Below are positions 1 to 64,000 of a stretch of 64,000 nt of DNA, piece by piece; the first letter of the stretch is position 1; each line of letters starts with the position of its first letter. The notes beneath the pieces were generated by a model. It did not search any database, was not told the origin of the DNA, and saw only the letters and a list, made by a program, of their open reading frames with translations. The stretch spans positions 5,642,001 through 5,706,000 of the forward strand of contig NZ_CP030050.1 of the NCBI RefSeq assembly GCF_015291705.1, written 5' to 3'. A program made the position numbers and the translations under genes. This stretch comes from Bradyrhizobium arachidis (GTDB lineage Bacteria > Pseudomonadota > Alphaproteobacteria > Rhizobiales > Xanthobacteraceae).

Positions 1-1
1 C

Positions 2-337
2 GGCGCGGTCGTGAGCGGCCTGCCGCTGCTCAACATGTCGAGACGCAAGGTGATGTCGATCCTCAGCGGCGCGTTCAGCTACGTCCGCCCCGGCGGCGCC
101 TTCTACCAGTTCACCTACGGCATGAGCTGCCCGGTGCCGCGGCCCGTGCTCGACCGGCTGGGCCTGCGCGCAAAGCTCGTGGACCGCGCCCTGCTGAACG
201 TGCCGCCCGCCGCGGTCTACCGCCTGACGCGGCGGCCGCAGATGAAGCTGATCACGGGATCGCTTGCGCCCGAACCATCAGCGCGGGTCGCGTTGGCGCC
301 GATGCAGCAAGCGCGCGGCTATTCGACCGCGCGCTGA
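2..337 (+). CDS. SAM-dependent methyltransferase, PmtA-like (3' part)
   Basis: The window opens inside this gene; the frame is open from base 2, so the GTG at 11 is probably an internal Val codon. The visible 111 residues carry the late part of a class I Rossmann methyltransferase fold: the strand-loop VVSGLPLLNM, then RPGGAFYQFTYG. This is the pattern of bacterial phospholipid N-methyltransferases (PmtA), which convert phosphatidylethanolamine toward phosphatidylcholine, and rhizobia carry several such genes. The SAM-binding motif I lies outside the window, so substrate assignment is an inference. It runs convergently into pyrG with only 4 bases between the stops. Confidence 0.7.
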   Translation, partial: GAVVSGLPLLNMSRRKVMSILSGAFSYVRPGGAFYQFTYGMSCPVPRPVLDRLGLRAKLVDRALLNVPPAAVYRLTRRPQMKLITGSLAPEPSARVALAPMQQARGYSTAR

Positions 338-341
338 GCCG

Positions 342-1985
<1,644 letters not shown>

Positions 1986-2099
1986 CTAATCCCTCGAATT
2001 CGATTCGCCAAAGCGATTCGTATTCCGCCCCAAAGATTCTGCGGGCCTGTGGGTGATCCGAAACTGAGAGTGCTGACAGAGCCTTGATGGGGATTGTTG

Positions 2100-2127
2100 A
2101 TGCAGGACGGTAGCCACCGCCCTGCAT
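2100..2127 (-). terminator. Hairpin after secG (possible terminator)
   Basis: Two 12-base arms (2100-2111 and 2116-2127) pair with one mismatch around a 4-base loop, just past the secG stop. On the minus strand the hairpin is followed by only a weak T-containing stretch, so it could be an inefficient terminator or an RNA-stability element before pyrG. Confidence 0.45.
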
Positions 2128-2139
2128 GGCCCCCCTGCT

Positions 2140-2526
2140 TTATTGCGAGCGCGGCACCTGCGGGCCTGACGGCGCCTGGTTCTGCTGCTGCTCGTCGGCC
2201 TTCTTCAGCGTGTCGAGGATGCCGCCCGAGGTCGGCGCCGAGATCGGCGCGCCGCCGGCCGGCTGGCTCTGCGAGGCCGGCTGGCCAATGATCGACGAAG
2301 GTGCGCGGTTGTACCCGGCGTGCCAGGACAGGAACAGGCTCGTCAGGAAGAAGCCGGCAGCAAGGATCGCGGTGGTCCGCGTCAAAAGGTTCGCGGTGCC
2401 GCGGCTCGACATGAAACCCGCGCCACCGCCCATGCCGAGGCCGCCGCCTTCCGACTTCTGGAGCAGGACGGCGCCGATCATGACGGCAACGATCATGAGG
2501 TGGATGACGATGACAACGGTCTGCAT
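2140..2526 (-). CDS. secG: Preprotein translocase subunit SecG
   Basis: Small inner-membrane subunit that assists the SecYE channel. The 128 residues show two hydrophobic segments (about residues 2-21 and 52-70) separated by a Gly-rich cytoplasmic loop containing LLQKSEGGGLG, the family hallmark. The C-terminal tail is Pro/Gln/Ser-rich and longer than in E. coli, as is usual in Alphaproteobacteria. It lies downstream of tpiA on the same strand, the same neighbour pair seen in many rhizobia. A hairpin sits in the tpiA-secG gap. Confidence 0.93.
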   Translation of the reverse strand: MQTVVIVIHLMIVAVMIGAVLLQKSEGGGLGMGGGAGFMSSRGTANLLTRTTAILAAGFFLTSLFLSWHAGYNRAPSSIIGQPASQSQPAGGAPISAPTSGGILDTLKKADEQQQNQAPSGPQVPRSQ

Positions 2527-2609
2527 AATGTCCTTCCGTCACAAGCGGGCAGCGCCTGACGGCGGCCGGTCGCGCTTCGCGGGTTTTCCTGAAGTTGCGC
2601 GGTGTTACA

Positions 2610-2640
2610 CGATCGGGAGGGGCATTGCCACCCCCGATCG
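2610..2640 (-). other. Inverted repeat between tpiA and secG
   Basis: CGATCGGG (2610-2617) pairs with CCCGATCG (2633-2640) across a 15-base loop. There is no T-run on either side. It may be an intercistronic RNA structure between tpiA and secG rather than a full terminator. Confidence 0.4.
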
Positions 2641-2665
2641 GGCTCATGCCGACGGTTTGAAATAG

Positions 2666-3421
2666 CTAGGGGCAGCCCTTGGCAATCGCAAGGAAATCGG
2701 CCGCCTTCAGGCTGGCACCGCCGACCAAGGCGCCGTTGACGTTTTTGACCGCCATTAGCTCGGCCGCGTTGGACGGCTTGACCGAGCCGCCATAGAGGAT
2801 GCGCATCTTCGCCCCTTCGGCCCTAAACCGTGAGGTCAGGAACTCCCGGATAAAGCCATGAATCTGCTCAACATCCTGGGCCGTGGGGGTGAGACCGGTG
2901 CCGATCGCCCAGACCGGCTCATAGGCCACGACAAGGTTGGCGGCGGTAGAGGCGTCCGGCAGCGAGCCGTCGAGCTGGCCGCGCAGGATATCCAGGGTCT
3001 GGCCGGCATCGCGCTGGCCTTGGGTCTCGCCGATGCAGACGATCGCGACCAAGCCGGCGCGCCAGGCGGCTTCCGCCTTCTGCCTGACAAGGGCATCGCC
3101 CTCGCCGTGGTCGGCGCGGCGCTCGGAATGGCCGACGATGATGGCGCTCGCCCCCGCATCCGCCAGCATTTCGGCGGCGATATCGCCGGTATGGGCGCCC
3201 GAGGCCTTGGGATGGCAATCCTGGGCCCCGACCGCGACCATCTTGCCCCGCGCCTTGTCGGCAAAGGCCGCGATCAGGGTCGCCGGCGGGCAGACCAGCA
3301 GGTCGGCCTTGGCAGCCACATCTGCCGCGCCGTTGAGCATGGCGTCGAATTCGGCAGCCGAACCTTTCAGGCCGTTCATTTTCCAGTTGCCGGCGATCAG
3401 GGGTCGGATGGCATCGGTCAT
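2666..3421 (-). CDS. tpiA: Triosephosphate isomerase
   Basis: Interconverts dihydroxyacetone phosphate and glyceraldehyde 3-phosphate. The 251-residue TIM barrel has the substrate-binding Lys in GNWKMNG, the electrophilic His in IIVGHSERR and the catalytic Glu in [10 protein letters not shown], all intact. A TTG five codons upstream (3436) is in frame, but the ATG at 3421 gives the conserved family start ([17 protein letters not shown]) and has a GGA-containing ribosome site, so I chose it. It is divergent from ppiD across about 220 bases. Confidence 0.96.
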
Positions 3422-3645
3422 GTCAATTTCCAGCAAAATGAGGTTTGCGCATGCGCTAGCAGAGCTGTCGCGGCAGTTCCAGAGACCAGAGGCCTTTAAC
3501 CGCAGCTCTGGGGGACCGCCTGACCTGAGGTTGCGGGGGCAAAGCCACCACTTTATGATGATTGATCAATTTGGTGAGGCGCTTTTGCGGAATCTGCATT
3601 AAGACGCGCTCCCGTTCCCCTCCTGACCAAAACAAGTTGGACCAA

Positions 3646-5544
3646 ATGCTTCGAGGAATGCGCAAGGCCTCATCAAACTGGGTCGGCAAGACCATTATGG
3701 CGATCGTGATGGGCGTGCTGATCATCAGCTTCGGCATTTGGGGCATCGCCGACATCTTCAAGGGCTTCGGTCAGTCCACGGTGGCCAAGATCGGCCACAC
3801 CGAGATTTCGCTGAACGAGTTCCGCCAGATCTACACCGACCGTCTGCAGCAGATCAGCCGCCAGTTCGGCCGCCCGCTGACGCCTGACCAGGCGCGCGCC
3901 TTCGGCCTCGATCGCCAGGTGCTGCAGCAGACCATCGCGGAGGCCGCGCTCGACGAAGAGGCGCGCCGGCTCGGGCTCGGCCAGTCCGACGAGCAGATCC
4001 GCCAGGTCATCATGAACGACCCCAACTTCAAAGGCGTCGACGGCAAATTCGACGCCAACCGCTTCCAGGCCGTGATCCGCAATTTCGGCTACACCGAGCA
4101 GCGCTACGTCTCCGAGCAGCGCAAGGTGTCGCTGCGCCGGCAGCTCACCGGCACGATCGGCGCCGGCCTCGAGCCGCCGAAGGCGATGATCGACGTGCTG
4201 ACGCGGTTCCAGAACGAGCAGCGCGCCATCGAGTTCGTCAGGCTCGACGCGGCGCAGGCGGGTCAGATCGATGCGCCCTCGCCCGAGGCGCTCGCCGCCT
4301 ATTTCGAGGATCACAAGGTCCAGTTCCGCGCCCCCGAATATCGCAAGATTGCCTTCGTCGTGGTCTCGCCGGAGGAGATCGGCAAGTGGACCGAAGTGTC
4401 GGACGAGGACGCCAGGAAGGTGTTCGATCAGCGCAAGGACCGGTTCGGCACACCCGAAAGGCGCCAAATCCAGCAACTCGTATTCCCGAACGCCGCCGAT
4501 GCGCAGGTCGCTCGCGAGCGCCTGGTCGCCGGCACGTCGTTCGAGGATCTCGGCAAGGAGCGCGGGCTGAGCGCCTCGGACGTCGACCTTGGGCTCGTGA
4601 CCAAATCGTCGCTCGACTCCGCGGTCGGGAATGCCGCCTTCGCGCTGCCCGCAGGTGAGATCAGCCAGCCGATCCAGGGCGCCCTCGGCGTCTCCATCGT
4701 CAAGGTCGACAAGATCGAGCCCGGTGTCGAGCCGGACTTTGCAAAGGTCGCAGCCGACATCAAGCGCGAGATCGCCACCGAGCGCGCACGCGTCAAGGTC
4801 GCCGATCTCCGCGACAAGATGGAGGACGAGCGCGGCGGCGGCTCCAGCGTGATCGACGCGGCGCAGAAGCTCGGCCTCACCGCCGTGACAATCGACGCCG
4901 TCGACCGCTCCGGCCGCGCGCCCAACGGCCAGCCGGTCGCCAACATCCCGCAGGGGCTCGACGTGGTGTCGCAGGCCTTCAACACCGATGTCGGCGTCGA
5001 CAACGACTCGATCTCGTTCAAGGGCGGCTATGTCTGGTACGACGTGCTCGCCATCACGCCCTCGCGCGACCGGAATCTCGACGAGGTCCGCGACCAGGTC
5101 GAGGCGCGCTGGCGCCAGGATCAGATCGCCGCCAAGCTGAAGACCAAGGCGACCGAGATGGTGCAGAAGCTCGAAGCCGGCGGCAAGCTCGCCGATGAAG
5201 CCGCCGCGATCGGCGTCAAGGTCGAGACCGCCTCGGGCTTCAAGCGCGACGACTCGCCCGCGGGCGTGCCCGCGGCCGTCGTGGCGGCCGCGTTCCGCAC
5301 CGCCAAGGACGGCGTCGGGCAGACGCCCGCGAGCGGCGGCAGCGAGGTGATCGTCTTCCGCGTCACCGACATCATCGACCCCACGGTCGATGCCGCCTCG
5401 GATGCGGTCAAGAAGCTGAAGGACAGCCTCGACCGCGCGCTCACCGAGGAGCAGGTCGCCGCCTACGTCAACAAGCTTGAAACCGACATCGGGACCACCA
5501 TTAATCAGGCCGCCTTCGCGCAGGTGACCGGCGCGAACCAGTGA
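3646..5544 (+). CDS. ppiD: Peptidylprolyl isomerase, SurA/PpiD type
   Basis: Membrane-anchored periplasmic folding factor for exported proteins. Residues about 15-35 form one transmembrane anchor (IMAIVMGVLIISFGIWGI). A SurA-like N-terminal chaperone domain follows, then a parvulin (PPIC) domain around residues 255-370 containing ERRQIQQLVFP and ending near LGVSIVKVDKIEPG, then a helical C-terminal region. The ATG at 3646 (MLRGMRKASSNW) gives 632 residues and the usual start. An in-frame ATG at 3562 would add an implausible Arg-rich leader, and 3658 is an alternative. It precedes trpD by 14 bases, the standard alphaproteobacterial neighbour. Confidence 0.93.
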   Translation: MLRGMRKASSNWVGKTIMAIVMGVLIISFGIWGIADIFKGFGQSTVAKIGHTEISLNEFRQIYTDRLQQISRQFGRPLTPDQARAFGLDRQVLQQTIAEAALDEEARRLGLGQSDEQIRQVIMNDPNFKGVDGKFDANRFQAVIRNFGYTEQRYVSEQRKVSLRRQLTGTIGAGLEPPKAMIDVLTRFQNEQRAIEFVRLDAAQAGQIDAPSPEALAAYFEDHKVQFRAPEYRKIAFVVVSPEEIGKWTEVSDEDARKVFDQRKDRFGTPERRQIQQLVFPNAADAQVARERLVAGTSFEDLGKERGLSASDVDLGLVTKSSLDSAVGNAAFALPAGEISQPIQGALGVSIVKVDKIEPGVEPDFAKVAADIKREIATERARVKVADLRDKMEDERGGGSSVIDAAQKLGLTAVTIDAVDRSGRAPNGQPVANIPQGLDVVSQAFNTDVGVDNDSISFKGGYVWYDVLAITPSRDRNLDEVRDQVEARWRQDQIAAKLKTKATEMVQKLEAGGKLADEAAAIGVKVETASGFKRDDSPAGVPAAVVAAAFRTAKDGVGQTPASGGSEVIVFRVTDIIDPTVDAASDAVKKLKDSLDRALTEEQVAAYVNKLETDIGTTINQAAFAQVTGANQ

Positions 5545-5558
5545 GTTGAAAGCACGCG

Positions 5559-6572
5559 ATGGACGACCTGAAATCGATAATTGGAAAAGTGGCGACCGGC
5601 GCCAGCCTGTCGCGTGAAGAAGCCGCTTCCGCCTTCGACGCCATGATGTCCGGCGAGGCCACGCCCTCGCAGATGGGTGGCCTCTTGATGGCGCTCAGGG
5701 TCCGCGGCGAGACCGTGGACGAGATCACCGGCGCAGTGTCTGCGATGCGCTCCAAGATGCTCACCGTCGATGCGCCGGCAGATGCCGTCGACATCGTCGG
5801 CACCGGCGGCGACGGCTCCGGCTCGGTCAACGTCTCGACCTGCGCCTCCTTCATCGTCTCGGGCACCGGCCTGCCGGTCGCCAAGCATGGCAACCGCGCG
5901 CTGTCGTCGCGCTCGGGTGCCGCCGACGTGCTGGCCTCGCTCGGCGTCAAGATCGACCTCCGGCCGGAGCAGGTCGGTCGCTGCGTGCGCGAATGCGGCA
6001 TAGGCTTCATGTTCGCGCCCGCCCATCATCCCGCGATGAAGAACGTCGGCCCGACCCGGGTCGAGCTTGCGACCCGCACGATCTTCAACCTGCTCGGGCC
6101 CCTGTCCAACCCGGCCGGCGTGAAACGGCAGATGGTCGGCGTGTTCTCGCGGCAATGGGTGCAGCCGCTGGCGCAGGTGCTCAAGAACCTCGGCTCCGAA
6201 TCCGCCTGGGTCGTGCACGGCTCCGACGGTCTCGACGAGATCACCCTCACCGGCCCGACCTTCGTCTCCGCGCTCCACAAGGGCGAGATCCGGAATTTCG
6301 AGGTGACGCCGGAAGAGGCCGGCCTGTCGCGCTGCGAGCCCGGTGCGCTCAAGGGCGGTGACGCCGACGCCAACGCGGTCGCGCTGCAAAACGTGCTCGA
6401 CGGCAAGCCGAGCCCGTACCGCGACGTCGCGCTGATGAATGCCGCGGCCGCGCTGGTCGTGGCCGGCCGCGCCAAGGATCTGAAGGAAGGCGTCGCGATC
6501 GGTGCGAAATCGCTCGACAGCGGTGCGGCAAGCGCGCGGCTGAAGCATCTGATCGCGGTCTCGAACGGCTGA
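5559..6572 (+). CDS. trpD: Anthranilate phosphoribosyltransferase
   Basis: Transfers phosphoribose from PRPP to anthranilate in tryptophan synthesis. The 337-residue protein has the PRPP-binding motif [17 protein letters not shown] and the active-site segment [14 protein letters not shown]. It starts 14 bases after ppiD and is followed 7 bases later by trpC, so the three are likely co-transcribed. No trpG lies between, as it does in some other bacteria, so the anthranilate synthase must be encoded elsewhere. Confidence 0.97.
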
Positions 6573-6579
6573 GTTTCCC

Positions 6580-7401
6580 ATGTCGGACATCCTGACCAAG
6601 ATCGAAACCTACAAGCGCGAAGAGATCGCCGCCGCCAAGCGCGCGCAGCCGCTCTCGGACGTCGAGGCCAGGGCCAAGGCGCAAGCTGCTCCCCGCGGCT
6701 TCGTCCGCGCCATCAAGGCCAAGCACGCCAATGGCGACTTCGCGCTGATTGCCGAGGTGAAGAAGGCCTCGCCCTCCAAGGGCCTGATCCGCGCCGACTT
6801 CGATCCGCCCGTGCTCGCCAAGGCCTATGAGGCCGGCGGCGCGGCCTGCCTGTCGGTGCTGACCGACACACCCTCTTTCCAGGGCCATCTAGACTTCATG
6901 GTGGCCGCACGCGCGGCGACGTCGCTGCCGGTGCTGCGCAAGGATTTCATGTTCGACACCTATCAGGTGGCGGAAGCGCGCGCGCACGGCGCCGACTGCA
7001 TCCTGATCATCATGGCGGCGCTCGACGATGCCACGGCAAGAGATCTCGAAGACGCGGCGCTCGCCTACGGCATGGACGTGCTGATCGAAATCCACGACCG
7101 CGCCGAGCTCGACCGCGCGCTGAAGCTCCGCTCACCGATGATCGGCGTCAACAACCGCAATTTGCGCACCTTCGAGACCACGCTCGCCACCAGCGAGACG
7201 CTGGCGCCGCTGATCCCCGGCGAGCGGCTGATGGTCGGCGAGAGCGGCATCTTCACGCCCGCAGACCTCGCGCGGCTCGAGCGCGTCGGCATGTCGACCT
7301 TCCTGGTCGGCGAAAGCCTGATGCGGCAGGCCGACGTGACCGCCGCCACGCGCACCCTGCTCACGCGTGAGACCGCAGCGCGCGCCACGGGCACGCGCTG
7401 A
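6580..7401 (+). CDS. trpC: Indole-3-glycerol-phosphate synthase
   Basis: Closes the indole ring in tryptophan synthesis. The 273-residue TIM barrel carries the signature [13 protein letters not shown] with the catalytic Lys, then [28 protein letters not shown] and the phosphate-binding GESGI near the end. It is monofunctional, with no TrpF fusion. Its stop is followed one base later by the moaC start, so tryptophan and molybdopterin genes are translationally linked here. Confidence 0.97.
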
Positions 7402-7402
7402 C

Positions 7403-7921
7403 ATGGCGCGCAAGCCGTCTGCATCCAAGCCGTCAAGAGCGAAGGCCAGCCCTGCCCTCACCCATATCGGCGCCTCCGGCGAGGCGCGGATGGTCGACGT
7501 CTCGGAGAAGCCCGCGACCGAGCGGCTCGCCGTCGCCGAAGGCCGCGTCGTCATGACCAGGGCGACGCTCGACCTGATCGTCTCGGGTAACGCCAAGAAA
7601 GGCGACGTGCTCGGCACCGCGCGCATCGCCGGCATCATGGCGGCGAAGCGCACCTCGGAGCTGATCCCGCTCTGTCATCCGCTCGCGCTGTCGAAGGTCA
7701 CCGTCGACATCGAGCCCGACAAGAAGCTGCCCGGCTGCCTCGTCCGCGCCAGCGTGAAGGTGACGGGACCGACCGGCGTCGAGATGGAGGCGCTCACGGC
7801 CGTGTCGGTCGCGTGCCTGACCATCTACGACATGATCAAGGCGGTCGAGCGCGGGGTGCGCATCGAGGGCATCCATCTCGTCGAGAAGCTCGGCGGCAAG
7901 TCGGGCCATTACCGCGCCTGA
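7403..7921 (+). CDS. moaC: Cyclic pyranopterin monophosphate synthase MoaC
   Basis: Makes cyclic pyranopterin monophosphate, the first stable intermediate of molybdenum cofactor synthesis, with MoaA. The ATG at 7403 follows the trpC stop directly and gives 172 residues; a longer in-frame start at 7367 would overlap trpC. Family blocks are [28 protein letters not shown] and [19 protein letters not shown] Lys/Ser-rich stretch of about 18 residues precedes the core. In many relatives moeA follows directly; here it is about 11.7 kb away (19638). Confidence 0.96.
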
Positions 7922-7924
7922 GAT

Positions 7925-8518
7925 CTATTTCGCCTCGCGTTGCCGCTCGCGATAGGCACGCGTCTTGACGCGGTTTCCGCACAGCGTCGACATGCACCAG
8001 CGCCGCGTCGATGGTTTCGAGCGGTCGAAGAACACCCGGCAGCATTCCTCGGACGCGCACATCTTCAGTCGGTCGAGCGTTCCCAGCAGCGTGGCATCGT
8101 GAAGCTCAATCGCGATCGTCGAGAGGCCGCCAAGCGCATCCTCGCGTGCCGCCGACAATATTGCGCCGCGCCCGGCACGCGCCTCCACCCGCAATGGAAA
8201 CGGCGCGAGAGCGCGGTCAAGCGCGTCGAGAACGTCCTTGTTGCGGCGCCGCTCGGCGGGCTCGCACTGCAGATAATCGCGCAAGGCGCCGCGCAGCTGT
8301 AGCGCAGTCTCGAGCATTGCGGGCGTGACACGTCCGCCCTCCCCCCCAAGACCGCGTTCCCGCATCCAGTCCGCCAGTTGCTTCGGCCCGCCGAGCTCGT
8401 CGCCCTGCGGGTGCGCCACGCCGAAATGCGTGAAATGGCGGACATCGAGCGTGTTGGCGAAGTCGTAGACGTTCGCCAGCGCGTCGGGAACCTTGAATTT
8501 GCGGGACTCTTTCGACAT
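7925..8518 (-). CDS. CGNR zinc-finger / ABATE-domain regulator
   Basis: A 197-residue protein of the ABATE family, putative stress-responsive transcription regulators. The N-terminal part (LANVYDFANTLDVRHF) fits the ABATE domain. The C-terminus, about residues 150-195, is a CGNR zinc finger with Cys pairs in CASEECC and CMSTLCGNR followed by a basic helix. It converges on moaC with a 3-base gap and diverges from an amidase-MFS operon. The 104-base intergenic region holds a strong inverted repeat, so it probably controls that operon and itself. The target ligand is unknown. Confidence 0.88.
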   Translation of the reverse strand: MSKESRKFKVPDALANVYDFANTLDVRHFTHFGVAHPQGDELGGPKQLADWMRERGLGGEGGRVTPAMLETALQLRGALRDYLQCEPAERRRNKDVLDALDRALAPFPLRVEARAGRGAILSAAREDALGGLSTIAIELHDATLLGTLDRLKMCASEECCRVFFDRSKPSTRRWCMSTLCGNRVKTRAYRERQREAK

Positions 8519-8543
8519 CGGACCACCGGGGATTGGAACACCA

Positions 8544-8595
8544 GTAAAACAGATTTACCGGTTGACAGCAACCAACACCGGTATAATCTTTTTAC
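8544..8595. promoter_or_regulatory. Dyad operator and promoter between CGNR gene and amidase
   Basis: Two 18-base blocks, 8544-8561 and 8578-8595, are inverted copies with few mismatches. Each contains a smaller dyad of the form GTAAA-N5-TTTAC (8544-8558 perfect; 8581-8595 with GTATA in the left arm). TTGACA (8562-8567) and TATAAT (8582-8587) lie within the arrangement facing the amidase. Their 14-base spacer is shorter than ideal, which suits an activator- or repressor-dependent promoter. The AT-rich sequence stands out from its GC-rich surroundings. Confidence 0.65.
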
Positions 8596-8622
8596 AGGCG
8601 TCGATAATGGAGAACGCGAACC

Positions 8623-10038
8623 GTGACCGAAGCCCTTCACTATCTCGAACTCACCGAGCTCGCGGCGCGCATCAAGGCGCGCGACATCTCCGCGCTGGAG
8701 GTGACTCGCGCGCAACTCGGCCGTATCGACGCTCTGGACCGTGAGCTCTCCAGCTACGTCCACGTGATGGCGGAAACGGCGATTGCCGCGGCGGAAGCCG
8801 CGGACGCCGAAATCGCACATGGCCGATACCGGGGCCCGCTGCACGGCGTGCCGGTAGCGCTGAAGGATCTGTTCTGGACCAAGGGTATTCCGACAGCGGC
8901 CGGCACCACAGTTCATCGCAACTTTTGTCCGGGTGACGATGCGACCGTCGTGCGGCGGCTCAAGGACGCCGGCGCAGTGGTGCTCGGCAAGGTGCAGCTC
9001 ACGGAGGGCGCTTATTCCGATCACCATCCGCTGGTGACGCCGCCGAAGAATCCATGGAATGCGGCTTACTGGCCGGGCATTTCATCCAGCGGCGCGGCGG
9101 TCGCGACCGCCGCCGGGCTCTGCTTCGCCTCACTCGGCTCCGACACCGGCGGCTCGATCCGGTGGCCGGCGGCGGCCAACGGCCTGACCGGACTGAAGCC
9201 CAGCTGGGGGCGGATCAGCCGTCACGGTGCGTTCGAGCTAGCCGCGACGCTCGACCATGTCGGCCCGATCGCTCGCAGCGCGGCCGATGCCGGCGCGCTG
9301 CTCAGCGTGATCGCCGGACACGACTCGAACGATCCGACGTCGCTGTGCGATCCGGTGCCCGACTTTCTCGCCGCGGCTGCACAGGACGTGCGCGGCTTGC
9401 GGATCGGTGTCGACGCGGCTTGGAACAATGACGACGTGGAGGTCACCACACAGCGCGTGCTGGCGGACGCCATCGACGTCTTCCGCTCGCTCGGCGCTGA
9501 CATCGTCGATGTCAAATTTCCCGACGTGACGCAGGCGATCGCTGATTGGGCGCCGAATTGCGCGATCGAGGCTGCGGTCGCGCACGAGGCGACCTATCCC
9601 GCCCGCAAGGGCGAGTACGGCCCGATCCTCGCCGCGGTGATCGAGGCCGGTCGCGCGCTCTCCGCGCTCGATTACCAGAAGATCCTTTTGCGGCGGCTCG
9701 CGCTGCGCGGACGCGTGGTTGCACTGTTCGAGACCATCGACGTGCTGCTGATCCCGGTGCACCCGTTGCCGCCTGTGACGCTCGCCATGATCAGCACGCT
9801 CGGCGACCGGCCGGATCTGATCGCAAAGCTGCAGCGCTACACCTGCCCGTTCGACATGACCGGTCATCCCACGATCACGCTGCCGGGCGGCGTATCGGCG
9901 GATGGAATGCCGATCGCGTTCCAGCTCGTCGCGGCCCATCTCGACGAAGCCGTGCTCGTCCGTTCCGGCGCCGCATTCCAGCGCGCGACGTCCTGGCATC
10001 GTCGCCATCCTTCTCTCACCTCGCGGAGGCAACATTGA
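8623..10038 (+). CDS. Amidase (amidase-signature family)
   Basis: A 471-residue amidase-signature hydrolase, cutting amide bonds of an unknown small substrate. The Ser-cisSer-Lys triad can be placed: Lys81 in VALKDLFW, cis-Ser near 154 in PGISSSGAAVA and nucleophile Ser178 in SDTGGSIRWP. The start is GTG at 8623 behind a GGAGA ribosome site; no ATG gives a complete N-terminus. Its stop overlaps the TTG start of the MFS gene, so uptake or efflux and hydrolysis are likely coupled. The operator upstream links both to the CGNR regulator. Confidence 0.9.
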   Translation: MTEALHYLELTELAARIKARDISALEVTRAQLGRIDALDRELSSYVHVMAETAIAAAEAADAEIAHGRYRGPLHGVPVALKDLFWTKGIPTAAGTTVHRNFCPGDDATVVRRLKDAGAVVLGKVQLTEGAYSDHHPLVTPPKNPWNAAYWPGISSSGAAVATAAGLCFASLGSDTGGSIRWPAAANGLTGLKPSWGRISRHGAFELAATLDHVGPIARSAADAGALLSVIAGHDSNDPTSLCDPVPDFLAAAAQDVRGLRIGVDAAWNNDDVEVTTQRVLADAIDVFRSLGADIVDVKFPDVTQAIADWAPNCAIEAAVAHEATYPARKGEYGPILAAVIEAGRALSALDYQKILLRRLALRGRVVALFETIDVLLIPVHPLPPVTLAMISTLGDRPDLIAKLQRYTCPFDMTGHPTITLPGGVSADGMPIAFQLVAAHLDEAVLVRSGAAFQRATSWHRRHPSLTSRRQH

Positions 10039-11291
10039 CCAATCAATCCACGCGGGCTCATCGGAGCATTTTCCACGGCTGGTTCGTCGTCGCAGCGGCA
10101 TTCGCCGTCATGTTCGTCGGCTTCGGCTCCGCCTACACGTTCAGCGCCTTTCTCGAGCCGCTCCAGCGCGATTTCGGCGCCTCGCGCGGCTCGATCTCGC
10201 TGGTGTTTTCGATCGCGGGCTTCCTCTACTTCGCGCTCGGTCTCGTCAGTGGTCCCCTTGCCGATCGGCTCGGCTCGCGGCCGCTCGCGGTCGCCGGCAT
10301 GATCCTGGTCGCGGTCGGGCTTGCGGCCGCAAGCATCGCGCGCTCGCTCGTCGAGGTCTATCTCGCCTATGGGCTGGGCGTCGGCATTGGGGTCGGCTGC
10401 GCCTATGTTCCCGCGATCGGCGCGGTGCAACGCTGGTTCGTGCGGCGCCGCGGTTTTGCCTCCGGGCTCGCGGTCAGCGGCATTGGGCTCGGCACGCTGG
10501 CGATGCCGCCGCTAGCCTCGCTTCTGATCGCATCGGTCGGCTGGCGCGGCGCCTATCTGGCGCTGGGCGCGATCGCACTGGTGCTCGGCGGCGGGCTCGC
10601 TCTGCTGATCGAGAACGATCCGAAGGACCGGGACCTCGGCCCGGACGGCGATCCACCTCGCGAAGCCTCCGCTGCCACCAACGCAGGCGGCGCCTCCGTG
10701 CGTGAGGCCGTCCGATCGACGCGTTTTGCCGGTCTCTATGTGTCATGCCTCGTCTGCTCCTTCGGCGCCTTCGTTCCGTTCGTCCATCTCGTGCCCTACG
10801 CGCGCGACCGCGGGGTCGCGGCATCATCGGCCGTGCTGTTGCTCGGGATGATCGGGGCCGGCAGCACCGCAGGCCGGTTCTTCCTCGGCGCGCTTGCCGA
10901 CCGGATGGGCCGCGACCGCTCGCTGATCATGGTGCTGATCGGAATGGCGTTCGCGATGGTGATCTGGGCCGTCGCGGCAGATGTCTGGGCACTCGCCGCC
11001 TTCGCCTTCGTCTATGGCGTGTTCTACGGCGGCTGGGTCGCGGTCCTGCCGGCGGTCGTGATGGACTATTTTGGCGGACGCAATGTCAGCGGCATCATCG
11101 GCGTTCTCTACACCAGCGTCGCCTTCGGCACGCTGGTCGGCCCGAGCGCCGCCGGCTTTGCCTATGACTCGAGCCACAGCTACGCGCTGCCGATCCTGCT
11201 CAGCGCCGCCGCGAACATCATCGCGGCGCTGATCGTGATGGCGATATTGGCGCGCAGCGGAGCGCGCACGGTCACTTCAGCGACGAGCTGA
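10035..11291 (+). CDS. MFS transporter
   Basis: A 418-residue major facilitator with about 12 membrane helices and the loop 2-3 motif GPLADRLGSRPL, repeated in degenerate form at GALADRMGRDRS. The pattern resembles monocarboxylate/oxalate-formate-type transporters. The start is the TTG at 10035, which overlaps the amidase stop and follows a GGAGG site at 10025-10029 with five-base spacing. The partner amidase suggests the cargo is an amide or the acid released from it; this is inference. The 3' end overlaps the convergent pilin gene by 20 bases. Confidence 0.9.
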   Translation: MTNQSTRAHRSIFHGWFVVAAAFAVMFVGFGSAYTFSAFLEPLQRDFGASRGSISLVFSIAGFLYFALGLVSGPLADRLGSRPLAVAGMILVAVGLAAASIARSLVEVYLAYGLGVGIGVGCAYVPAIGAVQRWFVRRRGFASGLAVSGIGLGTLAMPPLASLLIASVGWRGAYLALGAIALVLGGGLALLIENDPKDRDLGPDGDPPREASAATNAGGASVREAVRSTRFAGLYVSCLVCSFGAFVPFVHLVPYARDRGVAASSAVLLLGMIGAGSTAGRFFLGALADRMGRDRSLIMVLIGMAFAMVIWAVAADVWALAAFAFVYGVFYGGWVAVLPAVVMDYFGGRNVSGIIGVLYTSVAFGTLVGPSAAGFAYDSSHSYALPILLSAAANIIAALIVMAILARSGARTVTSATS

Positions 11292-11436
11292 TCGATCCGA
11301 ATTTTGCGCTGAGCTTGCTGCCCATCCCGTTGATGACGGTGATGATCGCAAGCGCGATGCCGGCGGCGATCAGGCCGTATTCGATGGCGGTCGCCCCGGA
11401 TTCGTCGGCAATGAAGTTCTTCAAAACGTTTTTCAC
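11272..11436 (-). CDS. Flp-family type IVb pilin (orphan)
   Basis: A 54-residue pre-pilin: short charged leader, processing site at ESG/ATAIEYG with the conserved Glu at +5 and Tyr, then one hydrophobic helix (LIAAGIALAIITVI) and a small Ser/Lys tail. Such pilins are polymerised by Tad/Cpa secretion systems for surface attachment. The start is GTG at 11436, behind an AGAGAGG site. No prepilin peptidase or cpa/tad gene is nearby, so it is an isolated copy. Its last codons overlap the convergent MFS gene. Confidence 0.88.
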   Translation of the reverse strand: MKNVLKNFIADESGATAIEYGLIAAGIALAIITVINGMGSKLSAKFGSISSSLK

Positions 11437-11696
11437 GATCGCATCCTCTCTGTCTCGTTCGCAGGGCTTTTCGCAAATCACGTGCCAAAGTCGCCGTAAG
11501 GATCGCCAGCAACTTAGATGGTTAAGCCTTGGTTGATCGCGGCCCGTGCGGCAGAAATTGACCGGCATGGTCGGGACGTCCGGCAATTCCTGCATCGCCA
11601 TTCTCGCGCACATCGATTGCATTTGCGCGCGTTCCTTCATGTCGCATTAACCAGCCTTCCTAACTTCGCCTCCACACCGTTCCCGTAAACCAACGG

Positions 11697-14468
11697 ATGT
11701 TTTCGGGCTCAAGAATTGACCCTGACGTGTGCACGGCAATGATCCAGCATGATGACGAGATTTGGCTCCGCCTTTTTGACCAGGCCTTTGTGCGTAGCGG
11801 ACCGATCCGCTGGCTGGTGGTGGGTGGCACGCTTTTGATCGCGGCGATCGCCGTCGGCGCGACGCTGATGGCGCAGAATTTCCGCGAGCGCGCGTTGCGC
11901 AACGCCGGCCGCGAGCTGGAAAACACCGCACTGCTGCTTGCCCACCATTTCGATCAGCAACTGCAGGATTTCGCGGTCATCCAGAAGGATTTCGTCGACC
12001 ACGTCCGCACCACCGGAATCAACTCCGCGGAGGACTATCGCAAGCGTCTCTCCGGCCAGGAGGTCCACCGCATGCTGCGCTCGAAGATCGAGGCCCTGCC
12101 ATACATCGGCGGCGTCAACATCATCGATGCCGAAGGAAACTTGATCAATTCGTCGACGGCCTGGCCGGCCCCGAAAGTGAATGTCGCCGACCGCGCCTAT
12201 TTCCGCACCTTCAAATACGATCCCTATTCGCCTGATGTCCTGATCGAGCCGCTGCACAGCCGCATCTCGGGCGCCTGGACCATCCTGATCGTCCGCAAGA
12301 TCGTGGGGCCGAACGGCGAGTTCATGGGCGTGGTCGGACGCGGCATCGAGCCCGCCAATTTCGAGAAGTTCTTCGCCTCCGTCGTCCTCGGCGATGGCGC
12401 GACGATCTCGATGCTGCACCGGGACGGCACGCTGCTCGCCCGCTATCCCCATTCCGGCGAGCTGATGGGACGGAATTTCAAGACCGGCTCGTTCGAGCAG
12501 CAGAGGATTTTCGGCCTCGATCATTTCGCCGGCCGCTTCATGAGCCCGGTCGACGGCGAGGACCGGCTGGCCTCGGCACGGGCCCTGCCCCACTTCCCGA
12601 TCCTGATCATGGCCACCACGACGCGCGCCGCGGCCCTGACTGACTGGCGCGAGCAGATCAGCATCCTGATCTCGGTCGCCGGCGCCTCCGCGCTCGCCAT
12701 CGCCGGCGTTCTGATCGCCATCGTGCGCAAGCTGCTGGAGCAGCATCGCGCTTCCCGCGAGCTGCTGACGCTGGAGAAGCAGCGTCTCGATCGCGCCGTC
12801 AACAACATGACGCAGGGCCTGCTGCTGTTCGACGCCGAACGGCGGCTCGTGGTCTGCAACCAGCGCTACATCGAGATGTACGGACTGTCGCCGGACGTGG
12901 TGAAGCCCGGCTCCAGCTTCGACGACATCATCGCCCATCGCAAGGCGACCGGCTCCTTCACCGGCAACGTCCAGGACTATGTCGCGCGCGTGCTGCGCGA
13001 CATCCATGTCCGCAACTCCATGGTGGTCGACACCGCCGACGGCCGCTCGATCCACATTCTCAACGAACCGCTCGCCGACGGCGGCTGGGTCGCCACGCAC
13101 GAGGACATCACCGAGCGCCGGCGCATCGAGGAGCGCATCACCCATCTCGCCCACTACGACGCGCTCACCGACCTGCCCAACCGCGCCATGTTCCACGAGC
13201 ATCTGCGCGCGGAGCTGGCTGGCGTCACGGCCGGCGAACAGGTCGCGGTGCACTATATCGACATCGACGAGTTCAAAGGCGTCAACGACGCGCTCGGCCA
13301 TCTCGTCGGCGACGAGCTGCTGAAGTCGGTGGCGGCGAGCCTGAGCCGGTGCATTGGCCCCGCGGATTTCGTGGCGCGGCTCGGCGGCGACGAATTCGCC
13401 ATCGTGCAGAGCGCCGTGACGTCGCCGGACCAGGTCAACGAGCTCGTCGCGAGGGTCTTTCAGGCGATCCGCGCCCCGTACGACTGCATGGGCCATCATC
13501 TCACCACCGATGCCAGCATCGGCATTGCGCTCGCACCGGAGCACGGCACCGTGCTCGACCAGATCCTCAAGAACGCGGATATGGCGATGTATGCGGCCAA
13601 ATCCGCCGGACGCCGCACCTATCGCTTCTTCGAGCCGGAGATGGACGCCAAGGTGCACGAGCGGCGGCAGCTCGAGATCGACCTTCGCCACGCCATCGCG
13701 CATGAAGGCCTCGAGGTCTATTACCAGCCCTGCCTCGGCCTGAAGGACGACCGCATCACCGGCTGCGAGGCGCTGGTGCGCTGGCGCCATCCCGAGCGCG
13801 GCATGGTCTCGCCGGCCGAGTTCATCCCGATCGCCGAGGATACCGGCCTGATCAACGAGATCGGCGAATGGGTGCTGGCGACTGCCTGTCGGGATGCGGC
13901 GGGCTGGCCCGACGATATTCGCCTCGCCGTCAACGTCTCGCCGGTACAGTTCAAGAGCGGCACGCTGGCGCTGAAGATCATGGCGGCGCTCGCCGCCTCC
14001 AATCTGCCGGCGAGCCGGCTCGAGCTCGAGATCACCGAGGCGGTGCTGATCCGCGACGACGATGCGGCGCTCGCGATCCTGCACCAGCTGCGCGCCATCG
14101 GCGTGCGCATCGCGCTCGACGATTTCGGCACCGGCTACTCGTCGCTGAGCTATCTGCACCGCTTCCCGTTCGACAAGATCAAGATCGACCGCTGCTTCGT
14201 CAAGGACATCGCCGGTCCCGACGGCTCCGCCAGCATCGTGCAGGCCGTCGTCAATCTGGCTGCCGCCCGCCGCATGGCCACCACGGCCGAGGGCGTCGAG
14301 ACCGAGGAGCAGCAGCGCCTGCTCCGCGCGCTCGGCTGCTCGGAGATGCAGGGCTATCTGTTCAGCGCCGCGAAGTCCGCCGACCAGGTGCTGGAGCTGT
14401 TCACCCTGCATCGCAGCCGGCTCGCCAAGCGCAACGGCGCGGAAAGCCGCCGCCGCGAGGCGAGCTAG
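11697..14468 (+). CDS. Membrane GGDEF-EAL protein with Cache and PAS regions
   Basis: Probable cyclic-di-GMP turnover enzyme of 923 residues. Order: transmembrane helix about 38-60; periplasmic Cache-type sensor about 65-315; second helix about 318-343; PAS domain about 365-455; GGDEF domain with an intact GGDEF at 563-567; EAL domain with EALVRW at about 691, DDFGTGYSSL and KIDRCFV. Both catalytic motifs are intact, so either activity is possible. The inhibitory RxxD site five residues before GGDEF reads GPAD, so product inhibition is probably lost. ATG 11697 is used; 11739 is an alternative start. Confidence 0.92.
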   Translation: MFSGSRIDPDVCTAMIQHDDEIWLRLFDQAFVRSGPIRWLVVGGTLLIAAIAVGATLMAQNFRERALRNAGRELENTALLLAHHFDQQLQDFAVIQKDFVDHVRTTGINSAEDYRKRLSGQEVHRMLRSKIEALPYIGGVNIIDAEGNLINSSTAWPAPKVNVADRAYFRTFKYDPYSPDVLIEPLHSRISGAWTILIVRKIVGPNGEFMGVVGRGIEPANFEKFFASVVLGDGATISMLHRDGTLLARYPHSGELMGRNFKTGSFEQQRIFGLDHFAGRFMSPVDGEDRLASARALPHFPILIMATTTRAAALTDWREQISILISVAGASALAIAGVLIAIVRKLLEQHRASRELLTLEKQRLDRAVNNMTQGLLLFDAERRLVVCNQRYIEMYGLSPDVVKPGSSFDDIIAHRKATGSFTGNVQDYVARVLRDIHVRNSMVVDTADGRSIHILNEPLADGGWVATHEDITERRRIEERITHLAHYDALTDLPNRAMFHEHLRAELAGVTAGEQVAVHYIDIDEFKGVNDALGHLVGDELLKSVAASLSRCIGPADFVARLGGDEFAIVQSAVTSPDQVNELVARVFQAIRAPYDCMGHHLTTDASIGIALAPEHGTVLDQILKNADMAMYAAKSAGRRTYRFFEPEMDAKVHERRQLEIDLRHAIAHEGLEVYYQPCLGLKDDRITGCEALVRWRHPERGMVSPAEFIPIAEDTGLINEIGEWVLATACRDAAGWPDDIRLAVNVSPVQFKSGTLALKIMAALAASNLPASRLELEITEAVLIRDDDAALAILHQLRAIGVRIALDDFGTGYSSLSYLHRFPFDKIKIDRCFVKDIAGPDGSASIVQAVVNLAAARRMATTAEGVETEEQQRLLRALGCSEMQGYLFSAAKSADQVLELFTLHRSRLAKRNGAESRRREAS

Positions 14469-14786
14469 CCATTCGGCCTGCCCGCCGTGCTTGACGGTGG
14501 CATCAGGCCAAAGTATTTCAGCACTTGCAGCCGCCGAAACGCCGCTGCCGTAGGCGTTACCGTCATCCAACGCGTCCTTTGTCGAGAGGATCCCGGCTGG
14601 GAGATCTCGATTCACGAGACGCCGCGGTCATGCCATCACTTTCCCCGCTTGCGGACATTTCCCCGTTCAAGACGTCGATTCCAGCGCGAGTCCTGTGCGC
14701 CTGGATGTTCGCGGTCTTGTCGGGTTGCTCGCTGCCGGGGTCTTCTGGGTTGCCGTGGCCTTCACCTCCATCGAAAGGCGGCAACC
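14469..14786. other. Intergenic region, nothing recognised
   Basis: 318 bases between the GGDEF-EAL gene and the SDR gene. Open frames here are short and have no family features, ribosome site or good codon pattern. It probably holds the SDR promoter, but no convincing -35/-10 pair was found. Confidence 0.5.
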
Positions 14787-15542
14787 ATGAAGATGACCGG
14801 CAACACGATCCTCATCACCGGCGGCACCAGCGGCATCGGCCGCGCGCTGGCCGAAGCTTTCCACGACCGCGGCAATCGCGTCATCGTCACCGGCAGGCGG
14901 CAGGCCCTGCTCGATCAGATCGCGGCTGAACGCCCCGGCCTGATCGGCCTGCCGCTCGACCTCGATGATGCCACGGAGCTACCGCGCCTGTCGGCTGATC
15001 TGTGCGCGCGCTTCCCCGAGCTCAACGTGCTGATCGCCAATGCCGGCATCTCGCGGCCGGAGGACATGACGGCGGACGGCTGGGATGCTTCCGATGCAGA
15101 AGCCATCGTCGCGACCAACATTGTCGGCGTGCTGCGCGTCACGGCGGCATTTCTGCCGCTCCTGAAGACGCAGCGGAACGCCACGATCATCGCGACCAGC
15201 TCGAACCTTGCCTTCGTGCCCCGCGCCGACTTCCCGACCTACTGCGCCAGCAAGGCGTTCCTGCACTCCTGGCTGCAATCATTGCGGCACCAGCTCCGCA
15301 GGATTCCGGTCGAGGTGCTGGAGCTCGCGCCGCCCTATGTGCAGACCGAGCTCACCGGCACGCAGCAGGCCAGCGACGCGCGCGCCATGCCGCTTGCCGC
15401 CTACATCGCGGAAGTGATGCAACTGCTGGAGCTGCGGGTTCACCCTCGCGACGAGGTGCTGGTCGAGCGCGACCGCGCCCGCCGCTGGGCCGAGCGCGAC
15501 GGCCGCTACGAGGCGACCTTCGCAGCCATGAATCCGAGCTGA
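14787..15542 (+). CDS. Short-chain dehydrogenase/reductase
   Basis: A 251-residue NAD(P)-dependent oxidoreductase of the classical SDR type. It has the cofactor motif TGGTSGIG (about residues 11-18), the NAG motif in LIANAGISRP, Ser in ATSSNLAF and the catalytic YCASK. The C-terminal part resembles the DltE-like SDR group. The ATG at 14787 follows an AAGGCGG site and matches the family start; a longer open frame upstream is not supported. The substrate is not evident. It converges on the ctpA-like protease with a hairpin between the stops. Confidence 0.9.
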   Translation: MKMTGNTILITGGTSGIGRALAEAFHDRGNRVIVTGRRQALLDQIAAERPGLIGLPLDLDDATELPRLSADLCARFPELNVLIANAGISRPEDMTADGWDASDAEAIVATNIVGVLRVTAAFLPLLKTQRNATIIATSSNLAFVPRADFPTYCASKAFLHSWLQSLRHQLRRIPVEVLELAPPYVQTELTGTQQASDARAMPLAAYIAEVMQLLELRVHPRDEVLVERDRARRWAERDGRYEATFAAMNPS

Positions 15543-15562
15543 GCCGGCGCCCAAAACGAATT

Positions 15563-15591
15563 CGCCCGGGAGCGGTATCCACTCCCGGGCG
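15563..15591. terminator. Hairpin between convergent SDR and ctpA genes
   Basis: A perfect 10-base stem, 15563-15572 with 15582-15591 (CGCCCGGGAG arms), and a 9-base loop lies between two converging genes. On the minus strand it is followed by a short CGTTTTGG stretch. It probably acts as a bidirectional terminator. Confidence 0.7.
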
Positions 15592-15615
15592 ATCGATGTC
15601 TCGACGTTGTAGGGT

Positions 15616-16953
15616 TTAGTTCGGCACCGCAGCCTTCGGCGCGGGCTTGGCGGCGACCGCATTCGCGGTCTGGCCGTGGAGGAAATCGTAAGCCGCGTGC
15701 AGCGCCTTGTCGTCCTCCTCCTTCGGAGGAACGTAGGACTGCGATCCGGTCTGCTCCGTGCCGTCGGCAGCCGAGAGGTGGCCGCGCATCTGCGACTCCG
15801 CCATGGTGTCCATCCGGCCCTTCAGCTCCGCCGGCACGTCCTGGAGGATCTCGATGTCGGGCGCGATGCCCTGGGCCTGGATCGAGCGGCCCGACGGCGT
15901 GTAGTAGCGCGCGGTGGTCAGCGCCAGCGCGCCGTTGCCGGTGCCGAGCGGGATGATGGTCTGCACCGAGCCCTTGCCGAACGAGCGCGTGCCGATGATC
16001 GTCGCGCGCTTGTGATCATGCAGCGCACCGGCCACGATCTCCGAGGCCGAAGCCGAACCGCCATTGACCAGGATCACGAGCGGCTTGCCCTTGGTGAGGT
16101 CGCCGCCATGCGCGGTGAAGCGCTGAGTCTCTTCCGGATTGCGGCCGCGGGTCGAGACGACCTCGCCACGCTGCAGGAAGGCGCTCGATACCGACACGGC
16201 CTGGTCGAGCAGGCCGCCCGGGTTGTTGCGCAGGTCCATCACATAGCCGACGAGCTTCTCCTGCGGGACCTGCTTGGAGATCGCGGCGATCGCCTTCTTC
16301 AGCCCGTCGGTGGTCTGCTCGTTGAACGAAGTGACGCGGATATAGCCGATGTCGCCATTCTCGACATGGAATCGCACCGGGCGCACGTGGATGATCTCGC
16401 GCGTGATCGCGACATCGAGCGGCGCATCCGCGCCCTTGCGCACGATCGTGAGCTTGGTCTTGGTGTCGACCGGCCCCTTCATCTTGTTGACGGCCTGCTC
16501 GAGCGTCATGCCCTGCACGGCCTCGCCGTCGATCTTGGCGATGAGGTCGCCGGACATTATGCCGGCCTTGGATGCCGGCGTGTCGTCGATCGGCGAGACG
16601 ACCTTGACCAGGCCCTCCTCCATCGTGACCTCGATGCCGAGGCCGCCGAACTCGCCGGAGGTGGTCTCCTGCATCTCGGTCCAGGCCTTGTCGTTCATGT
16701 AGCGCGAATGCGGATCGAGCGATGTCACCATGCCCGTGATCGCACCTTCGATCAGCTTGGCATTGTCGGGCTTCTCGACATAGCTCGCCTTCACGCGCTC
16801 GAAGACCTCGCCGAACAGGTTGAGCTGGTTATACGCATCATCCGCGCTCGCTGCCGCCCGTGCCGCCCATACGCCGCCATGGGGGCTCGCTACCAGAAGG
16901 GTCAGACACGCTCCGGTGAGCGCGCCCAGGGGGAACAGCAGGGATTTCCGCAT
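15616..16953 (-). CDS. ctpA: Carboxyl-terminal processing protease, S41 family
   Basis: Periplasmic protease of 445 residues that trims or degrades exported proteins. It has an N-terminal signal segment (FPLGALTGACLTLLVASPHG), a PDZ domain about residues 90-175 (GIEVTMEEGLVKVVSPIDD) and the S41 core with catalytic Ser in GGSASASEI and Lys in SFGKGSVQ. The C-terminal tail is Ala/Pro/Lys-rich. The ATG at 16953 follows AAGAAGG and gives the usual N-terminus; an upstream frame to 17031 lacks a signal-peptide pattern. In many relatives it sits near rlmH/mepM, but not here. Confidence 0.93.
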   Translation of the reverse strand: MRKSLLFPLGALTGACLTLLVASPHGGVWAARAAASADDAYNQLNLFGEVFERVKASYVEKPDNAKLIEGAITGMVTSLDPHSRYMNDKAWTEMQETTSGEFGGLGIEVTMEEGLVKVVSPIDDTPASKAGIMSGDLIAKIDGEAVQGMTLEQAVNKMKGPVDTKTKLTIVRKGADAPLDVAITREIIHVRPVRFHVENGDIGYIRVTSFNEQTTDGLKKAIAAISKQVPQEKLVGYVMDLRNNPGGLLDQAVSVSSAFLQRGEVVSTRGRNPEETQRFTAHGGDLTKGKPLVILVNGGSASASEIVAGALHDHKRATIIGTRSFGKGSVQTIIPLGTGNGALALTTARYYTPSGRSIQAQGIAPDIEILQDVPAELKGRMDTMAESQMRGHLSAADGTEQTGSQSYVPPKEEDDKALHAAYDFLHGQTANAVAAKPAPKAAVPN

Positions 16954-17272
16954 GGAGGGCCTTCTTAGCTGGCGGTTCTCTTTGGAGGTCTGGAAGCCGC
17001 CATGCAAATGGCGATCCAGCCCGCTTCTCACAACACCATTCAGGTTTCTTCATGGCCGGGCTGCCACGCTGGCGGGTGCATGGCAAAAATCCCTCTCGCC
17101 AAAAAGCCTTGGCCCGAGACCTAAACTTTTGGCAACGTTCCGAAATCGTTTCACGCACAGCGGAATCGGTCGGATGGGCCACGCCTCGCAGGTATGCGAT
17201 CTTAGGATGGTTTTGCAGGTCCGGACGGGCTAAGGCGATGAGACAAGGCTTCAAATTCTCGGGAGGATAACA
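16954..17272. other. Divergent intergenic region, ctpA / hydroxy-acid oxidase
   Basis: 319 bases between two divergent genes, so it should hold both promoters. A GGGAGGA ribosome site (about 17261-17267) precedes the plus-strand ATG. No dyad, repeat or convincing promoter hexamer pair was seen. Confidence 0.5.
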
Positions 17273-18406
17273 ATGAACGAAGCACCCCGCATCCGGCCGG
17301 AACGGAACGTCGAGCTCGGCGCCAGCAACGAGCCGTTCCAAAATCTGCACGAATTCGTCCGGAAGGCGCGTGCCAACCTCAACCAGAATGCCTGGGACTA
17401 CATCGTCGGCGCCGCCGAGACAGAGACCACGATGCGCCGCAACCGCATGGCGCTGGACGAGATCGCCTTCCGCCCGCGCGTGCTGCGTGACGTCCGCAAG
17501 GTCGACGGCTCGGTCGAGCAGTTTGGCCGCAGGATGCGCCTGCCGGTGGTGCTGGCCCCGGTCGGCGCGCTCGAGATTTTTGACCCCGATGGCGCCGCGA
17601 GCGTCGCGCGCGCGGCCGGCACCTTCGGTGCGGCGCATATGCTGAGCTCGGTGTCGGAGCCTGGTCTGGAGAAGACCGCCGAGGCTGCCCCCGATGCGCT
17701 GCGCCTCTACCAGCTCTATGTCCGCGGTGACGATGCCTTCGTCGCCGATGTCGTCGCCAGGAGCGAGAAGAACGCCTACGCCGCGTTCTGCCTGACCGTG
17801 GACACCGCCCATTACAGCCGTCGCGAACGTGACATCGCCAAGCGCTATGTTCGCGAGAGCCGCCTGCGCGCCACCGGGGGCGACTACCAGAAGGGCCTGG
17901 AGTGGCGGACCGTGAAGATGATCAAGGACAAGTTCAAGATACCCCTGATCCTCAAGGGCATCGCCACCGCCGAGGATGCGCTGATCGCGCTCGACCATGG
18001 CGTCGAGTGGATCTACGTCTCCAACCATGGCGGGCGCCAGCTCGATCACGGCCGTGGCGCCATGCATGTGCTCCCTGAGATCGTCGAGGCCGTGAAGGGC
18101 CGCGCCAAGATCATGGTCGACGGCGGCTTCTGCCGCGGCACCGACATCGTCAAGGCGGTAGCGGCGGGCGCCGATCTCGTCGGTATCGGCCGGCTGCAAT
18201 GCTGGGCGCTGGCGGCGGCGGGCGAAGCCGGCGTCACGCGGATGCTGGAACTGCTGGAGGACGAGGTGCTGCGCTGCCTCGGCCTGTTGGGCGCCACATC
18301 CTTCGCCGAGGTCAGCAAGTCCTGCCTGCATCCGGCGACCGCGACCAATGCGCCGGGCGTGTTCAGCGGGTTCCCGCTGTTCGATCACGACCCCTACCGG
18401 TACTGA
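17273..18406 (+). CDS. FMN-dependent alpha-hydroxy-acid oxidase/dehydrogenase
   Basis: A 377-residue TIM-barrel flavoenzyme of the lactate dehydrogenase/glycolate oxidase family, oxidising a 2-hydroxy acid to the 2-keto acid. The active-site His lies in the signature SNHGGRQLDHG; FMN-phosphate contacts fit VDGGFCRGTDIVKA and GIGRLQCWA. No N-terminal haem domain is present. Loops near YSRRERDIAKRY are unlike standard LldD, so lactate is only one possibility; mandelate-type or other acids are alternatives. The HAD gene begins 14 bases downstream and may act in the same pathway. Confidence 0.88.
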   Translation: MNEAPRIRPERNVELGASNEPFQNLHEFVRKARANLNQNAWDYIVGAAETETTMRRNRMALDEIAFRPRVLRDVRKVDGSVEQFGRRMRLPVVLAPVGALEIFDPDGAASVARAAGTFGAAHMLSSVSEPGLEKTAEAAPDALRLYQLYVRGDDAFVADVVARSEKNAYAAFCLTVDTAHYSRRERDIAKRYVRESRLRATGGDYQKGLEWRTVKMIKDKFKIPLILKGIATAEDALIALDHGVEWIYVSNHGGRQLDHGRGAMHVLPEIVEAVKGRAKIMVDGGFCRGTDIVKAVAAGADLVGIGRLQCWALAAAGEAGVTRMLELLEDEVLRCLGLLGATSFAEVSKSCLHPATATNAPGVFSGFPLFDHDPYRY

Positions 18407-18420
18407 ATGAAAGGATGCAG

Positions 18421-19044
18421 GTGACCTCGCTCTCTCCCGGCAGCGCCGATGCGCTTCTGTTCGATCTCGGGCGCGTGGTGCTCGACATCGATTTCTCCAA
18501 GGCGATCGACTGCTGGGCGGGACATGCCGGCTGCAAGCCCGAAGCCATCGTCGCGCGCTATGTGCGCGACGAGGCCTACCGGCTGCACGAGGTCGGCAAG
18601 ATCAGCGACGAGGACTATTTCGCCTCGCTGCGCACCTCACTCGGGATCGGCATTTCCGACGCGCAGTTCCTGGAGGGCTGGAACGCGATCTTCGCCGGCG
18701 AGATGCCGGACATTGCCGAGCTGTTGCCGCGCGCGGCGCGGCAAATGCCGCTCTACGCCTTCTCCAACACCAACCGGCCGCACGTGGACTATTTCTCGAA
18801 GGAATATGCCGACCTGCTCGGCCATTTCCGCGAGGTCTACCTGTCCTCCAGCATCGGCCTGCGCAAGCCGGACGCGGAGGCTTTCGACCATGTCGTGGCC
18901 GCCATCGGCGTGCCGGCCAACCGGATCGTATTCTTCGACGATCTTGCCGAGAACATCGAGGGAGCCCGCGCCCGCGGCTTGACCGCGGTGCATGTGACCT
19001 CGCCCACCGATGTCGGGAACGCCTTGAAGGCACTCGGGGTTTGA
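18421..19044 (+). CDS. HAD-family phosphatase, YihX-like
   Basis: A 207-residue haloacid-dehalogenase hydrolase. The nucleophile Asp is in LLFDLGRVVLDID; the usual second Asp is Gly, as in the YihX sugar-phosphatase group (FDLGNV pattern). The Thr/Ser motif fits AFSNTNRPH, Lys is in RKPDAEAF, and the metal-binding Asp pair is in FFDDLAEN. The GTG at 18421 has an AGGA site five bases upstream; an ATG at 18415 is an alternative. Without the second Asp, general acid catalysis must differ or be slower. The substrate is unknown. Confidence 0.85.
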   Translation: MTSLSPGSADALLFDLGRVVLDIDFSKAIDCWAGHAGCKPEAIVARYVRDEAYRLHEVGKISDEDYFASLRTSLGIGISDAQFLEGWNAIFAGEMPDIAELLPRAARQMPLYAFSNTNRPHVDYFSKEYADLLGHFREVYLSSSIGLRKPDAEAFDHVVAAIGVPANRIVFFDDLAENIEGARARGLTAVHVTSPTDVGNALKALGV

Positions 19045-19211
19045 CGTTGGGGGCCGGTTCGGCCCGTCGCTGGGGCGCGCCGGTGCTGGACCTAATTTGG
19101 CGCAAAATGAGGAACCCAATCACTTTGTGCAATTTTGTACGGAGTTCCCGGAACGAATACCGGCTTCCGGACTCATGAGTCCGTTGGGAATTCTACATCA
19201 GGCTTATCGTC

Positions 19212-19406
19212 GTGTTGGGCAAAACCTACCTCACCAAGCAGGCCTCGCTGCTGATGAAATACGCCAGAACCACCTCGGATTCTGAGCTCTCCGCCAAGCT
19301 GATCAGCAAGGCCGCCGACCTGAAATCGCAGGCCGATCCGCTGCCCGACAAGGATCAGAGTCCCAAAGCGCCGGACGTCAGTCCGGACGAGCAGCCGGGG
19401 AGTTGA
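19212..19406 (+). CDS. Small hypothetical protein (64 aa)
   Basis: A 64-residue hydrophilic protein starting with GTG at 19212. The first half is a likely amphipathic helix (TKQASLLMKYARTTSD, then AKLISKAADLKSQ); the second half is Pro/Asp/Lys-rich and probably disordered. No family is recognised. The ribosome site is weak and an internal ATG at 19254 is possible. Its stop lies 3 bases before a 30-residue membrane peptide, and a terminator-like palindrome follows, so the two look like a small operon. Confidence 0.6.
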   Translation: MLGKTYLTKQASLLMKYARTTSDSELSAKLISKAADLKSQADPLPDKDQSPKAPDVSPDEQPGS

Positions 19407-19409
19407 CCG

Positions 19410-19502
19410 ATGCTGGCCGTGGCACTCGTCCTTCTCGTCCTCGCCATGGCCATCCTCGTCCCGGTCTGTCTCGCCTTCTGGATCATGCCGCGGCGGACTT
19501 GA
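19410..19502 (+). CDS. 30-residue single-helix membrane microprotein
   Basis: An ATG at 19410, three bases after the preceding stop, opens a 30-residue frame: MLAVALVLLVLAMAILVPV, CLAFWIM, then PRRT. A GGGGAG ribosome site sits about seven bases upstream. It is one continuous hydrophobic helix with a short positive tail, so the C-terminus should stay in the cytoplasm. Tight coupling to the 64-residue gene and the palindrome right after it support a real gene. Function is unknown. Confidence 0.55.
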   Translation: MLAVALVLLVLAMAILVPVCLAFWIMPRRT

Positions 19503-19529
19503 CGTCTATCCTTCACTGCAGAGCGGACA

Positions 19530-19565
19530 ACGCAGGATGAATCATCCTGCGTGATCGCCTTTTTG
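19530..19565 (+). terminator. Terminator-like palindrome after microprotein operon
   Basis: A perfect 23-base palindrome (19530-19540 pairs with 19542-19552; arm ACGCAGGATGA) is followed by a run of five T at about 19560-19564. In RNA it would fold with a minimal loop, giving a strong rho-independent terminator before moeA. Confidence 0.7.
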
Positions 19566-19637
19566 CCTCTGCGCCTGCACTCGGCTAGAACTCTCGCCGC
19601 CGATTTGCCCGAACGGGCGCAGCTGGAGTTTTCACCC

Positions 19638-20849
19638 GTGGCCCTGATGCCGGTTTCTGACGCGCTTGCCGCGGTGCTTGCCGGCGCAGAGCCGCTGCCT
19701 GAAGAAATGCTCGCCCTCGACCAGGCCTTCCAGCGCGTGCTTGCCCACGACGTCGCGGCGCGGCGCACCCAGCCGCCGCAGGCGATGTCGGCGATGGATG
19801 GCTATGCGGTGCGTGCGGCCGACGCCGCCAAGATCGATTCCCAGCTTACCGTGATCGGCGAGGTCGCGGCGGGGCGGCCGTTTGCAGGATCGGTCGGCGC
19901 CGGCGAAGCCGTGCGGATCTTCACCGGCGGCGTCGTTCCCGACGGCGCAGACGCGATCGTGATCCAGGAGGACACGGTTGCGGACGGCAGGCGCATCACG
20001 ATCAAGGAAGCGGCCGTGACGGGACGACACATCCGCCCCGCCGGCGTCGATTTCAGCGAGGGCGACGTGCTGCTGCGCAAGGGCATCCGGCTGACGGAGC
20101 GCGACCTCGCGCTCGCCGCCGGCATGAATCACCCGTTTCTACCCGTCCACCGCCGCCCGAAGGTCGCGATTCTCGCCACCGGCGACGAGCTGGTGATGCC
20201 GGGCACCACGCCTGGCCCCGGCCAGATCGTCTATTCCAACGGCTATGCCCTGCACGCGCTCGCCCGCAGCGAGGGCGCCGATACCGTCGATCTCGGTGTT
20301 GCCGCCGATACCCTGGACGCCACCACCGCGGGCATACGCCGCGCCCGCGCGAGCGGCGCCGACATCCTGATCACCACCGGCGGCGCCTCGGTCGGCGACC
20401 ACGATCTGGTCCAGCAGGCGCTGAAGGCCGAGGGCACCGCGATGACGTTCTGGAAGATCGCGATGCGGCCCGGCAAGCCGATGATGCATGGAAGGTTGGC
20501 GGCGATGCGCGTGATCGGCCTGCCCGGCAATCCCGTGTCATCCTATGTGTGCGCCTTCCTGTTCATGGTGCCGCTGATTCGGGCGCTGTCGGGCCGCTCC
20601 GTGATTCACCATCGCCGCGAGCGCGCGGTGCTGGGCCGCGACGTCGGCGCCAACGACCAGCGCGAAGATTATCTGCGCGCACGCCTGGAGACGCGCGACG
20701 ACGGCACGCTGATCGCCCTTCCCGTCAATCACCAGGATTCCTCGCTGCTTGCGAATCTCGCTGCGGCACAGGCACTTCTCGTGCGCGCGCCGTTCGCGCC
20801 GAAGGCCGAAGCCGGCACACCTTGCGAGGTGCTGCGCCTGCCGGTCTGA
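19638..20849 (+). CDS. moeA: Molybdopterin molybdotransferase MoeA
   Basis: Inserts molybdate into adenylated molybdopterin, the last step of basic molybdenum cofactor synthesis. The 403-residue protein has AMSAMDGYAVRAAD near residue 55, the domain III motif ATGDELV, TTGGASVGDHD and GLPGNPVSSYV. GTG at 19638 has GGAG nine bases upstream and is preferred; ATG at 19647 would remove three residues. It precedes lexA by about 176 bases. moaC, usually adjacent, lies far upstream beyond the accessory block. Confidence 0.96.
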   Translation: MALMPVSDALAAVLAGAEPLPEEMLALDQAFQRVLAHDVAARRTQPPQAMSAMDGYAVRAADAAKIDSQLTVIGEVAAGRPFAGSVGAGEAVRIFTGGVVPDGADAIVIQEDTVADGRRITIKEAAVTGRHIRPAGVDFSEGDVLLRKGIRLTERDLALAAGMNHPFLPVHRRPKVAILATGDELVMPGTTPGPGQIVYSNGYALHALARSEGADTVDLGVAADTLDATTAGIRRARASGADILITTGGASVGDHDLVQQALKAEGTAMTFWKIAMRPGKPMMHGRLAAMRVIGLPGNPVSSYVCAFLFMVPLIRALSGRSVIHHRRERAVLGRDVGANDQREDYLRARLETRDDGTLIALPVNHQDSSLLANLAAAQALLVRAPFAPKAEAGTPCEVLRLPV

Positions 20850-20910
20850 ACGCGCTGGCCACACGCGTGACGCGAACTTTGTCGCGTTCACGGTAAATTA
20901 AGCAGTTGCG

Positions 20911-20951
20911 GAACATGTATCGAACATATAGTGTCCGTTCATGATTTGTTT
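20911..20951 (+). promoter_or_regulatory. LexA operator and promoter of lexA
   Basis: GAAC-N7-GAAC occupies 20911-20925, a perfect alphaproteobacterial SOS box. A second box, GTTC-N7-GTTT (20937-20951), has one mismatch and the opposite orientation. The first overlaps a candidate promoter (TTGCGG 20906-20911, TATAGT 20927-20932), consistent with LexA autorepression. The start codon is 75 bases further on. Confidence 0.88.
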
Positions 20952-21025
20952 CGAGCATGCAGCGGCTTATCGCTGAATTCAGCGTCTCGGAATCGAACGA
21001 CATCAACCGGGGGATTTTGGTCGAG

Positions 21026-21727
21026 ATGTTAACGCGCAAACAGTACGAGCTCCTGCGGTTCATCAGCGAGCGACTGAAGGAAAGCGGCGTACCGCCCTCC
21101 TTCGACGAGATGAAGGACGCGCTCGATCTGCGCTCGAAATCAGGCATCCATCGCCTGATCACCGCGCTCGAGGAGCGCGGCTTCATCCGCCGCCTGCCCA
21201 ACCGCGCCCGCGCCATCGAGGTGATCAAGCTGCCCGAGCTGCAGGCGGCCGCCGGCAATCGCCGCGGCTTCACGCCGAGCGTCATCGAGGGCAATCTCGG
21301 CAAGGTCCGCACGACCTCCAGCCCGCCTGCGGACGAGGGCGAGCGTCCCGTCGCGGTGCCGGTGATGGGCCGGATCGCGGCCGGCACGCCGATCGAGGCG
21401 TTGCAGACCCGCAGCCACACCATCAGCGTCCCGCCCGATATGCTCGGCTCGGGCGAGCACTACGCGCTCGAAGTGCGCGGCGATTCCATGGTGGAAGCCG
21501 GCATCCTCGACGGCGACATGGCGCTGATCCAGCGCAACGAGAGCGCCGACACCGGCGACATCGTGGTGGCGCTGATCGACGACGAGGAAGCGACCTTGAA
21601 ACGCTTCCGCCGCCGCGGCGCCTCGATCGCGCTCGAGCCCGCCAATGCGGCCTATGAGGTGCGCATCCTGCCGCCGAACCGGGTCAAGATTCAGGGCAAG
21701 CTGATCGGGCTTTATCGGAAGTACTGA
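21026..21727 (+). CDS. lexA: LexA SOS repressor
   Basis: Transcription repressor of DNA-damage genes that cleaves itself when RecA is activated. 233 residues: winged helix-turn-helix about 1-68 ([23 protein letters not shown]), linker about 70-110, then the S24 peptidase domain with cleavage site Ala119-Gly120, nucleophile Ser154 (RGDSMVEAG) and general base Lys192 (EATLKRF). ATG 21026 follows a GGGGGA ribosome site; an upstream in-frame ATG at 20957 would add 23 non-conserved residues. The operator lies just upstream. The same boxes appear at 62115-62147. Confidence 0.97.
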
Positions 21728-21740
21728 TACCGCAAGTACT

Positions 21741-21761
21741 AAGCGCGCTGTCCGCGCGCTT
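21741..21761 (+). terminator. Hairpin after lexA
   Basis: AAGCGCGC (21741-21748) pairs perfectly with GCGCGCTT (21754-21761) across five bases, 13 bases beyond the lexA stop. No long T-run follows, so termination may be partial. Confidence 0.55.
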
Positions 21762-21929
21762 CGATCGGCATCGCCGACCAGAGATCGGAGCGGATGATTG
21801 TCCGCTCCCGCTGGATAGTCTTTCTGGTTTCGCGCAGATTATCCGGCCCCTCCTCTAGCGCTACATCCTCGCCACGCCGCACGAAGCAGCACCGCTCCGG
21901 ATCGGCTTTCGAAGGTTGGAGGAGATGTC

Positions 21930-22142
21930 ATGCGCAAGATCATCCTGAGCACAGTAGCAGCGGCGCTGATCGCAGCATCAGCATCGCAAGCCGTTGCCGC
22001 ACCATCGCACCGCCATGTCCGTAAGGAGACGGCCAAGGAAACGACCATGAGCGAGCAAGTCCGCAACGCGCGCAATGCGCTCACGCAACCATCACAACCG
22101 GTCTGGCCATACTCCGGTTGGTCGGCGCCGGCTGGCCACTGA
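21930..22142 (+). CDS. Small exported hypothetical protein (70 aa)
   Basis: A 70-residue protein with a clear signal peptide (KIILSTVAAALIAASASQ, cleavage likely after AVA at about residue 24). The mature part is short, His/Arg/Lys-rich at first and Pro/Trp-containing at the end (VWPYSGW). A GGAGGAG site lies upstream of the ATG. No domain is recognised; similar small periplasmic proteins are common in Bradyrhizobium. It stands alone between lexA and the next hypothetical gene. Confidence 0.75.
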   Translation: MRKIILSTVAAALIAASASQAVAAPSHRHVRKETAKETTMSEQVRNARNALTQPSQPVWPYSGWSAPAGH

Positions 22143-22336
22143 TACGCCCACCGAATGCACGAAAGCAGGCTTTGTTCCCGGGGGATTCGGGAAAGATAAT
22201 GTGATCGCACGCTGCGGCAGCGAGCCGCAGATTTGCCTATAACCGGGCAGACGCTATGATGCTTCCACTCTGATAGAGGCCTGCGCCTCGTAAGACAGAG
22301 GCGCGGGTTGCTATCTCCGCATGAGGAGCACCCACG

Positions 22337-22771
22337 ATGTGTGACTACAGCCTGCATGCCGTCGCATCGCGCCCTGCCGAGGTCGGCGAGACGATCGTGA
22401 CGACAACGTTCCGCGGCACCTCGACGCGCGGCTTTGCCTCCGCGGCCGATCCGACCGTCGCGGTCTGCCTGCTGCCGGGAACGGAGCTCGCCTTCGCCGA
22501 CAACGTCCGCTACGACAATCGCTGGATCTGGACGCGCACCGTCAACTCGCGTGTCGGCAAGTTCGGCAAGATTGATCCGCACATTCCCGATCGCCATCAT
22601 GACGCGATCGAATTCCCCGACGGCAAATACGTCCTGGTGACTCAGCTCGTCGAAGGCCAGCAGGCAACCGTGCTGCAACTGCCCGTGACCCAGCCGCTCG
22701 GCGAGCGCGAGCACAAGCCGCAGGTCAGTGCCGAGAACCGCCCGACAACGCCGCGTCTGCCGATCGGTTGA
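22337..22771 (+). CDS. Conserved hypothetical protein (144 aa)
   Basis: A soluble 144-residue protein without a signal peptide. It begins MCDYSLHAVASRPA and has a Thr-rich strand pattern (IVTTTFRGTSTRGFA) and a C-terminal Pro-rich tail; mostly beta-structure is likely. A GAGGAG site precedes the ATG. The leader contains a 7-base GC stem (22283-22289 with 22298-22304). I recognise the sequence type as a bradyrhizobial hypothetical but cannot assign a function. Confidence 0.75.
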   Translation: MCDYSLHAVASRPAEVGETIVTTTFRGTSTRGFASAADPTVAVCLLPGTELAFADNVRYDNRWIWTRTVNSRVGKFGKIDPHIPDRHHDAIEFPDGKYVLVTQLVEGQQATVLQLPVTQPLGEREHKPQVSAENRPTTPRLPIG

Positions 22772-22974
22772 AGCAGATATCCCCGGCCGCCAGGTCGGAG
22801 CCCGGAATTGAGATCGCCATCGCCGGCCGCGGCCGGCGACGTGGTGTTGTTTGTGTCTCTCGATATCCCACCTTCCCGTCGCACGAAGTTTGCGCGGCGC
22901 TGCCTGAATTTTGAACGTCCGTTTCACAGGCAAATGGCCGATGCTGTTCCGGCTTGGGACGGCGGACGGACTCG

Positions 22975-23916
22975 ATGAAAACCTTCATTCGTGTCGTTGA
23001 ACTCTGGGTGCCCGACAGGACGCGCATGCGTCTGGAATTCGGCGGCGGCCTCTACGGCGAAGGGCTGTCCGCGTTCAGGGCTGTGAGCGAAGATCTGCAC
23101 TTCGGATATGACGAGGGGCTCCCCGGCAAGGCCTGGGCGTCCGGCCACCCGGTGATCCTCACCAAATTCGCCAACTCCTATTTCAAACGGACCGACCAAG
23201 CCCTTGCAGCCGGTCTCACCTGCGGCGTCGCGGTGCCGGTCTTTGCAGGCGAATTCCTGCAAGCGGTGATGGTGCTGTTCTGCGGCGACGACGAGGCGCA
23301 TGTCGGCGCCATCGAGCTCTGGCACAACGACGCCGATACGTCCCACGAGATGAGGCTCGTCGACGGCTACTATGGCACCGCCGACATGTTCGAGTTCAAC
23401 TCCCGCCACACCAGGTTTCCGCGCGGCTTCGGCCTGCCCGGACGCACCTGGAAAGCGGGCCTGCCGCTGATCATCAAGGACCTGCACAACGCCAAGAGCT
23501 TTCTGCGCTGGGAGGACGCGGCCGAAGTCGGGATCAACCTCGGCGTCGGCATCCCCTACCGAGCCGGCACTGAGAAGACCTGGGTTCTGACATTCCTCTC
23601 CGCGCAGGCAACGCCGATTGCGCGGCGCTTCGAGATCTGGGTGCCGAACGAGATTCGTTCGGCGCTGGTCTTCCACGCCGGCGATTGTGGCGCGCAGACC
23701 GACCTCTCCGCGCTCTATGCGAACAAATCCATCGCCAGGAGCGAGGGCAGCATCGGCGGCGCCTGGGCCACCGGCATGCCCGCGCTCAATGACGATCTCG
23801 CGCATGACGGCTCGATCTCCGGCTCCGAGGCCCAAACAGCCGGACTGAGCCGGATGGTGGCGCTACCGGTGATCGGAGGTGCGGGACTCGACGCCGTGCT
23901 GGCCTGGTACTTGTAG
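22975..23916 (+). CDS. Protein of three tandem GAF-like repeats
   Basis: A 313-residue cytoplasmic protein built from three similar units of about 97 residues (about 8-104, 113-210, 218-313). Each starts with a (V/I/F)E(L/I)W strand and has a loop like GLPGxxWxxGxPxI (48-61, 153-166; weaker at 259-272) and then a G(V/I)xxPV/Y strand near its end. The motif resembles the GAF fold used for small-ligand sensing. No output domain or helix-turn-helix is attached. ATG 22975 is chosen over 22954 by the repeat start. It converges on comEC with a 9-base gap. Confidence 0.78.
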   Translation: MKTFIRVVELWVPDRTRMRLEFGGGLYGEGLSAFRAVSEDLHFGYDEGLPGKAWASGHPVILTKFANSYFKRTDQALAAGLTCGVAVPVFAGEFLQAVMVLFCGDDEAHVGAIELWHNDADTSHEMRLVDGYYGTADMFEFNSRHTRFPRGFGLPGRTWKAGLPLIIKDLHNAKSFLRWEDAAEVGINLGVGIPYRAGTEKTWVLTFLSAQATPIARRFEIWVPNEIRSALVFHAGDCGAQTDLSALYANKSIARSEGSIGGAWATGMPALNDDLAHDGSISGSEAQTAGLSRMVALPVIGGAGLDAVLAWYL

Positions 23917-23925
23917 CCGATCTGC

Positions 23926-26208
23926 TCAGTCATCGGCCTGCAAGTCGGCCTCGGACGGCGTTGCGTCCCGGTTGCGGAGCGTCGCCGCCTGCGGCGCAAG
24001 GCTCGTCCCGAAATCAGCCTCGCTCGCGATCGCCGGCGACCATGGACGGTCCGTGCCCCTCGCCTTCACTGCCTGGACCGCGAAGCCGTCGCCGCGATGT
24101 GTCAGGGCGAGCGCTCCTTGTGCGGCAAGACGCTGCCGGTCGACCACCATCGCCGCGCAATCCGGCGGCGCGGGCCTTGCCGTCACCACCAGTGCAGCGC
24201 GACTGCAATCATCCGCCAGCGCGTCGATCCGAAGGGACAGCGCCACCAGCCGCCCGTCGGCGAGCGGCGTGACGCAGCCGGCCTCGTCGCATGACCCGCC
24301 GTCAGCCAATGCGGCACTGCCGGCCTCGCGCGCATCGGCGTCGGCGGCGAGCCACTCCTTGAGCAGAAAACCGTCCTTGCTGGCCCTGATCAGATGCAGG
24401 CGCCCGTCCCTGCCCCGCACCGCGACGCTCTGGCCGTCCCCGGCAATCAGAATGTCGGGCTGGCGCGCCGCGAGGCCCCAGAGGATCGCCGCCAGCAGCA
24501 CCACGGCGCCGGACCAGCGCAGCGGCGTGCGCAACAAACCCATCACGATGACCCCGAGGCTCGCCGCGATCAGCGGGCCTATGCCGAAGGCCGGGATGCG
24601 GCCGACCGCGCCTGGCAAGCCCGCCACCCAGCGCGAGACTGCGATCATCCAGTCGATGCCGATCCCCATCAGCCACCAGAACACGCCGTCGAGCCCGAAC
24701 GGTGCCGCAAGCAGGCTCAATAGCCCGGCCGGCATGACCAGCGCCGAGACCACCGGCATGGCGCCGAGATTGGCGAGCACGCCGAACGGCGTGACGCGGT
24801 GGAAGTGGAAGGCGGCGTAGGGCGTGGTCGCAAGCCCCGCGATCAGCGAGGCCAGGAACAGCATCGCGATCTCGCGCCCGCCCCACAGCGCGATCCGCGC
24901 GGTCGTGGAATGATCGGGCGAGGCAAACAAATTGGGCATGCCGATCTGCACCAGCGCAACAAGTCCCAGCGTCGCGGCGAAGGACATTTGAAAACTCGGA
25001 TGCACAAGTGCTTCCGGCGCGACCGCGAGCACGATCAGCGCTGCCACGGCCAGCGTGCGGAACGTGATGGCCCGGCGGTCGACCATCACTGCGATCAGCA
25101 CCACCGCCGTCATGAAGAACGATCTTTGCGTCGCGACTTCCGCGCCCGACAGCAGCAGATAGAACGCCGCCGCGACCAGTGCCGCGGCCGCCGACCATTT
25201 CTTGATGGCGAAGCCGGCCGCAAGCCGCGGAATCAAGGCCAGCAGCGCGCGCACGGCGAAGAACACGACGCCGGCGACGACCGCCATGTGGTAGCCGGAG
25301 ATCGACAGCACATGCCCCAGCCCCGAGATGAACATGGCGTCATTGACGGGCGTCGAGATCGCATCGCGCCGACCGGTCAGCAGCGCCGTCGCGATGGCGC
25401 GATTGTCGCCCTCGAGCGTCGCGCGGATGCGCGCGTCGATCGCATCGCGCAGGCCCTGCATGAACGCGGCATAGCGCAGCCGCAGGCCACCGGTATCCGG
25501 TGGCACGGACGCCGTGATCGCGCCCATCACGAAGCCGGAGGCGCCGATGCCCTGGAAGAACAGGTCGCGCGAGAAATCGTAGCTGCCGGGTCGCACCGGC
25601 GAGATCGGCGGCAACAACCGCGCCTTCAGCTGCACGAAGCTGCCGACCTCGGGCGCGGTCCCCTTGCGCACCGACAAGCGCACGCGCTCGAGTTTTACAT
25701 CACTGCGCTGCGCCTCCATCGCGGTAACACGAAGGACAAAACGGTCGGTGCGCTCGCGGATGTCGCGGGTCTCGACGAAGCCCGACAGCGAGACCGAATA
25801 GAGCGGCTTTGCCAGCACCGTGTGCGCGATACGCGCCGTCTTCCAGGTCGCCACGGCCAGGCCGGCCGCGACCGTCGCGATCAGGAGCGCAGGCGCAAAC
25901 CACCGGCTCCGCCGCAACAGGACCGCACCACAGATGAGCGCGACCGCGGTGGCGGCAACGACCCACAGCACCGGCTCATGATCGGCCGCGAAGTACAGCG
26001 CGATGCCGCCGCCGAACGCGACAGGCACCCACGGCAACAGCCGCCCGGCGCCGGCCTCCGCGCGCGCCCATTCGCGCAGCGTCTCGACGATCGCGGGCCA
26101 AAGGCCGGAGCCCGCCGGCGCAAAGCCGCCCGCCGAGGCGGTTCGGCCCGTCGGCCAAGTTCCCGCGATCCCTTGCGAGACACGCTGCGGCCGGCCCGGC
26201 TCCGCCAT
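23926..26208 (-). CDS. comEC: ComEC/Rec2-family competence membrane protein
   Basis: A 760-residue inner-membrane protein of the family that forms the DNA-uptake channel in transformable bacteria. Hydrophobic N-terminal segments are followed by an OB-like periplasmic part (about 140-210), then the Competence domain with many helices (about 240-560; motif LGHVLSISGYHMAVVAG). The C-terminal region about 580-760 corresponds in place to the metallo-beta-lactamase domain but lacks the HxHxDH metal motif, so nuclease function there is unlikely. Its place after lexA and before gltX is the standard alphaproteobacterial one. Confidence 0.92.
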   Translation of the reverse strand: MAEPGRPQRVSQGIAGTWPTGRTASAGGFAPAGSGLWPAIVETLREWARAEAGAGRLLPWVPVAFGGGIALYFAADHEPVLWVVAATAVALICGAVLLRRSRWFAPALLIATVAAGLAVATWKTARIAHTVLAKPLYSVSLSGFVETRDIRERTDRFVLRVTAMEAQRSDVKLERVRLSVRKGTAPEVGSFVQLKARLLPPISPVRPGSYDFSRDLFFQGIGASGFVMGAITASVPPDTGGLRLRYAAFMQGLRDAIDARIRATLEGDNRAIATALLTGRRDAISTPVNDAMFISGLGHVLSISGYHMAVVAGVVFFAVRALLALIPRLAAGFAIKKWSAAAALVAAAFYLLLSGAEVATQRSFFMTAVVLIAVMVDRRAITFRTLAVAALIVLAVAPEALVHPSFQMSFAATLGLVALVQIGMPNLFASPDHSTTARIALWGGREIAMLFLASLIAGLATTPYAAFHFHRVTPFGVLANLGAMPVVSALVMPAGLLSLLAAPFGLDGVFWWLMGIGIDWMIAVSRWVAGLPGAVGRIPAFGIGPLIAASLGVIVMGLLRTPLRWSGAVVLLAAILWGLAARQPDILIAGDGQSVAVRGRDGRLHLIRASKDGFLLKEWLAADADAREAGSAALADGGSCDEAGCVTPLADGRLVALSLRIDALADDCSRAALVVTARPAPPDCAAMVVDRQRLAAQGALALTHRGDGFAVQAVKARGTDRPWSPAIASEADFGTSLAPQAATLRNRDATPSEADLQADD

Positions 26209-26304
26209 CCCCTAGCACCCTGCGATACGCGACGGGTGCCGAGGCTACCGGAACGTGCAGGCGGACGAATAGCGGTACGGATCAGGAACGGACGGAGGCC
26301 CGCC

Positions 26305-26538
26305 CTACTTTTCCTCTTCCATCGTCACAGCGACATCCGCTTTCGCCGACAGGCGCACCTTGTTGCCTTCGACGTCGGCAACGAGGCCCTTGTCGATGAA
26401 GTGATGGTGCCCCTTGTGGCTGCCCTCGCCGCTGTCCTTCTTGGTCAGCTTGATGCGATTGCCCTCGACCCGGTCGACGGTGCCGATGTGGACGCCGTCG
26501 GCGCCGATGACTTCCATATGCTCTGCGATGTTCTGCAT
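26305..26538 (-). CDS. DUF2171 domain protein
   Basis: A 77-residue acidic/basic protein with the DUF2171 pattern: HMEVIGADGVHIGTVDRVEG, then KLTKKDSGEG, HHHFIDKGLVADVEG and a short beta tail ending EEEK. This is a PRC-barrel-like small beta fold of unknown role. The start at 26538 (MQNIAEHMEV) matches the family; the longer frame upstream is encoded by the adjacent palindromic repeat and is not credible. It stands alone. Confidence 0.85.
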   Translation of the reverse strand: MQNIAEHMEVIGADGVHIGTVDRVEGNRIKLTKKDSGEGSHKGHHHFIDKGLVADVEGNKVRLSAKADVAVTMEEEK

Positions 26539-26594
26539 GGCGGATCCTTGGTTGGGAATCCATCTCAACGCAGCCGACGCGCGTTCGTTTCCAT

Positions 26595-26696
26595 CGTCAT
26601 TCCGGGACGCGCCCCTTGGCGCGAGCCCGGAATCCATAACCACGAGCCGGAATTATGGATTCCGGGCCCGGCCCTTCGGGCCATCCCGGAATGACG
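26595..26696. repeat. Nested palindromic repeat element
   Basis: Outer arms 26595-26607 and 26684-26696 are perfect inverted 13-mers (CGTCATTCCGGGA). Inner arms 26625-26639 and 26653-26667 are perfect 15-mers (GCCCGGAATCCATAA). A further small stem surrounds CCCTTCGGG (about 26672-26680). The CGTCATTCCGGG core is typical of intergenic repeats scattered through rhizobial genomes. It lies between the starts and stops of two minus-strand genes. Confidence 0.8.
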
Positions 26697-26717
26697 GAGC
26701 CAATGGAATACGGTGCG

Positions 26718-27104
26718 CTAGATCAGCGGCAGCTGCGACGAGGCGTGGTGATTGACGATCTTCCAGTCGCCGTCCTCGCGCATGATGACCCAGCTCATCT
26801 TGACGATGAGATCGTCCCGCTCGCCTGCGAGGTCGAACGTGATGGTGGCTGCCATGTTGATCAGGTCAGGGCCGGCCTGCGCCGCGTTCACCTCGGAAAA
26901 GGCCGCAGATGGCTTGCGCCAGCGCGGCAGGCCGTTGAAGTAATCGGCAACGCCGTCCCTGCCCTGATAGAGCTTTGGATTCGAGCCGAAGAAGAAGGCA
27001 TTCTTCGCATAGAGCGACGACAGCGCGCCGGCGTCGAGCGTTGCGAAGCCGGCGCACCATTTCGCGATGATGGCGGAAACGATGGCGTCGGCTTCACTAC
27101 TCAT
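26718..27104 (-). CDS. SnoaL-like / NTF2-fold protein
   Basis: A 128-residue cone-shaped alpha+beta (NTF2/SnoaL) protein of the SgcJ/EcaC type. The pattern fits: N-terminal helices (DAIVSAIIAKWCAGFATLDA), LYAKNAFFFGSNP, a GRDGVADYF helix and the strands WVIMREDGDWKIVNHHASS. Such proteins bind or isomerise small hydrophobic ligands, but the substrate here is unknown. It starts with ATG at 27104 and ends near the repeat element. It is 9 bases downstream of glnS and could be co-transcribed. Confidence 0.85.
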   Translation of the reverse strand: MSSEADAIVSAIIAKWCAGFATLDAGALSSLYAKNAFFFGSNPKLYQGRDGVADYFNGLPRWRKPSAAFSEVNAAQAGPDLINMAATITFDLAGERDDLIVKMSWVIMREDGDWKIVNHHASSQLPLI

Positions 27105-27113
27105 CTCAGATCC

Positions 27114-28790
<1,677 letters not shown>

Positions 28791-28869
28791 TACGAAAATC
28801 CTGTAGGGAAATCAGCGGCCCTTCTGCCAAATTCGTGCCGAAAGGCCAAGCCCCATGGCAGCCCCCCGA

Positions 28870-29445
28870 TCAAACTTCGGCGATCCTGGTGCGGACGCGT
28901 TCGACAAAGGCCGCCCGGGACGCCGGGGTGGAACGATCCATATCGTAGTGCGCCAGATAGAACGAGCGAACACCGGCGCCGCACATCGGCTTCAGCGCAC
29001 GAAACAGGACTTTGCGGCCGGGGTCTTGCATGACAATCCGGGTCAGCCACCAGGGCGAGCCGTAGCTCGTCACGACGCCGAACGTTCGAATGTTGGTGAG
29101 CAACGGCCTGATACGCCCGCCCTTCAGATCGTGGGTAAACGCCGTTCCTGGCGCCCAGACCCGGTCAAAATAGCCCTTGAGCATGGCAGGCATCGAAAAC
29201 GACCAATGTGGGAAGCAGAAGATGATGCCGTCGATGCGCCGCAAATCCGCAATGAGGCGTGCCACCGCACCCTCGGTATAGGAGCCCTGATAGTAGCTAC
29301 GCCGCTCCGCCTCGGTCATCGCGGCACGGTAAAGGTCGGTCGCGATCACCTCATGCCGGCGCTTCAGCGTCTCGACGATGGTTTGGAACAGCGCGTGATT
29401 GTAGCTGTCCGCGAGTGGATGGCTATGAACCACCTGGATTAGCAT
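28870..29445 (-). CDS. NAD(P)H-dependent oxidoreductase, flavodoxin fold
   Basis: A 191-residue FMN protein of the KefF/MdaB/NQO1-like family. It has [15 protein letters not shown] (phosphate-binding loop region), [21 protein letters not shown] (the substrate/flavin loop) and SYGSPWW near the C-terminus. Probable role: two-electron reduction of quinones or similar compounds. The ATG at 29445 has a GGGAGA ribosome site and is preferred over a TTG two codons upstream. It is divergent from gltX with about 67 bases between. Confidence 0.87.
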
Positions 29446-29512
29446 TGGCAAAATCTCCCAACCCTATGATACACGGTCGCCCCACACCTTGACCGTCCCA
29501 GCTCACTATCGA

Positions 29513-30943
29513 ATGACCACACCTCAAATCGTCACCCGCTTCGCTCCCTCCCCGACCGGCTTCCTCCATATTGGGGGTGCCCGCACGGCGCTGTTCAACT
29601 GGCTCTATGCGAAGAAGCACGGCGGCAAGATGCTGCTCCGGATCGAGGACACCGACCGGGAGCGCTCCACGGAAGCCGCGATCGGCGCCATCCTCGACGG
29701 CTTGAGGTGGCTCGAGCTCGGCTGGGACGGCGAGGTCATCTACCAGTTCAGCCGCGCCGCGCGCCACCGCGAGGTCGCCGAGCAGCTGCTCGCCGACGGC
29801 AAGGCCTATCGCTGCTACGCCACCGCCGAGGAGCTGACCGCAATGCGCGAGAAGGCGCGCGCGGAGGGCCGCACCCGCCTCTATGACGGCATGTGGCGCG
29901 ACCGCGATCCGGCAACCGCGCCTGCCGACGTCAAGCCGACCATCCGACTGCGCGCCCCGCAGACCGGCGAGACCGTGATCGAGGATCAGGTCCAGGGCCG
30001 CGTGGTCTGGCAGAACGAGAATCTCGACGATCTCGTGCTGCTGCGCGGCGATGGCAACCCGACCTACATGCTCGCGGTGGTGGTGGACGACCACGACATG
30101 GGCGTCACCCACGTCATCCGCGGCGATGACCATCTGATCAACGCCGCCCGCCAGAAGCAGATCTATGATGCGATGGGCTGGGCGCTGCCGAGCATGTCCC
30201 ACATCCCGCTGATCCACGGCCCGGACGGCTCAAAACTCTCCAAGCGCCACGGCGCGCTCGGCGTCGATGCCTACCGCGCCATGGGATACCTCCCGGCCGC
30301 GCTGCGCAACTACCTCGTCCGGCTCGGCTGGAGCCATGGTGACCAGGAAATCTTCTCGACCGAGGAGATGATCGCCGCGTTCGATCTCGCCAATGTCGGC
30401 CGCGCCGCCGCCCGGTTCGATTTCGCCAAGCTGGAAAACCTCAACGGCCACTACATCCGCAATGCCGACGATCAATCGCTCGTGAAGATGTTCGAGGACG
30501 TGCTCGACCACGTCGTGCCGGCCCGCGACGATATCAAGGCCAAGTTGAACGACACCACGCGGGCGCAACTGCTCAAGGCCATGCTGGCCCTCAAGGAGCG
30601 CGCCAAGACGCTGATCGAGCTGATCGACGGCGCCTATTTCATCTTCGCCGACCGGCCTCTGGAGCTCGATCCCAAGGCGGCCGCCCTGCTCACGCCGGAA
30701 AACCGCAAGCTGATCGGCCAGCTTCATTCCGCGCTGGAGAAAGTCGACACCTGGAGCGGCGCAACCACCGAAGCCGCACTGCGTACCTTTGCCGAGGAAA
30801 AAAGTCTCAAGCTCGGCGCGGTCGCCCAGCCCTTGCGGGCGGCGCTGACCGGCCGCACCACGTCGCCTGGTATATTTGAGGTTTTGGACGTGCTGGGACG
30901 CCAGGAGAGCCTTGGCCGTCTTAAGGATCAGGCCAAGGAATAG
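29513..30943 (+). CDS. gltX: Glutamate--tRNA ligase
   Basis: Attaches glutamate to tRNA-Glu. The 476-residue class I synthetase has the HIGH motif in [16 protein letters not shown] and the KMSKS motif in [10 protein letters not shown]; the C-terminal half is the helical anticodon-binding domain. ATG 29513 starts the conserved N-terminus; an in-frame TTG at 29489 would add eight residues. It is followed by gltA after about 157 bases, the usual order in rhizobia. Confidence 0.97.
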
Positions 30944-31100
30944 TCTACGACGTAAGTAGGCCATGGCTGCCATGATCTTGCAGCGCACACAGCAATAATA
31001 TACCCATCTCCCCCGTACCTTCTGGAATATCCGGCCTGCCCCACCATGTCATCGGGGCCTTCCGGGTCCGGCCCGTTTCACCATACATCGGGGACCTCTG

Positions 31101-32405
<1,305 letters not shown>

Positions 32406-32428
32406 GTCCTAGCCGAAACGGCTTTCGA

Positions 32429-32460
32429 AACGGCGCCATCGCAGGATGGCGCCGTTTTTG
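32429..32460 (+). terminator. Rho-independent terminator of gltA
   Basis: AACGGCGCCATC (32429-32440) pairs perfectly with GATGGCGCCGTT (32445-32456) around GCAG, and the stem runs into five T (about 32455-32459) and TTTG. Textbook form, 24 bases past the gltA stop. Confidence 0.93.
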
Positions 32461-32471
32461 TTTGCGTCCTT

Positions 32472-32555
32472 GTAGGGTGGGCAAAGCGCAGCGTGCCCAC
32501 CACCTCTCCGTGATGGGAACGAAACCGTGGGCACGCTTCGCTTTGCCCACCTTAC
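32472..32555. repeat. Palindromic repeat, copy 1 (left of sugar cassette)
   Basis: Outer arms 32472-32488 and 32539-32555 (GTAGGGTGGGCAAAGCG and its complement, one mismatch) enclose inner arms 32491-32500 and 32527-32536 (GCGTGCCCAC). The first 34 bases are identical to those of the element at 38907-38940, in the same orientation. It is a bradyrhizobial intergenic repeat type. Confidence 0.85.
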
Positions 32556-32625
32556 GAGACCGGCCGAATCCGCGCCCGTTGCTGCCACGCACAACAACAA
32601 GTCCGCCCATCGCGCCACCCAGCGC

Positions 32626-32673
32626 TTGACAGTCGAAACACTCCGCGCGCAAATTCTTACTCTAAGTAAGAAT
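32626..32673 (+). promoter_or_regulatory. Promoter and operator dyad of the ROK gene
   Basis: TTGACA (32626-32631) with a weak -10 (GCAAAT, 32649-32654) at 17-base spacing. Overlapping and following it is a perfect 9-3-9 dyad: ATTCTTACT (32653-32661) and AGTAAGAAT (32665-32673). The AT-rich dyad in a GC-rich region, placed over the expected transcription start, is the likely binding site of the ROK repressor itself. Confidence 0.72.
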
Positions 32674-32689
32674 GACGACAGGGATGGAA

Positions 32690-33862
32690 ATGCCGGAGCA
32701 GCCGAGAAGTCGGCGGCAGACGCGCGCTGCCATTTTGACTCATCTGCTTCAGTCGGGCGGCTCGTTCCGGCCGCCGCTGGCCAAGGCCGTGCGCCTGTCG
32801 GAAGCGAGCCTGTCGCGCATCCTGCTCGACCTGAAAGCCGAGGGCTTGATCGAGGAGGTCAGGCGCCCCGCCCCCTATGTCGGCGGCCCGACGGGCCTCG
32901 TGTCGCTCGATCGCACCGTGGCGCTTGCGGCCCTCGAGCTGACCGGCCAGTGGCTCGGTATCGGCGTCGGCGGCTTGTCGGGCGATCTGCATTACACCGA
33001 GCGCGTGCCGCTGCCGAAAACAGTGACGGTCGAGAGCGTCGGCAACGTGTTCCGCGAAGCGCTGACCTTGCTGCGCGACTGGACGCGTCGCCGCCGCATC
33101 ACGCTGGCGCAGATCGGCATCACCATTCCCGGCCTCGGCCGCCTGAGCGAGTTCGGCAACCCGATCATTCCCTGCGACGTCGGGCGGATCGGCAACATGT
33201 TCGGCGAGCTGTTCGCGGACGTTCCGGTCGCCTTCACCAATTCGGTGGTGGCGCACGCCACCTTCCATCGATGCCGCACGGAGAGCTATCCGTTCAGCGA
33301 TGCGCATCTGTTCGTCTTTGTCGGCCAGGGCGTCGCGGCGACGTGGATGGACGATCCGATCGAGGAGGATACGCTCCAGCCGGTCGAGCTCGGCCACATG
33401 GTGTTCGGCGCCGACGGACCGCGCTGCCGCTGCGGCCATCACGGCTGCGTCGAAGCCTATACGTCCCTGCCGGCGCTGGCCGAGCTTCTGCGCACCAACG
33501 AAGCGGAGTTGCTCCGGCTCGGCAGTGAATGGGTGACCACGATCCCCCTGACATCGCGGGTGCGCCAGGAATTGCGGCAGCGGTTGTTCAGGCTGGGCCT
33601 TGCCATCGGCAACACGTTGAACGTCAAGCCATGCCGCGGCGTCGTCGTCAGCGGATGGCCATCGGCTCTCTCTGAAGAGGATCGCAAAGCCGTGGTCGAC
33701 GGGATCGACGCCTGCCTGCTGGGCGGGCGGAAGCTGGCGCAGGTGTCGCTTGCCTTCGTGCCGCCCTCGAACGGCAACGATCCGCAGGCTGCCCTCGCCT
33801 TTGCCGCCTTCTGCCTCGCCAGCCGCGGCGGAATGCCCGCGGCCTCGACGGAGGCCGCCTGA
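32690..33862 (+). CDS. ROK-family transcriptional regulator
   Basis: A 390-residue sugar-responsive repressor. An N-terminal winged helix-turn-helix (about 8-65: RRQTRAAILTHLL, then LSEASLSRILLDL) is followed by the ROK sugar-kinase-like domain with the zinc signature CRCGHHGCVEAY. The kinase phosphate-binding elements are weak, as in regulators of this family. I prefer the ATG at 32690 because it has an AGGGA site, while the ATG at 32672 lies inside the operator; 32684 is also possible. It sits directly upstream of the sugar ABC genes, which it probably controls. Confidence 0.88.
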   Translation: MPEQPRSRRQTRAAILTHLLQSGGSFRPPLAKAVRLSEASLSRILLDLKAEGLIEEVRRPAPYVGGPTGLVSLDRTVALAALELTGQWLGIGVGGLSGDLHYTERVPLPKTVTVESVGNVFREALTLLRDWTRRRRITLAQIGITIPGLGRLSEFGNPIIPCDVGRIGNMFGELFADVPVAFTNSVVAHATFHRCRTESYPFSDAHLFVFVGQGVAATWMDDPIEEDTLQPVELGHMVFGADGPRCRCGHHGCVEAYTSLPALAELLRTNEAELLRLGSEWVTTIPLTSRVRQELRQRLFRLGLAIGNTLNVKPCRGVVVSGWPSALSEEDRKAVVDGIDACLLGGRKLAQVSLAFVPPSNGNDPQAALAFAAFCLASRGGMPAASTEAA

Positions 33863-33924
33863 CATGTCCTGACGCGCAGCCTCAGGCACTCAACAAGAAA
33901 GTTCACACCCGGGAGGAACTTGCC

Positions 33925-35211
33925 ATGCCGATCACAACAACAAGGCGTCGTCTGCTCGCTGGATCTGCTGCCATGCTTGCGCTGCCGGCCTTTGCCCGCG
34001 CCCAAGGCGCCGTCAAGCCGCGCCTCACCGCAATCTCGCAATGGTCGGCAGGCAGCGACGGCGCTGCCATCACCGCGCTCGGGAAGAAGTTCGAGGAGAA
34101 AGGCGGCGTCTGGCAGCACTCGCCCGTCCCCGGCTTCACCACCGAGATGATGAACAAGCTGCGCGCCCAGATCATCGCCGGCGATCCGCCGGCCTGCTCG
34201 CAGCTCAAGGGCCCCGAGATTGCGGCCTGGTCGAAGATTGCTCCGACCGTCGATCTAGACGCACTTGTCGCGGCCGCCGGCTATGAGAAGGTCGTCGCGC
34301 CGGACCTTGCAAAACTGCACAAGCCGGCCGGCAAGTGGATCGCACTGCCGCTGCAGATCTACAGCACCAACATGCTGTTCCTCTCCAAGCGCGCGATGGA
34401 TAAGGCCAAGGCCGACAAGATCCCCGTCACCTGGGCCGAGTTCAATGATCTCGCCGAGAAGATGAAAGCGGGCGGCGTCGCATATCCCGTCGCCAACGGC
34501 GGCACCCGACCCGATGATGGGCAGAAGTTCGAGGCCGCTTTGGCGGGCATCAGTCCGGCCGTCTATCGTACGGCCATCATGAATCTCGACGAGAAGGCCC
34601 TGAAGGCCCCCGAGATCAAGGCTGCGTTCGTGCAGGTCCGTAAGATCGCCGATTGGATGGACCCGAACGTCGGTGCCCAGCATTTCTCGACCAATCTGAA
34701 GCGCTTCGTCGACGGCGACATGGGCATGATGATCATGGGCGGCTGGGCGCAGGGCGTGTTGCGCAACGCCGGCTTCAAGTTCGAGGACTTCATGATCGCC
34801 CCGGGCCCGAGCGACAATGGCAAGCCGGTCTTTCTGCTGAATGCCGATGCCTTCATCTTCTGGCAGCGCAAGGAGGCAGACCTGCAAGCCGGGCAGACGC
34901 TGATGGCCCAGCTCGTCATGGATCCGGCGATCCAGACGATGTACTCGCAGATCACGGGATCGATCCCAGTGCGCACCGATGTCGATCTCTCCGGTGAAGG
35001 CTGGTCGGACGGTCAACGGCGGACCGCCGCAGCTCTGAAGGACGCGATCGCCAGCAATCAGGCCGTCCTCAGTCTTGCGCACAACATGGCGCAGGAAAAC
35101 GGCATGACGGCAGCGATGATCGACGTGATCACGGAGTTCGTGAAGAACAAGACGATCAAGCCGGAGCAAGCAGCCACGCGCCTCGCCGAAGCCGTCGAGA
35201 GTGCCCGTTGA
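33925..35211 (+). CDS. Carbohydrate ABC transporter, substrate-binding protein
   Basis: Periplasmic binding protein of family 1 type, 428 residues. The N-terminus has a Tat-like signal (TTTRRRLLAGSAAMLALPAFARA), suggesting export in folded form. The mature region shows the two-lobe pattern with QWSAGSDGAAITALGKKFEEKG near the start and MIMGGWAQGVL in the second lobe. A GGGAGGAA ribosome site precedes the ATG. It overlaps the first permease gene by four bases. The bound sugar is not evident; a monosaccharide or polyol is likely from the SDR partner. Confidence 0.93.
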   Translation: MPITTTRRRLLAGSAAMLALPAFARAQGAVKPRLTAISQWSAGSDGAAITALGKKFEEKGGVWQHSPVPGFTTEMMNKLRAQIIAGDPPACSQLKGPEIAAWSKIAPTVDLDALVAAAGYEKVVAPDLAKLHKPAGKWIALPLQIYSTNMLFLSKRAMDKAKADKIPVTWAEFNDLAEKMKAGGVAYPVANGGTRPDDGQKFEAALAGISPAVYRTAIMNLDEKALKAPEIKAAFVQVRKIADWMDPNVGAQHFSTNLKRFVDGDMGMMIMGGWAQGVLRNAGFKFEDFMIAPGPSDNGKPVFLLNADAFIFWQRKEADLQAGQTLMAQLVMDPAIQTMYSQITGSIPVRTDVDLSGEGWSDGQRRTAAALKDAIASNQAVLSLAHNMAQENGMTAAMIDVITEFVKNKTIKPEQAATRLAEAVESAR

Positions 35212-36131
35212 CCATCGCCGTCTCGACAAGACCGGGCCGGCCGGCGGCGTCTGACATGGTCCGCCGGCTGCCCGAAATTCTCACGATCTGGGTGCCGCTG
35301 CTGCTGTCCGCAGCGCACCTCATCGCGTTCTCGCTGTGGACGATCTGGATATCGTTCACACCATCCACGCTGGTTCCTGTTACGGGCTGGGTGGGTTTGC
35401 GCAACTATTCCGCGGTCGCGGCCTCACGGAACTGGCAGATCGCCCTCGACAATCTGCTGCTGTTTGGCAGCGCCTTCGTGTTGCTGAGTCTGGCGACTGG
35501 CCTCGTCCTTGCCATCCTGCTCGATCAGCGCATCCGCGGCGAGAACGTGCTGCGCTCCATCTTCCTCTATCCCCTGGCGGTGTCGTTCGTGGTCACCGGC
35601 ACGGTCTGGAGCTGGCTGCTCAATCCCGGCCTGGGAATCCAGAAGCTGGTCCACGACCTCGGCTGGACCTCCTTCCGGTTCGACTGGCTGATCGACCGCG
35701 ACATGGCGATCTGGACCATCGTCATCGCGGCGATCTGGCAATCCTCCGGCTTTGCCATGGCGCTCTTCCTCGCCGGCCTCCGCTCCGTCGATGCCGACCT
35801 GATCAAGGCCGCGCAGATCGACGGCGCCGGACCTATCAGGATGTACCGGCGCGTCATCCTGCCGACGCTTTGGCCGATCACCGTCACCGTCATAGTCATC
35901 CAGCTACAGTTCGCGATATCGACCTTCGACCTCGTCCGCGCGCTCACCAATGGCGGGCCTGGGATCGCGACCCAACTGCCGGCGCTCGTCGTCTATGATC
36001 TGATGTTCCAGCGCAGCCTGCTCGGCCGGGGCGCGGCCGCGGCGGTGCTCATGCTGCTCATCCTTCTTGCGGTGCTGCTGCCCTATGCAGCGTGGCGCTA
36101 TATCCAGCGGCGGCGGGCGATCCATGCGTGA
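35208..36131 (+). CDS. Sugar ABC transporter permease 1
   Basis: A 307-residue membrane subunit with six predicted helices and the ATPase-contact EAA loop at about 195-215 (LIKAAQIDGAGPIRMYRRVILP). It is of the MalF/UgpA-like type. The start is TTG at 35208 overlapping the upstream stop; an internal ATG at 35256 is an alternative that would shorten the cytoplasmic N-terminus by 16 residues. It overlaps the next permease by 8 bases. Confidence 0.92.
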   Translation: MTIAVSTRPGRPAASDMVRRLPEILTIWVPLLLSAAHLIAFSLWTIWISFTPSTLVPVTGWVGLRNYSAVAASRNWQIALDNLLLFGSAFVLLSLATGLVLAILLDQRIRGENVLRSIFLYPLAVSFVVTGTVWSWLLNPGLGIQKLVHDLGWTSFRFDWLIDRDMAIWTIVIAAIWQSSGFAMALFLAGLRSVDADLIKAAQIDGAGPIRMYRRVILPTLWPITVTVIVIQLQFAISTFDLVRALTNGGPGIATQLPALVVYDLMFQRSLLGRGAAAAVLMLLILLAVLLPYAAWRYIQRRRAIHA

Positions 36132-36981
36132 GCGGACCTTCGCCCCAAGCCGGATCCTGATCTATCTCGTCGTTTCGCTGATCGCCGTCGCATGGCTCGC
36201 GCCATTAGCCGTTGTCGTGCTGAATTCGCTCCGCAGCAACGAGGAGATCGCGCAGGGCTCGATGATCGGCTGGCCGCAGCACCTGGCATGGAGCAACTAC
36301 GCCGCCGCCTGGAGCGGCTTCTGCGTCGCCGAGACCTGTGCCGGCATCCGGCCGTACATGCTGAACTCCGCGATCGTGACCATTCCCGCGACGATCTTCT
36401 CCACCCTGCTTGGCGCGGTCGCCGGTTACGCGGTCACGCTCTGGCGCTTTCGCGGCGACAGCTGGATCTACGGCATCGTCACGCTCGGCATCTTCCTGCC
36501 GCAGCAGATGCGCTTGCTGCCCTGGACCATCGTGCTGCGCGACACCGGCCTGATGAACACGCTCACCGGCTTGGTCGTGATCCACACGATCCAGGGGCTT
36601 TCCTTCACCACCCTGTTCTGCCGAAACTACTACGTGGCCATCCCCCCGGAGTTGATCAGAGCCGCGCGCATCGATGGCGCAGGGTTCTTTCGCATTTTCT
36701 GGCGCATCATCCTGCCGCTCTCGCCGCCGATCCTAGTCGTCACCGTGATCTGGCAGTTCACGCATATCTGGAACGAGTTCCTCTATGGCGTGACATTCAC
36801 GACCGGTCAGCAGCAGCCGGTCACAGCAGCGCTGATCGCGCTCTCCGCCGCGGTCGCCGATATCCCGCAGCATGGCGTACAAAGCGCCGCGGTCATGATC
36901 GCCGCCCTGCCGACGCTGCTGATCTATCTGATCGGCGGCAAGTACTTCGTGCGCGGCCTCACCGCAGGCGCAGTGAAATGA
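36124..36981 (+). CDS. Sugar ABC transporter permease 2
   Basis: A 285-residue MalG/UgpE-like membrane subunit: about six helices and the EAA loop LIRAARIDGAGFFRIFWRII around residue 180-200. ATG 36124 lies within the end of the previous gene (8-base overlap), showing translational coupling. An extended frame from 36067 is antagonistic to the overlap and has no family match. The ATPase gene follows 10 bases later. Confidence 0.93.
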   Translation: MRERTFAPSRILIYLVVSLIAVAWLAPLAVVVLNSLRSNEEIAQGSMIGWPQHLAWSNYAAAWSGFCVAETCAGIRPYMLNSAIVTIPATIFSTLLGAVAGYAVTLWRFRGDSWIYGIVTLGIFLPQQMRLLPWTIVLRDTGLMNTLTGLVVIHTIQGLSFTTLFCRNYYVAIPPELIRAARIDGAGFFRIFWRIILPLSPPILVVTVIWQFTHIWNEFLYGVTFTTGQQQPVTAALIALSAAVADIPQHGVQSAAVMIAALPTLLIYLIGGKYFVRGLTAGAVK

Positions 36982-36991
36982 TGGATCTGTC

Positions 36992-38101
36992 ATGACAGCA
37001 CTGAGCATTCGCGCCCTGTCGAAGCGCTACGCCAATCTGGAGGTGCTGAAGGGCATCAACCTCGACATCGAGAGCGGCGAGTTCACCGTGCTGGTCGGGC
37101 CGTCCGGCTGCGGCAAGTCCACGCTGCTCAACATCGTCGCCGGGCTCGATCGCGCCAGCGCAGGCACGGTGGAAATCGGCGGACGTGTCGTCAATGACGT
37201 CCCGCCAAAAGACCGCGACATCGCCATGGTGTTCCAGTCCTACGCGCTCTACCCGTCGATGACGGTGCGCCAGAACATCACCTTTGGCATGGAATGCCGC
37301 CACGTCCCGAAGGCGGAGCAGGAGAAGGCGGTCGCGAATGTCGCAAAACTGCTGCAGATCGAGCCGCTGCTCGGCCGCAAGCCGTCGCAGCTCTCAGGCG
37401 GCCAGCGCCAGCGCGTGGCGATGGGCCGCGCGCTGGTGCGCGATCCCCTGCTCTTTTTGTTCGACGAGCCGCTCTCCAACCTCGATGCAAAACTGCGCGT
37501 CGAGATGCGGATGGAGATCAAGCGGCTGCACCAGCGCATCGGCGCCACCATCATCTATGTCACCCACGACCAGATCGAGGCGATGACGATGGCGACACGG
37601 ATCGCCGTGATGCATCAGGGCAGCGTGCAGCAATTCGCCGACCCCGATACCGTGTACCGCTATCCCGCCAATCTGTTCGTCGCCCGCTTCATGGGCTCGC
37701 CGCCGATGAACACCATGCCGGCCCGGCTCGAGGCAGATAGCAGCGGGCCGGTGGCCGTGATCGGCCCTGGACGACCGGACGAAGTTCGTCTGCGCCTGCG
37801 GGGACACGACGGAGCAGCGTCCTATGTCGGCCGCGACGTCGTCGTCGGGATCAGGCCGGAATGCATCGCCGAGGCCGGCCGCGTCTTTTCCGCAGAAGCC
37901 CCCGTCCTTGTCGATGCGCCAGTTGAGATGGTCGAGCCGACCGGCGCCGAGACCATCGTCCTGCTGCGGCTTGGCGGTGAGCCGGCGCAGGCGCGCATCT
38001 CACCGGATATCCGCCCCGCGCCGGGTGCGACCGCGTCCTTCGCGCTCGACACCCGCCGCATTTGCCTGTTCGACCCAGAGACGGAGCGACTGATCGCATG
38101 A
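36992..38101 (+). CDS. Sugar ABC transporter ATP-binding protein (UgpC/MalK type)
   Basis: The 369-residue ATPase energises the uptake system. Walker A is GPSGCGKST (about 38-46), the signature LSGGQRQRVAMGRAL, Walker B LLFLFDEPLSNLDAKLR and the switch His in YVTHDQIEAM. The C-terminal about 130 residues form the OB/TOBE region that in MalK-type subunits takes part in regulation. Its stop overlaps the SDR start (ATGA), so all four or five genes form one operon behind the binding protein. Confidence 0.95.
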   Translation: MTALSIRALSKRYANLEVLKGINLDIESGEFTVLVGPSGCGKSTLLNIVAGLDRASAGTVEIGGRVVNDVPPKDRDIAMVFQSYALYPSMTVRQNITFGMECRHVPKAEQEKAVANVAKLLQIEPLLGRKPSQLSGGQRQRVAMGRALVRDPLLFLFDEPLSNLDAKLRVEMRMEIKRLHQRIGATIIYVTHDQIEAMTMATRIAVMHQGSVQQFADPDTVYRYPANLFVARFMGSPPMNTMPARLEADSSGPVAVIGPGRPDEVRLRLRGHDGAASYVGRDVVVGIRPECIAEAGRVFSAEAPVLVDAPVEMVEPTGAETIVLLRLGGEPAQARISPDIRPAPGATASFALDTRRICLFDPETERLIA

Positions 38102-38868
38102 CTGAAGTCACCTATTCCAGCCTTGCCGGCCGCGTGGTGCTGATCACCGGCGGCGCCAGCGGCATCGGCGCGGCCTTCGTGCGCGCCTTCGCCGCCCAGA
38201 AAGCCCGTGTTGCCTTCCTTGACATCGATCAGGATGCGGGCAAGGCGTTGGTACGAGAAGTGACCGCCGCATCCGACAGCGCCCCTCTCTTCGTGCCCTG
38301 CGACCTCCTCGATATCGACGCCTTGCGCGCTGCAATCGTGCAGGTTCAACAGGTACTCGGCGACACCGCGGTCCTCGTCAACAACGCCGCCAACGACCAG
38401 CGTCAGGCGCTGGCCGAGGTGACGCCGGCCGAGTTCGACTGGACGATCGGGGTCAACCTCAAGCACGTCTTCTTTGCCGCACAGGCCGTGGTGCCGCAGA
38501 TGCAGGCGCGCGGCGGCGGCTCGATCATCAACATGTCATCGGTGGCGTGGATGCGCGGCGCGCCGCAACTGCCGGTCTATGCCGGGGCGAAGGCGGCGAT
38601 CGTCGGCTTCACCAATTCGCTGGCGCGGTCCGTCGGCCCCGACCGCATCCGCGTCAACGCGATCGCACCGGGCATGGTGATCACCGAGCGCCAGCGCCGG
38701 CTGTGGTATCCGGACGAGCAAGCCATCGCCGAGATTCGCCGCACCCGACAGGCGGTCCCTGACGCGGTGACGCCGGAGGACATCGCGAGCATGGCGCTGT
38801 TTCTCGCATCCGACGAGAGCCAGCGGATCACCAGCCAGTGCTTCCGGGTCGATGGTGGCCTGGGTTAG
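38098..38868 (+). CDS. SDR-family oxidoreductase of the sugar cassette
   Basis: A 256-residue classical short-chain dehydrogenase: cofactor motif TGGASGIG, NNAAN in place of the usual NNAG, Ser in NMSSVAWM, and the YAGAKAA active site. The C-terminal segment FLASDESQRITSQCFRVDGG is standard. ATG 38098 overlaps the ATPase stop. Being the last gene of a sugar-uptake operon, it probably oxidises the imported sugar or polyol; this is inferred from position. Confidence 0.92.
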   Translation: MTEVTYSSLAGRVVLITGGASGIGAAFVRAFAAQKARVAFLDIDQDAGKALVREVTAASDSAPLFVPCDLLDIDALRAAIVQVQQVLGDTAVLVNNAANDQRQALAEVTPAEFDWTIGVNLKHVFFAAQAVVPQMQARGGGSIINMSSVAWMRGAPQLPVYAGAKAAIVGFTNSLARSVGPDRIRVNAIAPGMVITERQRRLWYPDEQAIAEIRRTRQAVPDAVTPEDIASMALFLASDESQRITSQCFRVDGGLG

Positions 38869-38906
38869 GCATGATCCGGCCACGCTAGCGCAACATGCGC
38901 GGTATC

Positions 38907-38992
38907 GTAGGGTGGGCAAAGCGCAGCGTGCCCACCACCTTTCCGCAGCTAAGAGAAAAAAGGTGGGCACGCTTTCGCTTTGCCCACCCTAC
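38907..38992. repeat. Palindromic repeat, copy 2 (right of sugar cassette)
   Basis: Outer arms 38907-38923 and 38976-38992 are perfect inverted 17-mers (GTAGGGTGGGCAAAGCG); inner arms 38926-38936 and 38962-38972 (GCGTGCCCACC) are also perfect. It matches the copy at 32472 in the same orientation, with a differing loop. It separates the SDR gene from lpxB, whose genes converge here. Confidence 0.87.
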
Positions 38993-39004
38993 AAGACCGT
39001 CGTC

Positions 39005-40180
39005 TTAGCGCCGGCCCTTCCGCATCGTCGCCAGCACGATGTCCGCGGCGAGCACGCTCGGCGATCTGTTGCCGGTCGACATAACCTGATCAAGCTGCGC
39101 AAAGGCTTCGACCTGCTCCCGGCGCAGCGGCGAGTCCGTCAGTGCGTCGGCGAGCGCCGGCGCGAGCTTCTCGGGCGTGCAATCCTCCTGCAAGAACTCC
39201 GGAATGACGTCCTTGCCGATCACGAGGTTGGCGAGGATCACCGAGGAGACGCGGATCGCGCGGCGCAGGATGAAGGCTTCCATCGCGCCGACGCGGTACG
39301 CCGTGACCATCGGAATGCCCGACAGCGCGAGTTCGAGCGTCACCGTTCCCGACTTTGCCAGCGCCGCACGCGCCAGACGGAAGACTGCGCGCTTCTCGTT
39401 CTCGCCGACCACGATCCGCGGCTTGACCGGCCAGTTCGCGGTGCCCTCGCGCACGGTGGCTTCGAGATGCGGCATGGTCGGCAGCATCAATTCGAACGCA
39501 CGCCCTTCCGCCTGAAGCCGTCCGAGGGTTGCGCCAAACACCTCGAGATGATGCCGGATCTCGCTGCGGCGGCTGCCGGGCAGCACCAGCAGCACTGGCG
39601 GGTCGGCATCGCGGCGGCGCTGCTCGTCGGCATTCGGGCGCAGCGAGGCCAATTGCTCGATCAGGGGATGGCCGACATAGCTGCAGGGCGGCCCGCCGAG
39701 CTTGCGGTATTCCTCCGGCTCGAACGGCAGCAGGCCGAGCACATGGTCGACATAGCCGAGCATGGTCCGCGCCCGTCCCGGCCGCCACGCCCAGAGCTGC
39801 GGCGAGACGTAATCGACCACCGGGATCGCGGGATTCTTCGCGCGCACGCGGCGGGCGACGCGATGGGTGAAATCCGGGCTGTCGATGATGACGAGCGCGT
39901 CCGGCGCGGCCTCCACCACGGCGTCCACGGTCTGGCGGATCAGCCGCAGGATTTTCGGCAGTTGCTGCACCACTGCGGCGAAGCCCACGATCGACAGCTC
40001 CTCGATCGGAAACAGCGACTCCAGCCCCTCGCGCGCCATGGTGCGGCCGCCGACGCCTTCGAACTGCACGCCATCGCCGAGGCGCTGGCGCAGCACCTTC
40101 ATCAGGGCGCTGCCGAGCCTGTCGCCGGATTCCTCCGTCGCGATCAGGAAGATCCTGCGCTTGGGATCGCGGCCCTGCAT
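39005..40180 (-). CDS. lpxB: Lipid-A-disaccharide synthase
   Basis: Joins UDP-2,3-diacylglucosamine and lipid X to make the lipid A disaccharide backbone. The 391-residue GT19 glycosyltransferase has ATEESGDRLGSALMK near the start, SPQLWAWRPGRA and VLPGSRRSEI in the middle. ATG 40180 overlaps the lpxI stop by one base (TGATG); a GTG one codon upstream is possible. It is the last gene of the lpxD-fabZ-lpxA-lpxI-lpxB run. Confidence 0.97.
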   Translation of the reverse strand: MQGRDPKRRIFLIATEESGDRLGSALMKVLRQRLGDGVQFEGVGGRTMAREGLESLFPIEELSIVGFAAVVQQLPKILRLIRQTVDAVVEAAPDALVIIDSPDFTHRVARRVRAKNPAIPVVDYVSPQLWAWRPGRARTMLGYVDHVLGLLPFEPEEYRKLGGPPCSYVGHPLIEQLASLRPNADEQRRRDADPPVLLVLPGSRRSEIRHHLEVFGATLGRLQAEGRAFELMLPTMPHLEATVREGTANWPVKPRIVVGENEKRAVFRLARAALAKSGTVTLELALSGIPMVTAYRVGAMEAFILRRAIRVSSVILANLVIGKDVIPEFLQEDCTPEKLAPALADALTDSPLRREQVEAFAQLDQVMSTGNRSPSVLAADIVLATMRKGRR

Positions 40181-41049
40181 CACGCTGTCAGCCCGATGAT
40201 GAAGAGATACTTTGCGTCGGCGAGCGCGATCATCGCCTGCGGCTCGGCGGCGATGGTGTTGCCGGCGATGACGGCGATGCCGGCAAGGCCGGCCTTGGCG
40301 ACACCTTCGATGGTGCGCGGGCCGATCGTCGGCAGGTCGAAGCGCAGATCCTGGCCGCTCTTCGGCGCCTTCACCAGCACGCCGCGGCCCGTGGCGGCGC
40401 GGATCCGCCCCTCCTCGCGCAGGCGTGCGACGCGCGCCAGCAGCGCGTCGGTGCCCTCGATGTCCTCGACCGCCACCACATGGCCGTCGATCACCACCGC
40501 AGCCTGACCGATGTCGAACGGGCCGAGCGCGGTCAGCACCGCGCGGCCGCGCTCGATGTCTGCCTTGGCATTGTCGGCCGGCCAGGCGCGGGTGATGCAG
40601 CCCTCGGGCATCAGCAGATCGGGCGCGACATCCTTGATGCCGATCATGCGAAAGCCATCCTGCTCGAGGATGCGGCCGACGCCGGACAACAGATGATCGT
40701 CGCCGCCGCGGAAGGCGCGGATGACGTTGCCGAGCAGACGCAGCGTCTTGATGTCGAACCTGATCTCGGAGAGCGAGGGCCGCACCAAGGTGCCGATGAA
40801 GATCAGGTCGCGGCAGCCTTCCTCGCGGAACAGCCGCATGGCGCGGCCGAGCTGGCCGACCGAGATCCAGCGATGGCGGAATTTCTCCACCCGCGCTGGA
40901 TCGCAGGCCCCGCGCAGCGGGAACAGCACCGGCGTGATGCCGCGCGCGGCGAGCGAGTCGGCGACCGCGAACGGCATCGCGCCGCCGCCGGCGACAATTC
41001 CGACCGGCGATGAAAACTCCGAAGCCGCCGATGTCATGCCCGCGGCCAT
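40180..41049 (-). CDS. lpxI: UDP-2,3-diacylglucosamine diphosphatase LpxI
   Basis: Hydrolyses UDP-2,3-diacylglucosamine to lipid X; LpxI replaces LpxH in Alphaproteobacteria. 289 residues with N-terminal VGIVAGGGAMPF, central VGRILEQDGFRMIG and C-terminal DLRFDLPTIGPRTI, matching the former DUF1009. The start is ATG 41049, 7 bases past the lpxA stop; 41037 is an alternative. A much longer in-frame extension to 41226 overlaps lpxA and is rejected. It is tightly coupled to lpxB. Confidence 0.94.
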   Translation of the reverse strand: MAAGMTSAASEFSSPVGIVAGGGAMPFAVADSLAARGITPVLFPLRGACDPARVEKFRHRWISVGQLGRAMRLFREEGCRDLIFIGTLVRPSLSEIRFDIKTLRLLGNVIRAFRGGDDHLLSGVGRILEQDGFRMIGIKDVAPDLLMPEGCITRAWPADNAKADIERGRAVLTALGPFDIGQAAVVIDGHVVAVEDIEGTDALLARVARLREEGRIRAATGRGVLVKAPKSGQDLRFDLPTIGPRTIEGVAKAGLAGIAVIAGNTIAAEPQAMIALADAKYLFIIGLTA

Positions 41050-41056
41050 GTCAGGA

Positions 41057-41848
41057 TCACTTTGCGATGGCGGGAAGACAGAGCGGGCGCTTGCCCTTGC
41101 CGATGAAGTCGAGGATTTCGGCAATGGCCGGATCTTCGCTCGCGAGCGGTCGCGCCGCCTCCAGCCGCGCGGCGAAGGTGCCGGGGCCGTAGAAAAGCTT
41201 TTGGTAGAACGCACGCACGGCGGCAAGCCGCTGCTTGGTGAATTTGCGCCGCTTCATGCCGATCAGGTTGAGGCTCTCCAGCACCGCATACTGCCCGTTG
41301 GCCAATCCGTACGGGATGATGTCGTCGCGCACGCCCGAGAGGCCGCCGACCATCACATAGGAGCCGATGCGCGTGAACTGATGCACCGCCGAGAGGCCGC
41401 CGATATAGACGGCGTCGCCGATCTCGCAGTGCCCGCCGAGCGTCGCCGACGTCGCGAAGATCGCGTTGTTGCCGACGATGCAGTCATGGCCGACATGGCT
41501 GTTGTTCATGAAGTAGCCGTCGTTGCCGACGCGCGTCTTCCCCCCGCCCTTGACGGTGCCGACGTTCATCGTCGCGCCTTCGCGGATGGTGTTGCCGGAG
41601 CCGATCTCGAGCGTGGTCGGCTCGCCCTTGTAGCTGAGGTCCTGCGGCGCGCCGCCGAGTACCGCGGACGGCGAGATCACGCAATTGTCGCCGACCGAGG
41701 TATGGCCGATGACCGTGACCTGCCCGATCAGCTTGCAATTCGCGCCGATCACGGCATGCGGGCCGATGATGCAATAGGGCCCGATCTCGGTGCCCGGGCC
41801 GACCACGGCGCCGTCCGCCACGCGAGCGGTGGGATCAATCTTGCTCAT
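41057..41848 (-). CDS. lpxA: UDP-N-acetylglucosamine acyltransferase
   Basis: First step of lipid A synthesis, O-acylating UDP-GlcNAc. 263 residues: a left-handed beta-helix with many hexapeptide turns (IGPYCIIGPHAVIGANC), the catalytic His near NSHVGHDCIVGN, then the C-terminal helical domain containing the GMKRRKFTKQRLAAVRAFY segment. ATG 41848 is chosen over a TTG one codon upstream. It lies between fabZ and lpxI on the same strand. Confidence 0.97.
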   Translation of the reverse strand: MSKIDPTARVADGAVVGPGTEIGPYCIIGPHAVIGANCKLIGQVTVIGHTSVGDNCVISPSAVLGGAPQDLSYKGEPTTLEIGSGNTIREGATMNVGTVKGGGKTRVGNDGYFMNNSHVGHDCIVGNNAIFATSATLGGHCEIGDAVYIGGLSAVHQFTRIGSYVMVGGLSGVRDDIIPYGLANGQYAVLESLNLIGMKRRKFTKQRLAAVRAFYQKLFYGPGTFAARLEAARPLASEDPAIAEILDFIGKGKRPLCLPAIAK

Positions 41849-42038
41849 CAAGCAATCTTACTCATCAAGAAGGTCTGCTTATGTGTTGAAGTCGTTCGTT
41901 TTTCCGGTGGTTAGCGCGACCAGACCCGATCTGTCCAGTGACGTATCATATCGGCGCGTTTCACCGGCCGGTCGAAGCAGCCGCCTCGGCACGTGAACGA
42001 CTTCATCCTCCGCATGAAGAAGCGCGCCGGAAGCGCCC

Positions 42039-42500
42039 TCAATCCGTCAGCATGGCGCCGACGTCGGCTTCCGCAACGACCTGGTCGTTGACCTTGGCGT
42101 CGCCGTGAAACCACCACATCGTCTTGCGGCGGCCGAGCGAGCGCATGTGATATTCGATGGTGTCGCCAGGCAACACCGGCTTGCGGAATTTGCACTTGTC
42201 GATGGTGAGGAAATAGACCGCGCGCGGCTTCTCGGTGCCTTCCACCGACTTGATGCCGATCACGCCCGCGGTCTGCGCCATCGCCTCGATCATCATGACG
42301 CCGGGATAGACCGGGCGCTCGGGGAAGTGCCCCTGGAAGGCCGGCTCGTTGAACGTGACGTTCTTGATGCCGATGCCGCTGTAATCGGCGCGGATGTTGA
42401 TGACGCGGTCGATCAGCAGCATCGGAAAACGGTGCGGCAGCGTCTGGAGGATCGCGTTGATGTCCACCAGCTCGAACTTAACAGGTGATTCCTCCGTCAT
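42039..42500 (-). CDS. fabZ: 3-hydroxyacyl-ACP dehydratase FabZ
   Basis: Dehydrates 3-hydroxyacyl-ACP in fatty acid elongation. The 153-residue hot-dog-fold protein has the catalytic His in [12 protein letters not shown] and Glu in [12 protein letters not shown]. Its ATG overlaps the lpxD stop (ATGA), and it precedes lpxA by about 190 bases; the grouping balances use of hydroxyacyl-ACP between lipid A and fatty acid synthesis. Confidence 0.97.
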
Positions 42501-43564
42501 TCCCGTCCCTCGTCTTTCGGATCGGCCTTGCTGTCGCGTACCAGGCGCTCCACCGCGATGATCTCCTTGAACCACTGTTTGGTCGGCTTGGCGAAATGCC
42601 CGCCCCAACGCCCGCCCGGTGGGATGTCGTCCTTGACGGCGCTCATGGCTGTTACCTGCGCCCCGTCGCCGATCTTGAGGTGGTTGTTGATGCCAACCTT
42701 CGCTCCCAGCGCCACGTTGTCGCCGATGGTCAGGCTGCCGGCCAGCCCGATCTGGGCTGCCAGCAGGCAGTGCCGGCCAATCGTCACATTGTGGCCGATC
42801 TGGACCTGATTGTCGATTTTGGTCCCCTCGCCGATCACGGTGTCCCGCAAGGAGCCGCGGTCGATCGTGGTATTTGCACCGACCTCGACGTCGTTCTGGA
42901 TCAGCACCCGACCGGTCTGCGGCACCTTCAGATGGCCTTCCGGGCCGAAGAAGATGAAGCCGTAGCCGTCCTGGCCGATCGAGCAGCCCGGGTGGATCAG
43001 CACGTTGTTGCCGATCAGGGCGCACTGGATGGCGGTGCGGGCGCCGACATTGCAGTCCCGGCCGATCTTGACGCCCGGGCCGATCACGGCGCCGACGCCG
43101 ACCAGCGTGCCGCTGCCGATTTCCACGTCGGGGCCGATCACGGCCAGGGGATCGACGATCACGCCGTCCTCAAGCCGCGCCGTGGGGTCGATGATGGCGG
43201 AGGGCGCGATTCCGGCATTGCCGGTCCAGGATTGCGGCCGTAGCGCCTCGCTGTGCCATTCCCGGGCGATCTTGACGAAGGCGCGGAACGGCTGCGCCGC
43301 CCGCAGCACGGCCACATGCGCGGGCACCTGGGCCTCGAAACGCGGGCTGACGAGGCAGGCGCCGGCCTTGGTCGCCTTGAGCTGGTCGGCATATTTGAGG
43401 TTGTCGAAGAACGCCAGATGCATCGGGCCGGCTTCGTCTAGCGAAGCGAGGCCTGTGATGATCTGGCCGCCCCTGCCGGGGTCGACAAGCTGCGCCTTGG
43501 TCAGCGTGGCGACATCGGCCAGTGCTGTAGCAGGCGGTTTTGTGAAGAAGGTCGGCTGCGCCAT
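42497..43564 (-). CDS. lpxD: UDP-3-O-acylglucosamine N-acyltransferase
   Basis: Third acyl-transfer step of lipid A synthesis. The 355-residue protein has an N-terminal uridine-binding domain ([11 protein letters not shown] start), a left-handed beta-helix with hexapeptide repeats and the catalytic His region [12 protein letters not shown], and a short C-terminal helix. ATG 43564 gives the family start; the frame continues 19 codons further without support. It follows bamA by about 137 bases. Confidence 0.97.
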
Positions 43565-43651
43565 TCCACCCCGTCGCGGTCCGGCTTCGGCATGAAGCGG
43601 CCAGGCCGCATCATGCCTCATCTCATGGATTGAGCACGATCTTTTTGGCGA

Positions 43652-43681
43652 CCGGCCCCAAGGGAAATCCCAGGGGGCCGG
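43652..43681 (-). other. Hairpin between bamA and lpxD
   Basis: CCGGCCCC (43652-43659) pairs with GGGGCCGG (43674-43681). No T-run follows on the minus strand, so it may attenuate or protect the transcript between bamA and lpxD rather than end it. Confidence 0.45.
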
Positions 43682-43701
43682 ATCATGCCCTGCTGATCGA
43701 A

Positions 43702-46257
43702 TTAGAACGTGGTACCGCCGCCGAACCGGAACTCCTGGGTACGGTCGTACTTGCCCTTGCTGAGCGGCACGGCGTAGTCGAAGCGCAGCGGACCGAACGG
43801 CGACTGCCAGATCAGACCGACACCGACCGACGAGCGGATCACCTTGCTGTCGTCATAGATCAGGCCGGTACAGGTTCCCGCGCTCACCGGATTGGTGGTC
43901 GAGGGGATGCAGTTCGAGTTGGCTGGCGTGGTCGTTTCGCCGGTCACGCTCCACGTCGTCGGTCCCTTGTAGTCATACAGACCGCCGGCATCGGCATAGA
44001 CCGCACCCTTCAGACCCACTTCCTTCGGCAGGAACCAGAACGGCATCTGCAATTCGAGCGAAGCGCCCCAGTACTTGGTGCCGCCGAGCGCGTCCTGCGT
44101 GTCGAACGGATTGATGTCGCGCGGACCGATGCCGTTCGGGGCGAAGCCGCGGACGAGGTTCGGGCCCATCTGGAAGTGATCGAGCATGCGCAGATCGTTG
44201 TTGCCGATCTTGTTCAGCATGCCGCTCTGCACGTGCACGAGGCCGACGACGTCGGACACCAGCGGAGCGTAGTACTTCGCATCGATCACGGACTTCAGGT
44301 AGGAGACGTCGCCGCCGACGCCGGCGAAGTCCTGACGGAAGTCGATGAGCAGACCGTCGGTCGGGTTCTTGTTGTTGTCCAGCGTGTTGTAGGTCAGCGA
44401 GTAGCCGAGCGCCGACGTCAGGGTCTTGCCACCAGCAAGCTCCTTGCGGACCGGCAGCGAGGCTTCGCCGTCGCTGTAGCAGCCGAGGCCGTTGGTCGAA
44501 GCGGCAAGGGGGATACCAGTTGCGTTGGAGAAGGCCGGGCTCGGGTTGAAGGCCGGATTCGGCGTCCCATCCGGCAGGAACTGGATGTTGTTACAGTTCG
44601 CAAGGTAGCCCGGCAGCGAGATTTCCTGCTGGTAGATCGAGTAGCGCAGCTGGAGCGCGAGATCTTCACGCAAGGAGAAGCCGAGGCGCGGCGAGAAGCC
44701 GAGCGTCTTGGTGCCGTAGGAGATGTAGCTGTTGGACAGCTGCTGGCGCTGATAGAGGTCGAGGCCGAGCGCGACGCGGTAGTCGAGCAGATACGGCTCG
44801 ACGAACGACAGCGAGTAGCCGCGGGCATACTGGCCATAGGTCACCGACGCCTTGGCGAACAGGCCGCGGCCGAGCAGGTTGCGCTCGGAGATCGAGACTT
44901 CGGCCAGCGCGCCGTCGGTGGTGGAGTAGCCGCCCGAGATCGAGAAGTCGCCGGTCGATTTCTCTTCCATGTCGACGATCAGGATGACGCGGTCGCTCGA
45001 CGAGCCGGGCTCCGTCGTGATCTTCACGCTCTTGAAGTAGTCGAGGTTCTTCAGGCGCCGCTCGGCGCGGTCGACCAGGGCGCGGTTGTAGGCATCGCCC
45101 TCGGAGATGTCGAACTCGCGGCGGATGACATAGTCGCGCGTACGGGTGTTGCCGCGCAGATTGATGCGCTCGATGTAGGTGCGCGGGCCCTCGTCGATGT
45201 TGAACACGACGGAGACGGTGTGCGCCTCGAAATTGCGGTCGCCGCCGGGACGGACCACGGCGAAGGCGTAGCCGCGGCGCGAGGCCTCGATCTGCATTTC
45301 CTCGACCGATTTCTCGACCGATTCGACGTTGTAGAGCGAGCCGACATTGACGCGCGAATAGGCGCGCATCGAGGTGGGATCGAAGTTCGGAATGCTGGAG
45401 CGGAAATCGACCGCGCCGACGCGATATTGCGAGCCTTCCTCGATCTTGAAGGTGACGTTGAAGCCCTTCTTCTCCGGATCGTATTCGGTGAGCGCGGCCA
45501 CGACCTGCACGTCGGCAAAGCCGTTCTTGAGATAGAAGCGGCGAATCAGGTCGCGGTCGGCTTCGACGCGATCGGGATCGTAGATGTCGCCGCTGGCGAG
45601 GAAGCTCAGCAGATTCGATTCGCGGGTCTTGATGACGTCGCGGAGGCGATAGGACGAGAACGCGTTATTGCCGACGAACTCGATCGACTTGACGCCGGTC
45701 TTGGCGCCCTCGTCGATCGTGAAGATCAGGTCGACGCGGTTGTTCGGCTGCTCGATGATTTCAGGCGTGACGCGCACGTCGTAGCGGCCGGACCGGCGAT
45801 AGATCTCGGCGATTCGCAGCGTATCGGACTGCACCATGGCGCGGGAGAAGGTGCCGCGCGCCTTGGACTGAACCTCGGCGGTGAGCTGCTCGTCCTTGAT
45901 CTTCTTGTTGCCCTCGAAGGCGATGCGGCCGATCACCGGGTTTTCCACAACGGAAACGATGATCTGGCCACCGGCGCCGCGGTTGATCCTGACGTCCTGG
46001 AACAGGCCGGTCTCGATCAGAGCCTTGAGGCCGTCGTCGATGGCGCCCTGATCCAGGCGACCGCCCGGACCCGGCTTGAAATAGGAGCGGATCGTCTCCA
46101 CCTCGACACGGCGATTCCCTTCGACGGAAATCGACTGAACGGTCTGAGCGAGCGCAGACGAAGACACGAAAACAGCCCCGACCGGGGCAACCACCGGCGC
46201 GCCGAACATGATTAGGGTTGCGAGCAAGCCCCCCCGGAGTCGCAGTCCAAACTTCAT
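43702..46257 (-). CDS. bamA: Outer-membrane protein assembly factor BamA
   Basis: Core of the machine that inserts beta-barrels in the outer membrane. 851 residues: signal peptide about 1-38 ending SSALAQ, five POTRA domains about 40-430, then a C-terminal 16-strand barrel ending in an aromatic residue ([10 protein letters not shown]). ATG 46257 ([10 protein letters not shown]) is chosen; a frame 14 codons longer lacks a signal-peptide form. It lies between rseP and lpxD, the conserved order, about 190 bases after rseP. Confidence 0.97.
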
Positions 46258-46445
46258 GCGCAACGCGCCCTTATCATTCCGTACCAGACCCAACCCCAAC
46301 GCCGGTCTGGGAGATTCCCCAAGTTCAGGCCGCTTGTAGCCAATTTCACCGACGCCGCAAACGGCCGAGCGCGCCGCGATTTCAATTTCATTCCAAGACG
46401 TTGCTGAACAGCAACGCCATCAGTCGCGCCACAAAAAAGCCCCTA

Positions 46446-47597
46446 TCAGGAAGCCGCCATCCGAAGGATGTCGTTGTAGGTCGCAAACACCATCAGCATC
46501 AGCACCAAACCGAGGCCGATTCGGAACCCCATCTCCTGAGTCCGCTCGGACAAGGGCCTGCCGCGCACCACTTCGGCCGCATAGAACATAAGGTGACCGC
46601 CATCGAGCAGCGGAATCGGGAACAGATTCAGCAGACCGATCGACACCGACAGCACCGCGCAGAGGTTGATCACGAACTGGAACCCGGCGCTGGCCGCCTG
46701 CCCCGACATCTTCGCGATTCCCAGGACGCCGCTGACCTCGTTGGGATTGCCCTGCCCGACGAACAGCGAGCCCAGGAACTTGAAGGTGCTGGTGATGATG
46801 AACCAGACCTGCTCGACGCCGATCTTGAGCGCTTCGCCGACACCGACCGGGGCGGTCGAGGCCTCGCCGGCCTGTGACTTGTGCTCGACGCCGAGCACGC
46901 CGACGCGGTGACTATTGCCGAAGGGATCCTTGCGCTCGAGCAGTGCGGGGGTGGCGGTCAGCGACACGATGGCGCCGTCCCGCTTCACCTGGAACGCAAG
47001 CGCAGAACCAGCGTTCATCGCAACGATTCGCTGCATGTCGGCGAAGCTCTCGATCGGCTTGCCGTCGATCTGGACGACAACGTCGCCGATCTTGAAGCCG
47101 GCCGCGGCCGCCGCACCTTCCGCAACGACGCCGTCGACGCGCGCGATCGTGCTCGGCTTGCCGTAATACAGCGCCATGCCGGCGAAGATCAGCGCGCCCA
47201 GGATGAAATTGGCGATCGGGCCGGCCGCGACGATGGCGGCGCGCGGGCCGACCTTCTTGTGGTGGAAGCTGCCGGCGCGCTCCTCCTCGGTCATGGCCGC
47301 GAGCGTCTCGGCCGACGGGGTCGAGGCCTCGCTCTCATCGCCGAAAAACTTGACGTAGCCGCCGAGCGGGATCGCCGAGATCTTCCAGCGGGTGCCGTGG
47401 CGATCGTTGAAACCGACCAGCTCAGGTCCGAAACCGAGCGAGAAGGTCAACACGCGAACGCCTGCCCAGCGCGCGACCAGGAAATGGCCGAGCTCGTGAA
47501 AGAACACGACGATGGTCAGGACGAACAGGAAGGGAACCACGTAACCGAGAAGCCCATGGCTCAAGGCATTGAAACTATGGACGAAAAAGTCGATCAT
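46446..47597 (-). CDS. rseP: Site-2 zinc protease RseP
   Basis: Intramembrane protease that cleaves anti-sigma factors and signal-peptide remnants. 383 residues with the zinc motif HELGH in the first helix (VVFFHELGHFLVARWAG), a PDZ domain about 125-200, and the second metal-ligand motif in PIPLLDGGHLMF. Only one PDZ copy is clear, shorter than the two of E. coli RseP. It lies between dxr and bamA. Confidence 0.96.
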   Translation of the reverse strand: MIDFFVHSFNALSHGLLGYVVPFLFVLTIVVFFHELGHFLVARWAGVRVLTFSLGFGPELVGFNDRHGTRWKISAIPLGGYVKFFGDESEASTPSAETLAAMTEEERAGSFHHKKVGPRAAIVAAGPIANFILGALIFAGMALYYGKPSTIARVDGVVAEGAAAAAGFKIGDVVVQIDGKPIESFADMQRIVAMNAGSALAFQVKRDGAIVSLTATPALLERKDPFGNSHRVGVLGVEHKSQAGEASTAPVGVGEALKIGVEQVWFIITSTFKFLGSLFVGQGNPNEVSGVLGIAKMSGQAASAGFQFVINLCAVLSVSIGLLNLFPIPLLDGGHLMFYAAEVVRGRPLSERTQEMGFRIGLGLVLMLMVFATYNDILRMAAS

Positions 47598-47642
47598 CGA
47601 TTCCTCTTATCCAGCGCCGCAAAGGCCCTGGCCCGAAGCCAT

Positions 47643-48866
47643 CTAGGATGCCTTTAAGGCAATTTGAGGCAATAGGGCGGCAGCTCTATTTCGAGCAACA
47701 TGGTCAACAGAGATTGCATCATCCGCGGAGGTCATCGGCGCCTGGTTGCCGCCGCGGATCCAGTCATCGAGCGTCGCCTCCACCAGCCGCGCAATCGCGC
47801 CGAACCGGATCTTGCCGGCGATGAAAGCGGCGACCGCGACCTCGTTGGCGGCGTTGTAGACGGTGGTCGCCCCCTTCCCGGTCCGGAGCGAATCGAAGGC
47901 CAGCCGTAATCCGGGGAAGCGCTCGAAGTCCGGCGCCTCGAAGGTCAGCTGGCCAATCTTGGCGAGGTCCAGCTTCGCCGCGGGTCCCTTGATCCGGTCG
48001 GGCCAGCCGAGGCAGTGCGCGATCGGTGTGCGCATGTCGGGCGCGCCGAGCTGGGCCATCACCGAGCGGTCGGAGAATTCGACCATGCCGTGAATGATCG
48101 ACTGCGGATGCACGAGAACATCGATCTCGTCGGGCGAGAGCGCGAACAGATAGGACGCCTCGATCACCTCGAGGCCCTTGTTCATCATCGAGGCCGAGTC
48201 GATCGTGATCTTCTGGCCCATGCTCCAGTTCGGATGCTTCAGGGCCTGCTCGAGCGTCGCCTGCTCGATGTCGGCCGCCTTCCAGGTGCGGAACGGGCCG
48301 CCCGACGCCGTGATGATGACGCGGACCAGCTCGTCACGATTGCCCGATGCCAAGGCCTGAAACAGCGCGTTGTGCTCGGAATCGGCCGGCAGGATGCAGG
48401 CGCCCGCTTTCGCCGCGCGCTGCATGAAGAAGTCGCCGGCGCAAACCAGACATTCCTTGTTGGCGAGCGCGACATGGGCGCCGCGATCGACCGCGGCCAG
48501 AGCCGGCTTCAATCCGGCGGCGCCGCTGACCGCGGCCATGACCCAATCGGCCGGACGCGCACCGGCCTCGATCACGGCGCTTTCGCCGGCGCCGCATTCG
48601 GTGCTGGTGCCGGCGAGCGCGGCCTTGAGCTCGGCGAGCTTGGAGGTGTCGGCGATCGCGACGTAGCGCGCGGAGAATTCCTTCGCGAGCTTGGCCAGCG
48701 CCGCGACATTGCCGTTCGCGGTCAGGGCCTCGACGCGGTAGCGCTCGGGCGAGGCGCGCAGCAAATCCATCGTGCTGTCGCCGATCGAGCCGGTGGCGCC
48801 GAGAACCGTGACGCTGCGGACGTCGGACGCAGCAAGCCTGTTGTTACGCAATGGGACTGCGCTCAT
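47643..48866 (-). CDS. dxr: 1-deoxy-D-xylulose-5-phosphate reductoisomerase
   Basis: Second step of the methylerythritol phosphate route to isoprenoids. The 407-residue protein has the NADPH-binding [12 protein letters not shown], the metal/substrate segment [13 protein letters not shown] and [11 protein letters not shown] 48866 is chosen; a longer frame to 48920 overlaps cdsA. It sits 4 bases after the cdsA stop, forming a coupled isoprenoid/phospholipid group with uppS and cdsA. Confidence 0.97.
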
Positions 48867-48870
48867 ATCC

Positions 48871-49713
48871 TCACCAAACCATAAGACCGCTTCCGGCGCT
48901 ATGCGCACCATGGCGAACAAAGCCGATAATCCATGCCATCAGGATAGCGGCAACAAAGCCGTCCAGGCGGTCCATAAGGCCGCCATGGCCGGGAATTAAG
49001 TGACTGGAATCCTTGACGCCGAAGCGCCGCTTCACCGCGGATTCGAACAGATCGCCGGCCTGCGATACCACCGACAGGATGGCGCTGACGAGCAGCAGCG
49101 GAATAGCTTTGCCGATCCCACAGGCCGCAAACCCGCCCGCCACCGCAAGGCTCGCCATGAAGCCGCCGAGCGCGCCGGACCAGGTCTTCTTCGGGCTGAC
49201 GCGCGGCCACAGCTTCGGCCCGCCGATGCTGCGCCCCGCGAAATAGCCGCCGATATCTGTCGCCCACACCACCAGCAGCACGAACATCAGCGCCGAGAAG
49301 CCGTTGGCGAGATCCTTCCGCACCAGGATCGAGGCCAGCAGCGCCGCCGCTGCGTAGGCAAAGCCGGTCGCCGCCCACACGAACTTGCCGCGCGCGATCA
49401 GCATCACGATCACGCCGCCGATGCAGCCAACGATGATTGCGGTCTTGAGCGCGCCGGCGGCCACGCACAAGCCCATCATGGCGATGGCGATCGTCCCTGC
49501 CCCGGTCAGCGCGGTCGAGCCCGCACCCACCACCATCAGCCATTCCGCGAACAGTCCGATCGACACCAGGGTGACGAGCAGCGCCCACAGCCAGCCGCCG
49601 GCATAGGCCAGCGCAATGGCGAGCGGTGCCAGCACCAGCGCTGCGAGGACCCGCATCACGAGATTGCTCGGGGCAGGCTTTTCGCCCGCCGATGCGGCGT
49701 CGGGTTCGCTCAC
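48871..49713 (-). CDS. cdsA: Phosphatidate cytidylyltransferase
   Basis: Makes CDP-diacylglycerol, precursor of all phospholipids. 280 residues with about eight membrane helices and the family signature near the C-terminus ([19 protein letters not shown]), plus [12 protein letters not shown]. It starts with GTG overlapping the uppS stop (GTGA). It forms a tight run with uppS upstream and dxr downstream. Confidence 0.95.
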
Positions 49714-50468
49714 GAGGCGGTTTTCGCGACCAGACCGCCGAAACGGCGCTCGCGCCTGGCGAATTCGGCGATCGCGCCTTCCAGCGCCGCCTTGTCGAAA
49801 TCGGGCCAGTGGATCGGCACGAACACCAGCTCGCTATAGGCGGCCTGCCACATCAGGAAGTTGGACAGGCGCTGCTCGCCGCTGGTGCGGATGATGAGAT
49901 CGGGATCGGGAATGTCGGGCGCATCGAGATGCGCGCCCAGCGTCTCGGCGTCGATCGTGCTGGGATCGCGCTTGCCTTCCGCGACCTCGCGCGCAAGCTT
50001 CTGCGCCGCCTTCGCGATCTCCTGCCGCGAGCCGTAGTTGAAGGCGACGACGAGCGTCAGGCGCGTGTTGTCGCGCGTCAGCTCCTCGGCCTCGTTCAGA
50101 AGCGCACAGATGTCGCTCTCGAGCCCTTCCCGCTCGCCGATGATGCGCACCTTGACGCCATCGCGATGCAGGCTCGCCAGATCGTTGCGGATGAAGCGCC
50201 GCAGCAGGCCGAACAGATCGCCGATCTCGCTCGCCGGTCGCGACCAGTTCTCCGACGAGAACGAGAAGATGGTGAGATAGCGGATGCCGAGCTCATGCGA
50301 GGCCCGCACCACGCGGCGCAACGCCTCGACGCCGCGGCGATGCCCTTCCGCACGCGGCAGGCCGCGCGCGGCCGCCCAACGCCCGTTGCCATCCATGATG
50401 ATGGCGACATGCGCAGGCGCGTCGGACCGGTCGGGTCCTTCCGTTGCGGGCGCGGCGGCGTTGGACAT
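49710..50468 (-). CDS. uppS: Undecaprenyl diphosphate synthase
   Basis: Builds the C55 isoprenoid carrier of peptidoglycan and O-antigen synthesis. 252 residues: [13 protein letters not shown] near residue 22 with the catalytic Asp, [18 protein letters not shown] and [15 protein letters not shown] at the C-terminal side. A Pro/Ala-rich leader of about 20 residues precedes the core. It follows frr by 10 bases and overlaps cdsA. Confidence 0.97.
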
Positions 50469-50478
50469 GGAGGCAGCC

Positions 50479-51042
50479 TTAAACAGTCAGGATTTCTTTT
50501 TCCTTGGCGGCCAGCAGCTGGTCGATCTCGGTGATGGTGCCGTCGGTCGCCTTCTGCACCTCGTCGGCGTGACGCTTCTGATCGTCCTCCGACATCTCGT
50601 GATTCTTCTCGAGCTTCTTGAGAACGTCGAGACCGTCCCGGCGGACATGGCGCGCGGCGACCTTGGCGGCTTCGGCGTATTTGTGCGCGACCTTGACCAG
50701 CTCCTTGCGGCGCTCCTCGTTGAGCTCGGGGATGCGCAGGCGCAGCACCTGGCCTTCGGTCGCCGGCGACAGGCCGAGATTGGAATCGACGATCGCCTTC
50801 TCTACCGCCTTGACCATCGACTTGTCCCAGACCTGCACCGAGATCAGGCGCGGCTCCGGCACGCTGACGGTGGCGAGCTGGTTGAGCGGCATGTGGCTGC
50901 CATAGGCGTCGACCTGCACCGGATCGAGCATCGAGGCGGAGGCGCGGCCGGTGCGCAGACCGCCGAGCTCGTGCTTGAGCGACTGGACGGCGCCCTGCAT
51001 ACGGCGCTTCACTTCGTTGAGGTCGAAATTACCCGTGGACAT
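50479..51042 (-). CDS. frr: Ribosome-recycling factor
   Basis: Splits ribosomes after termination together with EF-G. The 187-residue protein has the three-helix-bundle pattern with [12 protein letters not shown] and [28 protein letters not shown] 51042 has AAGGAG seven bases upstream; a GTG one codon earlier is spaced too close. It lies between pyrH and uppS, the usual order. Confidence 0.97.
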
Positions 51043-51107
51043 CACGTTTCTCCTTCAAAATCCCGGCGACCTCTCCGCGCCCTTCCTCGGGGCGCGCGAG
51101 ATGAGCC

Positions 51108-51824
51108 TCAGCCGGCGACGATGGTTCCGTGGCCGGCGCCGCGCAGAATCGCACCGATCGACCCCGGCTCCGCGATCGAGAACACGATGATAGGCAGCGA
51201 CGTCTCGCGGGCAAGCGCGAAGGCGGTCGCATCCATCACCTTGTAGCCGCCCTCGATCGCCTGGGAATGCGTCAGCCGCTCGAAACGCGTGGCCGACGGA
51301 TCCTTCTTGGGGTCGGCCGAGTAGACGCCGTCGACATTGGTCGCCTTCAGCACCGCCTGGGCGCCGATCTCGGCGGCGCGCAGCACTGCTGTCGTGTCGG
51401 TGGTGAAGAACGGATTGCCGGTTCCGCCGCCAAGCAGCAGGATCCGGCCCTCGGCGAGATATTTGTGCGCCGCCGCACGGGTGAACAGCTCGGAAACCTC
51501 GGGCATGACGAACGCCGAGAGAGCCCGCGCCGGCGCGCCCTTGCGCTCGATCGTGGCTTCGAGCGCGAGGCAGTTCATCATGGTGGCCAGCATACCCATG
51601 GTGTCGCCGGTCGGGCGCGACACGCCGCGGGAGGATACCTCGACGCCGCGAAAGATATTGCCGCCGCCGATCACGACCGCGACCTCGGTGCCGAGATGGC
51701 GGGCGGCGATCAGATCGTCCGCAACCCGGTCCATGGTCGGCTGATCGATGCCAAAGCCTTGCTGCCCCGCGAGATATTCGCCGGACAGCTTGATCACGAC
51801 GCGACGATAGACCGGATCAGTCAT
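51108..51824 (-). CDS. pyrH: Uridylate kinase
   Basis: Phosphorylates UMP to UDP. The 238-residue amino-acid-kinase-fold protein has [10 protein letters not shown] at the start, [11 protein letters not shown] for nucleotide binding and [17 protein letters not shown] for UMP. ATG 51824 has an AAGGAAAG site; a GTG two codons upstream is an alternative. It lies between tsf and frr. Confidence 0.97.
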
Positions 51825-51884
51825 GAGCACTTTCCTTGTCCGGGCGCCGCTTCCGGCGGCACGCCGGAAGGAACGTTCCGGCGC

Positions 51885-52808
51885 TTACTTCTTGCCGCTG
51901 GCCGCCGCGACCTCGGCCGCGAAGTCGCTTTCCTGCTTCTCGATTCCCTCACCGAGAGCATAGCGCACAAAGCCGGCGATCTTCACAGCGCCGCCGACCT
52001 TGCCTTCGGCTTCTTTCACCGCCTGCGCCACCGACTTGCCGGTGTCGTGGATGAAGGCCTGCTCGAGCAGGCAGACTTCCTTGTAGTAGGTCTTGAGGCC
52101 GGACTCGACGATCTTCTCGATCACGTTCTCCGGCTTGCCCTGCTGGCGGTACTTGTCGGCGAGCACGTCCTTCTCGCGCTTGACGACCGCCGGATCGAGG
52201 CCGGACGGATCGAGCGCCAGCGGGTTGGCGGCGGCGACATGCATCGCGATCTGGCGGCCGAGCGCTGCGAGCTCGTCGGCCTTGCCGGGCGATTCCAGCG
52301 CCACGATCACGCCCATCTTGCCGGCGCCGTCGATGACGGCACCGTGGACGTAGTGCGACACCACGCCCTGGCTGACTTCAAGCGCAGCGGCACGGCGCAG
52401 CGTCATGTTCTCGCCGATGGTGGCGATCGCGTCATTGATCGCGGCTTCGATGGTGACGTCGCCGACCTTGGCGGCCTTGATCTTCTCGACATCGGCGCCG
52501 GCGTCGAAGGCAACCTGGGCGATCATCTTGACCAGGCCCTGGAACTGGCCGTTGCGAGCCACGAAGTCGGTCTCGGAGTTGACCTCGACCACAACGCCCT
52601 TGGTGCCCTTGGTGAGCGCGCCGATCAGACCCTCGGCGGCGACGCGGCCGGACTTCTTGGCGGCCTTCGACAGGCCCTTCTTGCGCAGCCAATCCTGCGC
52701 CGCTTCCATGTTGCCGTCGTTCTCGGTCAGCGCGGCCTTGCAGTCCATCATGCCCGCGCCGGTGGACTCGCGCAGATCCTTGACCATCGCAGCAGTGATC
52801 GTTGCCAT
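51885..52808 (-). CDS. tsf: Elongation factor Ts
   Basis: Nucleotide exchange factor for EF-Tu. 307 residues: N-terminal UBA-like domain ([20 protein letters not shown]), core with SETDFVARN, and the C-terminal module. ATG 52808 starts the conserved N-terminus; a longer frame is not conserved. It lies 132 bases after rpsB. A GC-rich hairpin (51862-51869 with 51876-51883) follows its stop before pyrH. Confidence 0.97.
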
Positions 52809-52940
52809 CGTTGAAAATCCTTCTTGCCTGCCGGTTTGCCGCGGCGTGGCTCCAATTGCCCCGCCGCGGTCCATCTCAGGAATTCGCGTCAACTGAATGA
52901 AATGGTGGCCGGATCCGATCCGGCCAACCGATCGCTCTGA

Positions 52941-53936
52941 TTATTCCGCTTCCGCGGTCAGCGCCTTGGCCTTGGCCACCCAGGCATCCGCGCGGCTCGG
53001 CAGACCGACTTCTTCGCCGATCGTGTGCGCGGTGTCGTGGTCGAGCTCGGCGAGCTGCCAGTAATGGAAGATGCCGAGGTCGTTGAACTTCTTCTCGATC
53101 GCACCCGACACGCCCGGGAGCTTCTTGAGGTCGTCGGCCGTGCCGCGCGGACCGGCAAGGCCCTGGAAGCCGCTCGAGGACGGGGCCGGCAGCTCTTCGG
53201 CGAGCGGACGGGCGGAGGCGCCGATGTCGATGCCCGAATCGCCCTGGGCGCGCGAGATGCCGTCGATCGCCGCACGCGCGATCAGGTCGCAGTACAGCGA
53301 AATGGCGCGGCCGGCGTCGTCATTGCCCGGCACCACATAGGTGATGCCCTTCGGATCCGAATTGGTGTCGACGATCGCGGCGACCGGGATGTTGAGGCGC
53401 TGGGCCTCCTGGATCGCGATGTCTTCCTTGTTGGTGTCGATCACGAAGATCAGGTCGGGCAGACCGCCCATGTCCTTGATGCCGCCGAGCGAGCGATCGA
53501 GCTTGTCGCGCTCGCGCTGAAGCGTCAGGCGCTCCTTCTTCGTGTAGGAATTGGCTTCACCGCCCGAGAGCACGTCGTCGAGATGACGCAGACGCTTGAT
53601 CGAGGCCGAGATCGTCTTCCAGTTGGTCAGCGTGCCGCCGAGCCAGCGCGAATTGACGAAATACTGCGCGCAGCGCTTGGCCGCATCGGCAACGCCGTCC
53701 TGCGCCTGGCGCTTGGTGCCGACGAACAGGATGCGGCCGCCCTTGGCAACCGTGTCGCTGACGGCCTGGAGGGCCTGGTGCAGCATCGGCACGGTCTGGG
53801 CAAGATCGACGATGTGAATGTTGTTGCGGGTGCCGAAAATGAAGGGAGCCATTTTCGGATTCCAGCGGTGAGACTGGTGACCAAAGTGCACGCCAGCTTC
53901 GAGCAGCTGACGCATAGTGAAATCGGGGAGTGCCAT
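52941..53936 (-). CDS. rpsB: Ribosomal protein S2, with C-terminal extension
   Basis: Small-subunit ribosomal protein. The core (about residues 1-225) has [20 protein letters not shown] and [15 protein letters not shown]. The 331-residue length exceeds E. coli S2 (241) by an added C-terminal region with [19 protein letters not shown], resembling a helix-hairpin-helix-like module seen in several alphaproteobacterial ribosomal proteins. ATG 53936 is the family start; a frame extending to 54092 is leader sequence. A promoter is proposed at 54050-54077. Confidence 0.97.
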
Positions 53937-54049
53937 CGTTCTAATTCTCCGGTTGGTTCCTCCGGAAACGTGTGAGCAAAACGGAGCGTTCTCGCCCCGG
54001 TTGCCACCGGACGGCCTTGTGAGCCATGTTTCCGTGTGAGATGGCGCGC

Positions 54050-54077
54050 TATATAGCGCCATTTCGGCCAGAAGCAA
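54050..54077 (-). promoter_or_regulatory. Putative promoter of rpsB operon
   Basis: On the minus strand TTGCTT (54072-54077) and TATATA (54050-54055) are spaced by 16 bases. The -10 lies in a perfect 14-base palindrome GCGCTATATAGCGC (54046-54059). It would give a leader of about 105 bases before rpsB, room for translational control by S2. Confidence 0.5.
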
Positions 54078-54150
54078 GGAAATAAGGGCCATTCGGGGGC
54101 GGTTTTCGCCCGCCGAAGGCTGTTTCCGTGAGGCCTCCGCCCTGCCCTAA

Positions 54151-54250
54151 AGCATGATCCGGAAAAGTGCGCAGCGGTTTTCCGAAAAGATCATGCTCAA
54201 ACAACAACCTAAAGCGCGATGACAATCCATCCCAGTCTCATCGCGCTTTA
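54151..54250. repeat. Double palindromic repeat at end of caspase-like gene
   Basis: Module 1: AGCATGATC (54151-54159) pairs with GATCATGCT (54189-54197), with inner arms CGGAAAA/TTTTCCG (54160-54166, 54178-54184). Module 2: TAAAGCGCGATGA (54210-54222) and its complement at 54238-54250. Both modules are widespread intergenic repeats of Bradyrhizobium and relatives. The far arm provides the stop codon of the gene at 54248. Confidence 0.85.
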
Positions 54251-56698
54251 GCACTTCGGCTGGTTGGGCGGGCACTTCTTGGCGGCCGCTGGTGCCGCAG
54301 GACGCGGCGCGGCCGGCCGCGGTGGCGGGGCAACGGCCATCCGGGGTGGCGGCGGGGGCGCCGGCCGGGCTGCGGGTGGCGGCGGCGCAGGCCGCGCAGC
54401 CGCAACCGGCGGAGCCACCCGGGCCGGTGGAGGCGTTGCGACGCGCGGCGGAGGCGGTGGTGCCGGGCGCGCGGCGGCTGCTGGCGGAGGCGTCGGTCTC
54501 GCCACAGCCTGGGGCCGCGGTGCTGGCGCCGAGGGCCGGGTCACCTGCGCTGGTGCCGCCGACGGAGCATGCGGCGGCCTGACCGGCTCGCGCGCAGCGG
54601 AGGGTGGCGGCGCGGCCGGTCGTCCCGCCGGGCCCGCCGATGTGCCGGCAGCCGGCGGCGGCAAGCCGGCCGGCTCGCGGGTTGCGGACTTTGCGCGATC
54701 CGCAGGCCCGGTTCCGGGCGGCACTCCCGCAGCTGGCGGCTTGGGCGCCTGGCCGGGTGCAGCCGTCGGGTTGCTCGGCGCGAGTGCAGCGGCTGGAGCG
54801 GTTGTCGTTGGCGCACCGGGATGGGTCGGCGGCGTTGTGCCGGGAGCCGTGGCGGTCGGCGCCCTCGGATGCTCCGGCGCTGTCGTGCCGGGTGCAGCCG
54901 CGGTCGGCGCGGGCTTGCCACCAGGTAGAGACCCGGCCCCCGCCGGAGGCGCGGGCGGACCGCCCTGGGCTCCGGGAACCGGCAGCGTGTTGGCCTGGGG
55001 CAATCTGGCCGGCGGCGCGGCGGCTGGCGCTGCGCTCGGGGCGACATTCGCCGGTGTCGCCGGGGGCGTACCCGGCCTTGCCATCGGCCGCATCGTCGCG
55101 CTCTGCGGCATCGGCGCCTTGCCCTGCTGGATCAAAGCGGCGCGCTGGACGACGGCCTGCGGCACCGCCGCGCCTGCGGGGTTGGCGCGACCGGCCACCG
55201 CCGGCGCAAGGCTTGCCGCTCCGGGGCTGAATCCCGGCGGCGGCGCCAGCGGGCGATTGATCACGGTGTTGATGACGGTCGTGTTGTGGATGTTCTGGTA
55301 GATGATGTTGTTCGGCGGCGGCGCGACATAGATCGGCGGGCGGACGAACACCGGGATCGGCACGAACACCGGCTGCGGCAGCACGAACAGCCCGACCACC
55401 GGCAGCGGCGGCGGCAGCACGACGAAATCCGGCGGCGGCGGCGGCAGATAATAGACCGGCGGCGGCGGTGGCGGTGCGAAGCCGAAATCGGGGTCGCTGA
55501 AGTACAGCACCGGACGGTCGACATAGACCACCTCCTCCGGCGGCGGCGGCGGCACGTCGTAATCCAGCATGGCGAAGCTCGGCGGCGGCTCGAGCGGCGC
55601 AGTCAGGATCGCAAGCCTGCGCTGTGCGTCGCCGGCATGCGGCCCGCGCGGATAGCGGCGCAGATAGGACCAATAGGCATCCGGCGTGTCGGCGCGATAA
55701 CTCCGCCGCCAGGTGATCGCCTCGCGGCGCGCCGCCACGATCGCCATCACGCGCTTCGACAAGGGATCGCCGGGATAGGCCCCGAGAAACTCCTCATAGG
55801 CCGGCAGCGTGTCGCGTGCGAGCGCGGCGGCATAGGCATCCTGCACGCCGAGATCACGCATCGGCTTGCTCCGGATCGCGGCGACCTGGTCGGGCGCAAC
55901 CGCCGGCGGCGGCGCATCGGGCCCGCGCTCGAAGAACGAGAACTGCGCCGAGATCTTCTGCTCGTTCCAGGGCACCTGCGCGCCCTTGGAGGATTCGTTG
56001 ACGCGCAGGCGGACACGGTCGAACACGTCGGGAAGCGCCAGCCCGCCAGTGCGGATCATCTCGGCCAGCGACTGCGCATAGATGCCGTACGGCCCCGGCT
56101 CCTCCGGCGCGACCGTGCCGGGCGCGGCGTTGAAGGCGATCAGCATGTTCGCCTCGGGCTCGACCAGCGCCAGGCCGCTGGCGATCGGCTGGCCGCCTTC
56201 GATGAAGGGCTGGGCGCGGGCCGCATCGAGCACAACGATGTTGGCCTTGAGCTGGATCGACGCGAGCTGGCGCACATAGTCGCTAATGCGCAAGGCTTCG
56301 GTCGGAATGTCGGTGTCGCGGCTGATGTTGGAATCGACCGGGATGAAATAGTTCTCGCCCGCAAGCTGCACACCGTAGCCGGCCAGATAGATCATCGCGA
56401 CGGTGCCGGGGCCGGAGGCCTGGGCCTTCTGGATGAAATCGCGAAAGCTCTTGCGCAGCGTGTCGCCATCGAGATCGCGCGCGCCGACGACGTCGAAGCC
56501 CGCCGCCTGCAGCGTCTGCGCGATCAGGCCGGCATCGTTTGCGGTCGTCGCCAGTGGCGATTTGGCATACGCGCCGTTGCCGACCACGAGTGCGATGCGC
56601 TTTTCCGGCTGCTGTGCGCGCGCCTGATCCGGCGCGCCCGCGACAAGGACCGCGAGCGGCAGGAGAAGACAGATGAAGGCTCTGAGCGTCCCACGCAT
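54248..56698 (-). CDS. Caspase-fold pseudoenzyme with Pro/Ala-rich tail
   Basis: An exported 816-residue protein. Signal peptide about 1-28 (ICLLLPLAVLVAGAP, cleavage near ARA); caspase/peptidase C14 p20-like domain about 32-260; helical linker about 290-380; then two Pro-rich regions (about 385-500 and 540-816), the last ending KKCPPNQPKC. In the caspase domain the catalytic His is Tyr108 (YLAGYGVQ) and the catalytic Cys is Ala160 (LDAARAQP), so protease activity is not expected. ATG 56698 is chosen for the signal peptide. It may be a scaffold or binding protein at the envelope. Confidence 0.88.
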   Translation of the reverse strand: MRGTLRAFICLLLPLAVLVAGAPDQARAQQPEKRIALVVGNGAYAKSPLATTANDAGLIAQTLQAAGFDVVGARDLDGDTLRKSFRDFIQKAQASGPGTVAMIYLAGYGVQLAGENYFIPVDSNISRDTDIPTEALRISDYVRQLASIQLKANIVVLDAARAQPFIEGGQPIASGLALVEPEANMLIAFNAAPGTVAPEEPGPYGIYAQSLAEMIRTGGLALPDVFDRVRLRVNESSKGAQVPWNEQKISAQFSFFERGPDAPPPAVAPDQVAAIRSKPMRDLGVQDAYAAALARDTLPAYEEFLGAYPGDPLSKRVMAIVAARREAITWRRSYRADTPDAYWSYLRRYPRGPHAGDAQRRLAILTAPLEPPPSFAMLDYDVPPPPPEEVVYVDRPVLYFSDPDFGFAPPPPPPVYYLPPPPPDFVVLPPPLPVVGLFVLPQPVFVPIPVFVRPPIYVAPPPNNIIYQNIHNTTVINTVINRPLAPPPGFSPGAASLAPAVAGRANPAGAAVPQAVVQRAALIQQGKAPMPQSATMRPMARPGTPPATPANVAPSAAPAAAPPARLPQANTLPVPGAQGGPPAPPAGAGSLPGGKPAPTAAAPGTTAPEHPRAPTATAPGTTPPTHPGAPTTTAPAAALAPSNPTAAPGQAPKPPAAGVPPGTGPADRAKSATREPAGLPPPAAGTSAGPAGRPAAPPPSAAREPVRPPHAPSAAPAQVTRPSAPAPRPQAVARPTPPPAAAARPAPPPPPRVATPPPARVAPPVAAARPAPPPPAARPAPPPPPRMAVAPPPRPAAPRPAAPAAAKKCPPNQPKC

Positions 56699-56877
56699 GG
56701 CTTGCTTGCCCGGCTTTGTCGTTGAGGTGCCAGCGCGCATCAGACGCGCGGCTGGCTGAATGGCGGTTGAACGAGATGCCCGGATTGAGGCGGTGGCATG
56801 GCGCCCAGCCGACGTCAAGCGCCGGTGTCAGGCCCGCGCAAGCTTCGCATCGGCAAAGACGGCGCGAGTCCGCTCGT

Positions 56878-57618
56878 TCAGCCCTGCGCGATCACGTCGA
56901 CCGTTCCCGTCGTGAGCCGGTAGATGCCGCCCACGACCTTCAGCTTGCCCTGCTCCACGGCCGCATTGAGGATCGGTGCCGCCGATTTCAGCTTGGCGAC
57001 ATTGTCGATCACGTTCTGCCGGATCGCATGGTCGAGCACCTCCCCGCCCTGCTGCATCGCAGCCTTGGCGGCAGGCGCGATCGCATCGACCAGCGAGGGG
57101 ATGTGTCCCGGCGGCGACGTGTTGTCCTTGATCGCCTTCAGCGTCGCATCGATCGCGCCGCAGGCCTCATGGCCAAGCACGAGGATGAGCGGCGTGTTGA
57201 GCACGGCGACCGCGTATTCCATGCTGGCGATGGTCTCGGTGCCGGCAAAATTGCCGGCGACGCGGCACACGAAGAGATCGCCGCGGCCGGTGTCGAAGGC
57301 GTATTCCGGCGCGATGCGCGAATCGGCGCAGCTCAGCACGGCCGCAAACGGGTTCTGGCCGCCCGCCAGCGCTTCGCGCTCGTGCTTGAAATCGTGACGC
57401 CGCGCCACGCCGTCAACGTAGCGTGCATTGCCCTGCATCAGACGCTTCAACGAAGCGTCGGGCGAAAGCACGTTCTGCGGTTTCGGCGGCGGCTTGGTCT
57501 CCTTGGCCAGCGCTTTGCCGGCAAAGGCCAGGCCGAGGGCGGCGACGCTCGAGTGGATGAGCGATCTCCGCGAAGGCCCGCTGTGGACATTGCGATCACG
57601 AACGCAGGTCTCGCACAT
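56878..57618 (-). CDS. Beta-carbonic anhydrase, Tat-exported
   Basis: Interconverts CO2 and bicarbonate, apparently in the periplasm. 246 residues: the N-terminus has CETC followed by a Tat-type signal (SRRSLIHSSVAALGLAFAGKALA). The zinc ligands are Cys and Asp in SCADSR and His/Cys in LGHEACGA, typical of the beta class. ATG 57618 is preferred; the frame continues 17 codons upstream. A lipoprotein gene lies 59 bases upstream on the same strand. The Cys pair before the Arg-Arg motif is unusual. Confidence 0.9.
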   Translation of the reverse strand: MCETCVRDRNVHSGPSRRSLIHSSVAALGLAFAGKALAKETKPPPKPQNVLSPDASLKRLMQGNARYVDGVARRHDFKHEREALAGGQNPFAAVLSCADSRIAPEYAFDTGRGDLFVCRVAGNFAGTETIASMEYAVAVLNTPLILVLGHEACGAIDATLKAIKDNTSPPGHIPSLVDAIAPAAKAAMQQGGEVLDHAIRQNVIDNVAKLKSAAPILNAAVEQGKLKVVGGIYRLTTGTVDVIAQG

Positions 57619-57677
57619 GCTTTGTTCCTCCGCACCGAGCCGCCTTCGTCGAAGCAGAGAGGCGGGCACACCGCATC

Positions 57678-58205
57678 TTAGTCCACGGCTTGCAACTCGG
57701 CGAGCTTGGTTCGTGCGGTCGCCTCGTCGAGCAGGACCAGCTCGGCCGGTCCCGGGTTCGCCTCTCCAGCCGTCGCGACGGACACGGCCGCAAGCCCGAT
57801 CAGTCCGCCGAGCACCGCTCCGCCGGTCGCGGCGTCATGCCGGGGACTGCTCTTGATGAGGTAAAAATGCGTGCGGCCGGATTCCATCACGATCTCTCGC
57901 TTGGTGTCGCCCGGGAATAGCGCTTCGGTGACCAGCAATTCGTGACGGCCGGCCGGACGATCGGCATAGGCGTATTTGCCGGCGATGATTTTCCCGAGCG
58001 GCGCCCCGTCGAGCTTCACCTCGCAGGCGCAGAGCGCCATGCTCAGGCCTTGCCGCTTGTCCTGCAAGAAAACCACGCGCGACTGTCCCGCGCGCGGCGG
58101 ACCGATCTTTTGCGACACCGATGCAAAATCGGTCCCGACCTGATCGCTCACGCATCCGGCAAGCACGGCACCAACGGCAAGCAACAGCACGCCCAATCGC
58201 AGCAT
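57678..58205 (-). CDS. Lipoprotein, DUF2846-like
   Basis: A 175-residue lipoprotein: signal segment LGVLLLAVGAVLAGC with lipobox LAGC and acylated Cys17. The mature domain (VVFLQDKR, VKLDGAPLGKIIAGKYAYA, GRTHFYLIKSSP) fits DUF2846-type small beta domains. A Gly/Ala-rich hydrophobic stretch near residues 127-145 (GGAVLGGLIGLAAVSVATA) resembles glycine-zipper segments. Function is unknown. It lies upstream of the carbonic anhydrase gene on the same strand. Confidence 0.82.
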   Translation of the reverse strand: MLRLGVLLLAVGAVLAGCVSDQVGTDFASVSQKIGPPRAGQSRVVFLQDKRQGLSMALCACEVKLDGAPLGKIIAGKYAYADRPAGRHELLVTEALFPGDTKREIVMESGRTHFYLIKSSPRHDAATGGAVLGGLIGLAAVSVATAGEANPGPAELVLLDEATARTKLAELQAVD

Positions 58206-58312
58206 GACAACCCCAGCTCATTCCCCGGGGCATGCTAGCCGGAAACAGCGAAAGGTTGCAACCAAGCCGGTATGACAACCTCGCAAGGCCCGCCCGCCAC
58301 AGCGGCGCGCGG

Positions 58313-61300
58313 CTAGAGCTGCTGCACGTCCACGACGCCCGCGACCGCCTTGATCGCACCGGCGATCTGCGGCGAGACCTTGAAGCGGCCGGGCAGCTTC
58401 ATCTCGACCTCGGTCTCGAGGTCGAGCATCATCACCAGCGAGACCTCGCCGTCGCCATTGGAGCGCGGTGCGATGCCGGGGCTGCCGATCTTCGGCGCGG
58501 CACCGTTGCTGGCCGCCATCTCGGGGCCGGCGAGACGCTTGGCGATCGACTCCAGCGGCTTGGTGTCGCGCAGGAAGATGCGCAGGCCCTTCTGCGTCTT
58601 CGCGGCGGCGTCATCGAGCGGCTCGGCATGCAGCACGCGGGCGCGAACGTCCTCGCCCTGCAATTCCGCGCCGAGTTGAAGCAGCACGGCCGCGCCCGGC
58701 TCCAGCACGTCGCGATATTGCGCAAGGCCCTCCGAGAACAGCACCGCCTCGAAATGGCCGGTGGGATCGGACAGCCCCATGATGCCCATCTTGTTGCCGG
58801 TCTTGGTGCGCCGCTCCATGCGCGACACCACGGTCGCAGCGACCTTGCCGGCGGTGGCGCCCGTCTTCACCGCGCGCGAGAACTCGGCCCATGACTGCAC
58901 CCGCAGGCGCTTGAGCACGGTGGCGTAATCGTCGAGCGGATGTCCGGACAGGAAGAAGCCGATCGCGTCATACTCGCGGCGCAGCCGCTCGGCCGGCAGC
59001 CAGGGCTCGATCTGCGGCAGCATGATGGTCGGCGCGTCAGCCGACATGCCGAACATGTCGTTCTGGCCGATCGTCTCGGCCTGATGCGAACGCTGGCAGG
59101 CGGCCAGGATCGCGTCCGCACCGGCAAAGACGCGGGCGCGGTTCGGCTCCAGCGTGTCGAAGGCGCCGGCGGCAGCTAAACTCTCGATGATGCGCTTGTT
59201 GATCGCGCGCGGATTGACCCGCGCGGCGAAGTCGGCGAGCGAGGTGAACAGTCCCCGCCTGGTGCGCTCCTCGATGATCTGTTCGATCGCCTGGATGCCG
59301 ACGCCTTTGAGCGCGGCGAGCGCATAGTAGATGACCTTGTCGCCGACCTCGAAGGTCGCGCCGGAGCGGTTGATGTTCGGCGGCTCGACCTTGATACCGA
59401 GGCGCTGCGCCTCGGAGCGGAATTCGGAGAGCTTGTCCGTGTTGTTGAGATCGAGCGTCATCGACGCCGCGATGAACTCCACGGGATAATGCGCCTTCAT
59501 ATAGGCGGTGTGGTAGGACACCAGCGCATAGGCCGCCGCGTGGCTCTTGTTGAAGCCGTAGTCGGCGAACTTGGCGAGCAGCTCGAAGATGGTCTCGGCC
59601 TGCCCCTTCGGCACGCCATTCTTCACCGCGCCCGCGACGAAGATGTCGCGCTGCTTGTCCATCTCGGCGCGGATCTTCTTGCCCATGGCGCGGCGCAGGA
59701 GGTCGGCGTCGCCGAGCGAATAGCCCGACATCACCTGCGCGATCTGCATCACCTGTTCCTGGTAGATGATGACGCCGAAGGTCTCCTTCAGGATCGGCTC
59801 CAGCACGGGGTGCAGATATTCCGGCTCCTCGTCGCCGTGCTTGCGCGAGCAATAGGTCGGGATGTTCGCCATCGGGCCCGGTCGGTAGAGCGCGACCAGC
59901 GCGATGATGTCCTCGAAACGGTCGGGCCGCATGTCGACCAGCGCGCGGCGCATGCCCTGGCTTTCAACCTGGAACACGCCGACCACCTCGCCGCGCGCCA
60001 GCATCTGGTAACTCTCGGCATCGTCGATCGGCAGCGTGGCGAGATCGACATGGATGTCGCGCGGCTTGAGCAGCTTGCACGCGACGTCGAGCACGGTCAG
60101 CGTCTTCAGGCCGAGGAAGTCGAACTTGACGAGGCCCGCAGGCTCGACCCATTTCATGTTGAACTGGGTCACCGGCATATCCGACTTCGGATCACGGTAC
60201 ATCGGCACGAGTTCGCTCAACGGGCGATCGCCGATCACGATGCCGGCCGCATGGGTCGAGGCGTGGCGGGTCAGGCCTTCGAGGCGCTGGGCGATGTCGA
60301 AGGCGCGCGCCACCACCGGGTCTTCGTCGCGGAACGCCTGGAGCTTCGGCTCGCTCTCGATCGCGGCGGCCAGCGTCACGGGCGCCGCCGGATTCTGCGG
60401 CACCAGTTTTGTCAGCTTGTCGACCTGGCCATAGGGCATCTGCAAGACGCGGCCGACGTCGCGCAGCACGCCGCGCGCCTGCAGCGTACCGAAGGTGATG
60501 ATCTGCGCGACCTGGTCGCGGCCGTAGCGCTCCTGCACGTACTTGATCACCTCGCCGCGGCGGTCCTGGCAGAAGTCGATGTCGAAGTCCGGCATCGAGA
60601 CGCGTTCCGGATTGAGGAAGCGCTCGAACAGCAGGCCGAACTTGATCGGGTCGAGGTCGGTGATGGTCAGCGCCCACGCCACCAGTGAGCCGGCGCCGGA
60701 GCCGCGGCCCGGCCCGACCGGAATGCCGTGCGCCTTGGCCCATTTGATGAAGTCGGACACGATCAGGAAGTAGCCCGCGTACTTCATGCGCATGATGACG
60801 TCGAGCTCGAACGCCAGGCGCTTGCTGTAGTCCTCCTCCGTGGTGCCCTGCGACAGGCCATGGACGCGCAGGCGGTTGGCGAGCCCCTCCTCCGCCTGGC
60901 GCTTCAATTCGGCGGCCTCGACCGCGGCGGCATCGGAGCTGGCGGCGGCGCCGACGGTGAAGAACGGCAGGATCGGCTTGCGCGTCATCGGGCGGAACGA
61001 GCAGCGCTCGGCGATCTCGACCGTCGAGGCCAGCGCCTCCGGAATGTCGGCGAACAGCACCGCCATCTCGGCGCGGGTCTTGAAGCGATGATCCGGCGTG
61101 AGCTGGACGCGATCGGTCTCGGCGATCAGCCGGCCGCCGGCGATGCAGAGCAGCGCGTCATGCGCCTCGTAATCGTCGGTCGCGGCGAAATACGGCTCGT
61201 TGGTCGCAACCAGCGGCAAGCCCTTCGCATAGGCGATGTCGATCAAGCCGCCCTCGATGCGCCGCTCCTTGTCGACGTTGTGGCGCTGCAATTCGATATA

Positions 61301-61816
61301 GAGGCGGTCGCCGAACAGATTGGCCAGACGCTCGCAGCGCGTCGCGGCGAGCTCGGCCATGCCGCCGGCCAGCGCCAGCGAGATCGGCCCGTCCGGTCCG
61401 CCCGTCAGCGCGATCAGGCCCTCGGTCTCGCCGTCGAACCAGTCGAACTTGATGAACGGGGCATGGGTGTCGGGCGATTCGAGGAACGCGCGCGAGTTCA
61501 GCCGCATCAGGCTGCGATAGCCGCGCTCCTGCGCCGCCAGCAGCACCACGCGCGAGGGCCCCATCGCGTTGCGCGCGGTCGGGTCCTGGTCGCCGAAATC
61601 GATCGCCAGTTCCAGGCCGACGATCGGCTGGATGCCGGAGCCCGCCATCTTGTCGGAGAACTCCAGCGCCCCGAACAGATTGTCGGTATCGGTCAGCGCC
61701 AGCGCCGGCTGGTGGTCTTTCTTCGCAAGCTCGGCGAGCTTGGCGATCTTGATCGAGCCCTTGAGCAGCGAATAGGCCGAGTGAACGTGAAGGTGGACAA
61801 ATCCGGCGCTCGGCAT
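58313..61816 (-). CDS. dnaE: DNA polymerase III subunit alpha
   Basis: Replicative polymerase catalytic subunit, 1167 residues. PHP domain at the N-terminus (FVHLHVHSAYSLLKGS), palm with catalytic Asp residues in PDFDIDFCQDRRGEVI near residue 405, fingers and beta-binding region, then tandem helix-hairpin-helix and OB domains at about 950-1050. Length and features are of DnaE1, not the SOS mutagenesis enzyme DnaE2. Upstream, 182 bases away on the same strand, lies a LexA-boxed microprotein gene. Confidence 0.97.
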   Translation of the reverse strand: MPSAGFVHLHVHSAYSLLKGSIKIAKLAELAKKDHQPALALTDTDNLFGALEFSDKMAGSGIQPIVGLELAIDFGDQDPTARNAMGPSRVVLLAAQERGYRSLMRLNSRAFLESPDTHAPFIKFDWFDGETEGLIALTGGPDGPISLALAGGMAELAATRCERLANLFGDRLYIELQRHNVDKERRIEGGLIDIAYAKGLPLVATNEPYFAATDDYEAHDALLCIAGGRLIAETDRVQLTPDHRFKTRAEMAVLFADIPEALASTVEIAERCSFRPMTRKPILPFFTVGAAASSDAAAVEAAELKRQAEEGLANRLRVHGLSQGTTEEDYSKRLAFELDVIMRMKYAGYFLIVSDFIKWAKAHGIPVGPGRGSGAGSLVAWALTITDLDPIKFGLLFERFLNPERVSMPDFDIDFCQDRRGEVIKYVQERYGRDQVAQIITFGTLQARGVLRDVGRVLQMPYGQVDKLTKLVPQNPAAPVTLAAAIESEPKLQAFRDEDPVVARAFDIAQRLEGLTRHASTHAAGIVIGDRPLSELVPMYRDPKSDMPVTQFNMKWVEPAGLVKFDFLGLKTLTVLDVACKLLKPRDIHVDLATLPIDDAESYQMLARGEVVGVFQVESQGMRRALVDMRPDRFEDIIALVALYRPGPMANIPTYCSRKHGDEEPEYLHPVLEPILKETFGVIIYQEQVMQIAQVMSGYSLGDADLLRRAMGKKIRAEMDKQRDIFVAGAVKNGVPKGQAETIFELLAKFADYGFNKSHAAAYALVSYHTAYMKAHYPVEFIAASMTLDLNNTDKLSEFRSEAQRLGIKVEPPNINRSGATFEVGDKVIYYALAALKGVGIQAIEQIIEERTRRGLFTSLADFAARVNPRAINKRIIESLAAAGAFDTLEPNRARVFAGADAILAACQRSHQAETIGQNDMFGMSADAPTIMLPQIEPWLPAERLRREYDAIGFFLSGHPLDDYATVLKRLRVQSWAEFSRAVKTGATAGKVAATVVSRMERRTKTGNKMGIMGLSDPTGHFEAVLFSEGLAQYRDVLEPGAAVLLQLGAELQGEDVRARVLHAEPLDDAAAKTQKGLRIFLRDTKPLESIAKRLAGPEMAASNGAAPKIGSPGIAPRSNGDGEVSLVMMLDLETEVEMKLPGRFKVSPQIAGAIKAVAGVVDVQQL

Positions 61817-61998
61817 GGTCGCGTGACGGCCTCTTGCAGATGGGATGGAGCGGTTGCCGGCTCCTCAAGGCATCATGCACTTGCCCGGCCGACTCGCCTC
61901 ACAATGGTGGGGTGTCGCGCCGCGAGAGTCCACGCCGGACCGGCCGATCCGCCGCGTCGTCCCGCTTTTCCCCAACCGGGCCTGCCGAGAACTGGGAA

Positions 61999-62097
61999 TC
62001 AGAGCTGCGGAATCACCTGCGCCCAGATCGCGATCATCCCGACGAACAGCGTGATCGAGGCGAGTGCGGCGGCTTCTTCCACGAAAATCCTGAACAT
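61999..62097 (-). CDS. SOS-controlled membrane microprotein, SidA-like
   Basis: A 32-residue peptide: MFRIFVEEAAALASITLF, then VGMIAIWAQVIPQL. One membrane helix (about 12-28) follows a short charged N-terminus. ATG 62097 has GGAG six bases upstream; an ATG four codons earlier (62109) has no ribosome site. The promoter is overlaid by two perfect LexA boxes. Size, single helix and SOS control match Caulobacter SidA (29 residues), which blocks division by binding FtsW/FtsN. The sequence resemblance to SidA could not be tested here; function is inferred from features and control. Confidence 0.78.
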   Translation of the reverse strand: MFRIFVEEAAALASITLFVGMIAIWAQVIPQL

Positions 62098-62114
62098 GGC
62101 TGGCTCCATCACTA

Positions 62115-62158
62115 GAACGTATGAAGAACATTGTTCTCATTTCGTTCTTTGGAGTCAA
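62115..62158 (-). promoter_or_regulatory. Promoter with two inverted LexA boxes
   Basis: GAAC-N7-GAAC (62115-62129) and GTTC-N7-GTTC (62133-62147) are both perfect, separated by 3 bases, and together form a dyad. On the minus strand TTGACT (62153-62158) and AACAAT (62130-62135) are spaced by 17 bases, so the boxes cover the spacer, the -10 and the start region. Strong LexA repression is expected. Confidence 0.9.
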
Positions 62159-62210
62159 GCAATCTCAACGACATCGAAATTTGATGGTTAACTTACTGAA
62201 ATCAAATAAT

Positions 62211-62266
62211 AAAAAAGCCCCGGCCGACGGCCGGGGCTTTCGACGATCGCTCAAAAAGAGCGATCG
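62211..62266 (-). terminator. Double-hairpin terminator of the porin gene
   Basis: Just past the porin stop on the minus strand there is a 9-base stem (62244-62252 with 62258-62266), then a 12-base GC-rich stem (62214-62225 with 62229-62240, loop GAC) followed by six T and more T-rich sequence. It should stop porin transcripts before the LexA-controlled promoter. Confidence 0.93.
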
Positions 62267-62269
62267 GTA

Positions 62270-62989
62270 TCAGTAACGGCCGACGAGCGGGCCGCCGAAC
62301 TTGTAGTTCAGACGGACGAGACCCATGTCGACGTCCTGCTTGATGTGCTCGGAGCCGGCGAAGCCAGCGAAGGTGACGTCCTTGCCCGACAGGAAGATGT
62401 GGTTGTACTCGACGCCAACCGACCAGTTCGGAGCGAAGCCGTACTCGAGGCCGGCACCGACCGTGCCGCCCCAGCGGGTGTCGCTGGTCGAAGCGAGCAG
62501 CGGACCACCGAGCGCGAAGATCTCGTACTTGTCGCTGACCACAGCCGCACCACCCTTGACGTAGATGAGCACGTTGTTCCAGGCGTAGCCGACCTGGCCG
62601 GTGATCAGACCGAACGCGTCGATCTTGGTGCGGTTGCGGGTGGCGAACAGCGCGCTGGCGTTGTCGCCGGAGAAGTCGGCCCAGTTGCCCTGGCCTTCAA
62701 CGCCGAACACCCACTGGCCGGACTGCCAGCGATAGCCGACCTGGCCACCGACCGTGCCGCCGGTCGCATCGTGCGAGCCTTCGCGGCCGACGCCGACGAA
62801 ATCCCAGGTCGCATGCGAGGAACCGCCGCCGCCGTTGATACCGATGTAGAAGCCGCTCCAGTCATAGATCGTCGCGACCATCGCGGGCGCCTTGGTGTAA
62901 GGACGCGCAGCGAGATCAGCAGCCAGCGCCGGCGCAGTCGCGCTGAGCGCGACGAGGCTCACAGCGGCAAGCAACAGATTCTTTTTCAT
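62270..62989 (-). CDS. Outer-membrane beta-barrel protein, Omp25/Omp31 type
   Basis: A 239-residue porin-family protein. Signal peptide about 1-23 (LLLAAVSLVALSATAPALA), then an eight-strand barrel pattern starting DWSGFYIGINGGGG and ending in aromatic residues (KFGGPLVGRY). Homologous proteins are abundant surface proteins of Rhizobiales. It is followed by a very strong double-hairpin terminator and preceded by about 250 bases before the divergent DUF3551 gene. Confidence 0.93.
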   Translation of the reverse strand: MKKNLLLAAVSLVALSATAPALAADLAARPYTKAPAMVATIYDWSGFYIGINGGGGSSHATWDFVGVGREGSHDATGGTVGGQVGYRWQSGQWVFGVEGQGNWADFSGDNASALFATRNRTKIDAFGLITGQVGYAWNNVLIYVKGGAAVVSDKYEIFALGGPLLASTSDTRWGGTVGAGLEYGFAPNWSVGVEYNHIFLSGKDVTFAGFAGSEHIKQDVDMGLVRLNYKFGGPLVGRY

Positions 62990-63242
62990 TTGATTCCCGT
63001 TCCAGTTTCTTCAGTAGGCCCCCGGGCCGTGTTGTCGTCATAGCAGTGATCGACAGAATTGCTGTAACCTCGACGCCACAGTGAGAGCCAAAGGCCCTTG
63101 CTACGTTAATGCATGTTTAGCAGCGCGCGCGGGAAACTCTTTGAAACAAGTGTTTTCACGAGTTCCAATGTCGACTACACGACATTCATCGCGTGCGCGC
63201 GTAACGAAGTCGCGCGCACAAACGCGTGATTGGAGAATTGAA

Positions 63243-63545
63243 ATGCGTGGACGAATTACTCTCCCCATTGTCGCCACATTTTCGCTCGCTCTCGCCACAT
63301 TCGCGCTCGACGCAAGCACGCCCGCGCGCGCGTTCGGAACCAATCATGCGTTCTGCCTCACGGGCGACGAATGGCCGGGACTGAGCAATTGCAGGTTCGA
63401 CAGCTACGCGCAGTGTCAGGCAAGCGCATCGGGCCGCGCTCTGACCTGCATCGCCAATCCCTACTTCGCAGGCCAGAGCGATGATCCCTATGCGTATCAG
63501 AACCGACCGCGCACATTCACGCCGGGCTATTTCTCGTCGCGCTGA
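63243..63545 (+). CDS. DUF3551 protein, copy 1
   Basis: A 100-residue exported protein: signal peptide about 1-30 (TLPIVATFSLALATFAL), then the DUF3551 core with Cys in HAFCLTGD, SNCRFDSYAQC and ALTCIANPYF. Four Cys suggest disulfides in the periplasm. A GGAGA site precedes ATG 63243. A second DUF3551 gene starts one base after its stop. The family is frequent in Bradyrhizobium; its role is unknown. Confidence 0.87.
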   Translation: MRGRITLPIVATFSLALATFALDASTPARAFGTNHAFCLTGDEWPGLSNCRFDSYAQCQASASGRALTCIANPYFAGQSDDPYAYQNRPRTFTPGYFSSR

Positions 63546-63546
63546 G

Positions 63547-63795
63547 ATGCACCGCACATCCCTTGCGCTCGTTGCGATCAGCGCGCTCTTCATGAGCACG
63601 CATGCGCGCGCGCAGACTTATGATCCGAACTATCCCGTCTGCATGCAGATCTACGGTCAGGTCGGCTATTTCGATTGCCGCTACGCCTCGCTCGAGCAGT
63701 GCAAGTTTCTCGCCGTCGGACGTTCGGCGAGCTGCGTCGTGAACCCGTATTTCGCTCAGGCAAAACCTGCTCGGCGGTCGAGACGCGCCAATTAG
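63547..63795 (+). CDS. DUF3551 protein, copy 2
   Basis: An 82-residue exported protein: signal peptide about 1-22 (LALVAISALFMSTHARAQ), then YPVCMQIYGQVGYFDCRYASLEQC and SCVVNPYF-type blocks, the standard DUF3551 form. Its ATG at 63547 lies one base after the stop of copy 1, so the two are translationally coupled tandem paralogs. It is closer to the usual family pattern than copy 1. The C-terminus is Arg-rich. Confidence 0.85.
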   Translation: MHRTSLALVAISALFMSTHARAQTYDPNYPVCMQIYGQVGYFDCRYASLEQCKFLAVGRSASCVVNPYFAQAKPARRSRRAN

Positions 63796-63901
63796 GGTAG
63801 CTTGCGTCATCCTCAACGTTTAGGCGCATCAGGACGTGCGATGACGGCCTTTGAATGAGTTACGTTGGAGCCCCTTAACGTTTGTGCCCGAGAATGCGGT
63901 C

Positions 63902-64000
63902 ATGCGACGCCAGCTCATCGCCTCAGCCCTTTGTGCCATCATCTCGTATCTCGGCTCGCTGCTGACGGTCGGCGCTGTCGAGCGGATAAATGGTAACGAT
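63902..64000 (+). CDS. Start of an open frame cut by the window edge
   Basis: From ATG 63902 the frame is open to the window end (33 codons). It begins MRRQLIASALCAIISYLGSL, with an N-terminal positive charge and a hydrophobic stretch like a signal peptide or anchor. A GTG at 63884 is in frame. No good ribosome site is seen. It is probably an exported-protein gene that continues beyond the window, but this is uncertain. Confidence 0.4.
   Translation, partial: MRRQLIASALCAIISYLGSLLTVGAVERINGND

Follow-up and report, generated by a model that had tools for sequence, protein, structure and literature searches.

Small division inhibitors of the damage response

PMC4211646 describes Caulobacter SidA as a 29-residue inner-membrane protein that is induced through LexA cleavage and interacts with FtsW and FtsN. 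SidA stops division with FtsZ rings and divisome assembly undisturbed; mutations that overcome this block map to ftsW and ftsI. The same paper presents DidA, also from Caulobacter, as a small membrane inhibitor that is induced by damage and has the FtsW/I/N complex as its target, which is what we propose for the peptide studied here. DidA differs in its induction by DriD, independently of SOS, and in its interaction with FtsN. The variant FtsW(A31K) suppresses SidA and leaves DidA unsuppressed. SulA from E. coli, YneA, DivS, and ChiZ are likewise SOS-induced division inhibitors (PMC4211646). According to that text, they are unrelated genes, and SulA acts on FtsZ.

The window, a stretch of 64,000 nucleotides of Bradyrhizobium arachidis, contains a 32-codon gene close in design to SidA (NCBIfam NF033228). 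Both encode about 30 residues with one hydrophobic helix, and both have a LexA-type box before them and dnaE after them. The differences are of three kinds. The window peptide does not reach the cut-off curated for the SidA model. Its branch presents a conserved tryptophan and an AQVIPQL-type end, whereas SidA presents FVWM. Finally, its operator is doubled with facing boxes, while in the loci found with the SidA model there is a single perfect box, a pair pointing the same way, or no perfect box. The frame very probably encodes a SidA-type cell-division inhibitor, repressed by LexA and induced by damage, that would block the septum via FtsW/FtsI/FtsN.

The peptide gene, its promoter, and its operator

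The gene lies at 61999..62097 on the minus strand, with its ATG at 62097 and the stop codon at 61999-62001. An alternative GTG start 15 bases upstream would give 37 residues. Nevertheless, the alignment with relatives starts at the ATG. A ribosome-binding site, GGAG, is read directly at 62104..62107 (minus strand), six bases before the ATG. The product is, by prediction, a peptide of about 30 residues with one transmembrane helix. Its Kyte-Doolittle maximum over 19 residues is 2.08, and the AlphaFold2 model consists of one helix from residues 2 to 31 (mean pLDDT of 94.1).

The same size, single predicted helix, and LexA-type boxes could also belong to an SOS-induced, membrane-depolarising toxin of the TisB kind, which would slow metabolism and not block division. 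TisB of E. coli has about 29 residues and is under LexA control; like further SOS-induced toxins of the membrane, it resembles the window peptide in size, helix, and control. However, toxins of this type are amphipathic, and the window peptide, with one basic and two acidic residues, has a predicted hydrophobic helix of low moment (0.22). We know of no locus or sequence that they have in common with the window peptide, which shares its locus and a homologous profile with SidA (see below). A toxin of this kind is improbable here, and we retain the SidA-type inhibitor.

A promoter scan located a sigma-70-type promoter, TTGACT-17-AACAAT, at 62130..62158 (minus strand). Two perfect GTTC-N7-GTTC boxes of the LexA type accompany it. 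The ATG-proximal one, which is conserved, lies downstream of the -10 at 62115..62129 (minus strand). The second, 3 bp away at 62133..62147 (plus strand), overlaps the -10 and the spacer. Together they face each other as a 33-bp inverted operator (62115-62147) with the -10 hexamer inside, so the window gene has a LexA-type operator over its promoter. The initial annotation had described a short frame with a ribosome site, one membrane helix, and its own promoter covered by two perfect inverted boxes. Each of these elements was located, the helix by prediction. It had also placed a double terminator upstream. One intrinsic terminator stands, at 62213..62241 (62241-62213 on the minus strand), between the beta-barrel gene and the peptide promoter, where shuffling gives 0.6 expected; the scan found no second one. 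The upstream gene, a porin in that annotation, has a match to PF13505, a family of outer-membrane beta-barrels.

The doubling of the boxes and the position of the -10 inside the operator suggest a tighter silencing than a single box would give. Such silencing would fit a peptide that is lethal if made at the wrong time.

The presumed repressor is encoded in the same window. The DNA-binding domain of LexA (PF01726) lies at 21023..21214 on the plus strand (G000:C1:5663023-5663214 in the genome). As an internal comparison for the operator, a perfect box precedes lexA at 20911..20925 (minus strand), followed by a one-mismatch box at 20937..20951 (plus strand). The lexA gene is 41 kb from the peptide gene. 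Elsewhere in the family, both are also found on one contig at moderate distances, such as about 44 kb (G035), 31 kb (G443), and 25 kb (G077).

Conservation and selection

We fetched 80 named loci by protein, the best 80 of 280 confirmed (79 titled Bradyrhizobium and one titled "Bradyrhizobiaceae bacterium"). In these best 80, the frame is intact in every case. The exact doubled box is present in 79/80, and at least one perfect box in 80/80. The dnaE gene begins 168-271 bp downstream in 79/80, and in the remaining locus the contig ends before dnaE.

The 72 distinct peptide-gene sequences from these loci have a pN/pS of 0.086. Third positions vary in 28 of the 32 codons and second positions in only one. 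Likewise, a same-genus set of nine sequences, including the one from this genome, gives 0.15, against 2.0 and 4.4 in the remaining two frames. The frame at 61999-62097 is a real gene under strong purifying selection. The initial annotation had named a lack of conservation of frame or boxes as grounds for rejecting it, and the contrary was observed.

Single boxes carry little weight by themselves. The window has four against 1.36 expected, a count reached by 3 of 100 shuffles. In the whole genome there are 208, fewer than the 288 of a reversed control pattern, and the single box was rejected as evidence. The doubled operator behaves differently. It has one site in the whole 9.87-Mb genome and 44 sites in 43 of 80 family genomes, all of them 12-55 bp before a peptide of the window-peptide family, and the reversed pattern has none. 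The doubled operator is therefore beyond chance. A chance frame beside a chance box could find an argument in single boxes being no commoner than the control. Nevertheless, selection on the frame and the confinement of the doubled operator to the peptide refute it, and we give it practically no probability.

Relation to the SidA family

The curated SidA model (NF033228, cut-off of 35 bits) does not match the window peptide up to an E value of 10. A search of the peptide's own genome gave no match either, and the best value among 32 relatives of the peptide was 0.024. In the class-wide search, none of the 289 genomes passed the cut-off. By the rule of the curated cut-off, then, the window peptide is not a SidA member. 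The model does find its own group. In the family taken as Caulobacteraceae, it has matches at E ≤ 0.05 in 67 of 80 genomes, and 49 of the 80 pass the cut-off. Three control genomes also match, Caulobacter vibrioides among them, and one is over the cut-off.

We fetched 30 of the SidA-model loci in that family and measured 29; the L127 peptide was missed by the search pattern. All 29 peptides are encoded just upstream of dnaE. A perfect box accompanies 21 of them, and all 29 have a box within one mismatch. The gap between peptide and dnaE is 28-135 bp (28 loci).

Profile comparison with hhalign brings the two groups together. The profile of 22 SidA peptides aligns without gaps with that of 11 window-type peptides (A2, P of 2.9e-6) and with that of a 32-row set (A4, P of 1.7e-6), over 24-26 residues. 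Column shuffles, run on A4 alone, never reached the real score in 150 trials of each of two schemes (25.6 against maxima of 17.5 and 22.7). A4 was hand-picked. Several of its 32 peptides were cut back to the ATG inferred for them, and some peptides of a less typical kind were omitted (for example L236, L239, L249, L252, L254, L257, L269, L279, and L291). The rows of A2 were chosen only by their similarity to the window peptide, and they give the same answer.

A model built from SidA-model peptides only was also run against 463 peptides. The window peptide obtained an E value of 0.0026, and 49 of the best 50 were dnaE-upstream family peptides or candidates. The first rank belongs to L085, which is not near dnaE and had itself been fetched by the SidA model. 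In this and one further test, some high-scoring decoys are true members (L072-L078, L250, L265, L266, L284, and L232 on the reverse strand).

SidA and window-type peptides share the core acidic-x-x-A-L-x-S-x-x-x-F. In the 22 SidA peptides, FVW is invariant. In the window branch, a tryptophan seven residues after the conserved phenylalanine is almost invariant. Given this divergence at the FVW and tryptophan positions, a member of the SidA family could have another direct target, such as FtsN alone, FtsI, or a protein of elongation or polar growth. In favour of this, two-hybrid assays in PMC4211646 show an interaction of DidA with FtsN, but none with FtsW. The core, on the other side, aligns without gaps between both branches. 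We consider another target unlikely, although it is the most probable of the alternatives weighed here, and keep FtsW/FtsI/FtsN as the preferred one.

The comparisons support well that the window peptide is a distant SidA homologue, with the same neighbour and operator type, in a branch outside the curated model. It is homologous to the wider SidA family and stands upstream of dnaE. The equivalence with SidA, first proposed as an inference from size, topology, and control, was largely right. Locus, operator, and profiles together make the homology well supported and the function likely.

Spread through the order and class, and linkage to dnaE

In the window, dnaE (DNA polymerase III alpha subunit, PF07733, with PHP and finger domains) occupies 58313..61816 on the minus strand. 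It follows the end of the peptide gene on the same strand after a gap of 182 bp. A terminator scan of this gap found none.

A single-peptide search of 121 genomes of the order gave matches in 14 at E ≤ 0.1. The 12 best are all upstream of dnaE on the same strand, 11 of them with a perfect box nearby; none of three weaker places is at dnaE. With an 11-row model, the peptide is found in 56 of 80 family genomes, with a gap in the scores between E values of 3e-9 and 1e-4. Class-wide, the matches of this model outside the order were mostly short stretches inside long frames, so it was set aside for that purpose and the survey was re-anchored on dnaE. It then covered 800 bp upstream of dnaE, regardless of peptide sequence.

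For the order, 120 genomes had a dnaE match, and the survey took 80 of them. Set aside were 12 known positives along with G082 and two class-set genomes, G042 and G117, while a further 25 went unfetched. A perfect box is present in 40 of the 80 regions. A hydrophobic frame of 22-50 residues follows a perfect box by 20-100 bp in 35, against three on the opposite strand, none of which resembles the peptide family. Among the 35, L222 at least bears no likeness to the peptide family. The class survey took 80 of 238 genomes with a dnaE match, about one per family and two from the order. Here, 13 regions have a perfect box (12 without the dnaE bases), and eight have a box with a helix frame, against none on the opposite strand. 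Seven of these eight are outside the order and were called by position, helix, and box. GAAC ranks first among 120 non-palindromic 4-base motifs in the order and class sets, and the next ones are mostly overlapping motifs.

Peptides from beyond the order bear only a weak resemblance to the family. A single class region (L193) reaches an E value of 0.001 with A2, and it has no perfect box. Across the 160 survey regions, peptide and box occur together: a perfect box is present in 27 of the 33 regions that carry the peptide and in 25 of the remaining 127. These surveys undercount because of their reach of 800 bp, as some family members are further out (for example L378).

Of greater interest is how widely this peptide family extends. 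We lean towards regarding SidA as no peculiarity of Caulobacter but a single branch of an ancient family of alphaproteobacterial checkpoints. Its members would be division brakes of 25-40 residues at dnaE, governed by LexA and kept or lost together with the operator, which the curated model misses as too short and too diverged. In Bradyrhizobium, the 33-bp facing double box would silence unusually tightly.

Within the family, 24 of 80 genomes have no match to the 11-row model below an E value of 1e-8, and dnaE was found in 21 of them. Model-based absences are overcounted, since three of these genomes (L373, L374, and L378) have diverged peptides with facing boxes at a spacing of 19 bases. In 17 others, no perfect box lies within 1.3 kb of dnaE, and no peptide could be recognised there. 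One further region offered only 174 bases to inspect. We rejected the idea that the gene is absent where LexA is absent, as LexA was found in 76 of the 80 family genomes. With LexA so common and 17 genomes lacking both box and peptide, the gene is dispensable or replaced where it is missing.

These genomes also bear on whether the operator serves the SOS induction of dnaE, with the peptide as a mere leader. The position of dnaE next on the same strand, the gap with no terminator found, and the short gaps of the SidA-model loci are in line with it. However, in the 17 genomes where no peptide was recognised, dnaE has no perfect box within 1.3 kb, and in three family loci the gap between peptide and dnaE is 790-1101 bp. 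Moreover, the amino acid sequence is conserved, and not translation alone. In L232, the peptide points in the direction opposite to dnaE, yet it keeps two boxes upstream of itself, although these are 235-256 bp before its inner ATG. The leader reading is thus very improbable, and the operator appears to be that of the peptide, not of dnaE.

Proposed function

Read from its sequence, the window gene holds every part that the SidA design would need. From this design we infer LexA binding, induction, membrane insertion, an FtsW target, and division arrest. In an undamaged cell, LexA dimers on the two facing boxes would lie over the -10 and the stretch immediately following it. With both boxes occupied, a potentially lethal peptide would be kept off. 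After DNA damage, the cleavage of LexA provoked by RecA would clear both boxes, and the peptide would be made. It would insert as a single helix in the inner membrane and, like Caulobacter SidA, hold the FtsW/FtsI/FtsN complex inactive. No septum would be built until LexA returns.

If this is correct, the peptide is a concrete candidate for the step from damage to division arrest in Bradyrhizobium and many relatives of the order. It would also suggest a checkpoint acting via septum synthesis, and not via FtsZ, across a large group. In legume nodules, some bacteroids cease division and enlarge, so division arrest matters there. The dozens of variants of 25-40 residues represent a natural diversity in which to find the residues that meet FtsW/FtsI/FtsN. 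A short list of genomes without the peptide gene was also obtained.

Additional observations

GANTC sites, which we take to be of the CcrM type, are crowded in the gap between peptide and dnaE. In the named loci, there are 10.2 per kb against 1.7 per kb in the remaining, mostly coding sequence, with base composition uncontrolled. Another GANTC overlaps the -35, where TTGACTC is present in 77 of the 80 named loci (61817-62158 is the corresponding region in the window). These sites hint that methylation during the cell cycle controls dnaE and perhaps also the peptide. As a defining feature, the site at the -35 was not upheld beyond Bradyrhizobium, with 15 of 29 family loci with TTGAC against the 77 of 80.

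G409 has two copies of the peptide with the doubled operator (C427 and C504); either a true duplication or a mixed assembly could account for this. In G476, the family model matches weakly at a second place (C1:1442081-1442170, E of 1.4e-4), which lies away from the main copy and is possibly a paralogue. Finally, outside the window, this genome has a perfect box at G000:C1:3488250-3488264, about 3.2 kb before its second polymerase III alpha domain, presumably as expected for an imuA-imuB-dnaE2 cassette.
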